Origin: Peptoniphilus harei
GTDB taxonomy: Bacteria; Bacillota; Clostridia; Tissierellales; Peptoniphilaceae
Length of the DNA: 64,000 bases
Direction of reading: 5' to 3'
Assembly (NCBI RefSeq): GCF_900454685.1
Contig: NZ_UATM01000032.1
Span: 496,001-560,000 of the forward strand
A program made the translations under genes and the position numbers. This document shows positions 1 through 64,000 of this stretch, piece after piece. A model generated the notes under the pieces. The model searched no databases. It saw only the letters and a program-made list of their open reading frames with translations, and was not told the origin of the DNA. Within the stretch, counting starts at the first letter, position 1. Each line of letters begins with the position of its first letter.

Positions 1-1
1 A

Positions 2-298
2 AAAAATGGTTACAAGAATATAAATGCTGGACTTAATGAAATGTTAAGTGCTTGGGAAATTGGAAATAAGGACAAGATGATAAGTCTTTTATCAAGTGAT
101 GGGGACGAGGCTTCAGAAAAATTTAACGAGTCCCTCTTAAGTGAAAGAGACAAGAATATGGCCAAAAAAATTGACGCCATGCTAAAGGAAGATGGAGAAA
201 ATACTTATTTCATCTTAGTTGGTGCAGCCCACCTTGTTCCAGAAAATTCTGTAACAGGAATTTTAAAAGACATGGGTTATGAAGTTCTTGAAAAATAA
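2..298 (+). CDS. TraB/GumN family protein, C-terminal fragment
   Basis: The reading frame is open from the left edge and ends at a TAA at 296-298, so only about the last 98 residues are present and the start lies outside the window. The tail contains a run of the form ERDKNMAKKI followed later by FILVGAAHL and a closing MGYEV, which is the typical ending of TraB/GumN-type (TIKI fold) proteins, where an ER pair and a GxxH motif are conserved and thought to support a metal-dependent peptidase-like activity. The substrate is unknown. A hairpin terminator follows within 20 bases, so this is the last gene of its transcript. Confidence 0.7.
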   Translation, partial: KNGYKNINAGLNEMLSAWEIGNKDKMISLLSSDGDEASEKFNESLLSERDKNMAKKIDAMLKEDGENTYFILVGAAHLVPENSVTGILKDMGYEVLEK

Positions 299-314
299 AA
301 AATTGTGAAAAAAT

Positions 315-343
315 AAGACGAGGTCATTGGACTTCGTCTTTTT
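315..343 (+). terminator. Rho-independent terminator after the TraB-like gene
   Basis: An 11-bp stem (315-325 with 330-340, one G-U pair) closes a four-base loop and is followed by a run of T. Confidence 0.85.
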
Positions 344-397
344 ATGTGAATTTTTATAAACTTTTAATTTTTTATCTCAATAAAATAGATTGCAAAA

Positions 398-1642
398 TTA
401 TTTGCCAATCATCTCTCTCAAGATGACTTCGTCTGTCTCCTTCATACCCTCCATGGCAATGTGGCCCACAGTTTTTATCATCTCATCTATGTCTCCCTTT
501 ACGATTCCATCTCCTGCCTTAAAGGAGTTACCAGCCTTGGCTTGCTTGTAGGCCAAGAAGCCCATCTTTAGACTTGATGCAATTTTTATGGCGCAGGATT
601 CTTTTGCTCCGTCACAAATTAGGCCAGAGTTTGTTGCAAGGGCATTTGTTAAAATTTCCTTGATTAGGTCCTTGTCTTCATCTTCCATAAAGGCAAGGCC
701 ACAAACTGAAGCAGAACCTGCAGATACAACTCCGCAGTAGGCTGAAAGTTCGCCAATTCCTTCTTTTATATAAAGGCCAATTAGGTTGGCAAAAATAAGG
801 GATCTATAAAGTTTGTCTTTTTCTATATCATGGTCTTTGGCATAGATAATTATTGGGACAGAAACTGTTATCCCTTGGTTGCCTGATCCTGAGTTTATAA
901 CAACTGGTTTTTCACAACCTGACATTCTAGCATCAGAACCTGCAGCTGCATAGGCCACAAGTTTTTCAGAATACTTGTCTCCTGCTTCTTCTAAGACCAT
1001 CTTCCCAATATTTGCTCCCCAAGGATTTTCTATTCCTTCCTTGGCAATGGCGTAATTGTACTCGATTTCCTTGTCCAAGACGTCAATTATCTCGTCATAA
1101 TTTCCATTTTTTGCAAAATCATAAATTTTATCAAATGAAAGGTCAATCTTGTCTTCTTCTTTTATTTCTTCTTCCTTCTTTTCAAAAAGGACTTCATCAT
1201 TTAGACTTTCATAAATAATATTTGTGTGGAAGTCCTTGATGATGACGCGAGATTTTTTATCTCCCTTTTCCATGGCTACGTCGATATAGAGTCCCTTCTT
1301 CTCATGGAGGAGTTCAATGTCACAAAGTCCCTTATCTATTAGGTCATCAAGATATTCAAGCTTTGACTTGTCTACATCAGATAGGACCTCAAGTTTTTTT
1401 GTGTGGTCTCCCAAGAAGGCACCAGCTGCAAGAGAAATTTCAATTCCCTTTCTTCCATCAGTCCCTGGAACCTTTACACTATTTACATTTTTTATAATAT
1501 TGCCCGATAAGCTGGCCTTGATTTTATCTGGGTCCTCTCCCAAGATAAATCTTGCACGACTGGCTGCAAAGGCTAAAGCTATGGGCTCGGTACAACCAAA
1601 GGCCGGCACCATTTTTTCCCTTAAATATTTATTATAGTTCAT
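398..1642 (-). CDS. cyuA: L-cysteine desulfidase / serine dehydratase-like protein (CyuA/YhaM family)
   Basis: This 414-residue protein matches the UPF0597/CyuA family, which splits L-cysteine into pyruvate, ammonia and sulfide using an oxygen-sensitive [4Fe-4S] cluster. Visible family marks are the early GCTEP motif near residue 17, the central SGCEKPVVINSGSGNQG stretch, and later cysteines in AYCGVVSAGSASVCG and ICDGAKESC that fit cluster ligands and the active site. The length is normal for the family. It is a single-gene unit reading toward the left edge; its upstream gap (1643-1755) follows the terminator of the neighbouring dehydrogenase. It probably serves cysteine catabolism and sulfide release in the cytoplasm. 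L-serine deaminase activity is an alternative. Confidence 0.85.
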   Translation of the reverse strand: MNYNKYLREKMVPAFGCTEPIALAFAASRARFILGEDPDKIKASLSGNIIKNVNSVKVPGTDGRKGIEISLAAGAFLGDHTKKLEVLSDVDKSKLEYLDDLIDKGLCDIELLHEKKGLYIDVAMEKGDKKSRVIIKDFHTNIIYESLNDEVLFEKKEEEIKEEDKIDLSFDKIYDFAKNGNYDEIIDVLDKEIEYNYAIAKEGIENPWGANIGKMVLEEAGDKYSEKLVAYAAAGSDARMSGCEKPVVINSGSGNQGITVSVPIIIYAKDHDIEKDKLYRSLIFANLIGLYIKEGIGELSAYCGVVSAGSASVCGLAFMEDEDKDLIKEILTNALATNSGLICDGAKESCAIKIASSLKMGFLAYKQAKAGNSFKAGDGIVKGDIDEMIKTVGHIAMEGMKETDEVILREMIGK

Positions 1643-1755
1643 AAAAATCTCCTTATATTTAATCTATCTTTATTATAACAAAATAAGATAAGCTTTTCCT
1701 AATATTAAATTTATGAATTATTAGTTTTAGATTCTTATGTACAAATAAATTTTTT

Positions 1756-1786
1756 TAAAAAGAACCCAGTGAATCCACCGGGTCCC
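1756..1786 (-). terminator. Terminator of the iron alcohol dehydrogenase gene
   Basis: On the minus strand a stem built from ACCCGGTG and CACTGGGT, with G-U pairs, is followed by TTCTTTTT. It separates the dehydrogenase from the desulfidase gene. Confidence 0.75.
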
Positions 1787-1817
1787 ATCATAATTAGGAG
1801 TATTTGTATTTGTATTT

Positions 1818-2897
1818 TTATTTTTTTCCAAATTCATCTGCATAAAGGCAAGCTTCTATAAATTTATCTCGAGTCAAGGCTACACTAGACCTCTTCCATT
1901 CAAGAGTTTCTTCAATGTGGTCTGCCATAGTAAAAACATCCTCTCTCTTAAGACCCAAGTCTTCCAAGCACAATGCAAGGTCAAGCTTTTTGTTAAATCT
2001 AGCAATTTTTTCTAATTCTTCATAATTTTTGTCGTAAGCATGGAGGACTAAGACTCCAAAAGAAACCAAATAACCATGAAGGTATTCTCCCTTTCTTTCT
2101 ATTAGGGTTGAGAGATTAAAAAATACATGCGCAAGAGAAGAATTATAATAATAATCTTCCCCATTAGTTAAGTTAGAAATATAGCCTGTGTTTATTAAAA
2201 TTTCACTTGCAATAGATTCAACAGACCTTGAAACTTCCTTATTCTTAACATCCCTTAGACCTTCTTCACCATATTTTATTAGGGTGTCTTGAGATGATTC
2301 TGCTAAACTAAGGCCCATTGTGGCTACAAAATCAATAGGATCATCATTTTGTGATGCAAATAAGACCTCAGCCTTCTTGCTAATTCCATCTCCAATTCCC
2401 GCCCAAAAATATTCTTCTGGAGCCTGGGCTATAGTTTCTATTTCCACAAAAATATGGACTGCAGCTGGTGTTGGTTCGTACTTTAAAAAGGATCCATCAT
2501 CATTATAAACAACTGCTATTGCTGTCCCTCCAGCACAGTTGGAACAAATTGTAGGAAATGAGATGCAGGGTTTTCCAAGATAATAGGAGAGGACTTTTAC
2601 TGTATCAAGGGCCTTGCCCCCACCTATTCCAAAAATTACATCTGCTTCTAATACCTCTTTTTTATTTTTAAGAGCTTCAATATTTTTAAGTGTGCATTCC
2701 TTTCCATAAATAAATTCCCCAAGGATTTCTACACTTGAATCTCTCAGGCCATCTCTTATCTTTTGTGAAACTGCTTTAAGAGCTCTTTTTCCACCCACAA
2801 GGACAACTTTTTTAAATCCATAGGACTCCACTATTTGTCCCAGACCCTCATATTCTCTATTTGAAATACTATAATTTGGTAATCTAACTGTCTTCAT
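1818..2897 (-). CDS. Iron-containing alcohol dehydrogenase, glycerol dehydrogenase/HcxA-like
   Basis: The 359-residue protein belongs to the iron-dependent dehydrogenase family of GldA and E. coli HcxA (YbdH). It has an N-terminal Rossmann part with KKVVLVGGKRAL, the nucleotide-binding GIGGGKALDTVK near residue 90, and a helical C-terminal domain with the expected metal-ligand region (AGIGDGISKK, then the histidine in SLAHVFF and another in GEYLHGY). Substrate cannot be read from sequence: glycerol, glycerol-1-phosphate-like or 2-oxo/hydroxy acids are all possible. The start is set by the strong AAGGAGG 8 bases upstream. A T-box leader with its own terminator precedes the gene, so expression should respond to the charging of one tRNA, which is unusual for this family. 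Confidence 0.75.
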   Translation of the reverse strand: MKTVRLPNYSISNREYEGLGQIVESYGFKKVVLVGGKRALKAVSQKIRDGLRDSSVEILGEFIYGKECTLKNIEALKNKKEVLEADVIFGIGGGKALDTVKVLSYYLGKPCISFPTICSNCAGGTAIAVVYNDDGSFLKYEPTPAAVHIFVEIETIAQAPEEYFWAGIGDGISKKAEVLFASQNDDPIDFVATMGLSLAESSQDTLIKYGEEGLRDVKNKEVSRSVESIASEILINTGYISNLTNGEDYYYNSSLAHVFFNLSTLIERKGEYLHGYLVSFGVLVLHAYDKNYEELEKIARFNKKLDLALCLEDLGLKREDVFTMADHIEETLEWKRSSVALTRDKFIEACLYADEFGKK

Positions 2898-2921
2898 CTT
2901 TTTCCTCCTTGGGCACCTAAT

Positions 2922-3178
2922 AAAAAAAAACCCGTCTCTTTATATACAAAGAGACGGGATTCATAAACTCGCGGTACCACTCTAATTCATCTTAATGATG
3001 CACTTATCCAATAATGAACTTCTCTGTAACGGGAGATCCCGAAAACACTTACTTATTTAAACTTCATTTCAGCATTTTAGTTCAGTGGCCATTTTCAGTA
3101 AATTCAATTTTTTGCCTCTCAGCTAATGGCAATTCTCTGTAAAAACATTCTTCACTTACTTTTCCACTTCAAAACATT
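2922..3178 (-). promoter_or_regulatory. T-box riboswitch leader
   Basis: On the minus strand the leader has ACAGAGAA followed by a stem I-like hairpin, the invariant T-box bulge GTGGTACCGCG (complement of 2970-2980), and then an 11-bp terminator hairpin (2931-2941 with 2948-2958) with a U-tract of eight or more. The T-box family antiterminates when an uncharged tRNA pairs with a specifier codon. The likely specifier lies in GAAAATGGCCACTGAAC: alignment to the usual GAA-specifier-purine pattern gives AAT (Asn, 3091-3093 complement) or, shifted by one, ATG (Met, 3090-3092 complement). I cannot choose between them by eye. Confidence 0.9.
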
Positions 3179-3185
3179 TAAATAA

Positions 3186-3493
3186 ATATTAAATTCTAAA
3201 AAATTAGAAATTTTTAAATATTAAGTGCCATTTTAAATACTTCTAATTAAAAAGTCAATAGGTTTTTAAACAAAATTTTATTATTTTAAAATATTGTTTA
3301 ATTTAAATACAATTCAAATCCTTATTAAATCAACAAATTTCCTGATTTATTAAAATAAAAAATCATTAAATAAAATTAATAAATTTAGGACAAAATTATA
3401 AAATCAAATTAAAAAAATATAAATTTGTTTATTAAATTTTAAGATCATTTTAAAAATAAATAATATAATTTTCAAAATTTTTCTGATTTTCTC
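3186..3493. other. AT-rich intergenic stretch without visible genes
   Basis: About 300 bases of very AT-rich sequence lie between the T-box leader and the glpK terminator. I see no open frame with a ribosome-binding site and no strong hairpin. The T-box promoter must lie in its left part, but no clear -35/-10 pair stands out. Confidence 0.6.
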
Positions 3494-3530
3494 AAATAAA
3501 AAACCAGACCTAAGTAAAATAGATCTGGTT
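3494..3530 (-). terminator. Terminator of glpK
   Basis: A 10-bp stem (3502-3511 with 3521-3530, one G-U pair) is followed on the minus strand by a T-rich run. Confidence 0.85.
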
Positions 3531-3558
3531 AATATTTTAAATTTTATAAAAATTAAAT

Positions 3559-5046
3559 TTATTTTGCCCAATTCATGGAATATTTAACAGCTTCATGCCA
3601 TCTTGATATCTTTTTATTTCTCTCTTCTTCATCCATATCTGGATCGAAGCACTTATCTATGGCGTTATTTTCTCTTATTTCGTCAATATCTTTCCAAAAT
3701 CCTACAGCCAGCCCTGCCATATAACAAGCTCCTAAGGCAGTTAGTTCTACAACTTTTGGCCTTTCTATGTGGACATCAACTATGTCTGATAAAAACTTCA
3801 TCAAGAAGTTATTCTTGCTAACTCCACCGTCAACTGTCAGAGACCTGATCTTTGTCTTTGAATCCTCTTGCATGGCCTTTATTACATCGCAGGATAAATA
3901 GGCTATTGATTCTAGGGCAGCTCTCACTACATGATATTTATTTACGGACCCTGTAAGGCCTACTATAGACCCTCTGGCATATTGATCCCAGTAGGGAGCA
4001 CCCAGACCAGTGAAGGCTGGAATAAAGTAACAGTCGTTAGTATCTTCCACCTTGTTTGCCATGTATTCAGAATCATCTGCCTGGTCAATTATCCTTAAAT
4101 TGTCACGCATAAAGTCTATGCAAGATCCTGCCTCAAAGATTGAACCTTCGAGGGCATACTTTATTTGTCCGTCCATGGCCCAGGCTATAGTTGTCACAAG
4201 ACCATTTTGCGACCTAATTAGCTCATCACCTGTATTCATTAGGATAAAGGCTCCTGTTCCAAAGGTAGACTTTGCCATCCCCTTTTCAAAGGAAGCTGTC
4301 CCAAAAAGTGAGGACTGTTGGTCGCCAATTGCCCCTCCTATAGGTATTTCGCAACCAAGATACTTGGACTTACACTTGCCATAAACTTCACTAGAATTTT
4401 TTATCTCTGGAAGCATGGACTTTGGAATGTCAAAAATTTCAAGAAGTTCATCGTCCCACTTCTTTTCTTTTATGTTAAAGAGCATAGTCCTTGAAGCATT
4501 GGTATAGTCAGTTATATGGACTTCTCCATCTGTCAACTTATAAATAAGATAGGTCTCAACTGTCCCAAAGAGGAGGTCTCCCTTATCTGCTAATTCTCTT
4601 GCTCCTTCCACATTTTCAAGGATCCATCTGATTTTTGTCGCAGAAAAATAAGGGTCAATTACAAGACCTGTCTTTTCCCTAATAGTTTCTTCCAGGCCTC
4701 TTTCCTTTAATTCTTCACAATATTTTGCAGTCCTCTTACACTGCCAGACAATTGCATTGTAAACTGGCTCCATTGTCTTCTTGTTCCAGACAATTGTCGT
4801 TTCCCTTTGGTTAGTTATCCCAATTGCTGCTATGTCTTCGGGGTCAATTTCCTTCCTAGACATGGCTTCAACTGCTGTACCAATTTGCTTGGACCACAAG
4901 TCATCTGGCTCTTCTTCTACGTAACCAGGTTTTGGAAAGTGTTTAATCAGGTCCTTTTGGGCAACAGAAACTGGATTTCCCTTTTTATCAAAAATTATAG
5001 TTCTTGCAGATGTTGTACCTGCATCGAATGCCATTATGTATTTCAT
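3559..5046 (-). CDS. glpK: Glycerol kinase
   Basis: This FGGY-family kinase (about 495 residues, normal length) phosphorylates glycerol to sn-glycerol-3-phosphate with ATP. It shows the phosphate-binding start [22 protein letters not shown], the substrate loop near [19 protein letters not shown], and the C-terminal DGGVSKN signature with ERP[13 protein letters not shown]. The second of two adjacent ATG codons (5046) is preferred because GGTG sits 5 bases ahead of it and it gives the usual MKYIMAFD start. No glpF or glpD is adjacent, so the gene stands alone; the nearby glycerol-dehydrogenase-like gene is separately controlled by a T-box. Confidence 0.95.
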
Positions 5047-5206
5047 CATATCACCAAGTTTATTATAACATTTTAAATATTTTTTTCTTCCCTTTTGTAG
5101 TTTTAGTAAAAATTATGGACTTGTAATTTACAATTTACAAAATATTACAGACTTTTAAAATTTTTTAAATAACTAATAATTTTGCACTTACTAGTTTTTT
5201 TATAAG

Positions 5207-5296
5207 TTGCTAATCTAAAATTAACTAAGATAAATTTTATAAGTTCAAATTTTTTATCACTTGCTAATCTAAAATTAACTAAGATAAGTTTTATAA
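5207..5296. repeat. Two 36-bp direct repeats, period 54
   Basis: The units 5207-5242 and 5261-5296 both begin TTGCTAATCTAAAATTAAC and differ at only one base. They lie in the gap between the divergent-looking glpK start and the 3' end of the sigB-like operon. The left copy is 160 bases upstream of glpK. Function is unknown. Confidence 0.85.
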
Positions 5297-5300
5297 TCAC

Positions 5301-5330
5301 AAAAAAAGTGCCGGACAAACCGACACTTTT
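5301..5330 (-). terminator. Terminator of the gyrB-gyrA-sigB-like operon
   Basis: On the minus strand AAAAGTGTCGG pairs with CCGGCACTTTT and a T7 run follows, 15 bases after the last stop codon. Confidence 0.85.
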
Positions 5331-5344
5331 AATCTTTATTTATC

Positions 5345-6016
5345 TTATTTTTTGATATCTTTTTTCTTTTCTTTTTCTATTTTCTCATCGATTCTCTCAA
5401 CAGAAACAGTTTCTATTACACCACCACTTGCCATCTTGACAATTTGAAAGATGTATTCGCCATCGTCGACAATAACGCCAACTTCTGGCTCTTCTGCATT
5501 CTTTATGAGAAGACCCGCTACATAACCACCAATAGTCGTAGTTTCGCCTGCTTCTATATCAAATCCATACCTCTTGTTTAGAATCTTCATAGGAGTTGAT
5601 GCAGAGTACTCATTTTCATTTCCTTCAGCATCCATATTTACTCCTGTTAACAAGAACTTTCTAACAGCAAAGAGTACTGCTATGGCAATAGTTGCTATAA
5701 GTAAATCAAGCATAGTGTCAGAATAAACCAGCATCTTTCTAGAAATTACAAGCAAGATCAAGTGGATGATGTTGGTGTCTGTATGTGCAATCATAAGTAC
5801 CACAAACTCTATGGCTATTACTAACAAGAGGACGTGGGATAGAAAATTTTGGAATATTTCATAGGACAAGCCTGCATCACTTGTCAGTATCTTGAAGTAA
5901 TACTTCATTATATCTGGCACTGAAACAATTACTCCTGCTATAAGCATTATCGAAACAACTATTTCAAATGTATTCACTAATTTTAAAAGTGTAACCAGGT
6001 ATCTATTTCTATTCAT
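5345..6016 (-). CDS. PsiE-like membrane protein with C-terminal CorC/HlyC-type domain
   Basis: The 223-residue protein has about four hydrophobic helices in its first 125 residues, resembling PsiE (phosphate-starvation-inducible) membrane proteins. A soluble tail from about residue 148 reads KRYGFDIEAGETTTIGGYVAGLLIK and ends EVGVIVDDGEYIFQIVKMA, which looks like the transporter-associated CorC/HlyC domain. The start codon shares one base with the stop of the upstream sigma factor gene (TAATG), so it is translationally coupled and the last gene of the sigB-like operon. A role in sensing or reporting membrane stress to that system is only an inference. I cannot name a function from the fold alone. 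Confidence 0.6.
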   Translation of the reverse strand: MNRNRYLVTLLKLVNTFEIVVSIMLIAGVIVSVPDIMKYYFKILTSDAGLSYEIFQNFLSHVLLLVIAIEFVVLMIAHTDTNIIHLILLVISRKMLVYSDTMLDLLIATIAIAVLFAVRKFLLTGVNMDAEGNENEYSASTPMKILNKRYGFDIEAGETTTIGGYVAGLLIKNAEEPEVGVIVDDGEYIFQIVKMASGGVIETVSVERIDEKIEKEKKKDIKK

Positions 6017-6801
6017 TATACCTCCATAGTCTTAGCGACTTCTTTTTTCATCTTCTCCAAGACCTTCTTCTCAATTCTTGAAACTGTCATTTGAGAAATG
6101 TTTAATTTCTTGGCAATTACAACTTGAGTCTTCTTGTTGAAGTACCTGTCAATTAAAATGGTCCTTTCAACTTCGTCTAGGTTTTCCATAGCCTTCTTAA
6201 AAAAGTCATTGGATTCTATCTTGTCAAAATATTCTTCTTCAATTCCTATTAAATCAGATAAGTTGACTTCATTTTCATCTCCAGATTCATAAGTTACATC
6301 AAGAGATTGTGGAGTGTAGACCTTAGATGCTTCCATGGCCTCCATAACTTCCTCTGGAGTTGAATCCAAGTATTCTGCAATCTCGTCTATAGTTGGAGTC
6401 TTTTGGTACTTTTGTGAAAGACTCACAGTCGCATTGGAAATCTTTTTTGAAAGTTCTTGGATTCTCCTTGGGACCCTAATAGTCCAACCATTGTCCCTAA
6501 AATATTTTTTTATCTCTCCAATTATTGTTGGAGTGGCAAAGGAAGAAAACTCGAAGCCCTTTTCAGGGTCGTATCTCTCAATGGCATAGATTAATCCAAT
6601 AGATGCCACTTGATAGATATCATCATAATCTATTCCCCTGCCCGTATATTTTTTAGATAGGATTTCTGCAATGTAGAGGTGCTCTTCTATAAGAATATCC
6701 CTGATTTCTTGCTCTCTTGTCTTGTGATATTCATTAAAAAGTTCTTTTCTCTCTTCCTTTGTTAGTCTTCTATCTAAATTGTTGTATTCTTTTAAATTCA
6801 T
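6016..6801 (-). CDS. SigB/SigF-type alternative RNA polymerase sigma factor
   Basis: The 261-residue protein is a group 3 sigma-70 factor of the SigB/SigF/SigG type. Region 2 includes YDDIYQVASIGLIYAIERYDP and FSSFATPTIIGEIKKYFRDN, region 3 follows with IRVPRRIQELSKKI, and region 4 has a helix-turn-helix in KTQVVIAKKLNISQMTVSRI. It lies 8 bases behind an RsbW-like gene and an RsbV-like gene, the standard partner-switch arrangement for stress or sporulation sigma factors. No sporulation genes are visible, so a general-stress role is more likely. It is probably co-transcribed with gyrA. Confidence 0.88.
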   Translation of the reverse strand: MNLKEYNNLDRRLTKEERKELFNEYHKTREQEIRDILIEEHLYIAEILSKKYTGRGIDYDDIYQVASIGLIYAIERYDPEKGFEFSSFATPTIIGEIKKYFRDNGWTIRVPRRIQELSKKISNATVSLSQKYQKTPTIDEIAEYLDSTPEEVMEAMEASKVYTPQSLDVTYESGDENEVNLSDLIGIEEEYFDKIESNDFFKKAMENLDEVERTILIDRYFNKKTQVVIAKKLNISQMTVSRIEKKVLEKMKKEVAKTMEV

Positions 6802-6809
6802 AGCAACCC

Positions 6810-7160
6810 TTATAATTTTTTAGATAAAATAAATTTATTTCCATCAAAATGAGATTCATCTACAAGACAATCTATAATAGTCTTTGCAAGGGATAGGTCT
6901 TCAGATGCATCTAATTTTTCTTCATTAATCTCACTTACATAAATTTTTATATTTTTAGCTTCTTCTATTTCAAAGACCAAGTCTATATGGTCATCTTCGC
7001 CTAACTTGTGACAAATATTTAAAGTTTCTGTTACAGCCATCTTTAGGTCTTCTATCTCTTCTATGTCCCTATTTAGGATATTTAAGATTCCAGAAAGCAT
7101 AAGTCTAACTGTAGAAAAATATTTGGCATCATTGGGTATTTGGTATTTTAAAGTATCCAT
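6810..7160 (-). CDS. RsbW/SpoIIAB-like anti-sigma factor, degenerate
   Basis: Position between an RsbV-like and a SigB-like gene, plus an N-terminal pattern DLKMAVTETLN that resembles the N-box helix of GHKL anti-sigma kinases, mark this as an RsbW-type protein. I choose the ATG at 7160 (116 residues), two bases after the rsbV-like stop, with AGGGGG just ahead; an upstream in-frame ATG at 7190 would overlap rsbV. The protein is shorter than usual RsbW (about 140-160), its N-box spacing is off by one, and I see no DxGxG or later glycine-rich ATP-lid motif. It may bind sigma without kinase activity. Confidence 0.65.
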   Translation of the reverse strand: MDTLKYQIPNDAKYFSTVRLMLSGILNILNRDIEEIEDLKMAVTETLNICHKLGEDDHIDLVFEIEEAKNIKIYVSEINEEKLDASEDLSLAKTIIDCLVDESHFDGNKFILSKKL

Positions 7161-7161
7161 A

Positions 7162-7473
7162 CTACCCCCTGATTTCAAACATATCTTCAAGCTTAGTTAT
7201 CTTGAAGAGTTTCATAATTTGTGGATTTAGGTTTTCAATTACAATTTTATTATCATTTTTTTCTACTTCTTTTAGGATATAGATAAGAGATCCTAAGCCT
7301 GTAGAGTCTAAATATTCTAGTTCTTTACAATCAAATAAAATATCCTTCTTATCCTTTTCATAAAGTTTTATAGATTTTTCCTTGAATTTCTTTGTATTAT
7401 AAACGTCAAGTTCTCCCATTGGATATAATACTAAAAATTCATCAGTGTTTTTTGACTCTAATTTAAATTCCAT
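7162..7473 (-). CDS. Anti-sigma factor antagonist, STAS domain (RsbV/SpoIIAA-like)
   Basis: The 103-residue protein is a single STAS domain. It carries the phosphorylatable serine in LEYLDSTGLGSL near residue 60, the same context as the regulated serine of RsbV and SpoIIAA, and ends with ITKLEDMFEI as in the family. Unphosphorylated antagonists of this type capture the anti-sigma factor and release sigma. The start follows gyrA's stop by 8 bases with a GAGGA ribosome-binding site, so it is read with the gyrase genes. No PP2C phosphatase (RsbU/P) or RsbX is in the window. Confidence 0.88.
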   Translation of the reverse strand: MEFKLESKNTDEFLVLYPMGELDVYNTKKFKEKSIKLYEKDKKDILFDCKELEYLDSTGLGSLIYILKEVEKNDNKIVIENLNPQIMKLFKITKLEDMFEIRG

Positions 7474-7481
7474 AAATCCTC

Positions 7482-9911
7482 CTAGTCTCCAATATAATTT
7501 GCAACAGCTACAACTTTTGCATCTGTCAAATTCATAAGTTTAACACCAGATGTATTTCTTCCTTGGATGGAGATATCTTCTGTAAGAATCCTTATAATAA
7601 TTCCAGAGTTTGCAATTATCATAACGTCGTCTTCTTTTTCTACTACAGCAGCTGAAGCAACATCTCCAGTTTTATTTGTAATCTTGTAAGTTAGAAGTCC
7701 CTTTCCACCCCTATTTTGTGGTCTGTACTTGTCTATTTCTGTTAATTTTCCATAACCATTTTCTGATATAACAAGAAGATACTTATCTTCCACCACTAAA
7801 TCAGATGAAACTACAATGTCATCATCAACAAGGTCTATGGACTTAACTCCCATGGAGTTTCTGCCAGACTTCCTAACTTGTTCTTCGTTGAACCTAATGG
7901 ATAGGCCCTTTTTAGTTACAAGTATTACATCTTCATTATTCTTAGTCAAATGAACATTGATTAATTTATCATCTTCATTTAACTTTATAGCAATGATACC
8001 AGATTTTCTAATATTTTTGTAATCCTTAAATGGAGTTCTCTTAATAAGTCCCTTTTCAGTTACCATTAAGAAGTTTAGGTCTGGGTCATATTCTTTAACA
8101 GGTATTATTGAAGTTACCCTTTCATCTTCTTCAAGGTCAAGTAAATTTATAATAGCTGTACCCCTTGATGTCCTTGAGTCTTCTGGTATTTCATAGGCCT
8201 TTAATTTAAAGACATTACCAAGTGATGTAAAGAATAAAATCATATCGTGAGTAGATGTGACGAATAATTCTTTGACAAAGTCCTTATCTCTCATATTGCC
8301 TGAAGAAACTCCCCTGCCACCTCTTTTTTGTGGCTTATAAGTTCCCTCGCTCATTCTCTTGATATAGCCAAATTGAGTAAGAGTTATTACAACATCTTCT
8401 TTCTTTATAATGTCTTCAATTTCTATATCAGTAGAATCGTGGGAAATAACAGTTCTTCTTAGGTCACCATATTTTTCCTTTATTTCAAGAAGTTCTTCCT
8501 TGATTAGGTTCATAAGGACATCATTATTTTCTAAGATTTCCCTAAACCACTTGATGTCAGCTTGAAGTTTTTCATATTCAGCTTCCAGTCTATCTCTTTC
8601 AAGTCCAGTAAGTCTTCTGATTCTCATGTCCAAGATAGCTTGGGATTGTTCTTCTGTTAATTTAAATTCTTCATAGAACTTTTCCTTAGCTTCCTTGTCA
8701 TCCTTAGATGCCCTTACAATTTTTATAATCCTGTCGATGTTATCAAGAGCTATGAAAAGACCTTCAACTATGTGGGCCCTCTTTTCTGCCTTGTCTAGGT
8801 CGAACTTTGTCCTCCTAGTCACCACTTCAACTTGGTGGTCAACATAGTATCTTATAATCTCCTTAAGATTTAGGATTTCTGGTTTACCATTAACTAGAGC
8901 AAGATTTATAATCCCAAAAGTTGTTTGCATTTGAGTGTTTTTGTAAAGCTTATTTAAAACAACTTCTGCATTGGCATCTCTTTTTAGTTCAACTATTATG
9001 TTGATGCCCTTCCTGTTTGAGGCATCAGTTATATTAGAAATTCCATCAATTACCTTGTTCTTGGCAAGGTCTGCTATCTTCATAATAAGTGAAGACTTGT
9101 TAACTTGGTAAGGAAGCTCTGTAATTACAATTTTTTCACGATTGTTCTTAAAGGCCTTGATTTCTGCAACTGCCCTTACAGTTATCTTTCCTCTACCTGT
9201 TTCATAGGCTGCTCTTATTCCTTCAGTTCCCATAATTTGGGCACCTGTAGGGAAGTCTGGTCCCTTAATTATTTGATTAAGCTCAGCAATAGAAATTTCA
9301 TCATTATCAATGTAGGCTATAATTCCGTCAATGGACTCATTCATATTGTGAGGAGCCATATTTGTAGCCATACCTACTGCAATACCACTAGATCCATTTA
9401 CTAAAAGATTTGGAAATCTTGCTGGAAGTATTGTTGGTTCCTTTTCGTTCTCATCAAAGTTTGGAACAAAATCAACTGTATCCTTATTTATATCCCTTAG
9501 CATTTCTTCTGCAAGCTTGGTCATCCTAACTTCTGTATAACGCATAGCCGCAGCCCCATCACCGTCAATGTTACCAAAGTTACCTTGGCCATCAACTAGG
9601 ATATATCTTGTGTTAAAGTCTTGGGCAAGTCTAACTGTTGCTTCGTAAATAGATGAGTCACCGTGAGGGTGATACTTACCCATTACATCCCCAACAAGCC
9701 TTGCTGACTTTCTGTAGGGTCCATTGGATGCAAGATTAAGTCCCTGCATACCGTATAAAATTCTTCTATGGACTGGTTTTAGTCCATCACGTACATCAGG
9801 AAGTGCTCTTGCAACAATTACAGACATTGAATAGTCAAGATAAGATGATCTCATCTTTTTATTAATATCTACATCAAGTATTCCTGATTCTATAATCTTA
9901 TTTTCACTCAT
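7482..9911 (-). CDS. gyrA: DNA gyrase subunit A
   Basis: This 809-residue protein is the breakage-reunion subunit of gyrase. The active-site tyrosine is Y125 in MRYTEVRM. The quinolone-resistance region reads [17 protein letters not shown], with Ser86, Ser87 and Glu90 intact, the quinolone-sensitive state. The C-terminal half holds the beta-pinwheel repeats, including [16 protein letters not shown] and RGGKGLLTY. It follows gyrB by 9 bases and leads without a terminator into the RsbV-like gene, so gyrase and the partner-switch module probably share a transcript. Parallel topoisomerase IV (parC) cannot be excluded by sequence alone, but the gyrB-gyrA location at oriC and the GyrA-box-like RGGKG support GyrA. 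Confidence 0.97.
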
Positions 9912-9920
9912 AGTTTACTC

Positions 9921-11834
9921 CTATGCATCTATATAATCTGCATAAACTGCATTTTCTGTTATAAAGTCTCTTCTTGGTTCAACTTCTGATCCCATTAGGA
10001 TTGAGAAAGTGTCATCTGCTTCTGTTAAATCGTCTATATTAACCTTTAAAAGAAGCCTGTTGTCTGGGTTCATTGTAGTCTCCCAAAGTTGTTCTGGGTC
10101 CATTTCCCCAAGACCCTTGTACCTCTTTATGTTGACCTTAGAATCTTTGTATTCTTTAAGGGCAAGTCTAAGTTCCTTTTCATTGTGACAATATCTTAAA
10201 ATCTTAGTTCCCTTTTCTATTCCATAAAGTGGAGCTTGGGCAACATAGACATGTCCCTCTTCTATTAGTGGCTTCATGTATCTAAAGAAGAATGTTAGTA
10301 GAAGAGTCATAATGTGAGCACCGTCAACGTCGGCATCGGTCATTATTATGATCTTGTCGTATCTTAATTTTTCTAGGTTAAATTCTTCTCCAATCCCTGT
10401 TCCAAAAGCTGTAATCATGGCACGGATTTCTGAAGAATTTAGCATCCTATCAAGCCTTGCTTTCTCAACGTTCATAATCTTACCCCTAAGAGGTAGGATT
10501 GCTTGGTAAGCTGAGTCCCTGCCGTCCTTGGCAGAACCACCAGCAGAGTTACCTTCGACTAGGAAGATTTCATTTCTCTTTGGATCGTCATTTTGACAGT
10601 CTGCAAGCTTGCCTGGAAGGGTCATGGATTCAAGATTATTTTTCTTTCTTGTAAGGTCTCTTGCCTTTCTGGCAGCTTCTCTTGCACGTCTTGCTGATAG
10701 AGCCTTGTCTAGGATTTGCTTTCCAACTCTTGGATTTTCTTCCAAGAAAATTGCCAATTCTTCAGATAAAACTGAATCTACAACTCCCCTAGTTTCAGAA
10801 TTTCCTAGCTTTGCCTTAGTTTGGCCTTCAAATTGTGGGTCAGGTAATTTTACACTTATAACTGCAGAAATACCTTCTCTTACGTCTTCACCAGATAGGT
10901 TTTCTTCCTTTTCCTTTATAATATTATTTTTTCTACCATAATCATTTAGGGTCCTTGTTAGGGCTGACCTAAAACCAGAAAGATGGGTTCCACCTTCTTC
11001 AGTGTTAATATTATTTGCAAAAGAAAGCACAACTTCTGAGTAGGAGTCTGTGTATTGGATTGCAATTTCAACTGCTGTCTCTTCCCTAATTTCATCTATG
11101 TAGATGATTTCATCATGGACTGGCTTTTTCTTTGCATTAATAAATTCAACAAAGGATTTTATTCCACCTTCATAGTGAAAGACTTCCTTTAAGTCTTTTC
11201 TCTCATCTATAAATTCAATTTTTATCCCCTTATTTAGGAAGGCCATCTCCCTAAATCTCTTGGATAAAACTTCATCAGAAAATTCTACAGTTTCAAAGAT
11301 AGTATCGTCTGGTTCAAAGTAAATTGTTGTACCAGTATCATCTTTTTTAGTTTCTCCAATAACTTCTAGGTCACTTTTTCTGTGTCCCTTGGAAAATTCT
11401 TGCCTGTAAATTTTTCCATTTCTTTTTACAGTTGCTACTAATTTATTTGAAAGAGCGTTAACTACAGATACACCAACACCGTGAAGTCCACCAGAAACCT
11501 TGTAGGCAGAGTTGTCAAACTTACCACCTGCATGAAGGATTGTAAGTACTGTTTCTACTGTAGACTTACCTGTTTGTGGATGGATGTCAACTGGTATACC
11601 TGAACCATTGTCAGTTATTTCAACGCTTCCATTTTTATTTATTTTTATAATAATATGATCACATATACCGGCAAGAGCCTCGTCAATGGAGTTGTCTACA
11701 ACCTCATAAACTAGGTGGTGTAGACCTCTTGGTCCAGTAGATCCAATATACATACCCGGTCTTTTTCTAACGGGGTCTAGTCCTTCTAAGACCTGTATAT
11801 CCGACGCGTCATAATGTCTTTTGTCCTTTGCCAT
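9921..11834 (-). CDS. gyrB: DNA gyrase subunit B
   Basis: The 637-residue protein is the ATPase subunit of gyrase. The GHKL ATP site is visible as [22 protein letters not shown] and [15 protein letters not shown]. The TOPRIM domain has [14 protein letters not shown] and the metal-binding DADVDGAHI. The C-terminal tail has [17 protein letters not shown]. It sits 16 bases behind recF and 9 bases ahead of gyrA in the dnaA-side replication operon. Introduction of negative supercoils next to the origin fits its place here. Confidence 0.97.
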
Positions 11835-11850
11835 TTTTTCTCCTGTTCTT

Positions 11851-12924
11851 TTACAAAATCCTACCTTGACTCACCCTATAAAAATTGGCATCAACGGATT
11901 TTAGAAATTCGTCAGCCTCTGTTGTGGTGATAAAGGTCTGTAAATCTTTTAGTGAATGTAATAAGTATCTACTTCTCTTAGAATCAATTTCCGAAAAGAC
12001 ATCATCAAGTAAAAGTAGAGGCTTTGTTTTATATAAATCTCTTATAAGATCTGCTTCAGATAATTTTAAACTCAAGACTATAGATCTCTGCTCTCCCTGG
12101 GACCCATAAGACTTAGAGGAAAATTTATTTATCTTGAAGTCCAAGTCATCCCTGTGGGGCCCAATTGTTGTGTATCTCTTCTCAAGGTCCTTTGGGAGGG
12201 ATTCCTTTAATATTTTCAAATAATTTTCCATTAGCTCTTCCTCGTCCACGAAAACTGGTACTGTAGATAGGTAGGTTATATTTAAATCGTCTCCAGATAA
12301 GTTTTTATAATGTTTTTTGGCAATTTCATTTAACTTTTTAATAGTCTTTAACCTCATTATAATTATCTTGGTACCATTTTTTACGATTTCCCTGTCGTAG
12401 ACATCTAGAAGATTTCTGTCCATGTTCATCTTTAGAAGCTTGTTCCTCTCGAACAAAAGTCTCCTATACTTATACATATAAAAATCATAATTTAGGTCAA
12501 TATTTGAAAGCAGGTCGTCTAAGAATTTTCTTCTTTCCTTGGGTGAATATTTTATTATATTCAAATCTTCAGGATTAAAAAGCACTACAAATCTAGATTT
12601 TCTGTATTCTTTAGTATTTACCTTGTCATCGTTTATAAAAAGTTTCTTGTTTTCAAACTTTGAAATTTCAATCCTGTAGTCGTCCTTGTAGTCCTCTGTC
12701 ATGTATCTTGTAATAATACTTGAGGAATTTTCATCTATATTAATGAGGTCATTGTCCTTTAGGCTCCTAAAAGAAGTGGCCCTTATAGACATGTAAATTG
12801 ATTCCAACAAGTTGGTCTTTCCCGAAGCATTTAGACCATAGAGAACATTTATATTTTCACCTGGAATAAAATCTAAACCCTTGTAATTTCTAAAATTAAA
12901 AAGTCTTAGATGGTTGAGTTTCAT
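11851..12924 (-). CDS. recF: DNA replication and repair protein RecF
   Basis: The 357-residue SMC-like ATPase loads RecA at single-stranded gaps together with RecO and RecR. It has the Walker A motif [13 protein letters not shown] at about residues 29-41, the ABC signature [17 protein letters not shown] near residue 276, and the Walker B motif [12 protein letters not shown]. Its start overlaps the yaaA stop by four bases (ATGA), indicating translational coupling in the dnaA-gyrA cluster. Confidence 0.96.
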
Positions 12925-13133
12925 TTTTCACCAATTATAAAGTCATTTCCCTCAAAAGAAATTTTGTCTCCCTTGTATAATTTTTTTCCTCTCCTAGTTT
13001 CCACTTCTCCATTAACCATAACAGCACCTTCTTGGATAAGGGTCTTTGCAAGACCACCTGATTCACAAAGGTTTGTTAGTTTTAGGAAGGAATCTAGTTT
13101 TATAAATTCAGTATTTATTTTAATTGTTTCCAT
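12921..13133 (-). CDS. yaaA: S4-domain RNA-binding protein YaaA
   Basis: This 70-residue protein is a single S4 domain with the typical pattern FIKLDSFLKLTNLCESGG, then IQEGAVMVNGEVETRRGKKL and GDKISFEG. Small S4 proteins of this kind (YaaA/RlbA) lie between dnaN and recF in most Firmicutes and have been linked to ribosome assembly. It begins two bases after the dnaN stop and overlaps recF by four. Confidence 0.92.
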   Translation of the reverse strand: METIKINTEFIKLDSFLKLTNLCESGGLAKTLIQEGAVMVNGEVETRRGKKLYKGDKISFEGNDFIIGEK

Positions 13134-13135
13134 AG

Positions 13136-14230
13136 TTACCCCGCAAGTCTTACTGGTAAGACAAGATATATATAGGAATCATTTTCTTTTTCTGTAATTA
13201 TTAGTGGGTTTACTGAGTCAGTGAAATTAAGGACAATTTCATCAGATTCTAGTATCTTAACCCCGTCTAAAATATATCTTGAATTAAAAGCAATATCTAA
13301 ACTTTCATCATGTTCTGATGTTTTAACTTTTTCAAAAACATCTCCAATTTCTGAATTACTTTTTATATCAATATAATTTTCAGCTACATTTAATTTTATT
13401 AGGTTGGCTCTGTCTTCTCTTGCAAGAAGAGATGCCCTTTCCACTGCAAGTTGGAATTCTCTCTTTGATACAGATGTAGAAATCTTGTGTTCATCTCTTA
13501 GAAGAGCACTGTAGCTAAAAAAGTCTCCACTTAATAAAGTTGAATAAAATACAGTATTGTTAAACTTAAAGACAATATTATTTCTTGAAATATTTAACTT
13601 AAGATTTTCTTCATCATCAACTATCTTTACAAGTTCATTAAGTGACCTGGATGGAATTATAATTGAATTTTCAATTCCAGTTTCCTTTTCAAGTTTTTGT
13701 ATTGCCATCCTAAATCCATCTAGGGCAACAAAATTTATAAAGTTTTTCTTTATATCCATTAGGACACCTGTAAAGACAATTCTTGATTCGTCACTAGAAA
13801 CGGCAAAAGTTGTCTTCTTTACAATGTTTTTTAGGTCCTTAGCTGACATATCTATAGTGATATCTTCTTCTACTTTTGGTAGGTCTGGATATTCATCAGC
13901 CTTTTGTGTGGATAAGTTAAAGATTGAATCACCACATTTAAGGTTCATCATATAATTTTCTACATTTATATTTATAATGTCATTTTCAAGTTTTCTAATA
14001 ATATCTCCAAAGAGTCTTGAATTTATTACAATTTCTCCTTCTCTTTCAACAATTGCCTTAAGCTCAGTCTTTATGCTTATTTCTGTATCTGTTGCAGTAA
14101 GAGTAAGAATATTATCTTTGGCTGATATTTTTATACCTTCAAGTATTTGCATAGTCGTTCTTTGAGAAATTGCTTTTTGAACTATGGAAATATGTTTTGT
14201 CAGTTCTTTTCTGTTAACCTTTATTAGCAT
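13136..14230 (-). CDS. dnaN: DNA polymerase III sliding clamp, beta subunit
   Basis: The 364-residue protein has the three-fold repeated clamp fold, with N-terminal MLIKVNRKELTKHISIVQKAIS, a middle repeat around FAVSSDESRIVFTGVLMDI and the C-terminal SRYILDGVKIL then YIYLVLPVRLAG, the last being the hydrophobic edge near the peptide-binding pocket. Length is normal. It is the second gene of the origin cluster, 148 bases after dnaA, with DnaA boxes in between. The strong AGGAGG upstream of 14230 supports the start. Confidence 0.97.
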   Translation of the reverse strand: MLIKVNRKELTKHISIVQKAISQRTTMQILEGIKISAKDNILTLTATDTEISIKTELKAIVEREGEIVINSRLFGDIIRKLENDIININVENYMMNLKCGDSIFNLSTQKADEYPDLPKVEEDITIDMSAKDLKNIVKKTTFAVSSDESRIVFTGVLMDIKKNFINFVALDGFRMAIQKLEKETGIENSIIIPSRSLNELVKIVDDEENLKLNISRNNIVFKFNNTVFYSTLLSGDFFSYSALLRDEHKISTSVSKREFQLAVERASLLAREDRANLIKLNVAENYIDIKSNSEIGDVFEKVKTSEHDESLDIAFNSRYILDGVKILESDEIVLNFTDSVNPLIITEKENDSYIYLVLPVRLAG

Positions 14231-14278
14231 TTTTTCCTCCTAGAAAATAGTATATTAATCAGTAATAGTAGTAGGGCC

Positions 14279-14377
14279 TGTGGATTTGTTAATAAGTCCC
14301 TAAAAGTTATGAGTTACAATAAAAATTTCTCTTGATAAGTTGTGGATAAGATTGACACTTATAAAAACTTATCAACA
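14279..14377. promoter_or_regulatory. DnaA boxes between dnaA and dnaN
   Basis: The 148-base spacer has TGTGGATAA at 14341-14349 (perfect on the minus strand), TTATCAACA at 14369-14377 and a weaker TGTGGATTT at 14279-14287. Together with the boxes upstream of dnaA this gives the two-part origin arrangement known from Bacillus, or an autoregulatory site for dnaN. Confidence 0.75.
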
Positions 14378-14378
14378 G

Positions 14379-15728
14379 CTAAGATTTTATCTCTTTTATT
14401 AAATTAGTAATCTCAATTTTAAATACAGGATCATCTTCTAAATCCTTGCTTATTTTGTCGTAGGCATGAATAACAGTAGAGTGGTCACGTCCACCAAATA
14501 CATCTCCAATCTTAGGAAGGCTAAGATCAGTTAGTTCTCTTGTTATATACATGGCTATTTGTCTTGGATAGGCTATAGCCTTGGTCCTTTTTCTAGAATT
14601 TAAATCATCAAGATTTAGTCCATATTTTTTAGCAACTTCAGACTTTATATATTCTGCAGTTATTTGTTTTTTGGCCTTAGTTTCGTAGATATCCCTAAGG
14701 ACTATGGCAGCAGATTCAACGGAAATATCTGAATCTGTTAGCTTTGAATAGGCCATAACCCTGGATAAGGCTCCCTCAAGTTCTCTTATATTGCTTCTGA
14801 CATTTTCTGCAATAAAGTTCATTACCTCTTGGGAAACCTCGAATCCTTCAGAATCGGCCTTTTTCCTCAAAATTGCAATCCTAGTTTCAAGATCTGGAGG
14901 TCCAATATCTACTACAAGACCCCAGGCAAACCTAGAAATAAGCCTTTCTTCAAGGCTCTTGATATCCTTAGGCGGTTTATCAGATGTAAGGACAATTTGC
15001 TTATTTTGCTCATGGAGCTCATTAAAGGTATGGAAAAATTCCTCCTGAGTCCTGTCCTTATCAGCTATAAACTGGATATCGTCTATAAGTAGAAGGTCAA
15101 CCTTCCTGTATTTATTCCTAAAGTCTTCATTCTTATTAGTTTGGATTGAATTTATAAGCTCGTTAGTAAACTGCTCACTTGTCACGTATAAAATTTTCTT
15201 TGTAGGATCTTGTTCTAGTACAAAATGTCCAATTGCATGCATTAAATGGGTCTTTCCAAGTCCTACACCTCCATAAATGAAGAGGGGGTTTGAAAAGGCA
15301 TTTTGCGGATTTTCGTAATTTTCAGAGACAGCCAAAGCTGCTGCATGGGCGAATTCATTGCTCTTGCCCACCACAAAGGTATCAAAAGTGTATTTTGGGT
15401 TTAGCCTTGATATGCTTAAGAAGTTCTTATTTATAAGGCCTGCAGGGTTTTGGTCTGTTGCTTCATCTTCTGAAATTATGCTTATATCAAAATCAATTCC
15501 CGTAATCTCATTGAGGGCTTCCCCTACGAGGTCAAAGTGCCTCTTATTATTTACAAGATAATCTCTTATAAAGGGAGAGGGAACTGTGATTATGATTTTT
15601 TCTTCATCATAATCAATTGATTTTGGAAGCATTCTGGAAAACCAAGTGGAGTATGTAACTTGAGACATTGATTTTTTTTCAAGTTCTTTTAAGAAAGACT
15701 CCCACATAGTGGAAAGTTCCTTGTCCAT
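14379..15728 (-). CDS. dnaA: Chromosomal replication initiator DnaA
   Basis: The 449-residue protein binds DnaA boxes and melts the origin. Domain I begins with the SMSQVTYSTWFSRMLPKSI region, domain III has Walker A GGVGLGKTHLMHAIG near residue 154, Walker B DLLLIDDIQF and the arginine-finger/sensor region SRFAWGLVVDI, and domain IV ends with the DNA-binding signature GGRDHSTVIHAYDKI. Length is standard. It is transcribed away from the box-rich region 15729-16110. A GAGG-type ribosome-binding site (AGGAGG) sits 7 bases ahead of the ATG. Confidence 0.98.
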   Translation of the reverse strand: MDKELSTMWESFLKELEKKSMSQVTYSTWFSRMLPKSIDYDEEKIIITVPSPFIRDYLVNNKRHFDLVGEALNEITGIDFDISIISEDEATDQNPAGLINKNFLSISRLNPKYTFDTFVVGKSNEFAHAAALAVSENYENPQNAFSNPLFIYGGVGLGKTHLMHAIGHFVLEQDPTKKILYVTSEQFTNELINSIQTNKNEDFRNKYRKVDLLLIDDIQFIADKDRTQEEFFHTFNELHEQNKQIVLTSDKPPKDIKSLEERLISRFAWGLVVDIGPPDLETRIAILRKKADSEGFEVSQEVMNFIAENVRSNIRELEGALSRVMAYSKLTDSDISVESAAIVLRDIYETKAKKQITAEYIKSEVAKKYGLNLDDLNSRKRTKAIAYPRQIAMYITRELTDLSLPKIGDVFGGRDHSTVIHAYDKISKDLEDDPVFKIEITNLIKEIKS

Positions 15729-15756
15729 ATTTCCTCCTTATTAACAATTTATATAT

Positions 15757-16024
15757 TGTTGATAAATAACAGTTCATAAATCTATATACAATTGTGAGTA
15801 AACTTGTGGATAAGTAAATATAAACAATATGATTTTGGTTGAATTGTTGATAGATTGCCTAAAAAATTTGCTAAATCACAGTTTTTAGAAAAATAAAAAT
15901 AAAACTATCAACATCTTATCAACAGATTGTTAATAACTTTATTTATAAACAGGTTTATTATTATCTACATATAACTCACAATTATCCACATATATTTTAA
16001 CAAATAAGACTATACTTATCAACA
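15757..16024. other. Chromosomal origin of replication (oriC), DnaA-box cluster
   Basis: Between dnaA and rpmH there are eight DnaA-box matches: 15757-15765 (TGTTGATAA), 15805-15813 (TGTGGATAA), 15845-15853 (TGTTGATAG), 15905-15913 (CTATCAACA), 15916-15924 (TTATCAACA), 15961-15969 (TTATCTACA), 15982-15990 (TTATCCACA) and 16016-16024 (TTATCAACA). The left three point one way and the right five the other. A very AT-rich tract at about 16045-16075 could be the unwinding element. Gene order on both sides is that of a Firmicutes oriC. Confidence 0.9.
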
Positions 16025-16107
16025 ATAAGGGCTTTGAATGAACTCTCATAAATTATTTAATATTTATATTTTTTTGGTTTTGAAAGTTAATTAATTGACT
16101 ATATTAC

Positions 16108-16136
16108 TTGACAAGACTCTAATTTGTAAATAAAAT
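16108..16136 (+). promoter_or_regulatory. Promoter of the rpmH operon
   Basis: TTGACA at 16108-16113 and TAAAAT at 16131-16136 are separated by 17 bases, a near-consensus housekeeping promoter just outside the origin and 27 bases ahead of rpmH. Confidence 0.75.
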
Positions 16137-16162
16137 GATAAGGATAGAAAGAGGTGAGAATT

Positions 16163-16297
16163 TTGAAAAGAACTTATCAACCAAAAAACAAACAAAGAAA
16201 AAGAGAACACGGTTTTCGTGCTAGAATGAGAACAAGAGCAGGTAGAGCCGTAATTAAGGCAAGAAGAAGAAAGGGCAGAAAGAAACTTTCAGCTTAG
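16163..16297 (+). CDS. rpmH: Ribosomal protein bL34
   Basis: A 44-residue, arginine- and lysine-rich protein reads (M)[17 protein letters not shown] at its start and [20 protein letters not shown] at its end, the standard bL34 sequence. The start codon is TTG at 16163, placed 4-5 bases after AGAGGTGAG; no ATG exists at the conserved position, so the unusual start is needed. It is the first gene of the right-hand arm and is followed 8 bases later by rnpA. Confidence 0.96.
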
Positions 16298-16305
16298 GTT
16301 TTATA

Positions 16306-16641
16306 ATGAAGGATTGTTATTTAAAAAAGAATAGTGAATTTCAAAGGGTTTATTCTAATAAGAAGATTTCTGGATCTAGATACATCACTCTTTTTACTGC
16401 TAAGAACAATAGAGACTATCCGAGATTTGGCATTACTGCCACAAAAAAAGTCGGCAATGCAGTAAATAGGAATTTTATCAGAAGAAGATTAAAACACCTT
16501 TTAAGAGAGAATTCTCATAAAATAAAGCCTGGATACGATTATGTATTTGTCGCAAAGAAGGATGCATGTGATTCGGACTTTAAAGACTTTAAGAATTCTT
16601 TTTTTTCTGTTTTAAAAAGACAAAAGAAGATGGTTAAATGA
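16306..16641 (+). CDS. rnpA: Ribonuclease P protein component
   Basis: The 111-residue basic protein assists RNase P RNA in 5' maturation of tRNA. It begins with [15 protein letters not shown] and has the RNR-type signature [18 protein letters not shown] around residues 51-68, then [11 protein letters not shown]. Its end overlaps yidD by four bases. The ribosome-binding site is weak, as is common for a gene coupled to rpmH. Confidence 0.95.
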
Positions 16642-16853
16642 GTAAAATTTGTATGATTTTAATAAGATTTTATCAAAGGTTTATTTCAACCTATCTTCTT
16701 CCAGGAAGACACTGTAGGTTTGACCCAACCTGTTCACAATACAGCTACGAAGCCTATGAGAAGTATGGATTTTTTAAGGGAACTTATTTGACTATAAGGA
16801 GAATCTTAAAGTGTAATCCCTTCCACAAGGGCGGATACGATCCTCTCATTTAA
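16638..16853 (+). CDS. yidD: Membrane protein insertion efficiency factor YidD
   Basis: This 71-residue protein has the conserved core [19 protein letters not shown] followed by [15 protein letters not shown], the hallmark of the YidD/UPF0161 family, which helps YidC insert membrane proteins. It overlaps rnpA (ATGA) and is followed 17 bases later by yidC with a GGAGG site. Confidence 0.95.
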
Positions 16854-16870
16854 ATTGGAGGAAATTATTA

Positions 16871-17605
16871 ATGCATTTAATTAGTACTATACTTGGTACT
16901 TTTGTTAGATTCATCTATGATGGTCTAGCAGCAATTATACCACAAGAACCAGCTGCAATTTCATTTTTTGCACTTTCAATTATAATTGCAACTATCATTA
17001 TTAAGCTTTTGATTTTGCCACTAAATATTTCTCAGATGAAAAATCAAAAGAAAATGGCAAAACTTCAACCAGAGCTTACTAAGATTCAAAAGAAGTACAA
17101 AAACGACCCACAAACTTTGGCTGCTAAGCAACAAAAGCTTTATAAGGATGCCAACTACAACATGGCTGGAGGATGTCTTCCAATGATTATTACCATGGTT
17201 GTATTGATTGCCTTTTATAGGGTCTTTTTGAACCCACAAACCTTCGCTTTTACAGATCCAGGTTTTTATGAAGCAATGAACAAGAACTTCTTTTATATAG
17301 AAAATATTGATCATGCTGACAAAACTTTAATTATGCCTATTATAGCGGCAGCTTCGACTTTCTTAGTATCCTTTATTACTACTAAGAACCCTGCAACTCA
17401 AGGAGCAGGTGCTGATCAAGCTAAGTCAATGATGTCTACTATGATGGTTGTAATGCCAATTTTAATTTTTTCAATGGCAAGAAAATATGCAGCAGGACTT
17501 GTAATTTATTGGACTGTTTCCAATATTTTTTCAATAGGTCAACAGCTCATAACTAATAAGATTGTAGAAGATGAAATTGAAGAAGTTGAGGTTAAGGACA
17601 AGTAA
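16871..17605 (+). CDS. yidC: Membrane protein insertase YidC/OxaA
   Basis: The 244-residue protein is a short Gram-positive YidC. It has a first helix at the N-terminus, the cytoplasmic hairpin NQKKMAKLQPELTKIQKKYKND, a membrane segment around GGCLPMIITMVVLIAFYRV, and two more C-terminal helices. No lipobox cysteine is seen at the N-terminus, unlike many SpoIIIJ-type proteins. The stop overlaps the jag start (TAATG). Confidence 0.94.
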   Translation: MHLISTILGTFVRFIYDGLAAIIPQEPAAISFFALSIIIATIIIKLLILPLNISQMKNQKKMAKLQPELTKIQKKYKNDPQTLAAKQQKLYKDANYNMAGGCLPMIITMVVLIAFYRVFLNPQTFAFTDPGFYEAMNKNFFYIENIDHADKTLIMPIIAAASTFLVSFITTKNPATQGAGADQAKSMMSTMMVVMPILIFSMARKYAAGLVIYWTVSNIFSIGQQLITNKIVEDEIEEVEVKDK

Positions 17606-18408
17606 TGAATTATGTAATTAAGACGGGCAAAACCGTAGATGAAGCAGTAAGAGAGGCTCTAAATGAATTAAATATTACAAGAGATAATGCTGAAATTGAA
17701 GTCCTTGATGAGGGTCAAAAGGGTTTCTTGGGACTTATTGGTTCTAAGGATGCCACTGTAAAAGTTTGGCCAAAAGTAGATGAGACAAAAAGCATCTTAA
17801 ATGAAATATTTAATGAAGAAATTGAACCAGAGACGAGCCAAGAAGTAGTTCAAAATACTGATGATGAACTTGAAATAGAAGACGAAGAAGTTTCCACAGA
17901 TGAAGTTCATATGGAAGAAGCTATTAAGACTCTTGATGAAGAAAATGAAGAAATCTTAAGTGCTGCAAGAGAATTTTTAGGAAAAATCCTTGAAACTCTT
18001 GAACTTGATAATATTGTGGAAATGGAATTAGAAAATAATACTCTAAATGTAAATGTCAACGGAGATGAAAATAGACTTGGAATTTTAATTGGAAAAAGAG
18101 GGGTAACTCTTGATTCTATCCAATATATTTTAAACTTAATTGTTAATAAAAAATCTTCAAGATACATTAGGGTCAACCTTGACTCTAGTGGCTACAGGGA
18201 TAAGAGAAAGAAGACTCTTGAAAATCTTGCTGGCAAAATGGCCAACAAGGTTCTTAAGACTGGTAGGTCCATAAAGCTTGAACCTATGAATTCTTATGAA
18301 AGAAAGATTATCCACACAGCTTTACAAGATTTTGAAGGAGTACTTACTCATTCAGAAGGAAAGGATCCTTTTAGAAAAGTAGTAATTCAAAAAGAGAGAG
18401 AATATTGA
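17605..18408 (+). CDS. jag: RNA-binding protein Jag/KhpB
   Basis: The 267-residue protein has an N-terminal Jag domain (VIKTGKTVDEAVREALNELN), an acidic linker, a KH domain containing ILIGKRGVTLDSIQYILN, and a C-terminal R3H domain ending in MNSYERKIIHTALQ then HSEGKDPFRKVVI. KhpB forms an RNA chaperone with KhpA and affects cell division and envelope synthesis. It is coupled to yidC and followed by a terminator. Confidence 0.93.
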   Translation: MNYVIKTGKTVDEAVREALNELNITRDNAEIEVLDEGQKGFLGLIGSKDATVKVWPKVDETKSILNEIFNEEIEPETSQEVVQNTDDELEIEDEEVSTDEVHMEEAIKTLDEENEEILSAAREFLGKILETLELDNIVEMELENNTLNVNVNGDENRLGILIGKRGVTLDSIQYILNLIVNKKSSRYIRVNLDSSGYRDKRKKTLENLAGKMANKVLKTGRSIKLEPMNSYERKIIHTALQDFEGVLTHSEGKDPFRKVVIQKEREY

Positions 18409-18410
18409 TA

Positions 18411-18443
18411 AAGAGGGCTTTATTTTAAAAGCCTTCTTTTTTA
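18411..18443 (+). terminator. Terminator after jag
   Basis: An 11-bp stem (18411-18421 with 18428-18438, one G-U pair) is followed by a T run. Confidence 0.85.
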
Positions 18444-18485
18444 TTTGTCTTAATTGTAGTAATATAATCTAAAAGGAATGATAAA

Positions 18486-19865
18486 ATGGGAAATTTAAAT
18501 GATACAATAGCTGCTATCTCTACAGCAATCGGCGAGGCCGGCATTGCTGTAGTAAGAATGAGTGGCGATGATTCAATTAATATAATAGATGAAATTTTCA
18601 AATCTGCCAGTGGAAAAAAGATGGCAGAGGCTGAAAATAGGAAGTTTTTATACGGTCATATAGTTGACGGAGATAAACAAATCGATGAAGTCCTAGTTGT
18701 TAAGATGAAGGGACCCCACTCCTATACAGCAGAAGACATTATTGAAATCCACTGCCATGGTGGTGTGGTATCTGTAAAAAGGATTCTTAACTTAATTCTT
18801 TCTAAAGGTGCAAGACTTGCTGAAAAAGGTGAGTTCACTAAGAGGGGCTTTTTAAATGGAAGAATTGACTTAACTCAAGCAGAAGCCGTAATTGACATGA
18901 TTAAGGCAAAGACTGACTTGTCTTTTGACATGGGTTTAAATCAATTAAGTGGTGCCTTGAGTGAAGTTCTTAATAAATTAAAGGACGAACTTGTATCTAT
19001 GCAGGCTCTAATTGTTGCAAACATTGACTTTCCAGATGAGGATATTGAGGATGCTGCCTATAATGACCTTATTGAAAGGTCCAACAAAATCCTTGATAAG
19101 ATGGATAATCTCTTAGATAATTCAAAGAATTCAAGGCTTTTAAGGGATGGAATAAACACAGTTATCCTTGGAAAACCAAATGTTGGTAAGTCCTCTCTTT
19201 TAAATGGTCTTTTAAAATATGACAGGGCCATAGTCACTGATATTGCTGGAACAACTAGGGATATTATAGAAGACTATATAAACCTCGATGGTGTCCTATT
19301 GAAGATCACAGATACAGCAGGAATCAGGGAAACTGACGATGAAGTTGAAAAAATTGGTGTAAATATAGCCAGAGAAAAGCTAAAGGAAGCTGACCTTGTT
19401 ATTGCAATTTTTGATATTTCTCGTGAGTTTGACAAGGACGACGAAGAAATTTTAAATCTAATAAAGGACAAGAAGCACATCACTATTTTAAATAAGGATG
19501 ACTTGGAACAAAAGATTTCTGATGAAGAAATAAAAAAATACTTCAAGGATGATTATTTGAGACTTTCTGTAATGGAAAATGAGTCAGTAAAAAAGATAGA
19601 AAACCTAATTATTGACCTCTTCTTTGACGGAGAACTTCAAATATCCTCTGATTCAGTCCTTTCCAATCTAAGACATATAAATGCCTTAAAGGAAGCAAAA
19701 AAATCTCTTTTAGAGGTAAATGAGAGCTTAAAGAAAAAGGTCTTTTTAGATTTAATTGAAGTTGACCTAGAAAATGTAATAGGCCACATTTCTGAAATAA
19801 CAGGAACAATTACAACAGAAGATATTTTAGACAGGGTATTTTCTGATTTTTGTATAGGAAAGTAG
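18486..19865 (+). CDS. mnmE: tRNA modification GTPase MnmE
   Basis: The 459-residue protein works with MnmG to place the carboxymethylaminomethyl group on U34 of tRNAs. It has the tetrahydrofolate-binding N-domain (ETGE-type IDEVLVVKMKGPHSYTAED), then the G domain with GKPNVGKSSLLNGLL, DIAGTTRDII, DTAGIRETDDEVEKIG and LNKDD, and ends with the required FCIGK cysteine motif. It lies 6 bases ahead of mnmG. Confidence 0.97.
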   Translation: MGNLNDTIAAISTAIGEAGIAVVRMSGDDSINIIDEIFKSASGKKMAEAENRKFLYGHIVDGDKQIDEVLVVKMKGPHSYTAEDIIEIHCHGGVVSVKRILNLILSKGARLAEKGEFTKRGFLNGRIDLTQAEAVIDMIKAKTDLSFDMGLNQLSGALSEVLNKLKDELVSMQALIVANIDFPDEDIEDAAYNDLIERSNKILDKMDNLLDNSKNSRLLRDGINTVILGKPNVGKSSLLNGLLKYDRAIVTDIAGTTRDIIEDYINLDGVLLKITDTAGIRETDDEVEKIGVNIAREKLKEADLVIAIFDISREFDKDDEEILNLIKDKKHITILNKDDLEQKISDEEIKKYFKDDYLRLSVMENESVKKIENLIIDLFFDGELQISSDSVLSNLRHINALKEAKKSLLEVNESLKKKVFLDLIEVDLENVIGHISEITGTITTEDILDRVFSDFCIGK

Positions 19866-19871
19866 GTAAAG

Positions 19872-21776
19872 ATGTCAGACGTTAAATATTATGAAGCGGG
19901 AGACTTTGACACAGTAGTCATTGGAGCAGGCCATGCTGGCAGTGAGGCTGCCCTTGCCTCTGCAAGACTTGGTGCAAAGACTCTCCTATTATGTATAAAT
20001 TTAGATTCAATTGCGCAAATGAGCTGTAATCCAAATATTGGAGGAACTGGAAAGGGCCACCTAGTTCGTGAAATTGACGCACTTGGTGGAGAAATGGCTA
20101 AAAACATTGACAAAACTTTTATCCAATCTAAGATGCTAAACACATCTAAGGGACCTGCAGTTCATTCGCTTAGGGTTCAAGCTGATAAGAGAAAATATCA
20201 CGAAGAGATGAAGAGAGTTCTAGAAAATGAAGAAAACCTCTATCTTGTGGAAGATGAAGCTATAAGAATTTTAAAAGAAGGTAATAAGGTAAGTGGAGTT
20301 TTGACAAGAAATGGTGCAAAATACAATACCAAAGCTGTTGTAATCTGCAGTGGAACTTATCTTAGGGCAAGGATTTTTATGGGAGAAGTTAACTTCTCAT
20401 CTGGTCCATCTGGTTTTGGACCTGCCAACCACCTTTCTTCTAGTTTGGAAGAAGATTTTGGAATGGAACTTCAAAGGCTTAAAACTGGTACACCAGCCAG
20501 GGTCCTAAGAAGTTCTATTGACTTATCTGTTATGAAGGAACAGGCTGGAGATGAAGAAATCATTCCATTTTCCTTCTTAAATATTGATAAGAAATATGAT
20601 ATTGACCAAGAACTTTGTTACCTTACTTACACAACTAAGAAATGTCACGAAATTATAAGGGATAATATTGAAAGGTCTGCCTTGGCCCTTGGAGACATTG
20701 AGGGAAAGGGCCCAAGATATTGTCCATCTATTGAAGACAAGGTTATGAGGTTTGGGGACAGGGATTCCCACCAAGTATTTATTGAGCCAGAAGGACTTAC
20801 TACTGATGAAATGTATATACAAGGTGTTTCCTCTTCCCTACCTGTTGAAATTCAACAAGAGTTTTACAAGGAAATAATTGGGATGGAAAACTGCAAAATC
20901 CTTAGACCTGCCTATGCCATAGAATATGATGCCATTGATGCAACTCTTTTAAAGAGAAGTCTTGAACACATGGACTATGAAGGTCTTTTCTTTGCAGGAC
21001 AAATAAATGGGTCCAGTGGTTATGAAGAAGCAGGAGCCCAAGGCATAGTTGCAGGTATCAATGCAGCTCTAAAGGTCCAAGGAAAAGATCCCTTTATCCT
21101 AGATAGGTCTGAAGCTTATATAGGCGTTTTAATCGATGATCTTGTAACCAAGGGAACTCGTGAACCCTATAGGATGATGACATCAAGGGCAGAGTACAGG
21201 CTAACACTTAGACAAGACAACGCAGACCTCAGATTGACTGAAAGAGGAAGGGAAATTGGTCTTGTAGATGATGAGAGATATGAAGGTTACCTATACAGAA
21301 AAAAGGCAATTGAAGATGAAATAAAGAGAATTAAGAAGATTCAAATCAACCCAACTGCTGAAAACAATAAGATTTTAGAGTCACTTGGATCTACTGAGAC
21401 TCAAAATTCCTTTAGTCTTTATGAAATGATAAAAAGGCCAGAACTTGATTATAAAAAACTAGAAGTCTTTGATCCAGATAGACCTCCTGTCCGTGAAGAT
21501 GTAATAAGAAATATAGAAATAGAAATAAAATACGAAGGATATATTAAGAAGCAAGAAATCCAAATCAAACAATTTAAAAAGCTTGAAAATAAGAAGCTTT
21601 CAAAGAACCTTGACTACAAGGCTATAGATGGTCTTAGGATTGAAGCAAGAGAAAAGCTATCTGATATTAGGCCAGAATCTATTGGTCAAGCATCGAGAAT
21701 AACTGGAGTTTCACCTGCTGATATAAATGTCCTTCTTATCCACTTAGAACAAATGAGGAGAAAAAATGTTAGTTGA
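19872..21776 (+). CDS. mnmG: tRNA U34 carboxymethylaminomethyl enzyme MnmG (GidA)
   Basis: The 634-residue FAD protein is the partner of MnmE. The dinucleotide fold is [19 protein letters not shown], followed by [35 protein letters not shown] and the C-terminal [21 protein letters not shown] signature. Length and architecture are standard. Its last codons overlap the start of rsmG by 11 bases. Confidence 0.97.
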
Positions 21777-22458
21777 TTATTTCAAGGAATATGACCTTGA
21801 TACAAAAAATATAGATAAGTATGAGAGATATAAAAAATTAATCCTAGATTATAACCAACACACAAATCTTACAAGAATAACTGAAGATGATGAGTTTAAT
21901 GTAAAACACTTTTTGGACTGCCTAAGCCTTATAAAAACTGGAAAGTTTAGCGGAAGTGAAAAAATTATAGACATTGGAACAGGAGCAGGATTTCCTGGAG
22001 TCCCATTAAAACTCTACAATGAAGAGCTCGATGTAACCCTACTAGACTCCCTAAGAAAGAGGATTGACTTCTTGGATGGAGTTATAGAAGACCTAGGCCT
22101 TAAAAACATAAGGGCAGTTCATGCAAGAGCAGAAGAAGTTGCAAGGACAGATGAATATAGAGAACAGTTTGATGTTGCGGTATCAAGGGCTGTGGCCAAC
22201 CTATCAACTCTTACAGAATATGCAATGGGTTTTGTGAAAGTCGGTGGATATTTCATATCTCAAAAAGGACCAGAGTATAAAGAAGAAATTAAGAATGGCA
22301 AAAGAGCAATAGAAGTTATGGGTGGAGAAGTTGAAGATGTAATTCACACTCCCCTACCTAATGATATTGATCACTATATAATTGTAATAAAAAAGGTAAA
22401 AGCTACTGACAAGAAATATCCAAGAGGTGAAGGTAAACCTAGGAAGTCTCCCCTATAA
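21766..22458 (+). CDS. rsmG: 16S rRNA (guanine-N7) methyltransferase RsmG (GidB)
   Basis: The 230-residue SAM-dependent enzyme methylates G527 of 16S rRNA. It has the start [25 protein letters not shown] and the SAM site [15 protein letters not shown]. The start at 21766 is fixed by GAGGAG five bases upstream, inside mnmG. The C-terminus [14 protein letters not shown] is normal. Its likely terminator is the first parS-like palindrome. Confidence 0.95.
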
Positions 22459-22495
22459 GTTAGTTATTTACACAAACAAACACAAAGAAAAAATT

Positions 22496-22518
22496 AAGGC
22501 TCCACGTGGAGCCTTTTT
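22496..22518 (+). terminator. rsmG terminator overlapping parS-like site 1
   Basis: A 20-bp perfect palindrome (22496-22515) is followed immediately by a T run (22514-22518). As RNA it would form an 8-bp stem with a tetraloop plus U-tract, so the same bases can act as terminator and as ParB site. Confidence 0.7.
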
Positions 22519-22606
22519 GCTTGCAATAAAACTTAATATTTCGATAAATTATTATGCTCCACGTAGAGCATTTAGTATAAATATTATTTGTGCTCTACGT
22601 AGAGCA
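22498..22606. other. parS: Cluster of three parS-like centromere sites
   Basis: Three 16-bp palindromes sit just upstream of parA: GGCTCCACGTGGAGCC (22498-22513), TGCTCCACGTAGAGCA (22555-22570) and TGCTCTACGTAGAGCA (22591-22606). They match the Firmicutes parS plan (TGTTNCACGTGNAACA) with a C-T-C arm in place of T-T-N. Centre spacings are 57 and 36 bases. Position next to parAB and near oriC is the usual place for parS. Confidence 0.85.
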
Positions 22607-22708
22607 TGAGGCTAAAATTAGAATAAAAATTTTGCACTAATACTTTCCTCATCTTTAAAATGCTTCTTAAACATGATATTATTAATTATATAGAAATGAG
22701 GTAAGAAT

Positions 22709-23464
22709 ATGTCTGTTGTAATTACAGTTTTTAATCAAAAGGGTGGTGTTGGAAAGAGCACCACAGTCATAAATTTAAGTTCAGCATTGGCTCTAAGAGG
22801 CAAAAAAACTCTAATAGTGGACATGGATCCCCAAGGAAATGCTACATCGGGCCTTGGTCTATATGAATTTGACAATATGATTTACGATTTTTTAATAGAT
22901 GAAGAATTGGATTCGATATATCCAACAGGTTTTTCAAAACTTGATATAATCCCATCAAACTCGGAGTTTGCTGGAGTGGAGATAGAACTAGCAAGGCACG
23001 AAGATTGGCAATTTAAATTAAAAAAGATGATAGATAAGGTGAAGGACAATTATGATTTTGTAATTATAGATTCACCACCTTCTCTTGGAATCCTATCAAT
23101 GATGTCACTTGTGGCAAGTGATAAGATTTTAGTGCCAGTCCAATGTGAATATTATGCACTTGAAGGAGTATCTCAACTTATGGACACTATGACCCTTGTA
23201 AGGGATAACTTTAATCCAAGCTTGAGCCTACTAGGTGTTGTAATGTGTATGTTCGATGGAAGGACAAACTTATCTAACCAGGTAGTTGAAGAAGTTCAAA
23301 AGCACTTTGACAACAAGGTATTTAAAACTTTTATACCAAGAAATGTAAGATTGGCTGAAGCTCCAAGCTATGGAATGAACATATACGACTATGACAGCAG
23401 TTCTAAGGGGGCTAAGGCTTACACAGACCTTGCCAAGGAAGTTATAGGTGAGATAAATGACTAA
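22709..23464 (+). CDS. parA: Chromosome partitioning ATPase ParA/Soj
   Basis: The 251-residue ATPase has the deviant Walker A FNQKGGVGKSTTVINLSSAL, switch I VDMDPQGNATSGLG and Walker B-type DFVIIDSPPSLGIL. It uses ATP-dependent DNA binding to move ParB-parS complexes and to control DnaA. An eight-base overlap with parB shows coupling. The parS-like cluster lies 100 bases upstream. Confidence 0.96.
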   Translation: MSVVITVFNQKGGVGKSTTVINLSSALALRGKKTLIVDMDPQGNATSGLGLYEFDNMIYDFLIDEELDSIYPTGFSKLDIIPSNSEFAGVEIELARHEDWQFKLKKMIDKVKDNYDFVIIDSPPSLGILSMMSLVASDKILVPVQCEYYALEGVSQLMDTMTLVRDNFNPSLSLLGVVMCMFDGRTNLSNQVVEEVQKHFDNKVFKTFIPRNVRLAEAPSYGMNIYDYDSSSKGAKAYTDLAKEVIGEIND

Positions 23465-24308
23465 GAAAAAGGGTCTAGGAAGAGGAATTGGAAACTTTCT
23501 AAATTCCAGTGAAAAAATAAGAGAAGTTATAGAAGAAGAACGCTCCAAACTTATGGAAATTAGCACTTCTGATATTGTTGCAAACGAGGGACAACCTAGG
23601 AAGAACTTTAATGAAGAAGACCTAAAAGACCTAGCAGCTTCGATTGAAAAATACGGTATAATCCAACCACTTTTATTGAAGAAAAAAGAAGATAAGTATG
23701 AGATTATAGCTGGAGAAAGAAGATTTAGGGCTGCAAAACTTGCAAGTTTAGAAAAAGTCCCAGCAATTGTAAAAGATATTACTGACCATGAATCTTCAAG
23801 GATTGCTATAATAGAAAACATTCAAAGAAAGGACTTAAACCCTGTTGAAGAAGCCATGAGTTACAGGCACCTACTAGATTCACAAGATCTCACACAAAAG
23901 GAACTTGCAGAAGAAATAGGCAAATCTAGACAATATATAGGTAACACTATTAGATTATTAAATCTTGACCCAAGAGTCTTAAAACTTCTTGAAGAAGAAA
24001 AAATATCTGTATCCCATGGTAAAAAACTTCTTTCTATTAAGGATGGAGATAAGCAATATAAAGAAGCCATGAGGATTATAAAAGACTCTCTACCTGTAAA
24101 TAACAACAAGAAAAGTGTAAAAAAACCAAGGGTTCAAGAAAAAGAAGACATATTCTTAGAAGACATGAGAAGCCAAGTGGAAAGGTCTCTTGGAACAAAG
24201 GTTAATTTCAAAAAAAGAGGTAAGGTTGGAAAAATCGAAATAGAATATTATGGAGAAGAAGACCTATCTAGGATTCTTGATCTAATTTTGGCTAGAGAGT
24301 TGGATTAA
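23457..24308 (+). CDS. parB: Chromosome partitioning CTPase/DNA-binding protein ParB/Spo0J
   Basis: The 283-residue protein begins with KKKGLGRGIGNFLNSSE, carries the CTP-binding/ParB motif EIIAGERRFRAAKLA near residue 85, the helix-turn-helix TQKELAEEIGKSRQYIGNTIRLL, and a C-terminal dimerization region. It should load at the three parS-like palindromes upstream. A two-base gap to phzF suggests the operon continues. Confidence 0.96.
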   Translation: MTKKKGLGRGIGNFLNSSEKIREVIEEERSKLMEISTSDIVANEGQPRKNFNEEDLKDLAASIEKYGIIQPLLLKKKEDKYEIIAGERRFRAAKLASLEKVPAIVKDITDHESSRIAIIENIQRKDLNPVEEAMSYRHLLDSQDLTQKELAEEIGKSRQYIGNTIRLLNLDPRVLKLLEEEKISVSHGKKLLSIKDGDKQYKEAMRIIKDSLPVNNNKKSVKKPRVQEKEDIFLEDMRSQVERSLGTKVNFKKRGKVGKIEIEYYGEEDLSRILDLILARELD

Positions 24309-24310
24309 AT

Positions 24311-25201
24311 ATGAAGAGATTTTACACAATATACCTAGTATCAGCCTTTTCAGACAGGCCATTTATGGGAAATTCTACAGGCGTTGTCATAGATGATGGA
24401 AGACTCACAGACCTAGAGATGAAAAACATAGCAATGGATATAAATCAATCTGTTGTAGTTTTTGTTAGACAACTAGATAGGGATAGATATCTCACAAGAT
24501 TTTTCACACCAGATGGAGAAATCAACCTTTGTGGTCACGCAACTATTGCAACTTTTTATGCCCTTGCAGAAAATGAATACATCATGTCCAAGGAAGATGG
24601 GGTAAAAAATATTATCCAACATACAAAGATTGGAAAGATTCCAGTAGAGCTTGATTACAAAAATTCTAAGATACAAAATGTCTATATGAATTTAAATGTT
24701 GAATTGAGGGAAAAATACGAGGCCCCAGAAGGCGTTTTAAGAGCTTTAAATTTAGGTCCTAATGATATAGGTCTAGAAATTAAAGAAAGCTTAAATATGG
24801 AGAAAATATCCACAGGAACCTGTGATATCCTTGTTCCAGTAAAAAATGAAGAGATTTTATCGTCTATTAGCCTAAGTAGAGATGAAGCAATAAAAATTTC
24901 TAGAGAAGAAAAGATAATTTCCATCCATGCTTTTACAACACAAGATGGAAAAGAAATTAAACAAAGAACCTTCTCACCAATTATAGGTGCTGACGAAGAA
25001 TTTGGCAGTGGAACATCAACTGCAGCCACAATGCACTACCTAAAGGCAAATGACCTTGCAAAGAGCGACTCTATTTTAGCAACTCAAGGAGATTATATTG
25101 GAAGAGTTTCAAAGGTTATAACTAGCCTGGGAAAAAATGATAAGAAAATAAGGGTCGGTGGAAGGGCCTACGTATTTATGAATGGAGTTATAAATTTATA
25201 A
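24311..25201 (+). CDS. PhzF-family epimerase/isomerase-like protein
   Basis: The 296-residue protein has the double-hotdog PhzF fold marks: FSDRPFMGNSTGVVIDD at the start, RFFTPDGEINLCGHATIAT in the middle and EFGSGTSTAATMHYL near the end, with the catalytic glutamate in DGEINLCGH. Members include phenazine enzyme PhzF and diaminopimelate-epimerase relatives of unknown substrate. It is only two bases from parB and is coupled to the next small gene; there is no phenazine cluster, so the true substrate is unknown. Confidence 0.85.
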   Translation: MKRFYTIYLVSAFSDRPFMGNSTGVVIDDGRLTDLEMKNIAMDINQSVVVFVRQLDRDRYLTRFFTPDGEINLCGHATIATFYALAENEYIMSKEDGVKNIIQHTKIGKIPVELDYKNSKIQNVYMNLNVELREKYEAPEGVLRALNLGPNDIGLEIKESLNMEKISTGTCDILVPVKNEEILSSISLSRDEAIKISREEKIISIHAFTTQDGKEIKQRTFSPIIGADEEFGSGTSTAATMHYLKANDLAKSDSILATQGDYIGRVSKVITSLGKNDKKIRVGGRAYVFMNGVINL

Positions 25202-25617
25202 TGGGAAGAAGACAGAAAAAATCAAATAGATCAAGGTTAGTCCTTGTAATATTCTTTGCCATCCTAGTTTTTTTTGGAGGTAGCCTAGTATCTTCTAGAA
25301 ATAAGATAGTAGATATAAACCCAAGAGACGTTGATTATATCGAGATAATAGGCTTTAAAACTGGCAATATGAAGACAATTAAGGATAGAAAAATAGTTAC
25401 TAAGATATGTAAGGACTTAAACAGCCTAAGGGGTAAACAAGCCAACAAGGATACCAATGGCGAAATTGCAAATTACATCAATGTTTATTTCACAAGTGGC
25501 AACAAGATTTCCTTTGTTAAGACTGGACTAACTATTAGGGTTAACAATATTTATTACAATGTAAGTTCAAGAAACTCTAAGATGATTGACGAAATAATAG
25601 AAAAATATGGAAGATAA
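25201..25617 (+). CDS. Small membrane-anchored protein of unknown function
   Basis: The 138-residue protein has a basic start (GRRQKKSNRSR), one transmembrane helix (LVLVIFFAILVFFGGSLV) at about residues 13-30, and an extracellular part of about 105 residues with DVDYIEIIGFKTGNMKTI and a closing MIDEIIEKYGR. It resembles small DUF5301-like secreted proteins, but that is a weak resemblance. It starts on the stop codon of the PhzF-like gene (TAATG) and is the last gene of the parAB transcript. Confidence 0.6.
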   Translation: MGRRQKKSNRSRLVLVIFFAILVFFGGSLVSSRNKIVDINPRDVDYIEIIGFKTGNMKTIKDRKIVTKICKDLNSLRGKQANKDTNGEIANYINVYFTSGNKISFVKTGLTIRVNNIYYNVSSRNSKMIDEIIEKYGR

Positions 25618-25646
25618 ACCTGGTGGCTTATGCTCACTGGTTTTTT
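25617..25646 (+). terminator. Terminator of the parAB-phzF operon
   Basis: AACC(T)GGTG pairs with CACTGGTT, with one bulge, and is followed by T6. It starts at the stop codon of the last gene. Confidence 0.75.
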
Positions 25647-25659
25647 ATTGTAAAAAATT

Positions 25660-25840
25660 TGTGGATAAATTTATATTAAGTGCTTGTTGATAAAAAATAA
25701 AAATCTAAAAACTATTAACAATTTCTTATTTTTAGAGAAAATTGCGAATTATAATCAACATTTGTAGATAAGAAGAGGAAATTGTGGATAAAAAAGCTTG
25801 AAAATTAAGTAAAAAACTAAGGGAAGGGCACTTATCCACA
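25660..25840. other. Second DnaA-box cluster, outside oriC
   Basis: Five boxes occur within 181 bases: TGTGGATAA at 25660-25668 and 25783-25791, TTATCCACA at 25832-25840 (all three perfect), TGTTGATAA at 25685-25693 and TGTAGATAA at 25763-25771. There is no gene here. The cluster is about 9.8 kb from oriC and may titrate DnaA or regulate initiation. Confidence 0.75.
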
Positions 25841-25880
25841 GAAATAACTTAAAAAAACTCTTTTCTTTATAAATTTCATA

Positions 25881-25930
25881 AAAATATAGTCTAAGATAAG
25901 AATTACTCCCTTTCTTAGACTATATTTTTA
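25881..25930. terminator. Long perfect hairpin, bidirectional terminator-like
   Basis: A 16-bp perfect stem (25881-25896 with 25913-25928) has A and T runs at its two ends. It lies between convergent units and follows a gene-free DnaA-box region, so it may stop transcription in both directions. Confidence 0.6.
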
Positions 25931-25932
25931 AT

Positions 25933-25964
25933 AAAAAAGACCCGACTTAGGTCGAGTCTTTTTT
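25933..25964 (-). terminator. Terminator of the holin-IV-like gene
   Basis: AAAAAGACTCGAC-CTAA-GTCGGGTC with a T6 run on the minus strand, directly after the stop codon. Confidence 0.85.
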
Positions 25965-25967
25965 ATA

Positions 25968-26300
25968 TTACATAGTTTTTTTGTCAACTGGTAGGAATGA
26001 ATCCACAATACCAAGGATAAGAGCACCAACAACAGCACCAAGAACTGATACTGTAAATCCATCAACAATTTGACCTGTGATGAATAAAATTATTGCTGCA
26101 ACAACAAATCCTACTGCACCTCTACCAAATGGTGAAGCGTCAACTCCTGTGAACTTATTGATTGCCCAGTCCAAAATTCCTATTACAATAGCTGCCATAA
26201 TAGCTGTAGAATAACCGTCTGTTTGAATTCCAATGGAAAGTGCAGAAGTTAGTAAAACAGCTAATCCACTTACTAAAACTTTAATAATTAAACTAATCAT
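25968..26300 (-). CDS. Four-TMS 'phage holin superfamily IV' type membrane protein
   Basis: I place the start at 26300 because GGAGG stands 8 bases upstream and the hydrophobic protein begins MISLIIKVLVSGLAV; a longer frame to 26423 has no ribosome-binding site. The resulting 110-residue protein has about four membrane helices, with IQTDGYSTAIMAAIVIGILD and a closing LGIVDSFLPVDKKTM. This matches the small family often labelled mycobacterial-type four-TMS holin, usually a chromosomal membrane protein and not a phage gene. No phage genes surround it. Confidence 0.7.
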   Translation of the reverse strand: MISLIIKVLVSGLAVLLTSALSIGIQTDGYSTAIMAAIVIGILDWAINKFTGVDASPFGRGAVGFVVAAIILFITGQIVDGFTVSVLGAVVGALILGIVDSFLPVDKKTM

Positions 26301-26414
26301 AAATGATTCCTCCCTACTTAATATATAACCAAGGAAATGGAAATTAAACAATTTATATTTAAATTTATATCTATCCAAGACAATTTGTGGTATAAAAATA
26401 AGAGGAGGTAGACC

Positions 26415-26744
26415 ATGAAACACGTGAAAATAGAAGTATTTATCCCAAGAGAAGACAGCATAAAATTAATTGATAAAATTAACGAAAAAGGTTTCTTAAA
26501 AGAAGAAAATTATGACTATTGTTATGCAGAAACATATGTTAAAGGTCATTTTAGGCCAATTGAAGGGGCAAACCCCTATATAGGAAGCCTAAATAAAGTT
26601 GAAGAAGTAGAGGAATCTAAGTTAGAATTTAGGATAAGAAGAGAAGATTTAGAGGAAGCTATGAAAATTATAAGGGAAAATCATCCCTATGAAGTTCCAG
26701 TGATAAATATAATTGAATTAATAGATTTGAATTTGGAGATATAA
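26415..26744 (+). CDS. CutA/Nif3-insert-like PII-fold protein
   Basis: The 109-residue protein reads VKIEVFIPREDSIKLIDKINEKG at the start, then YCYAETYVKGHFRP and a closing IRENHPYEVPVINIIEL. This is the ferredoxin-like domain found inserted in YqfO/NIF3 proteins and related to CutA. Function is unknown; metal or nucleotide sensing is suggested for the fold. The AGAGGAGG site 8 bases ahead supports the start. Confidence 0.7.
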   Translation: MKHVKIEVFIPREDSIKLIDKINEKGFLKEENYDYCYAETYVKGHFRPIEGANPYIGSLNKVEEVEESKLEFRIRREDLEEAMKIIRENHPYEVPVINIIELIDLNLEI

Positions 26745-26916
26745 AAGTAGAATTAATAAAAATATAGACAAAGAAATTGAAAATCAAACAAAAAATATTT
26801 TGTGACTAATTCTACTTGGTGAATTTAAAATTTATAAAAAATATAAAGCTAGAGCCAATTTATTATGATCAAAAAATTGAAATCTAAAGAAATTTGAAAT
26901 AGGAAAAAAACTTCCA

Positions 26917-26947
26917 TAAAAAAATCACCTGCTAATGCAAGTGATTT
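26917..26947 (-). terminator. Terminator after tRNA-Arg
   Basis: An 11-bp stem (26922-26932 with 26937-26947, one G-U-type pair) is followed on the minus strand by T7. It abuts the CCA end of the tRNA. Confidence 0.85.
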
Positions 26948-26948
26948 G

Positions 26949-27025
26949 TGGCGTCCACGAGAGGAGTCGAACCTCCGGCCCCACGCTTAGGAGGCGTGTG
27001 CTCTATCCAACTGAGCTACGTAGAC
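26949..27025 (-). tRNA. trnR: tRNA-Arg, anticodon CCU
   Basis: The minus strand folds as a cloverleaf: acceptor GTCTACG with CGTGGAC, D-arm AGCTCAGTTGGATAGAGC, anticodon stem CACGC/GCGTG around loop CTCCTAA (anticodon CCT), T-arm with GGTTCGACTCC, discriminator G and an encoded CCA end. It reads AGG codons, which are frequent in this AT-rich genome's arginine usage. Its own terminator follows. Confidence 0.95.
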
Positions 27026-27052
27026 CTATAAAATTATTGTATATAAATAATG

Positions 27053-27085
27053 AAGAAGTGTCAATATTTTATGACACTTCTTTTT
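27053..27085. terminator. Hairpin terminator between dacA-like gene and tRNA
   Basis: AAGAAGTGTCA (27053-27063) pairs with TGACACTTCTT (27072-27082). It follows the stop of the carboxypeptidase gene on the minus strand; the better T run is on the plus strand, so it may act both ways. Confidence 0.7.
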
Positions 27086-27103
27086 AAATCTTAGTTTATT
27101 AAC

Positions 27104-28474
27104 TTAAGCAGCCTTCTCAATATTTACAAAAATTTCTTCAAAGACCCTCTTAAATTTATTGATTATTCCATTTTCATAGACCTTGTCCTTAACTATTAAG
27201 TCACTTTCAAAGACTAGCTTGTCACCCTTATAAAAGGATATCTTACCAACTGAGGAACCTGCCTCGATTGGTGCCTTAAGGTCTTCATTTATCTCAACCA
27301 TTTCCCTGTACTTATCTCCTGACTTAGAAAGTATGTAGCCAGTTTCCTTTTGATAAATTGGGATATTTTCATCTTGAGAGTGGAGGACTTCTATGGTCCT
27401 TACTTCCTTTTCTGTGTCACCAATGGCATTGTAGCCGTAGTCTTCGAAGCCTTTTGTCATAAGTCTTTTGCAGGCAACGAATCTCTCAAAGTCAGAGTTG
27501 GAACCTGTAGTTATTCCAATAAGCCTCATGTCCTTTGACTCGTCGTCAACACCCTTTTCAAGTCCAGTTAAGATTACACACCTGCCCGCTGCATTGGTGT
27601 AACCTGTCTTTAGACCATCAACTTCAGGGATAATGCCAAGGACTGGGTTGGTGTTGTATTCTATAAAATTCCTTTCAGGCTCTTCTAACTTAGTTATAGA
27701 AGTGTATTTTAAAATCTCTGGATGAAATTTTATAAGTTCTGATGCAAGCTTAAACATTTCCCTAGTTGTCATCTTGTTATAGTCAAGGATTTCATAATTT
27801 GTGAGTCCTGTTGGGTTTACCATTAGGGCATTTTTAAGTCCTAAGTCTTGACACTTGTCGTTCATCATCTTGACAAAGGCATCTGTAGAACCTGCCACAT
27901 GCTTACCTAAAGCTGTGATTGCATCGTTACCTGATACAACCATGGAAGCTTCAATTAGCTTTTCCACTGTGACCTTGTCGCCTTCTTTTAACTTAAAGGA
28001 AGATCCTGTTAGGACTGCGGCCTCCTTATCTATTTCAACTTCGTCATTAAGGGATATGGATCCTTCTTGGATTTTATCTAAGACTACAAATATTGAAACA
28101 AGTTTGGAAGTTGATGCCATGGCACGAATCTCATCTAGGTTATGACCTTCTAAGATTTCACCAGACTTATAATCTCCCAATAAGTAAGACTTAGTGAGGC
28201 CTTCTAGAGGGACCTCTTCTAATTTTTTTATTTTTTCAGCCTCATAAAGGTTGGCCTTTTGGACACCTTCCTTTGTAGGGACTAAAATATTTTGGTTTCT
28301 AATTGTATTTGGATCAATTTCTTTTTCTTCAGCATTTGTATCTGTGGCATCTGTTGTATTTTCACTAGTTGCCTTTATATTATCAATTGGTGCTTTTGTT
28401 TCTTCTGCCAAAACATTTATAGGAGCAGAAAAAATCACAAGTCCAAGAGATAAATATAGAAGTAATTTCTTCAT
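27104..28474 (-). CDS. D-alanyl-D-alanine carboxypeptidase (PBP5/DacA-DacF type)
   Basis: This S11-family penicillin-binding protein trims the terminal D-Ala of peptidoglycan side chains outside the membrane. I take the second ATG (28474), 4 bases after GAGGTG; the protein then starts MKKLLLYLSLGLVIFSAP, a signal peptide ending near AEE. Catalytic motifs are all present: ASTSKLVS (SxxK), SGNDA (SxN) and LKTGYT (KTG). A C-terminal beta domain and a short amphipathic tail (FKRVFEEIFVNIEKAA) would anchor it to the membrane. A low-complexity linker of about 60 residues rich in E, T and D follows the signal peptide. Confidence 0.92.
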   Translation of the reverse strand: MKKLLLYLSLGLVIFSAPINVLAEETKAPIDNIKATSENTTDATDTNAEEKEIDPNTIRNQNILVPTKEGVQKANLYEAEKIKKLEEVPLEGLTKSYLLGDYKSGEILEGHNLDEIRAMASTSKLVSIFVVLDKIQEGSISLNDEVEIDKEAAVLTGSSFKLKEGDKVTVEKLIEASMVVSGNDAITALGKHVAGSTDAFVKMMNDKCQDLGLKNALMVNPTGLTNYEILDYNKMTTREMFKLASELIKFHPEILKYTSITKLEEPERNFIEYNTNPVLGIIPEVDGLKTGYTNAAGRCVILTGLEKGVDDESKDMRLIGITTGSNSDFERFVACKRLMTKGFEDYGYNAIGDTEKEVRTIEVLHSQDENIPIYQKETGYILSKSGDKYREMVEINEDLKAPIEAGSSVGKISFYKGDKLVFESDLIVKDKVYENGIINKFKRVFEEIFVNIEKAA

Positions 28475-28639
28475 CATGCACCTCGGGAAATATTGTATCA
28501 AATTATAAATAAATTGTAAATTAAGTAGACTTTATAGGCCTGGATAAACTTCTAACTTATGGGTAATTATTATCATTGTAAGGGCAATATGATATAATGA
28601 AATTTGTAAATTTTAAAATAATCTATGAGGAGACTATAT

Positions 28640-29194
28640 ATGGATAAACAAAAAATAGAAAAAGCTGTTGAAATGATAATTGAAGCAATTGGAGAAGACA
28701 AAAATAGAGAAGGTCTCTTAGAAACTCCAGCAAGAGTTGCGAGAATGTATGAAGAAGTTTTTGCAGGACTTGGACAAACTGCTGAAAAGCATCTATCCAA
28801 AACTTTTGAAATAACAGAAGACAACATTGTTGTTGTAAAGGACATTGAATTCTACTCAATGTGTGAACACCACTTCTTACCATTTTACGGAAAGGCTCAC
28901 ATTGCCTATATCCCAAATGAAAAGGTAGCAGGTCTTTCAAAACTTGCAAGAACTGTAGAAACTTATGCAAAAAAACCACAACTACAAGAAAGACTTAGCA
29001 TAGAAGTTGCAGATGCCATGATGAAGTATCTTGAACCAAAGGGAGTTCTTGTAGTTATAGAAGCAGAGCACATGTGCATGAACATGAGAGGGGTTAAAAA
29101 GCCTGGCTCAAAGACTGTAACATCAGTAGCTAGAGGAATTCTTGAAACAGACGAAAAGCAAAAACAAGAAGCCTTTAGACTAATTGAATTTTAA
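28640..29194 (+). CDS. folE: GTP cyclohydrolase I
   Basis: The 184-residue enzyme converts GTP to dihydroneopterin triphosphate, the first step of folate synthesis. It has [21 protein letters not shown], the zinc ligands in [12 protein letters not shown], and [17 protein letters not shown] with the third ligand. The start at 28640 follows GAGGAG by 7 bases; an in-frame ATG at 28625 overlaps that site and is rejected. A TATAAT box lies about 45 bases upstream. It opens the folE-HD-folBK operon. Confidence 0.96.
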
Positions 29195-29204
29195 TTAGAT
29201 TTTA

Positions 29205-29684
29205 ATGAAAAATACAGACCTTATTCTCAAGAGCAAGATTTATAATGAATATTTAAATGAACTTGAATATCTTGAAAGGGACAGGTTCTTTTGCAGGCAC
29301 AACTACGAACACTTTGTGTCAGTTGCAAGGATTTGTTACATCCTTAAGCTAGAAGAAGATGTAGATGTAGACAAGGATATGATTTATTCAACAGCCCTCC
29401 TCCACGACTTGGGGAGGGTAATTGAAATAAAAGAAGGGATAAATCACGCCATTGCCTCAGTTGATCTTGCTAGAGAAATTTTAAAGCTAACAGATTTTTC
29501 AGATGAAGAAAAGGAAAGAATCCTAAATTGCATAGGAGCCCACAGGAGCAAGGACCTGGCAGAAGATGAATTTTTCAATATCTTTTACAGGGCAGACAAA
29601 CTTTCGAGGCCCTGCTTTAGGTGTCCTGCCTACAAGGAATGCAATTGGAGCTTTAACAAGAAAAATCACACAATAATTTATTGA
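29205..29684 (+). CDS. HD-domain phosphohydrolase-like protein in the folate operon
   Basis: The 159-residue protein has the HD superfamily metal motif: an early histidine (HNYEHFVSVAR), the HD pair in STALLHDLGRV, and later GAHRSK and YRADKLSR. The tail has four cysteines in RPCFRCPAYKECNW, possibly a small metal site. It lies between folE and folBK with 10-base gaps. Dephosphorylation of dihydroneopterin triphosphate is a missing step in many folate operons, so that role is a reasonable guess, not shown. Its ribosome-binding site is poor. Confidence 0.75.
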   Translation: MKNTDLILKSKIYNEYLNELEYLERDRFFCRHNYEHFVSVARICYILKLEEDVDVDKDMIYSTALLHDLGRVIEIKEGINHAIASVDLAREILKLTDFSDEEKERILNCIGAHRSKDLAEDEFFNIFYRADKLSRPCFRCPAYKECNWSFNKKNHTIIY

Positions 29685-29694
29685 TGGGAGTATT

Positions 29695-30513
29695 ATGGAT
29701 TTTATCAAGATAAAAGACCTAGAAGTCTATGCCAACCATGGACTTTTTGAAGAAGAAAATAAACTTGGCCAAAAATTTTTAATTAGTGCAGAAATTGGGA
29801 TGAGTTTTAGGGACTGTGCCATAGAAAAAAACCTAGACAGGTCCATTGACTATGGAAAGTTGTCCCATGAACTTTATGATCTTTTTAAAAATGAAACTGA
29901 AGATTTAATTGAGACTCTTGCCTATAAGATGACAAAATTCATCTTTGATAACTATGAAATGGCAGAAACTGTTGACCTCACAATAAAAAAACCCTGGGCC
30001 CCAATTAACCTTCCCCTAGATACAGCATCGGTTCGCTGCAAGAAGAAGAGAAGGGACTACTATATTGGGATTGGGACAAATCTTGGAGATAGGGAAGGCT
30101 ATATTAAGTCTGCCCTAGAAAAAATGGAAGTAGCAGGCCTTAAGGTCCTGGAAAAAGCTTCTATTATAGAAACCAAGGCTTGGGGCAAGACTGACCAAGG
30201 AGACTTTTTAAATACAGTTGTAAAGGTGTCTTCCTATGAAGATCCCCACGACCTTCTTCACATTTTACAAAAAATTGAAATTGACCTAGACAGGGTTAGA
30301 CATGAAAAATGGGGAGCAAGGACAATTGATTTGGATATCCTCTTTATAGATAGGGAAATCCACTACACAGATGAGTTGATAGTACCTCATCCCTATATCG
30401 CAGAGAGGGAGTTTGTCTTAGAATCCTTAAATGAACTTATGCCAAACTACTTTCACCCTATTTTAAATAAAAAAATAAGTAAGCTTTATGAAGAAGTGAA
30501 AGATGAAAAATAA
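29695..30513 (+). CDS. folBK: Bifunctional dihydroneopterin aldolase / HPPK
   Basis: The 272-residue protein is a fusion. Residues 1 to about 117 are FolB (IKDLEVYANHGLFEEENKLGQ, later LVIDYGKL-like DRSIDYGKLSHEL), which makes 6-hydroxymethyl-dihydropterin. Residues from about 120 are FolK (YIGIGTNLGDREGYI, and the pyrophosphokinase signature KWGARTIDLDIL). Fusion of these two steps is known in Firmicutes and Chlamydia. No folP is present next to it. The stop overlaps the next gene by 11 bases. Confidence 0.93.
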   Translation: MDFIKIKDLEVYANHGLFEEENKLGQKFLISAEIGMSFRDCAIEKNLDRSIDYGKLSHELYDLFKNETEDLIETLAYKMTKFIFDNYEMAETVDLTIKKPWAPINLPLDTASVRCKKKRRDYYIGIGTNLGDREGYIKSALEKMEVAGLKVLEKASIIETKAWGKTDQGDFLNTVVKVSSYEDPHDLLHILQKIEIDLDRVRHEKWGARTIDLDILFIDREIHYTDELIVPHPYIAEREFVLESLNELMPNYFHPILNKKISKLYEEVKDEK

Positions 30514-31081
30514 GAGGGCAGGTTGCGGCTGCCTTATGATTATCCTGGCATTTTTGGGAATTATCTTTTTTATGGGACTCTTAATAAAATCAACTTCAGA
30601 AAAAAGAGCCCAAGAAGAGATGAATTACAGACAAGCCTATATTGAGGATACAGAAAAATTGGCCACAAGGATGGCTAAAAAACATGGCCTTTTCCCATCT
30701 GTAATGATGGCCCAGTCTATCCTTGAGTCCAACTGGGGAAGGTCTGAGCTTTCCCAAGAATACAACAATTACTTTGGCATAAAGGCAGTAAAAAGGGACC
30801 AAGGCATAGTCTTTGAAACTGAAGAATATGTTGAGGGACAAAGTGGAAGATACATGGAGAACTTCAAGAAGTACTCCTCCAAGAAAGAGTCCTTTGAACA
30901 TTATGCCAAGCTCCTTACAACAGCCAAGAGGTATGAAAAGGTAAAGACTGCCAAGGACTACAAGGAAGCAGCCAAGTATATAAAAGAAGGCGGCTACGCA
31001 ACAGACCCTTCCTACGCAGAAAAAATAATATCAGTCATAGAAAAATATGGGCTGGATAAGTATGACGAGGTGACCAATTGA
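30503..31081 (+). CDS. Membrane-anchored glucosaminidase-type peptidoglycan hydrolase
   Basis: The 192-residue protein has one N-terminal membrane helix (GCLMIILAFLGIIFFMGLLI) and a glycoside hydrolase 73-like domain with FPSVMMAQSILESNWGRSELS (catalytic glutamate in ESNWG), NNYFGIKA and GYATDPSYAEKI. It should cleave N-acetylglucosaminyl bonds in peptidoglycan on the outer face of the membrane. It overlaps folBK and the next gene, so it is in the folate operon by position. Confidence 0.85.
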   Translation: MKNKRAGCGCLMIILAFLGIIFFMGLLIKSTSEKRAQEEMNYRQAYIEDTEKLATRMAKKHGLFPSVMMAQSILESNWGRSELSQEYNNYFGIKAVKRDQGIVFETEEYVEGQSGRYMENFKKYSSKKESFEHYAKLLTTAKRYEKVKTAKDYKEAAKYIKEGGYATDPSYAEKIISVIEKYGLDKYDEVTN

Positions 31082-31575
31082 CAAAAGATAAGAAAGAATG
31101 GCTAAAAACCAGTATAATAATCATTATTCTCTCCCTAGTTTTTCTTGTATTTAAGTACAACAAGTTAGATACAGGAAGTTTTATCCAGGTTTTTAATTTT
31201 AAAACTCTGGCAATCCTACTGGGGATAGTGTCTCTATCAACCCTGGTTGTCTTCTTTTTTGTAGATGAAAAAAGATACAAGGACACAAAATCAGTTTTCA
31301 TTTATATGGTGATTTTAATGATTTTATTTTCTGCTATATCCTATTTTAGGTATAAAAATCTTACAGGACTTAGCCAGGATGATCTTTTAATCATAGAAAA
31401 TGACCTAAAGAAAATGTTTATAAACCTTGGAATCTACATGTTTGCTTTCTTTGGAACTATGCTAATGTTAAGTAAGAACGACAAGGTTGCCGAAGAAATT
31501 GAAGCAGAAAAAGAAGAAGCCAATAAAAACATGAAAAAGATAAAAGGCAATAAAAAGAAAAAGAAGAAAAAATAA
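31078..31575 (+). CDS. Four-helix membrane protein, unknown function
   Basis: I do not recognise this 165-residue protein. The start is a TTG at 31078 overlapping the stop of the previous gene, with GAGGTG 7 bases upstream. It has four predicted membrane helices (for example SIIIIILSLVFLVF and SVFIYMVILMILF) and a cytoplasmic tail of lysine and glutamate ending in KKKKKKK. The long basic tail may bind RNA or acidic phospholipids, but this is a guess. Confidence 0.6.
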   Translation: MTKDKKEWLKTSIIIIILSLVFLVFKYNKLDTGSFIQVFNFKTLAILLGIVSLSTLVVFFFVDEKRYKDTKSVFIYMVILMILFSAISYFRYKNLTGLSQDDLLIIENDLKKMFINLGIYMFAFFGTMLMLSKNDKVAEEIEAEKEEANKNMKKIKGNKKKKKKK

Positions 31576-31590
31576 GAAAGAGGAGAAAAA

Positions 31591-32310
31591 TTGAACAAAA
31601 AAACATCTAACATAGTCCTCATAATATCAGCAATAATTCCCTTTGGACTCCAGTTCTCTGGTCTAGAATCAGAACTGGGCAATGGTTCTGTTATTTATTC
31701 AATAATGTGGGCCATTGTAAACTACCTATTTATGATGACAGCAGTGGACTTCATATCAAAGTACAAGGGAATCCTAAAGCTTGAGGACCTAAATATAAGA
31801 AAGAAGACTTACAACTTAAATATCTTTGTCTACATAGGATTTTTGATTTTTGTAAACATATACTTTTTCCAACAAATGTATGTGAGAGACAACAAGGTCA
31901 TTAATTTCTTGGCAAACCCATTATTCTTAATTGGACTATTTTTACTATTTATATACAACCTACAAAATGGTAAGTTCCCAAATAGAGAAGACAAGGACAC
32001 AATAATCTACAATATTCCCTCTAAATCATCTTTTAGAGATGGAAAGGACAGGCTTGGAACAGTTGTGGGATCCTATGGCAAGGGCCTTGTAATTGGTAAC
32101 CACCACTTCCCTTATGAAGACATGAAATCTATTTCCAAGTCAAAAAATAATGAAATCGTAATAAAGGGTAAGGAAGGCTCAAAGAACTATATAGTTAATA
32201 TTGGGTCGCTAAACTCTGCAAATCAGGCAATTATTGAAATTAATAAGGCCTTAAATGAAGGGAAAATTGACGAGAATAAAATAAATTTAAAAAAGATAAA
32301 AAACTTTTAG
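31591..32310 (+). CDS. Membrane protein with C-terminal PH-like domain, unknown function
   Basis: I do not recognise this 239-residue protein by name. A TTG start at 31591 follows AGAGGAG by 5 bases. About four helices occupy residues 8-125, then a soluble part of about 110 residues (GTVVGSYGKGLVIGNHHFPYEDMKSIS) looks like a bacterial PH-type beta domain. It is the last gene of the folate-hydrolase transcript. Its stop is 7 bases ahead of the promoter of the small RNA at 32353. Confidence 0.6.
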   Translation: MNKKTSNIVLIISAIIPFGLQFSGLESELGNGSVIYSIMWAIVNYLFMMTAVDFISKYKGILKLEDLNIRKKTYNLNIFVYIGFLIFVNIYFFQQMYVRDNKVINFLANPLFLIGLFLLFIYNLQNGKFPNREDKDTIIYNIPSKSSFRDGKDRLGTVVGSYGKGLVIGNHHFPYEDMKSISKSKNNEIVIKGKEGSKNYIVNIGSLNSANQAIIEINKALNEGKIDENKINLKKIKNF

Positions 32311-32317
32311 GAAAACA

Positions 32318-32346
32318 TTGACAAATTAACTTTAGTCCTCTATACT
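32318..32346 (+). promoter_or_regulatory. Consensus promoter of an unannotated RNA
   Basis: TTGACA at 32318-32323, a 17-base spacer and TATACT at 32341-32346 form one of the best promoters in the window. No protein gene follows for 1.2 kb. Confidence 0.85.
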
Positions 32347-32352
32347 ATAAGT

Positions 32353-32561
32353 AAGCTAGCTAGAGAAAACAAATTGGTAACTAAGAAAAGGTGATTCCAA
32401 TGACAAGTTTTATTTTATCCCGCAAGGGAAAGGTAGCAAAGTACCTCATTTGAAAGTAGCTTAGTGCTAAAGGTTGAATGCTTAATTTAAGAGGTATAGA
32501 GCTATAGTTACATAACAATTGAAAATTTTAAAATCAAGAGATCCAAGTGGGTCTCTTTTTT
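32353..32561 (+). ncRNA. Structured small RNA of about 210 nt, possibly raiA-motif
   Basis: A strong promoter ahead and a terminator (stem 32537-32544 with 32549-32556, then T6) behind frame this transcript. A closing helix is visible: 32372-32383 pairs with 32505-32520 (12 bp, a four-base bulge). Internal hairpins include TCCCGCAAGGGA (32418-32429) and AGGTA-TACCT (32431-32446). It does not carry tmRNA, SRP or RNase P marks, and the several inner hairpins argue against a rod-like 6S RNA. Size and CCCGCAAGGG-rich core make me think of the raiA motif, from memory and unverified. A short frame starting ATG at 32400 (17 codons) with AAGGTGAT ahead lies inside. Confidence 0.65.
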
Positions 32562-32770
32562 GTTTTACTTAATTTTTAAATTATTGAGAAGTTTGGTCTT
32601 TTAAAACTTTCTATGAAAATTAAAATAAAATTTATTTACTATTAAAAATTAGATTTAATATTTTATAGATTACTAGAAAATTTTTTATTAGTGGAATATC
32701 TTTTGGCAAGATAAAATAAAACTAAAATTATTTTTAATTAAAAAATTAACAAAATTAGTAATAAAGCTTG

Positions 32771-32830
32771 ATGCAACCAAAAGTTGCGGCCTATTTGCTT
32801 GTTGGGTTCATACTTTTTTGTTATATTGAA
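32771..32830 (+). repeat. Dispersed intergenic repeat, copy A
   Basis: Bases 32771-32803 match 52211-52243 at 31 of 33 positions, and TTTTTGTTAT recurs at the same offset downstream. The start ATGCAACCAAAAGTTGCGG contains the inverted repeat GCAAC-CAAAA-GTTGC. A frame opening MQPKVA is shared by both copies but has no ribosome-binding site. Confidence 0.8.
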
Positions 32831-32989
32831 GCTAGATGTTACTTTTATTTTAAGTCTTATAAAATTTTATAAGTCTTATAAAATTTCAAAAGCTATATAA
32901 AAAAGTGACTTAATAATAAAAACGTCGATAAATATAAATCTCTAGTTTATAAAAAGGATAAGGATAAAATAAAATTTTAAAAATAGACT

Positions 32990-33052
32990 TGTTGATTATA
33001 ATTAACTTCCCTAGTCAACAAATGTAGATAAGATAAGAAAAATTGTGGATAA
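32990..33052. other. Third DnaA-box cluster
   Basis: TGTAGATAA (33023-33031) and TGTGGATAA (33044-33052), plus a weak TGTTGATTA (32990-32998). The segment 33014-33056 is nearly the same as 25754-25797 in the second cluster. Confidence 0.65.
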
Positions 33053-33157
33053 AAAACAAAAATTAACTTAAAAAAATAGCTAATCTAGTAATAATTTAAG
33101 AAAAAACCGAAGTAAAATAATTTTATAAAGAAAGTCTATAAAAAATTTATAAAAAAC

Positions 33158-33212
33158 TTGACAAAATAATTTTACGGGGCTATAGTGTAAATATAAGGTA
33201 TATACACTATAG
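33158..33212 (+). promoter_or_regulatory. Orphan promoter with palindromic operator
   Basis: TTGACA (33158-33163), 17 bases, TATAGT (33181-33186). A perfect 10-bp inverted repeat CTATAGTGTA (33180-33189) / TACACTATAG (33203-33212) covers the -10 and the start point, as an operator would. The next gene starts 320 bases later at 33530, so this drives a long leader or a separate RNA. Confidence 0.7.
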
Positions 33213-33529
33213 ATTAAAAAAGATGAAATATTATTAATTAAGTTTTATATGAAATTTTTAATCATAAAGACTCTAAAGACATTTATATAGAGATATAATT
33301 AAAAAAATTATAAAAATTTAAATAATTTAGACAAAGATCTTTTTTATAAAATAGATTATTAAAGAAAAACACAAAATAAAAGGCAAAATACAATAATAAG
33401 TCAGATTAAGAATAATATATTCTTATATTGACACTTCGTAATCCATGCAAGTAAGCCATTTTGTAATAGTCTTTTAGTTGAAATGATTTTTCTTTTATAA
33501 TACAATAAAGGACAAATAGGAGGTATATT
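33213..33529. other. Leader or intergenic region upstream of the stalk-domain lipoprotein
   Basis: About 315 AT-rich bases without a credible frame. A TATAAT box near 33497-33502 could provide a closer promoter for the lipoprotein gene; a weak AAAGATCTTT-T run near 33333-33345 might end the orphan transcript. Confidence 0.5.
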
Positions 33530-35287
33530 ATGAAAAAGAAAATTTTAACTATTTTTCTTGTACTTATTGCAGCCATAACACTTGGTGCTTGTAGTGCAAA
33601 CACAACAGCCTATCTAGACGCATCCCAAAAGGTAGCAGACTGGAAGGGCTCAAAAGTTTCTGGACAACTTGAATACAATGTTGAAGTAAAAAATCCTGAA
33701 ACTCAAGAAGTAATGAAGATTAACTTCCCTGTAAGTCTAAAGGGCGAACAAGTGGGAAAAGACAAGGCCCACGTTGTAATGAATATGGACTTCTCAAAGT
33801 TCAAAAAAGAAATTGCAAAAATGTCAGATAACCAAGAAGAAATTGCTGGCCTTAACAAGGACGTGCCTGATGTTATCAAGATGGACCTTTATGTAAAGGG
33901 CAATGAAGTTATCTTTTCAAAGGACATCTTTGCACTTGGAAACGACTCCTTCAAGGACATCAAGGAAGACTACATCTCAATTGCAGATGAAGAAAATGGT
34001 CTTTCACCAAAGGCTGCCCAATACTTTAATTCAGAAGAATTTAAGACTGACCTAATCAATCTAATGAACCTTGCAACAAAGGACATAAAACAAGAAATTG
34101 ACTTCAAGGTTGAAGGCAACACTTACACATTAGATGCAAGCAGTGACGCTATAATTGATGAATTCATAAAGTCAGCTGATGGCGTTATGAAAAACTGGGA
34201 CGCAGTTTCAACATCTGCCCTAGCAATCATTGACAAGGCTGGCCTTCCAATGGATGAAGAAGAAAGAAAAGACTTCAAAGAACTTAACAAGGAATACAAG
34301 GCAGAAGACCTTAAAGAAGCAGCTAAGGGCATAAAAGAAATGATCAAGGGATCAAAAATTTCTCAAAAGACAACTTTTGAAGAAAACAAACTTGTCCAAG
34401 ACCTAGCAATGCAAGTTAATGTTGCAGACTTCGTAAAAGTTTCTGTTAAGGGAAAAATGGACACTGTAAAAGATGAAAATGTAAAAATTAACTTCCCAAC
34501 TTCAGTTAAAAAATTAACTACAGAAGAATACATGAAGTTAATTATGCCAGAAGTAAGTCTTGTAACAGTAAGAGTAAATGGCGAAGACATCACTTTTGAA
34601 GATCCTGAAGCTCTTCCAAAGATTATGAATGACAGAACTATGCTAGCAGCTCGTGCTTTCTATGAAAAAATTGGCGCAAAAGTTGATTGGAATGGAAAAG
34701 ACAGAACTGTAACAGTTACAAAAGATAATGATAAGATTGTTTTAAAAATTGACTCTAACAAGGCCCTTGTAAATGGAAAAGAAGTTGCACTTGACTCTCC
34801 AGCAGTTATTGTCAAGGACAAGACTTATATCCCAGTTAGATTCGTATCTGAAGCCTTTGGTTATAAGGTTAAATACGACAAGAACGAAGGAATGCCAATA
34901 GTTGACATCTTTAACATGACTGAAAAAGAATTAGAAGCTAAGCTTGCAGAAATCGAAAAAGAAGATAACTACAAGATGATTGCTTCAATGAAGTCAACTG
35001 GCCAAAAAGATGAAGAAATTGTTGAAACTTTAAAAGAACTTTATGAAGGCGAAGAATTAGAAAAAATCCTTGCAGCTAAGGCTGAACTTGACAAGAACCC
35101 TGAACTTCTAAAGAAATACCAAGAAGAAAACAAAAAAGAATTGGAAGAAATTTTAGGAGAAGACAAGGAAGAAGTTAAAGAAGCTGACAAGAAAGAAAAT
35201 AAAGAAGTTAAAGAAGAAAAAGTAGCTGAAAAGACAGAAAAATCTGCTGAAAAAGTAGCAAAAGTTCTTTTCTCAGTTGTAAAATAA
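33530..35287 (+). CDS. Lipoprotein with copper-amine-oxidase-like stalk domain
   Basis: The 585-residue protein has a lipoprotein signal (KKKILTIFLVLIAAITLGAC, lipid-linked Cys21). Residues about 30-340 form a large domain I do not recognise, resembling LppX/DUF6612-like sensor lipoproteins (VADWKGSKVSGQLEYNVEV). Residues about 345-455 are a copper amine oxidase N-terminal-like stalk (RTMLAARAFYEKIGAKVDWN, then KTYIPVRFVSEAFGYKV). The C-terminal 120 residues are charged, helical and end rich in K, E and V. AGGAGG 6 bases upstream fixes the start. It is likely an abundant cell-surface protein; binding role unknown. Confidence 0.75.
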   Translation: MKKKILTIFLVLIAAITLGACSANTTAYLDASQKVADWKGSKVSGQLEYNVEVKNPETQEVMKINFPVSLKGEQVGKDKAHVVMNMDFSKFKKEIAKMSDNQEEIAGLNKDVPDVIKMDLYVKGNEVIFSKDIFALGNDSFKDIKEDYISIADEENGLSPKAAQYFNSEEFKTDLINLMNLATKDIKQEIDFKVEGNTYTLDASSDAIIDEFIKSADGVMKNWDAVSTSALAIIDKAGLPMDEEERKDFKELNKEYKAEDLKEAAKGIKEMIKGSKISQKTTFEENKLVQDLAMQVNVADFVKVSVKGKMDTVKDENVKINFPTSVKKLTTEEYMKLIMPEVSLVTVRVNGEDITFEDPEALPKIMNDRTMLAARAFYEKIGAKVDWNGKDRTVTVTKDNDKIVLKIDSNKALVNGKEVALDSPAVIVKDKTYIPVRFVSEAFGYKVKYDKNEGMPIVDIFNMTEKELEAKLAEIEKEDNYKMIASMKSTGQKDEEIVETLKELYEGEELEKILAAKAELDKNPELLKKYQEENKKELEEILGEDKEEVKEADKKENKEVKEEKVAEKTEKSAEKVAKVLFSVVK

Positions 35288-35297
35288 GTTAAAAATT

Positions 35298-35327
35298 ATC
35301 CCAAGAGCAAGCCTCTTGGGATTTTTT
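35298..35327 (+). terminator. Terminator of the stalk-domain lipoprotein gene
   Basis: A perfect 10-bp stem (35298-35307 with 35313-35322) followed by T6. Confidence 0.9.
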
Positions 35328-35354
35328 GTATTCAAAACACATATTAATTTTAAC

Positions 35355-35382
35355 AAGGAAGCCAAGTCAGGCTTCTTTTTTT
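35355..35382 (+). terminator. Second, tandem terminator
   Basis: GAAGCC (35358-35363) pairs with GGCTTC (35370-35375) and a T7 run follows, 30 bases after the first terminator. Confidence 0.75.
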
Positions 35383-35515
35383 ATGAGTCTAGCTTGAAGT
35401 GAGTTTTTATATAAGATAGGTTGTAAAATAAAAAAAGTCACAGCTTTATAATAAAAAACAAATTATTAAGATTATTTTTTCTCCACTTTAAAGCTATTTA
35501 TAAAATTTTGTTTAT

Positions 35516-35565
35516 GATAATATATAGTAGTATTTGAAAAATTATAAATAAAAATTCTACTATAT
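35516..35565 (+). promoter_or_regulatory. Candidate NrdR boxes / hairpin ahead of nrdA
   Basis: ATATAGTAG (35522-35530) and CTACTATAT (35557-35565) form an inverted repeat whose second arm touches the GGAGG of nrdA. Each half resembles the NrdR box (ACACTATATATAGTGT) around its TATATAGT or ACTATAT core. It could be a paired operator or an RNA hairpin masking the ribosome-binding site. Confidence 0.35.
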
Positions 35566-35574
35566 GGAGGATTT

Positions 35575-38103
35575 ATGAAAATATTAAAAAGAGATAAGAG
35601 AGAGGTTGATTTCGACCATTTAAAGATAAAAAATGCCATCGAAAAGGCCTTTGACTCTGTGGGAAAAGATTATGTTGATTCTGTAATAGGCGCCTATGCC
35701 CTTGATATCAAGGAAAGCTTACTAAAAAACTATGATCCAAAGAATCCTCCAACTGTTGAAGAGATTCAGGACCTAGTTGAGCTAAAGCTAATTGATGAAA
35801 AGGAAATTGAAGTTGTAAAGGCCTACATCCTTTACAGGAATAGACACTCTGAAGAGAGACAAATCTTGGACAAGTTCGCCAACTATATCACTGACGACAA
35901 GGTCCTAAAGATTTTGAAGTTTGTGAGAAAGAACTACGACCCAAAGGTTTACGAGCTTGAAAAACTTTACAAGAAGTTTGAATCCTTTGTGAAGAAGGAC
36001 CAAAGTCAAGACGCCTACCTTTCTGAAATTATTAAGGCGGCAAGTGAACTTACTGACAAAGATGCTCCTAGGTGGGAATTTATTGCAGCCCTCTTCTTGA
36101 ATTACGACCTTGAAAAGAAAATCAAGGCCAATCTAGAAGAGTTTAAGATCAATAATTTCTACGAAAAGATTGTCTTCTTAACTGAAAAGGGTCTTTACGG
36201 CGAATATATTTTAGAAAATTATTCTAAGGAAGAGATCCTTGAACTGGAAGAATATATTGATAATTCAAGAAACCATCTCTTAAATTATTCTGGTCTTGAC
36301 CTTCTAATAAAGAGATATGTTATAAGGAGCCACGACGGCAGGTTTGTGGAATCTATCCAAGAGATGTTTATGGGGATTGCCATGCACCTTGCTATACCTG
36401 AGGAAAACAGGATTTACTGGGCCAAGAAGTTCTACGACATTTATTCTAGCCTAAAGGTCACTGTTGCCACGCCAACTATGTCCAATGCTAGAAAGCCTTA
36501 CAATCAGCTTTCTTCCTGCTTTATTGACACAGTACCAGACACTTTAAAGGGAATTTATCGTTCTATTGATAACTTTGCCCAAATTTCTAAGCACGGTGGT
36601 GGAATGGGGCTTTACTTCGGCAAGGTTCGTGCCACTGGTTCTGACATCAGGGGTTTCAAGGGAGTTGCTGGTGGCGTTATAAGATGGATAAAGCTTGCCA
36701 ATGACACTGCTGTTGCTGTTGACCAATTGGGAGTTCGTCAAGGTTCTGTTGCTTGCTATCTTGATGTTTGGCAAAAGGACGTCCCAGAATTTTTACAACT
36801 TCGTACCAATAATGGTGACGACAGGATGAAGGCCCACGACATCTTCCCTGCTATTTCCTATCCAAATTTATTCTTTGAATTGGCAGAGAAGGACATCAAT
36901 GCAACTTGGTATATGTTTGACCCTCACGAAGTCCTTGCAAAGAAGGGTTATGCTCTTGAGGACTTTTACGGCAAAGAATGGGAAGAAAAATACAGGGAAT
37001 GTATTGAAGATGAGTCTATCTCCCGTCGTGAGATGTCTGTCAAGGACCTAGTTAGACTTATTATCAAGTCACTTACAGAAACTGGAACGCCTTTTGCCTT
37101 CTACAGGGACAATGTAAACGAGATGAACCCTAACAAGCACGTTGGCATGATTTATTCTTCAAACCTTTGTACAGAAATAATGCAAAATATGTCTGCCATT
37201 GAAACTCTAGAAACTACAATAGAAACTGAAGATGGGGACGAAGTTATTGTGACAAAGACTAAGCCAGGTGACTTTGTTGTTTGTAACCTTGCTTCTCTTG
37301 TGCTTGGAAATATTGACCTTGAAGATGACAAGGAGCTAAAGGATATTGTTGCAACTACAGTAAGGGCTCTTGACAATGTTATCGACCTAAACTACTACCC
37401 AATCCCTTATGCCAAGGTGACAAACAGGAAGTACAGGTCCATAGGTCTTGGAACTTCTGGCTACCACCACGCCCTTGTTAAGGCTGGCATGGCCTTTTCT
37501 GACATAGATGAGCACTTGAAGTGGGCAGACGACCTTTATGAAAGGATCAACTTCCACGCAGTTACTGCTTCTATGGAAATTGCCAAGGAGAAGGGATCTT
37601 ATGAATTCTTTGAAGGCTCTGATTGGGAAAATGGAAACTACTTCGACCTTCGTGACTACAAGGATGAAAAGTGGAACAAACTTAGAGAAGATGTGAAGGC
37701 AAATGGACTTAGAAATGGCTATATAATGGCCATTGCCCCTACAGGTTCAACTTCGATTATTGCCGCAACAAGTGCAGGAGTCGACCCAGTTATGAATAGG
37801 TACTTCCTAGAAGAGAAGAAGGGATCAATCCTTCCTAGGGTGGCACCAGACCTAACTCCACAAACTTTCTGGCTATATGAAAATGCCCATGAACTTGACC
37901 AAAATTTTGTAATTGAAGCTGCTGCCATTAGGCAAAGGCACATTGACCAGGCTCAGTCCATTAACTTCTATATAACAACGGACTTCACAATGAGAAAGAT
38001 CCTAAACCTTTATATCAAGGCAGCCAAGGAAAAGTTAAAGTCAGTTTATTATGTGAGAAGTAAGTCTTTAGAGGTTGAAGATTGCGACTATTGTGCATCA
38101 TAA
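35575..38103 (+). CDS. nrdA: Class I ribonucleoside-diphosphate reductase, alpha subunit
   Basis: The 842-residue protein reduces ribonucleotides to deoxyribonucleotides. An N-terminal ATP-cone (KILKRDKREVDFDHLKIKNAI) provides allosteric control. The catalytic core has the redox cysteine in QLSSCFIDT, the NLCTE motif (Asn, Cys, Glu of the radical site), MNPNKHVGMIYSSN and the second redox cysteine in VVCNLASL. Two tyrosines near FYITTDFTM and the C-terminal CDYC pair complete the radical and reduction paths. It should partner with NrdB, encoded 218 bases downstream beyond an 18-bp repeat array. Confidence 0.95.
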   Translation: MKILKRDKREVDFDHLKIKNAIEKAFDSVGKDYVDSVIGAYALDIKESLLKNYDPKNPPTVEEIQDLVELKLIDEKEIEVVKAYILYRNRHSEERQILDKFANYITDDKVLKILKFVRKNYDPKVYELEKLYKKFESFVKKDQSQDAYLSEIIKAASELTDKDAPRWEFIAALFLNYDLEKKIKANLEEFKINNFYEKIVFLTEKGLYGEYILENYSKEEILELEEYIDNSRNHLLNYSGLDLLIKRYVIRSHDGRFVESIQEMFMGIAMHLAIPEENRIYWAKKFYDIYSSLKVTVATPTMSNARKPYNQLSSCFIDTVPDTLKGIYRSIDNFAQISKHGGGMGLYFGKVRATGSDIRGFKGVAGGVIRWIKLANDTAVAVDQLGVRQGSVACYLDVWQKDVPEFLQLRTNNGDDRMKAHDIFPAISYPNLFFELAEKDINATWYMFDPHEVLAKKGYALEDFYGKEWEEKYRECIEDESISRREMSVKDLVRLIIKSLTETGTPFAFYRDNVNEMNPNKHVGMIYSSNLCTEIMQNMSAIETLETTIETEDGDEVIVTKTKPGDFVVCNLASLVLGNIDLEDDKELKDIVATTVRALDNVIDLNYYPIPYAKVTNRKYRSIGLGTSGYHHALVKAGMAFSDIDEHLKWADDLYERINFHAVTASMEIAKEKGSYEFFEGSDWENGNYFDLRDYKDEKWNKLREDVKANGLRNGYIMAIAPTGSTSIIAATSAGVDPVMNRYFLEEKKGSILPRVAPDLTPQTFWLYENAHELDQNFVIEAAAIRQRHIDQAQSINFYITTDFTMRKILNLYIKAAKEKLKSVYYVRSKSLEVEDCDYCAS

Positions 38104-38115
38104 AATATTGATATG

Positions 38116-38313
38116 TCACAAATTTTTATGAAGTCACAAATATTTATAAAGTCGTGATTTTTTGTGAGGTCACAGATTTTTGTTAAGTGATAAATATTTA
38201 TAAAGTCATAGATTTTTGCAAAGTCCTAATTTTTTGCAAGGTCATGATTTTTTAAAAAGTCATAAAATTTTATAAAGTCATAAATTATTCTAAAATCGTA
38301 AAAATTATTAAAG
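38116..38313 (+). repeat. Eleven phased 18-bp degenerate tandem repeats
   Basis: The whole nrdA-nrdB gap is built of 18-bp units starting at 38116, 38134, 38152, 38170, 38188, 38206, 38224, 38242, 38260, 38278 and 38296, with no slip in phase. The consensus is TCATAAATTTTTATAAAG; units range from near-consensus to about 6 changes. The last unit ends directly at the GGAGG of nrdB. Confidence 0.9.
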
Positions 38314-38321
38314 GAGGAAAT

Positions 38322-39362
38322 ATGCAACTTTCAAAAAGAGGTCTCTTTAATGAAAAGGGAGACATTGAAACTTCCAAGAGGAGGGTCATCAACGGAAACA
38401 CCACAAACCTAAATGACTTCAACAACTTGAAGTACAGCTGGACAAGTGACTGGTACCGTCAAGCCATGAACAACTTTTGGATACCAGAAGAAATTAATCT
38501 TTCCCAAGATGTGAAGGACTACAGGGAACTTGATAAACATGAGAAGACTGCCTACGACAAGATCTTATCTTTTTTGATTTATCTTGATTCGTTGCAAACT
38601 GCTCAAATTCCAAAGCTACAATCCTATGTAACGGCAAATGAAATCAACCTTTGCCTTTCCATCCAGGGTTACCAAGAGTCCATCCACTCTCAGTCCTATT
38701 CCTACATCTTGGATACAATTTGTTCGCCAGAAGAGAGGGAAGAAATCCTCTACCAATACAAGGACGACGAAGTCCTCTTAAAGAGGAACAAATTTATTGG
38801 GGACCAATACCAAGACTTCTACGAAGATGAGAACTTGGACAACTTTATGAAGGCCCTAATTGCCAACTATATTCTTGAAGGAATCTATTTCTACTCAGGC
38901 TTCTCCTTCTTCTACAATCTTGGAAGGATGGGCAAGATGCCTGGCACAGTTTCTGAAATAAGATACATCAATAGGGACGAAAACACCCACCTTTGGCTCT
39001 TCAGGAGTATTATACTTGAGATGAAAAAGGAACATCCAGAGATATTTACAGATGAGAATATAAAGAATTATAAAGAAATGCTTAAAAAGGGTGTTGAGGA
39101 AGAGATTGCTTGGGGTAAGTATGTCATAGGCGATGAAATTAAGGGTCTCAATGAAAAAATGATTGAAGATTACATCATGTACCTTGGCAACTTGCGTTCT
39201 AGAAATCTGGGTTTTGGCAACCTATTTGATGAAAATATCGACGAGCCAGAATCAATGAAGTGGGTTAGCGAATACTCTGATCCTAACCAAATTAAGACAG
39301 ACTTCTTTGAAGCAAGACCATCTGCATATTCAAAATCTTCTGTAATTGAAGACGACCTTTAA
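38322..39362 (+). CDS. nrdB: Class I ribonucleoside-diphosphate reductase, beta subunit
   Basis: The 346-residue protein supplies the radical to NrdA. Ferritin-like metal ligands are visible in LIYLDSLQTAQ (Asp), GYQESIHSQSYSYIL (Glu, His, and the radical-type Tyr), and in the second half YILEGIYFYSGF and INRDENTHLWLF. The tyrosine in the ESIHSQSY context is retained, so a tyrosyl radical on a di-iron or di-manganese site is likely. The C-terminal tail (SVIEDDL) should dock to NrdA. GGAGG lies 7 bases ahead of the start, immediately after the repeat array. Confidence 0.94.
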   Translation: MQLSKRGLFNEKGDIETSKRRVINGNTTNLNDFNNLKYSWTSDWYRQAMNNFWIPEEINLSQDVKDYRELDKHEKTAYDKILSFLIYLDSLQTAQIPKLQSYVTANEINLCLSIQGYQESIHSQSYSYILDTICSPEEREEILYQYKDDEVLLKRNKFIGDQYQDFYEDENLDNFMKALIANYILEGIYFYSGFSFFYNLGRMGKMPGTVSEIRYINRDENTHLWLFRSIILEMKKEHPEIFTDENIKNYKEMLKKGVEEEIAWGKYVIGDEIKGLNEKMIEDYIMYLGNLRSRNLGFGNLFDENIDEPESMKWVSEYSDPNQIKTDFFEARPSAYSKSSVIEDDL

Positions 39363-39376
39363 TAAGAAAGAGATTT

Positions 39377-39406
39377 AAGCCGGATTTTTATCCGGTTTTT
39401 ATTTTT
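39377..39406 (+). terminator. Terminator of nrdAB
   Basis: AAGCCGGAT (39377-39385) pairs with ATCCGGTTT (39390-39398), followed by T-rich sequence. Confidence 0.85.
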
Positions 39407-39437
39407 AAAAAATTCATCCCTTAAGGAGGTTTATAAG

Positions 39438-41270
39438 ATGGAAGACAAGGACAACAACAAGAGACCCAAGTATAATTTACTTAGGTACTACTTAATATCA
39501 ATCTTGGCAGTCTTTGCCCTAAACTGGCTAATTTTGCCAATGGTGACACAAAATAGAATGGAGACTTCTTCTTATTCAGACTTTAGGAATAACTTGAGCC
39601 AGAATAAAATCGAAGAGGTAAGCTTTAAGCAAGATCAAATCCTCTACAAGCTTAAGGACGACAAAAAAATCTACAAGACTGGGAAGATGGAAGATCCAGA
39701 AATAGTTAAGGACCTTGAAGAAAAGGGTGTTGAGTATTCTTCTGAAATACCAGAAAAGCCAAGTCTATTTATGAACTTTGTTATGACTTGGGGATTCCCA
39801 ATCCTACTATTCTTCTTGCTACAAAGGGCAATGACTAAGAGGATGCAAAACCTTAGCGGTGGCGGAATCCTTGGTGGCGGAAAGAAAATTAAAAAGTATG
39901 AACCAAGTGGCGAAACTGTAGACTTCGATGATGTTGCAGGCCAAGAGGAAGCGGAAGAGTCCCTGGTGGAAATTGTGGACTACTTAAAAAATCCAAAAAA
40001 ATACACAGACATTGGGGCCAAGTGTCCTAAGGGAGCTCTATTAGTTGGCCCTCCAGGAACTGGTAAGACCCTACTTGCCAGGGCTGTAGCTGGAGAAAGT
40101 CACGTTCCCTTCTTCTCCATAGCAGGTTCTGAATTTGTGGAGATGTTTGCAGGTCGTGGAGCAGCAAAGGTTAGGGAACTCTTTGAAGAGGCAAAGAAGA
40201 ATGCCCCATGTATAATTTTTATTGATGAAATTGACACAATTGGTAAGAAGAGAGATGCAGGTGGATTTTCTGGCAACGACGAAAGAGAACAAACTCTTAA
40301 CCAACTCTTGACTGAGATGGACGGCTTTGACGGCAACATTGGTATTGTAATGCTTGCTGCAACTAATAGGCCAGAGATCCTTGACCCGGCACTTTTAAGA
40401 CCGGGAAGGTTTGACAGGCAAATAAGAGTTGAGCTTCCAAGTCTAAAGGACAGAATTGCAATCCTAAAGGTTCACGCAAGGTCCTACAAGATGGAAGAAG
40501 ACATTGACTATTCACTTATTGCAAGGTCAACTGCTGGTGCCTCAGGTGCCCAACTTGCAAATATCTTAAACGAAGCTGCCCTTCGTGCAGTTAGGATGGG
40601 CCAAGACAAGGTTCGTCAAGAGGACATCCAAGAGTCCATAGAAGTTGTAATTGCAGGTGCTCAAAGAAAGCAAGATATACTTTCTCCAGAAGAAAAGAAG
40701 AGGGTGGCCTACCACGAAATTGGTCACGCCCTTGTTGCAGCCCTACAAACTGGGTCTGAACCTGTGGAAAAAATTACAATTATCCCAAGGACTTCAGGAG
40801 CTCTTGGCTACACAATGCAGGTGCCAAAGGATGAAAAGAATCTCTACACAAGAGAAGATTTAATCAACCACATCACAACTCTTTGTGGTGGACGTGCAGC
40901 AGAAGAAGTTATCTTTAACGAAGTTTCAACTGGCGCTGCCAACGACATTGAAAAGGCAACAGAGACTGCAAGGTCCATGATTACCCAATATGGTATGGCT
41001 GATGAGTTTGGCATGGTTAAGTTCCAAGACTCTGGCTCAAGATACATGGGCGACAATGGAAACATGAACTGTTCTGAAGAAACTAGGAAAGAAATTGATG
41101 ACCTCATGGTGAAGATTGTTAAATCTGCCCAAGACAATGCAAGAAAATTAATTGCAGACAACAGGGATGCCATGAAGGAACTTTCTGAATTCTTGTTAGA
41201 AGAGGAAACAATAACTGGCAAGCAGTTTATGGAAATCCTATCAAAGTACAAGAACTTTGATGAAGAATAA
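39438..41270 (+). CDS. ftsH: ATP-dependent zinc metalloprotease FtsH
   Basis: The 610-residue membrane AAA+ protease has two membrane helices (YYLISILAVFALNWLILPMV and FVMTWGFPILLFFLLQ) around a small outside domain. The AAA module shows Walker A VGPPGTGKTLLARAVAGE, Walker B CIIFIDEIDTIGK and the pore loop near EFVEMFAGRGAAKVRELF. The peptidase has the zinc motif YHEIGHALVAA and the third ligand region EKATETARSMITQYGM. It degrades membrane and regulatory proteins. AAGGAGG precedes the start. It is a single-gene unit between two terminators. Confidence 0.97.
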   Translation: MEDKDNNKRPKYNLLRYYLISILAVFALNWLILPMVTQNRMETSSYSDFRNNLSQNKIEEVSFKQDQILYKLKDDKKIYKTGKMEDPEIVKDLEEKGVEYSSEIPEKPSLFMNFVMTWGFPILLFFLLQRAMTKRMQNLSGGGILGGGKKIKKYEPSGETVDFDDVAGQEEAEESLVEIVDYLKNPKKYTDIGAKCPKGALLVGPPGTGKTLLARAVAGESHVPFFSIAGSEFVEMFAGRGAAKVRELFEEAKKNAPCIIFIDEIDTIGKKRDAGGFSGNDEREQTLNQLLTEMDGFDGNIGIVMLAATNRPEILDPALLRPGRFDRQIRVELPSLKDRIAILKVHARSYKMEEDIDYSLIARSTAGASGAQLANILNEAALRAVRMGQDKVRQEDIQESIEVVIAGAQRKQDILSPEEKKRVAYHEIGHALVAALQTGSEPVEKITIIPRTSGALGYTMQVPKDEKNLYTREDLINHITTLCGGRAAEEVIFNEVSTGAANDIEKATETARSMITQYGMADEFGMVKFQDSGSRYMGDNGNMNCSEETRKEIDDLMVKIVKSAQDNARKLIADNRDAMKELSEFLLEEETITGKQFMEILSKYKNFDEE

Positions 41271-41281
41271 GATTATATAAG

Positions 41282-41307
41282 AAGGTGGCTTGGAGCCGCC
41301 TTTTTTT
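41282..41307 (+). terminator. Terminator of ftsH
   Basis: AAGGTGGCT (41282-41290) pairs with AGCCGCCTT (41294-41302), then T7. Confidence 0.9.
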
Positions 41308-41379
41308 GTTTTCATAAATTTTTCAAGGGTAAAACTAATTATAGTTAGAAAAAATTTAGAGAAAGAAAAGGAGATGAAT

Positions 41380-42336
41380 ATGGGATTATTAGTAGAAGGT
41401 AAATGGGTTGATCAGTGGTATGACACAGAGTCAACTGGAGGAAAGTTTGTGAGAAAGGACTCATCCTTTAGGGACTGGATAACAAAGGACGGAAAAATAG
41501 ATGACGAGGACAGGAAGGCCTACCCAGCAGAAAAGGGAAGATACCACCTTTATGTTTCACTAGCTTGTCCATGGGCAGCAAGAAACCTAATGGTTAGGAA
41601 ACTCAAGGGACTAGAAGACATAGTTGGTCTATCAATTGTGAGCCCTCTTATGTACGATAAGGGTTGGACCTTTGGAGACTATCCAGGTGCAACAGAGGAC
41701 AAGGTCCATGGCTTTAAGTGCCTTCATGAACTTTACACTCATGTGAAGCCCGACTACACAGGCAGGGTAACTGTGCCAGTTTTATATGATACTAAAGAAG
41801 AGAAAATCGTAAACAATGAATCTTCTGAAATAATTAGAATCTTCAACCATGCCTTTGACGATTTGGGGGCAAAGGAAGGCGACTTTTATCCAGAAGACCT
41901 TAAAGATGAGATAGATGAGATAAACGACTTTGTCTATGACAGGATCAACAACGGAGTTTACAAGGCAGGCTTTGCAACTAAGCAAGAAGTTTACCAAGAA
42001 GAAGTGAAAAATGTATTTGATGCCCTAGATAAAATCGAGGAAATCTTATCAAAGAATAAATATTTACTTGGGGACAGGTTTACAGAAGCAGACATAAGAC
42101 TCTTCACAACCCTAGTACGTTTTGACCCAGTTTATTTTGGTCACTTTAAGTGCAACATCAGACCCCTAACTTCTTATGAAAATATTTGGAGATACACAAG
42201 GGAGATTTACAACATGGAGGGTCTGGCAGAGACAGTGGACTTAGACCACATCAAGACCCACTACTATATGTCACACGACTTGATAAATCCAAACAAGATA
42301 GTGCCAGTGGGTCCAGAGATAGACTTCTCACTTTAA
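41380..42336 (+). CDS. Glutathionyl-hydroquinone reductase-like GST (Xi class)
   Basis: The start is placed at 41380, since AAGGAG lies 6 bases ahead and a longer frame would begin inside the ftsH terminator. The 318-residue protein matches the YqjG/ECM4 type: thioredoxin-like half with the catalytic cysteine in YVSLACPWAARNLMVRKLKGL, then VPVLYDTKEEKIVNNESSEIIRIFN, and a helical C-domain with DRFTEADIRLFTTLVRFDPVYFGHFKCN. These enzymes remove glutathione from glutathionyl-quinones. Anaerobic cocci mostly lack glutathione synthesis, so the real thiol may be another one or imported glutathione. Confidence 0.88.
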   Translation: MGLLVEGKWVDQWYDTESTGGKFVRKDSSFRDWITKDGKIDDEDRKAYPAEKGRYHLYVSLACPWAARNLMVRKLKGLEDIVGLSIVSPLMYDKGWTFGDYPGATEDKVHGFKCLHELYTHVKPDYTGRVTVPVLYDTKEEKIVNNESSEIIRIFNHAFDDLGAKEGDFYPEDLKDEIDEINDFVYDRINNGVYKAGFATKQEVYQEEVKNVFDALDKIEEILSKNKYLLGDRFTEADIRLFTTLVRFDPVYFGHFKCNIRPLTSYENIWRYTREIYNMEGLAETVDLDHIKTHYYMSHDLINPNKIVPVGPEIDFSL

Positions 42337-42380
42337 AGAGAACTAAAAATTTAGAACTATTGCAAATTTAAGAATATAAT

Positions 42381-42420
42381 AAAAAAAAATAATCCTAGGT
42401 TTTTTATGCCTAGGATTTTT
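42381..42420. terminator. Bidirectional terminator between convergent genes
   Basis: AATCCTAGG (42391-42399) pairs with CCTAGGATT (42409-42417), with A9 on one side and T5 on the other, so it can serve both the GST gene and the C69 peptidase gene. Confidence 0.85.
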
Positions 42421-42442
42421 CTATTTACCAAGTATTATTAAC

Positions 42443-44446
42443 TTATTTATCAAGTTTTGAAATTATTTGTGCCACTTCTGCCCTTGTTAAGTTTGCCTTA
42501 GGTGAGAACTTGTTGTTAGATGTTCCACTTAGGATTCCCTTGTTAGCTAGGAATTCAACTTCGCCAAAGGCCCAGTCAGAGATTTCCTTTTCGTCGTCAA
42601 AGACAATTAATTGTAGAGTTGTAACATCATCGCCCATTAGTTTTAGATAAGATCCCAAAATGTAGGCCATCTCTTCACGAGTTATGTTTTCCTTAGCCAC
42701 AGGCTTAGATGTCTTAGGAAGAAGTTTATTTTCCACAGCCCAATTCATGTATTCTGTGTAGAACTTGCCTGCTTCGATGTTCTTGTCCTTAACTTCAGCG
42801 TATTTCTTTGTGTCAACTTTTCCAAGTCTGCCTAAGATAGTGATAAATTCTCCTCTAGTGATTTTTTCATTTGGAGAGAACTTAAGGTCAGATGTGCCAA
42901 CCATTAACTTCTTGCTGATGGCATCAATAATAGGTTTTCTTGCCCAGTGGTCAATTAAGTCAGCCTTAGAAACTTGTGAAAGTTCTTTTTGTAGTCCCTT
43001 TTCTAGGTCAAAGACTTCTTTTTCCCATTCCATTGTCTTAGCAGTAGAGAATTCTGCTGCCTTAGCCTTATCCTTAGAGTAAAGTTCAATCCATTCCTTT
43101 TCAACTTGAGGAAGGTCTTTCATGATCTTAGCTTCAAAGTCTGTAACAGTCTTTCTTGTTGATTCGCCAAGGGCTTCCCTGTTGCCAGAAACTAAATCAT
43201 TTACAGATGAGCCAACCCAGTAATAAGAGTTTGGATCGTAAACTGGAGAATCATTTTTTGCTTCAGGAGTAGAGTCGTTGATGTCAGGGAAAATTGGAAC
43301 CCAAGGAATATTAAGTGGGCTTCCTAGAGTCATCCACATAAGACCTGGAGCTTCCTTTGGATAGCCTTCCTTGATTTGGAAGATGTGGGCTTGCATTGTG
43401 TTAATAGATCCAATGGCTCTCTTGTATTTATTAGGGTCTGCCTTTCTTTCAGCCCTATTGTCTGATGCAATGTAGTCACTTCCTTCAAACCTATTTCTAA
43501 ATACATTTAGAGCGTGAGTGATGTCAATTTTTTCACTGCCTTCTGACAAGTCATTTAACAAGTCAAATCTTTCTGCATCGTAAGGAACTTTTGAGTTAGG
43601 GTCAAGGTCGTGGATACCAGACCAAACTCTTGAACGTGATGAGTCTGCAATTTCTTTTGGACCATAAGATCCTGCCATGTCCATAAGGCCGTCAGCAGTT
43701 TCCTTATAAGTCTTTGCCTTCTTTGCAACTTCAACAATGTCCTTAGATGCAATTACATTTTCCTTGTCATTAAGGTCAACTCCACCTAGCCAATAATCGT
43801 TAGGGAAGATACTAAACTTGTCAGCAGGATATTTAATGGCAACATATTGGTGGCCAGTGTAAATTTCCATGTACCAAACTTCGTCTTGGTCGCCAAAGGC
43901 AACAATGTCGCCCATGGATGCACCTTGTTCATCAATAGTTTGTGCAAGAAGTTCAATTGCACCCCTAGCTGATTTTGCGTGAGCAAGTAAGAAAGTTGTC
44001 ATGCTGGCTTCGTTGACACCATCTTTTACAAAAGGATCAGCCTTTAAAACTTCTTCTGATGGGTCAGCAGAAACTGTACAGAAAATTCCTACGCCCGCTT
44101 CGTTGTAACCTGCTGCATCATAGACACCTTGTTCCATTTCTTTAGGCTTCTTGGATGAGTCTGGAGTTGAGAAGAACTTCAAGGAGTCTTCCTTGTGGAT
44201 GTAGGTAAAACCATTGTTGACGTCAACTAACTTGTCGCCCTTTTTAATTTCTCCACGTGGGTGAGTTACAAGTCTCATAGTCCTATTTCTTTCGTAGTCT
44301 TCAGTCCTTCCAAAGATAAAAGAACCATCAGTAGTTAGGTCCTTGCCGACAATAATACCAGTGCAGGCAAAAGTTGGAACAGCCATGGATAAAACCATGC
44401 TAGATGCAAGGCCTGCAATCAATAATCTCTTCTTGCTATTTTTCAT
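42443..44446 (-). CDS. Secreted C69-family dipeptidase with SLH anchor
   Basis: The 667-residue protein starts with a signal peptide (KKRLLIAGLASSMVLSMAVPTFA) followed at once by CTGIIVGKD. Cys28 would become the N-terminal nucleophile after cleavage, as in PepD/U34 peptidases. Further family marks are FIFGRTEDYERNRTM, AAGYNEAGVGIFCTVSADP, GDQDEVWYMEIYTGHQYVAIK and the core running to about residue 480. From about residue 510 there are S-layer homology repeats (FSPNEKITRGEFITILGRLG, ANLTRAEVAQIISKL) that would bind the cell wall polymer. Surface di- or tripeptide cleavage for nutrition is likely. Confidence 0.88.
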   Translation of the reverse strand: MKNSKKRLLIAGLASSMVLSMAVPTFACTGIIVGKDLTTDGSFIFGRTEDYERNRTMRLVTHPRGEIKKGDKLVDVNNGFTYIHKEDSLKFFSTPDSSKKPKEMEQGVYDAAGYNEAGVGIFCTVSADPSEEVLKADPFVKDGVNEASMTTFLLAHAKSARGAIELLAQTIDEQGASMGDIVAFGDQDEVWYMEIYTGHQYVAIKYPADKFSIFPNDYWLGGVDLNDKENVIASKDIVEVAKKAKTYKETADGLMDMAGSYGPKEIADSSRSRVWSGIHDLDPNSKVPYDAERFDLLNDLSEGSEKIDITHALNVFRNRFEGSDYIASDNRAERKADPNKYKRAIGSINTMQAHIFQIKEGYPKEAPGLMWMTLGSPLNIPWVPIFPDINDSTPEAKNDSPVYDPNSYYWVGSSVNDLVSGNREALGESTRKTVTDFEAKIMKDLPQVEKEWIELYSKDKAKAAEFSTAKTMEWEKEVFDLEKGLQKELSQVSKADLIDHWARKPIIDAISKKLMVGTSDLKFSPNEKITRGEFITILGRLGKVDTKKYAEVKDKNIEAGKFYTEYMNWAVENKLLPKTSKPVAKENITREEMAYILGSYLKLMGDDVTTLQLIVFDDEKEISDWAFGEVEFLANKGILSGTSNNKFSPKANLTRAEVAQIISKLDK

Positions 44447-44602
44447 AATTACCTCCCTGCCCTCATTAGTAAAATGTTTGCTTTCTCTATAAATGAATAA
44501 TGAGAGCGTTTTTATAAATATAAATTAACATCTTACAATATATCCTGTCAATGTTTTAATTTTGTACTAAAATTTTTTGATATAACACTTAAAAGCAACA
44601 AA

Positions 44603-44628
44603 GAAAAATCTGCAAGATATCTTGCAGA
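44603..44628 (-). terminator. Terminator of the zinc uptake operon
   Basis: A 20-bp perfect palindrome (44609-44628) followed on the minus strand by TTTTTC. It ends seven bases from the znuB stop. Confidence 0.85.
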
Positions 44629-44634
44629 CTTAAC

Positions 44635-45438
44635 TTATTTTTTACTTTTTAATTTTGAAATCAAGAGGCATACTAGCATGCCTAGGGAGGCAATAACCAC
44701 TATTGCTCCACCTGGTTTTAGGTCAAAGTAGTAGGAGAGGATGACGCCACTTAGGGTGTAAAGGACTCCAAGAACCAGAGTATTAAGGAAGGTTGCCTTG
44801 TAGGATTTACTTATTAAGAGGGATGATGCCACAGGCAAAACTATAAGTGATGTTACCATGAGGGCCCCAATTATTTTGGCTGAAAGGGCAATTGTAAGAG
44901 CAGATAAAAGTGTGAATATTGAATTAATTCTTCTTACATTGACCCCGCTCATCTTAGCAAGTTGAGGATCAACTGCAATGGAGAGGAGACCAAAATAGTA
45001 AATCAATGAGATTGCCACAACAAGTATAAAGGTTATTAGGACTATTATAAGGTCGGCCCTTGATACTGATGCAATACTCCCAAAGAGATAGGCATCAAAG
45101 CTGCTTCCTCCTGGCGAAAAGTCTGACAAGAGGGCGGCAAGTCCCAGCCCCATTGATGTTATTATGGCAGTTGCCATGTCTCCAAATTGGGGGAACTTCT
45201 TCCTAATTTTTTCAATGGAGAAGGCCCCAATTACACAGGCAAAGATTGCACCAATTAGTGGATTAATGGAGAGGATTAGCCCTAGGGCAACTCCAGCCAG
45301 TGAAACGTGAGATAGGGCATCCCCCATCATAGAAGTCCCACGATTTACTATGACAATTCCAATTAAGGGAATAATTATAGAAATCATAAGGGAAACTAAG
45401 AGAGTCCTAATCATAAAGCTATACTGTAACAAGTTCAA
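44635..45438 (-). CDS. znuB: Zinc ABC transporter permease (ZnuB/AdcB)
   Basis: The 267-residue protein is an ABC-3 family permease with about eight helices. Characteristic pieces are GTSMMGDALSHVSLAGVALG and KIIGALMVTSLIVLPVASSLLIS. It overlaps znuC by 20 bases and is the last gene of zinT-znuA-znuC-znuB. Zinc is the probable substrate because of the ZinT partner, but manganese transporters of this family look alike. Confidence 0.9.
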   Translation of the reverse strand: MNLLQYSFMIRTLLVSLMISIIIPLIGIVIVNRGTSMMGDALSHVSLAGVALGLILSINPLIGAIFACVIGAFSIEKIRKKFPQFGDMATAIITSMGLGLAALLSDFSPGGSSFDAYLFGSIASVSRADLIIVLITFILVVAISLIYYFGLLSIAVDPQLAKMSGVNVRRINSIFTLLSALTIALSAKIIGALMVTSLIVLPVASSLLISKSYKATFLNTLVLGVLYTLSGVILSYYFDLKPGGAIVVIASLGMLVCLLISKLKSKK

Positions 45439-46093
45439 GACCTCCTTTCTTTAATTCGTAAAACCTATCCATTTGCAAATTGTTTTTCACCCAATCTAGT
45501 TCGTGGGTTATTAAAATTATGGAAACGTCAAAGTTTGTGTTTAAGTCTTCAATAGTTTTAGCAAATTGCCTCTTTGAATTTTCGTCCACACCAGATGTTG
45601 GCTCGTCAAAAATTAAAATTTCTGGATTATTCATAAGGGCCCTTGTAATTACAACCCTTTGTCTCAATCCACCAGACAGGTCTCTTAGGGGATAGTCTGC
45701 GTATTTTTCAAGGTTCATCTTCTTTAAAAGTTCCATAGTTTTATCGTAGTGGATCTTTCTTGGAATCTTTATCATTCCCATACTTTCATAGAGTTGTAGA
45801 GTTACAAGTTCCTTTACAGAAATTGGGAAGGTATATAAATTTTCCTTTTGTGATTGGGGAACGTAGCCAATTTTTTTAAGTGAATTAATATTTAAGTCTT
45901 CTTCAAAAATTTTTATTTGGCCAGATTTTAATTTAAGTTCTCCAATAATTACTTTTATTAAAGTTGTCTTGCCAACTCCATTGCCACCAATTATAGTTAT
46001 TTTCTCCTTGTTCATCAGGGTCAGGTTTAAGTCCCTAAGGACCGGATCCCTATCGTAGGCAAAGTTGGCATTTTTTATTTCAATAGCCTTCAT
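45419..46093 (-). CDS. znuC: Zinc ABC transporter ATPase (ZnuC/AdcC)
   Basis: The 224-residue ATPase has Walker A IIGGNGVGKTTLIKVI, the Q-loop IGYVPQSQ, the signature LSGGLRQRVVITRAL, Walker B EILIFDEPTSGVD and the H-loop ILITHELDW. It energises the ZnuB permease. It starts 3 bases after the znuA stop. Confidence 0.93.
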   Translation of the reverse strand: MKAIEIKNANFAYDRDPVLRDLNLTLMNKEKITIIGGNGVGKTTLIKVIIGELKLKSGQIKIFEEDLNINSLKKIGYVPQSQKENLYTFPISVKELVTLQLYESMGMIKIPRKIHYDKTMELLKKMNLEKYADYPLRDLSGGLRQRVVITRALMNNPEILIFDEPTSGVDENSKRQFAKTIEDLNTNFDVSIILITHELDWVKNNLQMDRFYELKKGGLELVTV

Positions 46094-46096
46094 AAG

Positions 46097-47392
46097 TCAC
46101 CTCAATGATTCGTATATATTTTTCAAGTTGTATTCCATCATATCTATAAAATCTTCTCCAATATCTTTTTCAATATCCCTGTTAATGTATTCCATGGATA
46201 TTAGGCCCCTTAGGTCAGCGTCAATTTCTTCTGCAATTATGTCAGATCCGTTTTTTGGCATCCCATATTCATAAAAAATTGTGTTGATATTCCTATCTCT
46301 TGCGTCGTCTATGGCTCTGGTAATCTTCTTTATACTTGGAGAATCTGTACTTGTGAGACCTTGGAGAGGATATTGGATGAGGTCAAAGTCCTTAGCTAGG
46401 TAGGCAAAGGCAAAGTGACTCACAATAAATTCCTTCCTCTCAGTTTCCTTAAAGAGGTCCCTGTACTTGTAGTCAAGTTCAGTTAGCTTTCTCAAGGTCT
46501 TGGAAGCATTCTTCCTGTAGAGGTTTTTATTTTCTGGATAGAGTTTGGACATCTTGTATTCAATATCATTTACATACCTCTTGGCATTTCTAATACTCAT
46601 CCAAGAGTGAGGATCGTAGGTAATCTTGTCCTCGCTAGTAGTTGAGGTATCACGAAGGACATGGAGCTTCATGGGGTCGCCATGGGCATCAAGCATCTTA
46701 TATGAAAGGAGGTCTGTGGAAATTCTGTCGCTAAACATAATCCACCTTCCCTTCTTAGGAAGTTTGTAATAAATTTCTCCATGCTCGTGGCCCATCTCAA
46801 GCTTGTAAGTCTTCCTGTCCTCAACCTTAATTAAAGATTTTTGCGGAACATCTTGGCCAGGGTCTTCCATGATCTTTCGTCCCATCTTAACAAGGTCCTT
46901 TTCAGAGTAGTCCTTGTCGCAATAGAGGAAGGCAACCCTCATGTTGTCTTCGTGGGTGTGACCAAAGTCAAAAGAGTAGGTTTTCTTGTCAAAGTCGCCA
47001 GCCACCATATATTGGAAGTCTCCAATGGCAGCAGCCCCCTTGTAGGAAATTAAGTTTACACCGCTGGCAAGATTTAGAATGTCCAAATTTGGAAGGGTAC
47101 TTGCAATAGAGTCTGACCAGTGTTCCAAGTTTGCTCCATTTATAATTAACAAGTCAGAATTTGACAGGTCCCTTATACTTCTTGGGGTAGGCTCCCAGAG
47201 GTGGGGGTCCTGGTTTTTTGGCATTAGGATTCTCAAATCAACAGTGTCGCCAACTACGCTTCTAGTTAAGCTGTAGACAGGATAAAAGGAAGTGTAGACC
47301 ACAGGTTTTGCCTCCTCCTTTTTTTCTGCCTTACAGGCAACTAGAGAAAAAGCCAAGAGAAATACAGTCATAATTTTTATTATTTTTGACAT
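46097..47392 (-). CDS. znuA: Zinc-binding lipoprotein (ZnuA/AdcA type) with a large central insertion
   Basis: The 431-residue solute-binding protein has a lipobox ending LVAC (Cys20). Metal-ligand histidines sit at His64 (QDPHLWEP), His262 (YDPHSWMS) and His326 (VSHFAFAYLAKDF), with an acidic ligand near the C-terminus. In ordinary ZnuA/TroA proteins the first two are about 80 residues apart; here they are 198 apart. The extra segment (about residues 120-245) includes FGHTHEDN and MGHEHGEIYY and looks like a folded domain, not the simple His-rich loop. It captures zinc for ZnuBC and may receive it from ZinT. Confidence 0.85.
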   Translation of the reverse strand: MSKIIKIMTVFLLAFSLVACKAEKKEEAKPVVYTSFYPVYSLTRSVVGDTVDLRILMPKNQDPHLWEPTPRSIRDLSNSDLLIINGANLEHWSDSIASTLPNLDILNLASGVNLISYKGAAAIGDFQYMVAGDFDKKTYSFDFGHTHEDNMRVAFLYCDKDYSEKDLVKMGRKIMEDPGQDVPQKSLIKVEDRKTYKLEMGHEHGEIYYKLPKKGRWIMFSDRISTDLLSYKMLDAHGDPMKLHVLRDTSTTSEDKITYDPHSWMSIRNAKRYVNDIEYKMSKLYPENKNLYRKNASKTLRKLTELDYKYRDLFKETERKEFIVSHFAFAYLAKDFDLIQYPLQGLTSTDSPSIKKITRAIDDARDRNINTIFYEYGMPKNGSDIIAEEIDADLRGLISMEYINRDIEKDIGEDFIDMMEYNLKNIYESLR

Positions 47393-47458
47393 AAAGTCTC
47401 CTTTCTCTTAAAAAAATTTATCCCCGATGAAACATCGAGGATAGGAAAAATAGAAATA

Positions 47459-48094
47459 TTATTCAGCAACTTCTTCATAAACTTGATCAATAGTTACTGT
47501 TGGACTAACAAAGGTTGGGTACCAGTCATCTTTTGCCAACATTTCTTCAGCACTTGCACCAACTCTTAGGTGGAAGTGTGGCATGTGATCTTCGCCGTGG
47601 ACTGGCATTAATAAAATTGTTGGATATTTTCCATTAGAAGAAAACTCGTACCAATAAAGAGTTTTTCCACCGTGTTCCATTGGGTGTTTGTCTACAAGTT
47701 TGTAGTCAGCCTTGTCAATTTCGTCTCCTTCAGGTCCAGTTAAAAAAGTTATGCTATCTCCATCAACCTTTAGGGCTCCAAAGTCAACTGCAACGTGGTC
47801 GGCAAAATTCTTTTTAGCTTGATCTTCAGTAATATTGTCTCTCTTGGCAACTTCTTCGTAAGCTCCCTTTAGACCAGGATCATCAAGATAGTTGGCGATG
47901 TTATTCCATTCTCCGTCCCAGTCAGCAAGAGCAACTTCATCAGCAGCCTTGTCTTCATTCTTAGTTTCTACATTTTGTTCAACCTTAGCCTTATTTTCCA
48001 CAGGCTCTTCCTTTGTATCTTCTTTGTTACAAGCAACAAGAAGAGTTGCAGATAGGGCTAATACGCCAAGTGACAGTCTAAATTTTTTATTCAT
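47459..48094 (-). CDS. zinT: ZinT-type zinc-binding lipoprotein
   Basis: The 211-residue protein has a lipoprotein signal ending LLVAC, an acidic linker, and the ZinT/YodA lipocalin-like domain with DGEWNNIANYLDDPGLKGAY, YKLVDKHPMEHGGKTLYWYEF and the metal-binding HGEDHMPHFHLRVG. ZinT proteins hand zinc to ZnuA-type proteins under scarcity. In many Gram-positives ZinT is fused to AdcA; here it is separate, first in the operon, and followed 66 bases later by znuA. Its promoter carries a Zur-like palindrome. Confidence 0.92.
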   Translation of the reverse strand: MNKKFRLSLGVLALSATLLVACNKEDTKEEPVENKAKVEQNVETKNEDKAADEVALADWDGEWNNIANYLDDPGLKGAYEEVAKRDNITEDQAKKNFADHVAVDFGALKVDGDSITFLTGPEGDEIDKADYKLVDKHPMEHGGKTLYWYEFSSNGKYPTILLMPVHGEDHMPHFHLRVGASAEEMLAKDDWYPTFVSPTVTIDQVYEEVAE

Positions 48095-48197
48095 AATTCC
48101 TCCTTAATATAAGTTGTGTAATATTTTGTGAAGAATTTAAAGAAATTAGTAAAGAGTTTTATTCTATGGAAGGATTACAAAATATTCGCAACATGTA

Positions 48198-48236
48198 AAT
48201 GATTTGTATTATCATTTTATAAAACTAGTATAACAA
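48198..48236 (-). promoter_or_regulatory. Promoter of zinT operon with candidate Zur/Fur-family operator
   Basis: On the minus strand TTGTTA (complement of 48231-48236), a 17-base spacer and GATAAT (complement of 48208-48213) form a promoter. The -10 is covered by the inverted repeat AATGAT-N7-ATCATT (48198-48216), which resembles the Fur-family consensus TGATAAT-ATTATCA. The rest of the gap 48095-48487 shows no gene. Confidence 0.55.
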
Positions 48237-48487
48237 GCATAAGATTTTTATTTTAAAGAATTTATTTAAATATATTTAATAAATGCGAAAGATTATTGTT
48301 TAGAAACTAAAAATTTTATTATAAAATTTATTAAATTTGCTTATAAAACTAATTTAAAATCAAAGCAAGCCCATGGAAGTCATAGAAAATAAAAGAATTT
48401 GAACCATAAGTTTCTTCCTTGAATAGAGTTGATGAAGGCTTTCAATTTATTTGTTAATTTTTGGGTAAATGTAAGCTAGGTGATAAT

Positions 48488-49429
48488 ATGAAAAATATTA
48501 AGGTTATTTATCTTGCAGGTGGATGCTTTTGGGGAACTGAAGGCTACTTCAAGAGATTAAGTGGAATAAAGAAAACAATTGTTGGTTACGCCAATGGACT
48601 TAGTGATGAAACAAATTATGAATCTGTGGCAAGGACTGACCACGCAGAGACTGTAAAAATTTATTATGATTTCTCTCGCATTTCTCTTACAGAAATCCTC
48701 CTCCACTATTTTAGGATTATTGATCCAAAGTCCATTAACAGGCAGGGCAATGATATTGGAAGACAGTATAGGACGGGGATTTATTGGGAAGAAGGCGACA
48801 GTGAGTCAGAAGAAATAGTAAGAGACTTCATGGCCTATGAAGAAGAAAAACTTGGCAAGTTAGCAGTGGAAGCTTCTGTCCTAAAAAACTTTGTAAAGGC
48901 AGAGGACTACCACCAAGACTATCTCGACAAGAATCCTATGGGCTATTGCCACGTCAACTTGAGTTTGGCAGAAGATCCAATAATTGATGATGACAGGGAA
49001 TTTTTAAATAAGAGCAAGAGAGAAGAGCTTGACGACATTTCTTATGATGTCATGGCCAATTCTGGAACTGAAAGACCCTTCACAAGTGATTTAAATGATG
49101 AATACAGGAAGGGAATCTACGTTGACAAGCTTTCAAGAAAACCCCTCTTTGTTTCCTCAGACAAGTTTGATGCAGGTTGCGGCTGGCCGTCCTTCTCAAG
49201 ACCTATAGTCTCAAACTATCTTGACGAAAAAGTGGACACTTCCTATGGGATGGTGAGGACGGAAGTGAGATCCAAGTCATCAGACTCCCACCTTGGCCAC
49301 GTCTTTCCCGACGGACCAGCTGACATGGGTGGACTTAGGTATTGCATCAACGGTGCAGCTTTGGACTTCATTCCCTATGAAGACATGGATAAGGAAGGCT
49401 ACTCCGACTACAAGATTTTTGTAAAATAA
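48488..49429 (+). CDS. msrAB: Bifunctional peptide-methionine sulfoxide reductase MsrA-MsrB
   Basis: The start is taken at 48488 (MKNIKVIYLAGGCFWG) with AGGTGAT just upstream. Residues 1 to about 155 are MsrA, with the catalytic cysteine in AGGCFWGTEGYFKRL and the signature YANGLSDETNYE. Residues from about 165 are MsrB, with AGCGWPSFSRP and the nucleophile region RYCINGAALDF. MsrA repairs the S and MsrB the R form of methionine sulfoxide. No signal peptide is seen, so it acts in the cytoplasm. The fusion is common in Gram-positive cocci. Confidence 0.95.
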   Translation: MKNIKVIYLAGGCFWGTEGYFKRLSGIKKTIVGYANGLSDETNYESVARTDHAETVKIYYDFSRISLTEILLHYFRIIDPKSINRQGNDIGRQYRTGIYWEEGDSESEEIVRDFMAYEEEKLGKLAVEASVLKNFVKAEDYHQDYLDKNPMGYCHVNLSLAEDPIIDDDREFLNKSKREELDDISYDVMANSGTERPFTSDLNDEYRKGIYVDKLSRKPLFVSSDKFDAGCGWPSFSRPIVSNYLDEKVDTSYGMVRTEVRSKSSDSHLGHVFPDGPADMGGLRYCINGAALDFIPYEDMDKEGYSDYKIFVK

Positions 49430-49457
49430 AATTTATAATTTAATAAAAATAAAATTT

Positions 49458-49488
49458 GAGGACCTAATTTAAGTTTGGGTCCCTTTTA
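49458..49488 (+). terminator. Weak terminator after msrAB
   Basis: GGACC (49460-49464) pairs with GGTCC (49478-49482), a 13-base loop, then a CCTTTTATT tail. Confidence 0.45.
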
Positions 49489-49687
49489 TTGTATAAACAA
49501 TTTTTAATTAATAGAAAAATCAGAAGACTTATAAGAAATAGGATGAAACAGAAAAAATGATTTCCCAACAACAAGCTTAAAATATCAGCACTTCAATCTA
49601 TTAAAATAGTAATTGAAAAAGATAATTTATTGTGATAATCTAATTAATAGGAAAACAATTCCAAATATAAAAAAGGAGGTGGAAAAG

Positions 49688-50611
49688 ATGTTTTATTCAG
49701 AAGAAGTTTTGGAAAAAGCCTTAAGACTTGGTAGAAAATACCTACACGAAGGGGCTGTTGCAGATTACATTCCAGAGCTTGCTAGGGTAGATGCAAATAA
49801 AGTTGCTATTTCTACAATAGAAGATGGGAATATCTTAAGTGTCGGAGATTCTAAGGTTAGGTTTTCTATCCAGTCAATTATAAAGGTTATCCTTTATGCA
49901 CTTGCCATGGAAAACTACAAGGTCTCAGAACTTAAGAAATATGTAGGCGTTAGGCCATCAGCTAAACCTTTTAACTCTGTAATCGAGCTTGAGCTTTCGG
50001 AAAAGAAGATACCAGTCAATCCCTTTATCAATGCTGGCGCAATTATTATAGTAGCTATTTTATATAATGTTTATAGAGAAAAAACCTTTGATGTAATACT
50101 TGAAAAGGCTAGCGAATTTTTAGGTGAAGAAGTTGATTACAGCAGGGAAATTGCCCAGTCAGAAAAGGAATCTTCCTTTACAAATAGGACCCTAATCTAC
50201 TTGATGTTAGCTAAGGGAATTCTGCCAAGTGACACAAAAGTTGAAGAGGTATTGGATACATATTTTAAAGCCTGTTCAATTCTTGTAAACACAGAAAACT
50301 TGGCTCACATGTCCTATGTTATCTCAAATGATGGCGTGGACCTAGAAGGAAAAGAAGTGATAACTCCAAATGAAGCAAGAGTACTAAGATCTCTAATGGC
50401 AACTTGTGGTACCTATGACTACTCAGGTGACTTCGCCATAAGAGTTGGACTCCCTGCCAAATCAGGAGTTGGTGGCGGAATTGTAACTGCTTCCAAAAAC
50501 AAAACAGGCCTTGCAGTCTATGCTCCAAGACTTGACACTCATGGTAACTCCTACTCTGGAGTTAGGATGTTAGAATATTTATCAAAAGAACTAGACTTAT
50601 CGATTTATTAG
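49688..50611 (+). CDS. glsA: Glutaminase
   Basis: The 307-residue enzyme hydrolyses L-glutamine to glutamate and ammonia. It has the beta-lactamase-like SxxK motif in RFSIQSIIKVI (Ser63, Lys66), NPFINAGAI and GLPAKSGVGGGI. I use the ATG at 49688, preceded by AAAGGAGGTGG; this gives the family's normal length, while an upstream in-frame ATG has no site. It is followed 11 bases later by a symporter gene, the glsA-alsT pairing known from Bacillus, which points to glutamine uptake and breakdown. Confidence 0.94.
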   Translation: MFYSEEVLEKALRLGRKYLHEGAVADYIPELARVDANKVAISTIEDGNILSVGDSKVRFSIQSIIKVILYALAMENYKVSELKKYVGVRPSAKPFNSVIELELSEKKIPVNPFINAGAIIIVAILYNVYREKTFDVILEKASEFLGEEVDYSREIAQSEKESSFTNRTLIYLMLAKGILPSDTKVEEVLDTYFKACSILVNTENLAHMSYVISNDGVDLEGKEVITPNEARVLRSLMATCGTYDYSGDFAIRVGLPAKSGVGGGIVTASKNKTGLAVYAPRLDTHGNSYSGVRMLEYLSKELDLSIY

Positions 50612-50622
50612 AGGAGTAAAAA

Positions 50623-52027
50623 ATGAGAGAATTATTATCAGCCGTCAACGGCGTCTTATATTATCCAATATTAATTATAGTATTACTTGCCTGTGGATTT
50701 TATTTCACATTTAGAACAAAATTTGTACAATTTTCATTATTTGGAGAAGCTTTTAGAGTTATTTCAGAAAAACCAGAAGGAGAAGACGATGTATCTTCCT
50801 TCCAAGCACTTATGGTATCAACAGCATCAAGAGTTGGTACAGGTAATATAGTTGGTGTTGCCAATGCAATTTGCCTTGGTGGACCTGGTGCAGTATTTTG
50901 GATGTGGATCATAGCACTAATTGGTAGTGCTTCGGCCTTTATCGAATCAACACTTGCACAAATTTATAAAAAAACGTGGTGATGACGGAGTATCCTATGG
51001 TGGACCTTCTTACTACATAGAAAATGCCATTGGATCAAGAGGACTTGGAGTTCTATTTGCAATAGCACTTATTGCAACTTATGCAGTTGGATTTAACATG
51101 CTTGCATCCTTTAACCTTCAAGACTCCTTTAGAGTTTATGATTTCTACGTACCAGGAAAAACTTCTTGGATTATAGGTGCAGTTCTTGCCATAGTAGCAG
51201 GTTATTGTATTCTTGGTGGTGGAAAGAGAATTATAAAATACACATCTTTACTAGTTCCAGTAATGGGTGTTATCTTTGTAGTTATGGCTCTTGTAATGAT
51301 CATTATTAATATCAAAAATGTTCCAGCAATGTTTGGTATGATTTTTGAAGATGCTTTTAACTTTAAGGCAATATTTGGTGGAGTTGCAGGTTCAGCCCTA
51401 GTACAAGGTATTAAGAGAGGACTTTATTCCAACGAAGCTGGTATGGGTTCTGCTCCAAACGCAGCAGCATCAGCATCAGTTTCTCACCCTGTTAAACAAG
51501 GTTTAGTACAAATGATTTCTGTATTTCTTGATACAATTGTTATCTGTTCAGCAACAGCATTTATGTCACTTGCATCAGGCATTGCTCCAACAGAAGAATT
51601 AGCAGGAGCTCCATTTGTTCAAGCATCACTTTCAACAGTATTTGGAAAATATGGTAATTTATTTATCACAATTTCACTTGCCCTATTTGCCTTTACAACA
51701 CTTCTTGGTAACCTATACTATGTTGACTCTTGTTTAACATATCTTAACAAGAAGATTCCTTCAAAGACATTTATGCTTTGCTACAGAATTATAGCAATCA
51801 TCCTAATCTTTGTTGGAGCAGGAATTGAAATGTCACTTGCATGGGACATCGCTGACTTCTTAATGGGAGTTATGTGCTTAATCAACATTCCATCAATTAT
51901 TATACTTGGCGGAACAGCACTTAAGGCTCTTGACGACTACAAGAAACAAAGAGCAGAAGGTAAGAACCCAGTATTCAAGGCAGATGCAGTTGGTATCAAC
52001 ACTTCAAAATTAGACTACTGGAAATAA
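50623..52027 (+). pseudogene. Na+/amino-acid symporter (AGCS, AlsT/GlnT-like), frameshifted
   Basis: Two frames together encode one AGCS transporter. The first, 50623-50982, starts MRELLSAVNGVLYYP, includes TASRVGTGNIVGVANAI and ends at a TGA just after IYKK. The second continues the same protein from about 50970 as RGDDGVSYGGPSYYIENAIG through to 52027, with LYSNEAGMGSAPNAAASASVSHP intact. The break is in a run of seven A (50968-50974); six A would restore one frame of about 467 residues. All else is undamaged, so this could be a very recent mutation, a sequencing error, a phase-variable tract or a recoding site. Substrate is probably glutamine or alanine. Confidence 0.85.
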
Positions 52028-52210
52028 TAAAAGAATAATAGAATAATTTATTAATGGATCTAAGTTAGCTTAGGTCCATTTTTCTAATTATAAGGTTTTT
52101 TTATTATTGGAATTTATTTTGATTGATGTTTAAAAGTCTTTTATTTTTTTGTGAAAGGTTATAAGGATTTGAAGATGTGTAAAACATTAAAAATCCCACA
52201 AAAACCACCT

Positions 52211-52270
52211 ATGCAACCAAAAGTTGCGGTCCATTTGCTTGTTAGACAAGGATATTTTTGTTATTATTTC
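52211..52270 (+). repeat. Dispersed intergenic repeat, copy B
   Basis: Second copy of the element at 32771-32830 (31 of 33 bases identical over the first part, TTTTTGTTAT at the same offset). It lies in the 285-base gap between the symporter and the XRE regulator. Confidence 0.8.
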
Positions 52271-52312
52271 ATACATAAATGAATTTACAGATATAAAAAG
52301 CGAGTGAAAATT

Positions 52313-52894
52313 ATGTATGGAGAAAAAATAAAAACTAAGAGGAGAGAATTAAATCTTTCCCAAGAAGATCTTGCCAATAAACTTTTTGTGACAAGACAGG
52401 CCATATCCAAGTGGGAAAATGACAAGGCCACACCAACGATGACTAACCTGAGGGAACTTTCTGAAGTCTTTGGAGTGGACATGGCTTATTTTATTGGCCA
52501 AGCTAATGGCGAAAAGAAAGTAGACAATAAAGAAGAAAAAGATGAAGTTGAAGAACAAAAGGAAGAGAAATTAAGCAAGAAAAGAATAATTGGTAGGGGA
52601 CTTTGGGACATCTTTATCTATGCCTGTCTTTGTATCATAGGGATTTTCTTTTACTCAGTCTATTATTATCTATTCATGGAAAGACTTTTGGGGAAAGACC
52701 CAAGTCAGATACCCTACTTGATCCTAACTGTCTACATGATAGTGGCAGTGATATCCTTTCCCCAAGCCTATAAATTTGTGGAAGAAAAATTAGATGACTT
52801 GGAATACAACCTATTCTCGAAAGTAGTCCTTCCAGTTGTTTACATTATTTCGCCCATTATAGTCGCACATTATATAATAAAAAAGAAAAATTAA
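52313..52894 (+). CDS. XRE-family regulator with membrane domain
   Basis: The protein of about 193 residues starts with a helix-turn-helix (IKTKRRELNLSQEDLANKLFVTRQAISKWEN), an acidic linker, and two or more C-terminal membrane helices (WDIFIYACLCIIGIFFYSVYYYLF, IPYLILTVYMIVAVISF). Membrane-attached XRE regulators of this sort often sense envelope state, but the target is unknown. An in-frame GTG at 52304 is an alternative start; GAGTGA suits the ATG at 52313 better. Confidence 0.8.
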   Translation: MYGEKIKTKRRELNLSQEDLANKLFVTRQAISKWENDKATPTMTNLRELSEVFGVDMAYFIGQANGEKKVDNKEEKDEVEEQKEEKLSKKRIIGRGLWDIFIYACLCIIGIFFYSVYYYLFMERLLGKDPSQIPYLILTVYMIVAVISFPQAYKFVEEKLDDLEYNLFSKVVLPVVYIISPIIVAHYIIKKKN

Positions 52895-52919
52895 GTCCAC
52901 CAAAGCCGGTGGACTTTTT
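52893..52919 (+). terminator. Terminator of the XRE regulator gene
   Basis: AAGTCCACC (52893-52901) pairs with GGTGGACTT (52908-52916), then T-rich. Confidence 0.88.
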
Positions 52920-52923
52920 GCTT

Positions 52924-52955
52924 GAAAAAAGAGATTAAGAACAATCTTAATCTCT
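52924..52955 (-). terminator. Terminator of the NCS2 permease gene
   Basis: A perfect 11-bp stem (52930-52940 with 52945-52955) with loop ACAA and T6 on the minus strand. Confidence 0.88.
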
Positions 52956-52982
52956 TGATATATAGTTTATTGATGATTTTAA

Positions 52983-54296
52983 TTAAATTAATGTGTATAG
53001 ATAATAAAGTAAAACAATGCTAAGTCCATACATAGAAACATGAATTTCCTTAGCTTTTCCTGCAGCAACTTTTAATATTATATAAGATAAAACAGATATT
53101 GATAAACCACTTGCAATGTTATATGTGAATATAGTCATCGCAACTGCTAAAAATGCAGGAATTGATTCTGTTGGATCATCATAATTAATGTTTTTCATTG
53201 AACTCAACATTTGAATTCCAATCATAGCTAAAACAGGACCAGTTGCAACAGCTGGAATCATTAAAGCAATTGGAGTTAATAAAAGTGTTAGTGCGAAAAA
53301 TACAGATGTAAATATTGCTGTTAAACCTGTTCGTCCACCTTCTTCAACACCACTGGCAGATTCAAGATAAGTTGTCATTACTGGCATACAGAAGAAGCTG
53401 CCGATTAGAGTAGATAATGAATCTACTTTAAAACATTTTTCTATTTCAGGCATATTTCCGTTTTCGTCTAACCAATTTGCTCTATTTGCTATACCTAAGA
53501 TAATTCCCATTGTCCCGAAAAAGTCAGGAACAAAGAATGTAAAAATCCATGGTAAGTATTCTGGCTTTAAAGCGCCAAGTATATCTATTCTAAATATTGT
53601 TTCAGAAGAGAACTGAGGAATTTGTATTAGTCTATCAGGAACAGTTGTTACTCCTAAAGGAATACCTATTAAAGTTACAATTAGTATAGATAGAATCATA
53701 CTGCCTCTGATTTTTCTTGCTTCGAAAATAAGTATTAAAATAAATCCTATTAAAAATAATAAAACGTTGATGGATGTTAAATCTCCAAAAGTAAGAGTAT
53801 TTGATTGAGCGTTTGCAACAATTACTCCACTACTCTTAAATCCGATAAGGGCAATGAATAAACCAATTCCTGCACTGATGGAAATTTTAACACTAGCTGG
53901 AATTGCCTTGACAACAATTTCTCTTAATCCAACGAAAGATATAATTACAAATATTAAACCACTTAAAAATACTAGACCAAAAGCCACTTCAACGGGCATG
54001 TCAGTTTCAGAAAGAGTTGTACCGATAATTACAACACTACTCATACCAGGTGCAAGAGCAAAAGGTCTATTAGTGTACAATGCCATGGCCACACTACAAA
54101 TAATTATAAATAAAATCAACACTGTTAATAATGGTGCCGGATTAAGGCCAGCTCCAGATAACAAATTTGGTATTGTAGCTAAAACGTATGACATTGTAGC
54201 GAAAGTAGTAAGGCCGGCTAGTAGTTCTGTTTTGAAATCCGTTGAATTCTCTCTTAATTTAAAATAACTATCTAAATTTGTATCATATTTAGACAT
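52983..54296 (-). CDS. NCS2-family purine permease (AzgA-like)
   Basis: The 437-residue protein has 12-14 hydrophobic segments and the AzgA/PbuG-type start FKLRENSTDFKTELLAGLTTFATMSYVLATIP, followed by RPFALAPGMSSVVIIGTTL and SASGVEEGGRTGLTAIFTSVFF. AzgA-type members carry adenine, guanine or hypoxanthine with protons. No purine riboswitch is seen in the 170 bases upstream. AGGAGG sits ahead of the start. It is a single-gene unit. Confidence 0.85.
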   Translation of the reverse strand: MSKYDTNLDSYFKLRENSTDFKTELLAGLTTFATMSYVLATIPNLLSGAGLNPAPLLTVLILFIIICSVAMALYTNRPFALAPGMSSVVIIGTTLSETDMPVEVAFGLVFLSGLIFVIISFVGLREIVVKAIPASVKISISAGIGLFIALIGFKSSGVIVANAQSNTLTFGDLTSINVLLFLIGFILILIFEARKIRGSMILSILIVTLIGIPLGVTTVPDRLIQIPQFSSETIFRIDILGALKPEYLPWIFTFFVPDFFGTMGIILGIANRANWLDENGNMPEIEKCFKVDSLSTLIGSFFCMPVMTTYLESASGVEEGGRTGLTAIFTSVFFALTLLLTPIALMIPAVATGPVLAMIGIQMLSSMKNINYDDPTESIPAFLAVAMTIFTYNIASGLSISVLSYIILKVAAGKAKEIHVSMYGLSIVLLYYLYTLI

Positions 54297-54471
54297 AACA
54301 AACCTCCTTTACCAGATAATCACAATAAACTATATAAATTAAATTATATCAGACGTGTCCTCTCTGTTAAAGACTCATTAATATTCTAAAATACTGAAGA
54401 GCATTTTTGGGAAATAAAAAATAGTCCTGAAGCTCTTTATATGTTAAAATATGAATCATGGAGGTGTTTAC

Positions 54472-54543
54472 ATGGATACCAGTCGACCCTGGAAAATATG
54501 TACATGCCTAAGCGATAAAGAAAATCTTGTGAGTAATAGCTAG
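54472..54543 (+). CDS. Putative 23-residue leader peptide upstream of mgtE
   Basis: A frame opens with ATG at 54472, 5 bases after GGAGGTG, and ends with TAG at 54541-54543. It encodes MDTSRPWKICTC followed by LSDKENLVSNS. It has no resemblance to a known protein. Codons for Arg (CGA), Pro (CCC), Trp and two Cys come before the codons that overlap the left arm of the hairpin at 54506-54577. This is the layout of a regulatory leader ORF such as mgtL or amino acid operon leaders. Translation is inferred from the strong ribosome-binding site only. Confidence 0.5.
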   Translation: MDTSRPWKICTCLSDKENLVSNS

Positions 54544-54590
54544 ATAATTTAGTTTTCATAAATCTTTATCGCTAGGCAGCGAATTTTTAT
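54506..54590 (+). promoter_or_regulatory. Candidate attenuator in the mgtE leader
   Basis: The left arm (54506-54520) pairs with 54564-54577 over 14 bp with one bulged A. The right arm can instead form a short hairpin TCGCT-AGGC-AGCGA (54569-54582) followed by ATTTTT, a weak terminator. The two folds exclude each other. The left arm lies within codons 12-17 of the leader ORF, so a translating ribosome would choose between them. It does not match the M-box Mg riboswitch as I know it. Confidence 0.5.
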
Positions 54591-54626
54591 GCAAAATTTA
54601 TTTGTTTGCAAAAAATAGGAGGATTT

Positions 54627-55949
54627 ATGAACAACTTAGATAGAGAAAAATTAAAGAACTTGCAAGAAAAGATCAACAGGATGGACCCTGTTGATATAGC
54701 AGAGAACTTAGAAGAACTATCCAAAGAAGATGTGGCAATTTGGATAAAACTCCTAAAAAAGGACCTTTTGGCAGACGCCTTTTCTCTCTTGCCAAGAGAT
54801 AAGAAGATTGAAATGATAGGTTCCCTTTCTGAAGACAGGATTATGAGTCTTATGAAGGAACTTGAAGAAGACGAGGTAGTAGATACCTTGCAAGAGCTTC
54901 CTGCCAATATGGTGAGAAAGCTCATGTACCAATACATCGAAGAGGATAGAAGACCAATTATAAACGAACTTCTAGGCTTTCCTAAGGAGTCCGTTGGTTC
55001 CATTATGTCCGTTGGTTTTATCTTTGTTAAATCAACAGCTACGCCAACACAGGCTCTAGAGAAAATTATCCACTCAGACCTAGATGCAGACAGGCTAGAA
55101 CAAGTTTGGGTTACAAACGAATCCTTACTTCTGATAGGTTATGTAAACCTAGCCGACCTTCTTCGTAATAGGGACAAAAAAATCGAAGAATTTATGCACC
55201 AAATCAATGCCAGCGTCTATGCAACAGATGACCAAGAAGTTGTTGCTAAGTTAGCCTTCAAGTACGACTTATCAGAAATTCCTGTAACAGATTCTGAAGG
55301 TAGACTTGTGGGTATCGTCCCAGCAGAATGGGCCATCGACGTTATGCACGAAGAGTATGAAGAAGACTTGGGTAACATCCACGGTATTAGCGAGTCATCA
55401 CCAGAGCACTATTGGGACAAGTCAGTCCTAAGACTTGCCAAAGACAGGACAATGTGGCTTATAATTTGTCTTGTTACAGCAACTTTTACAAGTTTTATAA
55501 TAAAAAGATATGAGACCCTCTTGGCATCATCAGTTGCTCTTGCAGCCTATATCCCAATGCTAATGGACTCAGGTGGAAACGCAGGTACACAATCATCAAC
55601 AACAGTAATCCGTGGAATCTACACAGGAGAAATTGAATTCAAAGAATTTGTACAAGTTATGTTTAAGGAACTCCGCATTGGATTAATAGTTGGAGCTGTC
55701 CTTGTGGCAGTAAATATAGTTAGGATGTCTATCCTCGACAGTGTTAGCATTGGAGTAACCCTAACAGTTTCAGTCACACTTCTTACAACAATAGTCCTAT
55801 CAAAAATGATTGGTGGTATCCTTCCTCTAATTGCAGAAAAAATAAAGGTGGACCCAACAATAATGGCGGGACCACTTATCACAACAATAGTAGATACTTT
55901 GGTATTATTTGTATATTTCGAAGTGGCAACACTTTTAATTGGGGTTTAA
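54627..55949 (+). CDS. mgtE: Magnesium transporter MgtE
   Basis: The 440-residue channel has an N-terminal superhelical domain (residues about 5-125, with DPVDIAENLEELSKED and DDEVVDTLQELP-type repeats), a CBS pair (about 130-250, including SVGSIMSVGFIFVKS and KYDLSEIPVTDSEGRLVGIVP), a plug helix and five membrane helices with the signature LMDSGGNAGTQSSTTVIRG. Intracellular Mg2+ closes such channels. The ATG at 54627 follows AGGAGG by 5 bases; an upstream TTG frame is rejected. A long structured leader precedes it. Confidence 0.95.
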   Translation: MNNLDREKLKNLQEKINRMDPVDIAENLEELSKEDVAIWIKLLKKDLLADAFSLLPRDKKIEMIGSLSEDRIMSLMKELEEDEVVDTLQELPANMVRKLMYQYIEEDRRPIINELLGFPKESVGSIMSVGFIFVKSTATPTQALEKIIHSDLDADRLEQVWVTNESLLLIGYVNLADLLRNRDKKIEEFMHQINASVYATDDQEVVAKLAFKYDLSEIPVTDSEGRLVGIVPAEWAIDVMHEEYEEDLGNIHGISESSPEHYWDKSVLRLAKDRTMWLIICLVTATFTSFIIKRYETLLASSVALAAYIPMLMDSGGNAGTQSSTTVIRGIYTGEIEFKEFVQVMFKELRIGLIVGAVLVAVNIVRMSILDSVSIGVTLTVSVTLLTTIVLSKMIGGILPLIAEKIKVDPTIMAGPLITTIVDTLVLFVYFEVATLLIGV

Positions 55950-55964
55950 TTTAATAGAAAATTT

Positions 55965-55991
55965 GAAGAAGCACAGGCTTCTTCTTTTTTT
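55965..55991 (+). terminator. Terminator of mgtE
   Basis: GAAGAAGC (55965-55972) pairs with GCTTCTTC (55977-55984), then T7. Confidence 0.9.
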
Positions 55992-56088
55992 GCTTGATTT
56001 TAGGTTTCTAAATAGAAAATAATTCTATTTTTTCCCTTAGTAAGATTGAGCTTGGAGATGAAAATTATAAATAGTTGAAAAAAATTAT

Positions 56089-56130
56089 AAAAAAGGAGAA
56101 GGTCTTGTGCAGTTACCACAAAGCCTTCTC
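56089..56130 (-). terminator. Terminator of the DUF4825-like lipoprotein gene
   Basis: On the minus strand a long stem (56096-56109 with 56117-56130, one mismatch) ends in TTTTT. It lies just past the stop codon. Confidence 0.8.
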
Positions 56131-56132
56131 TT

Positions 56133-56612
56133 TTATTTATTCCAATTATTTACAAAGTCCTCAAAGCTTTCTCTGTCCTTGGATATTTCTTCTATGCTTG
56201 TATTTTTTTCTTCTAAGATTTCTTCTATTTCTTTTCTGTAGAAGATGAAGATTTTATCCTTCAGCTCCTTATTTTTTTCTTCTTCAAAGTCCCTGCCACT
56301 TTCTACATAATAAATCCTATCTAGGTTTTTTATAAGGGCGAAAGTCTCTATGGCATTTATAAAAAGGTCTTCTCTATTTATGTTAGATGTGTCCTTTACA
56401 AAAATTTTAAGCCCGTAGGGTGACTTGCTTGAAAGTATTTCAATAGCGCCCACCTCGAAGCCCTTTGGGTAGTCTTGTCTCGACACAATTTGTGAGACAC
56501 TTGAGTTGTCGCCAACGAAGTCTGTCTTGTAATTGTATAGACTATCTATCCTTCTATTTTGGCAGCCGCAAAGGACAAGTACTAGGCCCAAGAATATATA
56601 AAGTTTTTTCAA
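56133..56612 (-). CDS. DUF4825-like lipoprotein
   Basis: The protein of about 159 residues has a lipoprotein signal (KKLYIFLGLVLVLCGC) and the DUF4825-type segment LYNYKTDFVGDNSSVSQIVSR near residue 28, followed by a mixed fold and an acidic helical tail. The family has no assigned function. The start is uncertain: TTG at 56612 fits the GAGGTG site best, while an ATG at 56618 sits directly against it. It is a single-gene unit. Confidence 0.65.
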   Translation of the reverse strand: MKKLYIFLGLVLVLCGCQNRRIDSLYNYKTDFVGDNSSVSQIVSRQDYPKGFEVGAIEILSSKSPYGLKIFVKDTSNINREDLFINAIETFALIKNLDRIYYVESGRDFEEEKNKELKDKIFIFYRKEIEEILEEKNTSIEEISKDRESFEDFVNNWNK

Positions 56613-56640
56613 ACACATCACCTCTTTCATAGATTATATC

Positions 56641-56669
56641 AAAAAAATAAAAAGTCACTAGGACTTTTT
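56641..56669 (-). terminator. Terminator downstream of surE and the small ORF
   Basis: AAAAAGTC (56649-56656) pairs with GACTTTTT (56662-56669), with a T-rich tail on the minus strand. Confidence 0.75.
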
Positions 56670-56681
56670 AAATTCTTTTAT

Positions 56682-56753
56682 TTACATTATTGTTCTAAAA
56701 AATATTCCAAAAATCAAAAAGATTAAAAATAATAAGGTAAATTTGTAGTTCAC
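56682..56753 (-). CDS. Putative 23-residue hydrophobic peptide behind surE
   Basis: A GTG start at 56753 follows AAAGG by 6 bases and the frame ends with TAA at 56682-56684. The product would be (M)NYKFTLLFLIFLIFGIFFR plus TIM, a single membrane helix with a basic end. It lies between the surE stop and its terminator, so it is on the wal-surE transcript. Very short AT-rich frames often look hydrophobic by chance, so this is tentative. Confidence 0.4.
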   Translation of the reverse strand: MNYKFTLLFLIFLIFGIFFRTIM

Positions 56754-56772
56754 TATTTTTCCTTTCGTGACT

Positions 56773-57519
56773 TTATTTTAGCATTTGGCTTAACTCATTG
56801 ATGAGAGTTAGGTTAGTTACATCGTATAAAAGCGGGCTTACTGTTGCATAGCCTTGGCCCAAGAAGTGGATGTCTGAATCCTTTTCGTTGTTGTCCTTTG
56901 GGAAGCCTTTAAGCCTCATGTTGTAGCCTTCTCCTTCTTCTGAAATGTCGTAGATTGACATTACGTCGGCTCCAACCTTGCAAACTTCTACTCCCTTTAG
57001 TTCTTCGTAGTCAAGGTAAGGTACGTTTATATTTAGGACTTGAAGTCTCTTTAGGTCGTCAAGTTTGTTAAAGACTTCTACTGCAACTCTTGCTGCTGTT
57101 TCGAACTTTGAGTGGCCCTTTACCCATTGAGATGAAACTGCAATGGCAGGTATGTTAAATAAGTTTGCTTCAATTGCTGCTGAAACTGTGCCTGAATAGA
57201 GGACATTTGTCGCTGCGTTAAAGCCGGAGTTTATACCTGAGAAGCAGAAGTCAAACTTTTCATCTAGTAGGTGGACTGCTGCTCTCACACAGTCAGCTGG
57301 TGTCCCATATACGCAAAGGCTCTTCACATCTCCAAGGCCTTCTAGTTTTGTTTCTTGAACCATTAGTGGGCTCTTAAAGGTAATGGCGTGTGATTTGCCA
57401 GAGTTTTCAACATTTGGCGCAGCGATAGTAACCTTGTGGCCTTCCTTTATTAGGGCCTTGGCAAGGACTTCTATGCCTTCTGCATTTATTCCGTCATCAT
57501 TTGTAAGTAATATGTTCAA
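56773..57519 (-). CDS. surE: 5'/3'-nucleotidase SurE
   Basis: The 248-residue phosphatase has the metal site LLTNDDGINAEGIEVLAKAL at the start, APNVENSGKSHAIT, YGTPADCVRAAVHLL and FSGINSGFNAATNVLYSGTVSAAIEA (split here as GINSG and GTVSAA motifs). SurE removes phosphate from nucleoside monophosphates. It follows walJ by 16 bases, which is not the usual neighbour in Bacillus. Confidence 0.95.
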   Translation of the reverse strand: MNILLTNDDGINAEGIEVLAKALIKEGHKVTIAAPNVENSGKSHAITFKSPLMVQETKLEGLGDVKSLCVYGTPADCVRAAVHLLDEKFDFCFSGINSGFNAATNVLYSGTVSAAIEANLFNIPAIAVSSQWVKGHSKFETAARVAVEVFNKLDDLKRLQVLNINVPYLDYEELKGVEVCKVGADVMSIYDISEEGEGYNMRLKGFPKDNNEKDSDIHFLGQGYATVSPLLYDVTNLTLINELSQMLK

Positions 57520-57535
57520 ATTATTCCTCCCTTAT

Positions 57536-58321
57536 TTAAAGTTCAAAGACTTTTGATGGGTCTGACCTTGGAGCCACATCGATAGTGTAGTCTGTGTTTT
57601 CTTTTTTGTGTTCTGATGCAAGCAAGTCATTTATTGTCCTTAGGGCCAGGTCTGGCAGATTGTTGTCAGAAGACAAGTGACCTAGGATAACTTGTTCTTG
57701 TTTCTTTTTTAAAATCATTGCAAGAACTTCGCCTGCATTTTCATTTGAGAGGTGGCCCTTGGTAGAAAGGATCCTCTGCTTAGTTGGATAGGGGTAAGTC
57801 CCATTTATTAGCATGTCGACGTCGTGGTTGGACTCTAGGTAAATTAAGTCTGACCCATCCATTTTTTCCATGGCATCTTGATTGACCCAACCTGTATCTG
57901 TCAAGAGGGAAAGTTTCTTATCTCCCTTAACTACAAAGCCACAGCCACTTGCACAGTCGTGGAAGGTGGATATGGGCAGGATGTCTAGGTCCTTAAAGCT
58001 GAAGCCCTTGCCATTCTCAAAGATAAAAGTATTCTTTGGGTCTAGCTTCTTAACAGTGGGAAGCATGGCATCAAGGGTCATCATGTTGGAGAAGACCTTT
58101 AGGTTGTGTCTTCTCGATAGGACTCCAACTCCTTTGACGTGGTCTATGTGTTCATGAGTCACGAAGACTGCGTCAAGCTCTGATGGATTTACGCCTATCT
58201 TTTCTAAGTTCTCTTCAATTTTTTTGCCAGAAAGTCCGGCATCTATAATAATTTTTGTATCTTTATATTCAATGTATTGGCAGTTGCCACTTGAGCCACT
58301 TGCCAAAGAGCAAAATTTCAT
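57536..58321 (-). CDS. walJ: MBL-fold hydrolase WalJ/YycJ
   Basis: The 261-residue metallo-beta-lactamase-fold protein starts MKFCSLASGSSGNCQYIEY, has the metal motif VTHEHIDHVKG (HxHxDH) and later STFHDCASGCGF and LESNHDVDML. It is the YycJ protein encoded with walRK in Firmicutes, linked to DNA repair or cell-wall/replication coordination. Start 58321 is set by GGAGG 5 bases upstream; a longer frame to 58333 is less likely. Confidence 0.93.
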   Translation of the reverse strand: MKFCSLASGSSGNCQYIEYKDTKIIIDAGLSGKKIEENLEKIGVNPSELDAVFVTHEHIDHVKGVGVLSRRHNLKVFSNMMTLDAMLPTVKKLDPKNTFIFENGKGFSFKDLDILPISTFHDCASGCGFVVKGDKKLSLLTDTGWVNQDAMEKMDGSDLIYLESNHDVDMLINGTYPYPTKQRILSTKGHLSNENAGEVLAMILKKKQEQVILGHLSSDNNLPDLALRTINDLLASEHKKENTDYTIDVAPRSDPSKVFEL

Positions 58322-58378
58322 AAAAACCTCCACACATATTCTAACATAGGGATTTGAAATTGTTAAGCTTAGGAGTCT

Positions 58379-59227
58379 TTAGTAGTTTGATAGAACTGTG
58401 TATTCCCCGTCAGAAAACTTGACCTTCCAACCAGGTATGGCACGACCATTTACTGCACGAGTTATGTCTTCGATATAGCCCTGGTCTTCTGGGTTGAAGT
58501 AGAAGCAGGGGATGATTTTTTCGATTGTCTTGTTGTAGTACTCTGTCTTATTTAATAGAGAGAGAAGGGCCCTAGGAGCAGGAGATAAAAATATCTTTTG
58601 GTCTGACTTGTCAAGGACATTGAGCCAAAGCCTATCCATAGACATTACTCCCCTCTCGTCAATAATGAAGTTGGTGTAGGAGGACTCAACTGGAATATTT
58701 TCAAAGATCTTGGTGTAGTTTAAAAAGTACTTGCCATCTTGCTCTTTGTAATAACTTAGGTAGATGTCTCTTGTGTCGTACTTCTTGTCCAATAAAAACT
58801 TAGTAGCAATTTTTTGTGCCTCATCTAGGTTTTTAATATTGTATTTCTTATCTTCTTTTCTGTTTTCGTAGTAGACCCTGCGACCATTGACAAGGTTTAT
58901 ATACTCGTCATTGAGTGAGATCTCTGCTAGGTCTGTGCTTGGCCTTTCAACTGTGCCCTTGCCGTCAAAGTACCTGTTCTTTATGTCTTCTTCTGATGAT
59001 GTCTCAAAGGAAACCAAGACTGAGGGAAGTTTTTTTCTCCTTCTTGGTATTTTTGTATCTAAGATAATATTTTTTTCTTTTAAAAGACCAGTGACCTCTT
59101 TTACAAAGTCAATTCTTGTGGACTCGTCCCTCATCTTAAAATTTTTGTAGTTGCTATAGCCAAAGAGGCCCACATTGGCAACTATAAGGGCGATTATTAA
59201 GATTTTTTTAATTTTTTTCCAATCCAT
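58379..59227 (-). CDS. walI: WalRK regulator WalI (YycI)
   Basis: The 282-residue protein has one N-terminal membrane helix (IKKILIIALIVANVGLFGYS) and an outside domain ending in the YycI-type GWKVKFSDGEYTVLSNY. It lies one base after walH, as in Bacillus and Staphylococcus. WalH and WalI bind the WalK kinase and hold down its activity. Sequence similarity of this family is low, so assignment rests on position and topology too. Confidence 0.85.
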   Translation of the reverse strand: MDWKKIKKILIIALIVANVGLFGYSNYKNFKMRDESTRIDFVKEVTGLLKEKNIILDTKIPRRRKKLPSVLVSFETSSEEDIKNRYFDGKGTVERPSTDLAEISLNDEYINLVNGRRVYYENRKEDKKYNIKNLDEAQKIATKFLLDKKYDTRDIYLSYYKEQDGKYFLNYTKIFENIPVESSYTNFIIDERGVMSMDRLWLNVLDKSDQKIFLSPAPRALLSLLNKTEYYNKTIEKIIPCFYFNPEDQGYIEDITRAVNGRAIPGWKVKFSDGEYTVLSNY

Positions 59228-59228
59228 A

Positions 59229-60569
59229 CTATCTCACCATCATCAAACTTCCGTCTTCAACATCAAAATAGTAGACGCTGCCCATGTAGGACATTTCATA
59301 AACAAGGCTAGGTTCCTCTGCCTGAGAACTACTGGAAATTAAATAGACAAGACTTAGGTTATCTATGGAAGATAAGATGTCCATTACAGGTTTGTAGTCA
59401 AAAGTCTCCTTGTTCTTTTTTAAAATCTTATGGATTCCCTCTATGTTAATTTTTTCCTTTTTATAAATTGGGTTGTCGTCCTTACGGATGTAGTATTCCC
59501 TATAATTTTTTACAAACTCAGAGTAGACGTCAATCTCTATAAAGCTGTGGTCCTTAGATGGAAGGACTAGGGGAATTTGCCCGTCTTTTAAGTTGAAGAA
59601 GAACCTGTAACCCAAATTGTCGTTGTAGTCGCAGGGCTCGATCTTCTCGAGATAAATCCCAGAGCTTATCCCAGTCTTTTGGGCGATAAATTCCACGGCC
59701 CTATCGAGAGACTTGTTGAGATCACGAGACTTGACATCAAAGAGAGACTCTAGGGAGTATTCAATAATCCCGTCACTTGATAAAGACAAGTATTCATTTT
59801 CATAGACATAGGTATTCTTACCATCTACAGACATTTCCCTGATGTAGTCAATGGGGATCCCCAAAAATCTTTCGGCCAAGTTGGACTTCATGCTCTCTTC
59901 CAAGTTGCTTAGACCAGAGACATAGGCAACCTTCTGTAGGGAGATGTAGTCTTCGTCGGGAATGTAAATATCCTTTTTTATCCCGTAGGCCTCGTAAAAG
60001 TTGACAGCCCTTATGCCCTTGGATTTGACTTCCTTTAAGATTTCTCCTATATCAAAGTCCACCTTTATATCCACAAGCTTGTAAAAGTTTTTGCTGCCAG
60101 AAATATAGATTTCTCCAAGATTTGAAATGTAAATGGAGTCCACACTTAGGTTGATGTCGTTGGAGTTTCTTTTGTCTCCAATTAGGTTCACAAAAACAGA
60201 ACCTGAAAGGGGAGAATTAAATTTAAAAACTAGGGACTCCTGCCTTTGGAGGTTTAAATATTCTTCTGTATCAATGAGTTTTAAGTTTTCTGAATTTGCC
60301 TTTTGAAGCTTCTCAGAAATATTTTCTCCCGTCATCTTCCAATAGGGTCCAAGATCTGTTGTCATGTAGTGGTCCCTGTCCCCAAAGTTTGCAATTAATC
60401 TTTGAGGAGTAAGAATCTCTTGCAAGAACTCATCTACTTCACCAATCTTCGCCTGGTCTTCGGACTTTGTGTCAAAGGAGAGCCAGAGGTTCTTGGACTG
60501 GAAGACCAAGAGGATCACTAGGCCTATTAAGATGAAGGTAGATGTTGGCTTAGGCAATTTCTTCATCAT
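59229..60569 (-). CDS. walH: WalRK regulator WalH (YycH)
   Basis: The protein of about 446 residues has one N-terminal membrane helix (TSTFILIGLVILLVFQSKNLWL) and a large outside part with the YycH opening ending in ILTPQRLIANFGDRDHYMTT. I take ATG 60569 as start, 6 bases after GAAGGTG; ATG codons at 60566 and 60575 are also possible. It overlaps walK by about 20 bases. Confidence 0.87.
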   Translation of the reverse strand: MMKKLPKPTSTFILIGLVILLVFQSKNLWLSFDTKSEDQAKIGEVDEFLQEILTPQRLIANFGDRDHYMTTDLGPYWKMTGENISEKLQKANSENLKLIDTEEYLNLQRQESLVFKFNSPLSGSVFVNLIGDKRNSNDINLSVDSIYISNLGEIYISGSKNFYKLVDIKVDFDIGEILKEVKSKGIRAVNFYEAYGIKKDIYIPDEDYISLQKVAYVSGLSNLEESMKSNLAERFLGIPIDYIREMSVDGKNTYVYENEYLSLSSDGIIEYSLESLFDVKSRDLNKSLDRAVEFIAQKTGISSGIYLEKIEPCDYNDNLGYRFFFNLKDGQIPLVLPSKDHSFIEIDVYSEFVKNYREYYIRKDDNPIYKKEKINIEGIHKILKKNKETFDYKPVMDILSSIDNLSLVYLISSSSQAEEPSLVYEMSYMGSVYYFDVEDGSLMMVR

Positions 60570-62358
60570 TGTCATCACCTTCACTTGCCTTAAAGAGGAG
60601 GGTAACAATAGTTCCCTCGCCAAATACAGAATCAATCTTTAGGCTTCCACCAAAGGATTTTATCATCTCGCTGGCAATGGAAAGGCCAAGACCTGTTCCA
60701 CCCATTTGCCTGCTCCTGCCCTTTTCAACCCTGTAAAATCTTTCGGATATCCTTGGCAGGTCTTCCTTAGGGATACCAATTCCATTGTCTTCCACCTTGA
60801 TTTCCACAAGGTCACCCACGTTTGTAGCATCAATTACAATTTTTCCATTTTCAGGAGTGTACTTGCAGGCATTGGAAATAATATTTGTAAGGATTTGGTC
60901 AGCGCCATTTCTTTCGGCGTAAATGTCCTTTATATCCATATCAATATTTAATTCAATCTTGTGATTTTTTTGAACTATTAAGATTGATTGAGACTCAATT
61001 GCTTCAGCAATAAACTCATAAGTGTCAATAGATTCCAGGCTAACATTGTCCTTGTTGTAGTCGATGTTAGAAAGATATAAGAGGTCTGTCACAATCCTAG
61101 ACATCCTGGAGTTTTCCCTGTCAATAACCTTTAAAAAGTTTCTTTGTGAATCCTTGTCAAGGTCGCTGTCAAGGAGGGTTTCTGTGTAGGACTTAATAGT
61201 TGTAATAGGAGTCTTTAACTCATGAGATACATTGGCAACAAATTCTTTACGCATAATATCTAGCATGTGCTCCTTGTCCACGTCTTGCAAAACAATAATA
61301 AGGCCTGAATTTATAAGGGCATCAGACTTGTAGGGGGCGTACTTGATCTTATAGAAGGAGTTGGCAATTTTTGTCAGCTCTTCCCCCCTAAGACTCTCTT
61401 CATTTTTGTAGTCAATATTATTAAGGTTAATGGACTTTAAGTTTATAACCCTATAAAAGTCCTTTTCTGAAATATTTAAAATCTTCTTGGCAATGGAGTT
61501 TGCGTGGATTAACCTGTTGTTTCTGTCAATGGCAATTACACCTTCAGCCATGTAGTTAAAAATTGTGTCGAGCTTTGACCTCTCAAGGTCCATCTTCTCT
61601 ATGGACTCACGCAGCTCCTTGGTTAAGAAGTTAAACATCATACCAAGTTCTCCAATCTCATCCTTGCTCTTGACCTCAATACTTTGGTTAAAATTACCCT
61701 TGGCAAGGGCCTTGGCTTTCTTAGTTAAGGCACGAATAGGTCCAGTGATGGAATTGGCGATAAAATAACCAAGTATAGAAGTTGTGATAAGGGAGATCAA
61801 GGTTGCATAAGTAATAATAACCTTGGAGTCGTCTATTACAGAATAGATTGAGTTAAGGTTTCTCGTCATATAAATAATTGCAAGGATACTTCCGTCGCCA
61901 GATAGGATAGGTCTTGCAATGTGTTTTTCCACGTCTTTCTGGTTTTCGTATTCCACAATTTTTTCCCTGGTCTTGCCAGAAGCTGCGTCCATTACAAGTT
62001 TTGGTTCAATAAATTTTACTGAGTAAGCATCTTCTGACTCCTTTGGAGAAATATTTTCTGTACTGGCGAGAATCTTTGGAGCCTTATCTGGTGAGATAAT
62101 ATAGGCAGATTCTTCACTGGAAATACCCCAGTCTTTAAGCGTTGCGTCAAGCTGGGGTAGTGTTTCATAATTATTATCTTTAAAAAATGCCGATGTAGTT
62201 GTAGCAAGTGTGTCCATGGTCCTAACCATAGAGGAAGTTGCAGTTTCTATCTGCACATTTTCCAGCCTATCGATGATAAAGGTAGATGCGATAAACATGG
62301 AAATAAGAACTAGGACTACATAAATCAAAATAAATCTAGACTTAATAGAGTGGTTCAT
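60550..62358 (-). CDS. walK: Sensor histidine kinase WalK (VicK)
   Basis: The 602-residue kinase has a membrane helix at each end of an outside PAS-like domain (residues about 30-180), a HAMP domain (GPIRALTKKAKALAKGNFNQSIEV), a cytoplasmic PAS domain (NYMAEGVIAIDRNNRLIHAN), the phosphorylated histidine in FVANVSHELKTPITTIKSY, and an ATPase domain with NIISNACKYTPENG, VEDNGIGIPKEDL and GGTGLGLSIA. It senses cell-wall state and phosphorylates WalR. It overlaps the walR stop. Confidence 0.95.
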   Translation of the reverse strand: MNHSIKSRFILIYVVLVLISMFIASTFIIDRLENVQIETATSSMVRTMDTLATTTSAFFKDNNYETLPQLDATLKDWGISSEESAYIISPDKAPKILASTENISPKESEDAYSVKFIEPKLVMDAASGKTREKIVEYENQKDVEKHIARPILSGDGSILAIIYMTRNLNSIYSVIDDSKVIITYATLISLITTSILGYFIANSITGPIRALTKKAKALAKGNFNQSIEVKSKDEIGELGMMFNFLTKELRESIEKMDLERSKLDTIFNYMAEGVIAIDRNNRLIHANSIAKKILNISEKDFYRVINLKSINLNNIDYKNEESLRGEELTKIANSFYKIKYAPYKSDALINSGLIIVLQDVDKEHMLDIMRKEFVANVSHELKTPITTIKSYTETLLDSDLDKDSQRNFLKVIDRENSRMSRIVTDLLYLSNIDYNKDNVSLESIDTYEFIAEAIESQSILIVQKNHKIELNIDMDIKDIYAERNGADQILTNIISNACKYTPENGKIVIDATNVGDLVEIKVEDNGIGIPKEDLPRISERFYRVEKGRSRQMGGTGLGLSIASEMIKSFGGSLKIDSVFGEGTIVTLLFKASEGDDNDEEIA

Positions 62359-63059
62359 TAGGACTCACCATTGTCTGATGCAAAGAAATAGCCAACTCCT
62401 CTTTTAGTCTTGATGTACTTAAAGCCCTTCTTATCATCTTCGATTTTTTCACGGAGTCTTCTAACAGTGACATCAACTGTTCTTATGTCGCCATAGTATT
62501 CATACTCCCAAACTTCTTCAAGAAGCTCTTCTCTTGAGAAGACCCTGCCAGGGTAGGAAGCCAAGAACTTTAGGAGTTCAAACTCACGAAGGGTAAGCTC
62601 AATCACTTCGTCGCCTCTTATGACTTGGTACTTGCTAAGGTCAATTTCAAGATCCATAACTTTTAAAATTGAAGGATCGTCATTCTTGTCTGGGCTATCA
62701 AACCTTCTTAATACTGCCTTAACTCTTGCAAGGAGCTCCCTCATTGAGAAGGGTTTTACAACGTAGTCGTCTGCCCCAAGCTCAAGCCCCAAGACCTTGT
62801 CAACTTCATCTTCTCTAGCCGTAAGCATAATCACAGGCACGTCAGATGTTTTTCTTATTTCCCTAAGGGCCTCAAATCCGTTTAACTTTGGCATCATTAT
62901 GTCAAGAATTATAAGGTCGTAATTATTTTCTTCTGCAAGGGCAATGGCTTCTTTTCCATTGCAACCTGTCTCAACAATATAGCCTTCCTTTTCAAAATTA
63001 AATTTAATAATATCAGATATTGCAGATTCGTCGTCTACAACAAGTATTTTCTCTTCCAT
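62358..63059 (-). CDS. walR: Response regulator WalR (VicR)
   Basis: The 233-residue OmpR-type regulator has the phosphate-accepting Asp53 in DLIILDIMMPKLNG, Thr and Lys switch residues in MLTAREDE and VKPFSMRELLARVKAVLRR, and a winged helix with REFELLKFLASYPGRVFSREELLEEVW. It controls cell-wall hydrolase genes and is essential in most Firmicutes. It starts the walRKHIJ operon. Confidence 0.96.
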   Translation of the reverse strand: MEEKILVVDDESAISDIIKFNFEKEGYIVETGCNGKEAIALAEENNYDLIILDIMMPKLNGFEALREIRKTSDVPVIMLTAREDEVDKVLGLELGADDYVVKPFSMRELLARVKAVLRRFDSPDKNDDPSILKVMDLEIDLSKYQVIRGDEVIELTLREFELLKFLASYPGRVFSREELLEEVWEYEYYGDIRTVDVTVRRLREKIEDDKKGFKYIKTKRGVGYFFASDNGES

Positions 63060-63081
63060 TTAAAATCATCCTCTTTGTTAA

Positions 63082-63567
63082 CTATTCAGTATCAACCCTG
63101 GTAAAAATTTCATCATTTCCCTTTTCAGAATAAAGGATAAGAAGGGTTTTAGTATCAAGTATTCCATCGATTTTTAAAATCATATCATAAAACCTTGTTA
63201 AGTCTGAAGTATTTATAGTTTTAATCCTTAACATTATACAGTGCTCGCCTGTAACCCTGTAGCATTCAAAGATTTTAAATTTCTCGTCCTTAATCTCCAT
63301 AATTTTTGAGATAAGTCCCTTGAAATCATTGGTGTTGACCTTACAGAGGACATAGGTGTCCACGTTGTAGCCAATCTTTTGCCAGTCCACAAGGACCTTA
63401 TAGCCCTTGATGTAGCCAGCGTCTTCCATCTTATATATTCTTCTATGGATAGCAGGTCTTGTTAGATTTAATTTTTTTGAAATATCTTCGTGGCTCATGC
63501 GTCCATTTTTTCTCAAGAGCTCAAGGATTTCAACATCAATTTCATCTAAATTGTCATTTTTTCTCAT
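63082..63567 (-). CDS. Lrp/AsnC-family transcriptional regulator
   Basis: The 161-residue protein has an N-terminal winged helix (LDEIDVEILELLRKNGRMSHEDISKKLNLTRPAIHRRI) and a RAM ligand-binding domain (ECYRVTGEHCIMLRIKT). Such regulators respond to amino acids. It lies 22 bases ahead of walR in the same direction, so it may be co-transcribed with walRK, which is not usual. Its own targets are unknown. Confidence 0.9.
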   Translation of the reverse strand: MRKNDNLDEIDVEILELLRKNGRMSHEDISKKLNLTRPAIHRRIYKMEDAGYIKGYKVLVDWQKIGYNVDTYVLCKVNTNDFKGLISKIMEIKDEKFKIFECYRVTGEHCIMLRIKTINTSDLTRFYDMILKIDGILDTKTLLILYSEKGNDEIFTRVDTE

Positions 63568-63779
63568 AAAAAATCTCCCCTGTTACGAATTGTACAAATT
63601 TATTTATTAAGTGTAATTTTATTTTAACATAAATCATAAGAAATGAAATAAATTTAAACATTGTAAATAGAAAAAGTTATCTTTATGATAAGAAGATAAA
63701 AATTTTTATTAAAATGTGAAAATCTTATACTTCTTTATAGACTTCTTAAAATAGTATATAATAATCAAAGGAGGCTCTT

Positions 63780-64000
63780 ATGGAAAATAATCCAAAGCTT
63801 AGTTTTAGAAAGATGAACTTAAGAGATGTTTTTACTTTTAGAAATTGGGGCCGCAATGATTCGCCCCTCTTCTTGGAGTATAATTTTATAGAAGAGTCTG
63901 AAGAAGATATAATAAAATGGTTTAAATGGAAGACTAAAAGGCCTCTCTCAGAGTATTTTGTAATAGAAAGTGATGAAAGAATAATTGGTTACTTGTCACT
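63780..64000 (+). CDS. GNAT-family acetyltransferase, 5' part
   Basis: An ATG at 63780 follows AAAGGAGG by 6 bases and the frame runs off the right edge, giving 73 residues. LSFRKMNLRDVFTFRNWGR followed by FLEYNF and a second strand EYFVIESDERIIGYLS fit the start of a GNAT (RimJ/RimL-like) acetyltransferase. TATAATA near 63757-63764 may be its -10. Substrate unknown; the CoA-binding part is outside the window. Confidence 0.65.
   Translation, partial: MENNPKLSFRKMNLRDVFTFRNWGRNDSPLFLEYNFIEESEEDIIKWFKWKTKRPLSEYFVIESDERIIGYLS

Follow-up and report, generated by a model that had tools for sequence, protein, structure and literature searches.

The MgtL leader peptide precedes the P-type ATPase gene mgtA in E. 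coli and Salmonella. The accessible part of one report (PMC11282234) describes that the EPDP motif of MgtL causes ribosome drop-off at low Mg2+. According to the same part, translation of the leader favours termination, failure of translation favours expression, and the termination acts through Rho (PMC11282234). E. coli MgtL starts MEPDPTPLP..., with acidic residues at positions 2 and 4 and Pro at position 5, in the same register as the M-D-x-[D/G/S]-P leaders reported below. MgtQ is a translation-aborting frame before mgtB in Salmonella, and the accessible part of its description states that Asp2 and Glu5 are needed (PMC8092293). The M-box (RF00380) of ykoK/mgtE senses Mg2+ by RNA folding. 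M-boxes are treated in PMC4072509, and the accessible part of that source names no leader peptide for them. Two further elements were compared from the accessible parts of their reports. The mycobacterial uORF2/Rv1805A resembles the leader described here, by description alone, in following an M-box as a small conserved frame, with conservation of its N-terminal region and Pro at position 7, but it is described as mycobacteria-specific, of unclear role, and located before pe20 (PMC12810186). The Thioalkalivibrio mgtE motif RNA is likewise a candidate cis-element before mgtE, but it is a structured RNA that extends into the start region of the gene behind it, it belongs to one genus, and a leader peptide is unmentioned in the accessible text (PMC11109978). 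Searches of an open-access library, judged mostly by titles and abstract openings, turned up no description of a leader peptide for mgtE in Bacillota. The preliminary description of this locus had stated that no such device was known on mgtE in anaerobic cocci, which understated the case: such leaders are widespread in Bacillota.

The window (the whole 64,000-nt stretch of Peptoniphilus harei DNA analysed) carries mgtE on the plus strand at 54627..55949. The gene encodes a Mg2+ transporter of 440 aa, and its Pfam matches to MgtE (PF01769), MgtE_N (PF03448) and CBS (PF00571) all exceed the cut-off. A leader peptide frame, MDTSRPWKICTCLSDKENLVSNS, is located upstream on the same strand (54472..54543). 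It starts with ATG at 54472, has 23 sense codons, stops with TAG at 54541-54543, and ends 83 nt before mgtE. The Shine-Dalgarno sequence GGAGGTG (54460..54466, plus strand) precedes the frame and is invariant in 11/11 aligned Peptoniphilus species; the frame and its strong ribosome-binding site lie exactly where they had first been placed. An extended -10 promoter element, TGTTAAAAT, was read by eye at 54442..54450 (plus strand) in the leaders of 11 Peptoniphilus species, with small changes and no clear -35. This element was not among the hits of the consensus promoter scan.

The pair list shows that codons 12-17 contain the left arm (54506..54520, plus strand) of a 14-bp antiterminator helix, as previously proposed. 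The right arm lies at 54564..54577 (plus strand; pair list, diversity and duplex test), and the helix has 14 pairs and one bulged A. The right arm overlaps a putative intrinsic terminator (54569..54588, plus strand), which was recognized by folding and by the terminator scan. The terminator consists of a small hairpin, TCGCT-AGGC-AGCGA, with a 5-bp stem at 54569-54582, followed directly by ATTTTT; this alternative hairpin had also been predicted correctly. The long helix and the terminator hairpin are mutually exclusive because both use 54569-54577. Two terminator-like sites were found in 54300-54700, one of them, the hairpin, on the mRNA strand, and shuffles expect 0.1. The fold of 54440-54680 reached -53.6 kcal/mol (z = -3.5; 1/200 shuffles as good), and the terminator stem in the window was weak (-4.5 to -5.3 kcal/mol). 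The Shine-Dalgarno sequence of mgtE, AGGAGG (54617..54622, plus strand), is outside both helices in the fold, and its sequestration in this species was rejected on this ground.

No Rfam family reached the gathering threshold in the leader region, and M-box RF00380 was not found there. With E up to 10, the scan of 54300-54700 gave one microRNA family and one snoRNA family, far under their cut-offs, and no M-box. We therefore rejected the presence of an M-box, or of any other Rfam family, in the leader of the window, and the possibility of a known riboswitch without coding constraint, raised earlier, found no match. The only T-box leader listed for the window (RF00230, 131.5 bits) is located at 2947-3181 on the minus strand. 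A degenerate form of the window's motif occurred in its own genome only at this locus and at its artefact copy. Contig C7 (6.3 kb, same assembly) contains the mgtE locus twice, in inverted orientation (L002, L003); each of these copies has one mismatch relative to the true copy, but 15-26 gap positions. This contig looks like a chimeric uncorrected read and not a duplication.

We propose, with a probability of roughly two in three, that the leader is a ribosome-read, MgtL-like Mg2+ sensor that attenuates mgtE and is coupled to an intrinsic terminator. The frame, the helices, their exclusivity, their conservation, the spread of such leaders and the association with mgtE are given by sequence and comparison. 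Translation of the frame, termination at the hairpin, the Mg2+ signal and MgtL-style drop-off are what we infer from them. Mg2+ is taken as the signal because a Mg2+ transporter gene follows the leader and the M-box is a frequent partner of such leaders. Transcription would start just upstream of 54460, and ribosomes would immediately occupy the leader frame. With sufficient Mg2+, the ribosome would clear the N-terminal motif (Asp2...Pro6) and move over codons 12-23. The left arm would then be kept unpaired, and the hairpin 54569-54582 with its T-run would stop transcription ahead of mgtE. At low Mg2+, the ribosome would lose stability or halt at the N-terminal motif, leaving 54506-54520 bare. 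The bare left arm would form the 14-bp helix; since this helix takes in the 5′ half of the terminator, transcription would continue into mgtE. Translation of the leader thus probably decides between completion and premature end of the mgtE mRNA. The sensing element would be the first 6-7 residues, and the RNA after it an exchangeable output device.

The precedents of MgtL (drop-off) and MgtQ provide the physical basis for this proposal. The locus resembles MgtL in its short, Shine-Dalgarno-preceded frame before a Mg2+ transporter gene, with an acidic residue at position 2 and Pro at position 5 there and 6 here. It also resembles MgtL in its alternative RNA structures, with translation favouring termination, which is read here from structure and with G007 and G011 as exceptions. 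The two differ in the transporter (P-type ATPase vs MgtE) and in termination, which is Rho-dependent for MgtL, whereas an intrinsic terminator shape is present here. MgtL also has the alternating EPDP, whereas the leader in the window has Asp2 and Pro6 alone, i.e., one acid and not two. In view of the type of termination, the leader may be said to work like MgtL, not to be MgtL. Peptides of this length would not reveal common descent. What is new relative to MgtL is the transporter, the terminator type and the lineage, and what is known is the MgtL-like logic. The likeness to MgtQ, judged from the accessible part of PMC8092293, lies in Asp2 within a tiny frame, alternative stem-loops and a Mg2+ transporter as output; MgtQ differs in being intergenic and in freeing a ribosome-binding site, whereas the output here would be transcription. 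The M-box has the same gene, the same place and the same OFF-with-Mg2+ logic, but senses Mg2+ by RNA folding and is absent from the window.

The strength of drop-off at this leader is uncertain. MDTSRPW is a mild motif, with one early acid and one Pro, less than in MgtL, so the ribosome may arrest instead of dropping off, or a helper factor may take part. The ribosome footprint extends about 15 nt downstream of the P site. A ribosome with its P site on codon 6 or 7 would cover the mRNA to about 54502-54506, where the left arm begins. The same geometry would suit a programmed arrest, in which the nascent peptide, responding to Mg2+ or another ligand, halts the ribosome without drop-off and the halted ribosome permits the antiterminator: a P site at codon 6-7 would just free 54506 onward, and the motif at the start of the peptide is both conserved and short. 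Arrest peptides usually fill the tunnel first and then act through their C-terminal end. The conserved part of this leader is residues 1-7, and we regard arrest as unlikely.

Orthologous loci were found in P. genitalis, P. phoceensis, P. grossensis, P. gorbachii, P. vaginalis and P. timonensis. The DNA search detected the leader in 11/14 genomes of the genus, and G006 carries a diverged version. Two genomes of the same genus (G001, G008) have neither this mgtE nor the leader, and only a distant mgtE of ~38% identity. None of the eight second mgtE copies tested in the genus (L005 of G000; L333-L339 in relatives) had a leader under the strict rule given below. The leaders of 11 Peptoniphilus species, the window included, were aligned (alignment A1), and all 11 have a Shine-Dalgarno-preceded frame starting MDTS(R/G)PW. 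The Rfam scan found no M-box in the ten other Peptoniphilus loci of this alignment (L009-L018). The pairwise diversity was 0.009 in codons 1-7 (54472..54492, plus strand), the presumed sensing part, 0.23 in codons 8-11 and 0.085 in the left arm. Downstream, it was 0.41 in the loop, 0.096 in the right arm plus terminator, and 0.42 in the spacer. The start of the frame, both helices and their exclusive geometry are thus kept in 11 species, which supports the core of the attenuator first suggested, namely that a passing ribosome leads to the terminator and an early halt to the long helix. Conservation among relatives, on which that suggestion had been made to depend, was found for both the frame start and the helices.

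Stalling at the Cys codons, one of the sites that had been suggested, was not supported. Four species (G005, G007, G009, G011) have one base deleted after codon 7, and their peptide then runs MDTSRPWKNVLVYAIKE..., vs MDTSRPWKICTCLSDKE... in the window and similar sequences in the other non-deleted species. The arms and the terminator are intact in the deletion species, and the frame stays open beyond the left arm. Since the later codons, including Cys, are read differently in 4/11 species, residues beyond 7 are not the signal; a ribosome has to get through, and the codons that it meets first are the ones that count. Cys is also lost in the other genera read. Arg5 is dispensable (Gly in G003, other residues elsewhere), and Trp is lost in the other genera read. 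Sensing by Cys, Arg or Trp codons was rejected in view of the alignment of the 11 species. In sequence terms, the conserved part is the N-terminus, namely Asp2 plus Pro at position 5-6; codon-level conservation holds for codons 1-7 and fails for later codons.

The third positions of codons 2-7 showed zero variation in the 11 species, vs 0.39 for mgtE third positions, and 0/378 five-codon windows of mgtE were as low as the leader. This invariance exceeds what constraint on the peptide needs, and therefore an extra RNA-level constraint on codons 2-7, unexplained by our model, is likely. The lack of third-position change in codons 2-6, below all 378 mgtE windows, and a leader fold that beats 199/200 shuffles would both be expected of a new RNA-only riboswitch, in which a conserved aptamer incidentally contains an open frame. 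Such an aptamer is hard to reconcile with other genera, where synonymous sites vary while Asp2 and Pro stay, or with the kept Shine-Dalgarno sequence and start codon, for which GTG/TTG replace ATG in 27/78 leaders. No Rfam match was obtained either, and we consider an RNA-only switch extremely improbable.

Local folding showed that both RNA structures form in 11/11 species, with the hairpin plus T-run at the same place. Pairing between the frame segment and the right-arm region beat at least 293/300 shuffles in 11/11 species. In the diverged G006, the duplex was significant (0/300 shuffles as good) and the terminator stem has 6 bp, while in G020 and G016 the duplex was non-significant (67/300 and 38/300 shuffles as good). 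Double changes were seen in the long helix, where C54507-G54576 becomes U-A in 8/11 species, and in the terminator, where U54569-A54582 becomes C-G in 7/11 (8 counting G012, assessed from its own fold, as MAFFT misplaces its terminator). Mismatches were also present: A54515-U54569 is A.C in 10/11 species, A54511-U54573 is mismatched in 9/11, and the terminator pair U54569-A54582 is C.A in G003 and G004. The covariation test that had been called for thus gave a thin result, with one clear double change per helix and several pairs mismatched in most species.

The terminator stem energies of the 11 species ranged from -2.6 to -6.8 kcal/mol. After removal of the left arm, the terminator hairpin was in the best fold of 9/11 species; the exceptions were G007 and G011, in which a competing fold with a paired T-run was better. 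A conserved small frame beside a chance hairpin, with translational control or no control at all, might account for a stem of just 4-5 bp in most species, for the failure of the automatic scan in G003 and G004, and for the best folds of G007 and G011. It would not account for a hairpin plus T-run kept at the same site in 11/11 species while the flanks drift, and the mgtE Shine-Dalgarno sequence is unpaired by either helix. We give this explanation very little weight.

Similar leaders were searched for beyond the genus under a strict rule: a Shine-Dalgarno-like motif, an ATG/GTG/TTG start, Asp2, a Pro anywhere in residues 3-8, a length of 8 codons or more, and a start at most 450 nt from the mgtE match. 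Strict leaders were present at 86/235 mgtE loci, vs a shuffled mean of 3.2 (maximum 7, 50 rounds) and 3/235 on the reverse strand. By sample, they were present at 24/38 loci of relatives, 30/88 of the class, 31/89 of the phylum, and 1/20 in a set of additional relatives and second copies. For the class and the phylum, each sample combines the top-scoring loci of its search with regions picked by rank; L158-L161, which count among the 88 'class' loci, were taken from another search, and the phylum search, in which 186/299 genomes passed the cut-off, contributed 89 loci. We excluded the contig C7 artefacts (L002-L004, L006-L008), further records of loci already counted (L038-L048, L052, L056-L062, L087, L090, L191-L197), short DNA hits elsewhere (L049-L051, L053-L055), and L070 and L071 (partial, 29% identity). 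The upstream sequence was short at L210 (<150 nt) and L036 (165 nt), and at the controls L298 (42 nt) and L281 (66 nt). The strict test was failed by 149/235 mgtE loci, including the mgtE of G001 and G008. Several of the failing loci have frames with Asp2 and without an early Pro, e.g., MDVGDDS (Facklamia) and MDAGSSS. The mgtE leader peptides of Facklamia, MDVGDDS and MDTGEDV (L067, L068), are more acidic.

The strict leaders spread over about 40 families, a rough hand count of family labels in which a few hits are due to chance. Outside the core of the genus the leaders start MDASGP, MDSGDP, MDSSVP and MDSGGP; the nucleotides change, and Asp2 and Pro are kept. In other genera and families the starts are MDSGPLP, MDSGPIP, MDSDPY, MDADPH, MDYDPLP, MDSSPLP, MDPGPLP, MDSDPLP and MDAGPSN, and further MDAYPGR, MDADPG, MDPDPG and MDTDPG. 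The general pattern of these leaders is M-D-x-[D/G/S]-P. The 78 distinct leaders used GAT (50) and GAC (28) for Asp2, CCT/CCC/CCG/CCA (43/22/11/2) for the first Pro, and ATG (51), GTG (20) and TTG (7) as start codons. Pro at residue 5 was found in 60/127 frames with Asp2, unselected for Pro, vs 27/498 other frames. An acidic residue 4 was found in 35/127 vs 55/498, and many of the Asp2 frames read MDxDP; frames with Glu2 were left out of both comparisons, and related sequences were included, so the counts are not independent.

Some features of these leaders recall trp-style attenuation, in which a shortage of charged tRNA (Pro, Trp, Arg or Cys) would stall the ribosome and make mgtE follow the amino-acid supply. 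Position 5-6 is often Pro, leaders of the MDSGPLP type contain it twice, and the arms have the geometry of a classic attenuator, with the leader frame overlapping one arm of an exclusive antiterminator/terminator pair. The leaders have no run of one codon, however; among the leaders read, Trp7 is confined to those of the 11 MDTS(R/G)PW species, and the frameshift removes Cys in 4/11 species. The commonest second residue is Asp, with a Shine-Dalgarno-preceded Asp2 frame at 116/235 loci and the next residue at 52, and the gene downstream is a Mg2+ transporter, with an M-box also at 20 of the scanned leader-bearing loci. An amino-acid signal is, in our judgement, quite improbable.

The association of strict leaders with mgtE was specific within the class: they were found at 0/23 loci of non-MgtA P-type ATPases and at 0/30 corA-family loci (9 above the corA cut-off). 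MgtA loci had a strict leader in 1/7 cases (L261). At L261, an MgtA-type P-type ATPase, the leader MDGSPDG is located about 220-260 nt upstream.

Rfam scans covered 53 leader-bearing loci (51 strict, L228 with Glu2, and L067 from Facklamia). An M-box was located upstream of the leader at 20 of these 53, so at least 20 such loci exist, the choice of loci being non-random and giving no rate (L022, L027, L073, L082, L083, L085, L088, L089, L092, L098, L159, L162, L166, L169, L175, L224, L226, L228, L242 and L243). An M-box followed by an acidic leader peptide possibly represents two Mg2+ sensors in series. Four loci (L076, L079, L084, L093) have an M-box without a strict leader. A cobalamin riboswitch match was observed in the locus of an mgtE with an MDPLPQ leader (L178).

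Intrinsic-terminator shapes followed 18/73 leaders vs 5/73 shuffled sequences in the automatic scan, which misses G003 and G004 and used an earlier set than the 78 distinct leaders. Of the 18 terminator-bearing leaders, 11 belong to Peptoniphilaceae or to the MDxxPGR group (L110-L113). The remaining leaders are without a terminator shape at this threshold, so their output device probably differs from that of Peptoniphilus. In MDSGPLP-type leaders (L025, L031, L034, L036), the leader's own Shine-Dalgarno region GGTGATGATT is seemingly complementary to the hairpin loop just before mgtE. Judged by eye, this complement seems to be a different output device.

These leaders raise the question of whether the ribosome is a Mg2+ sensor in Bacillota, with a large undescribed family of M-D-x-[D/G/S]-P leaders before mgtE, varied output devices, and frequently an M-box upstream; we consider the chances of this broader reading about even. 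If it is true, the output would be an intrinsic terminator in Peptoniphilus and other RNA switches elsewhere, and one mRNA would carry both an RNA-based and a ribosome-based Mg2+ sensor. Why some mRNAs have an M-box plus a leader peptide is a question raised by these loci. Mg2+ sensing through early ribosome drop-off is so far enterobacterial in the accessible parts of the literature examined. Should the same mechanism operate across Bacillota, where the transporter is unrelated, acidic/proline motifs early in a peptide would be a general route for turning the ribosome into an ion sensor, and dozens of natural variants would be at hand for finding which N-terminal residues matter.
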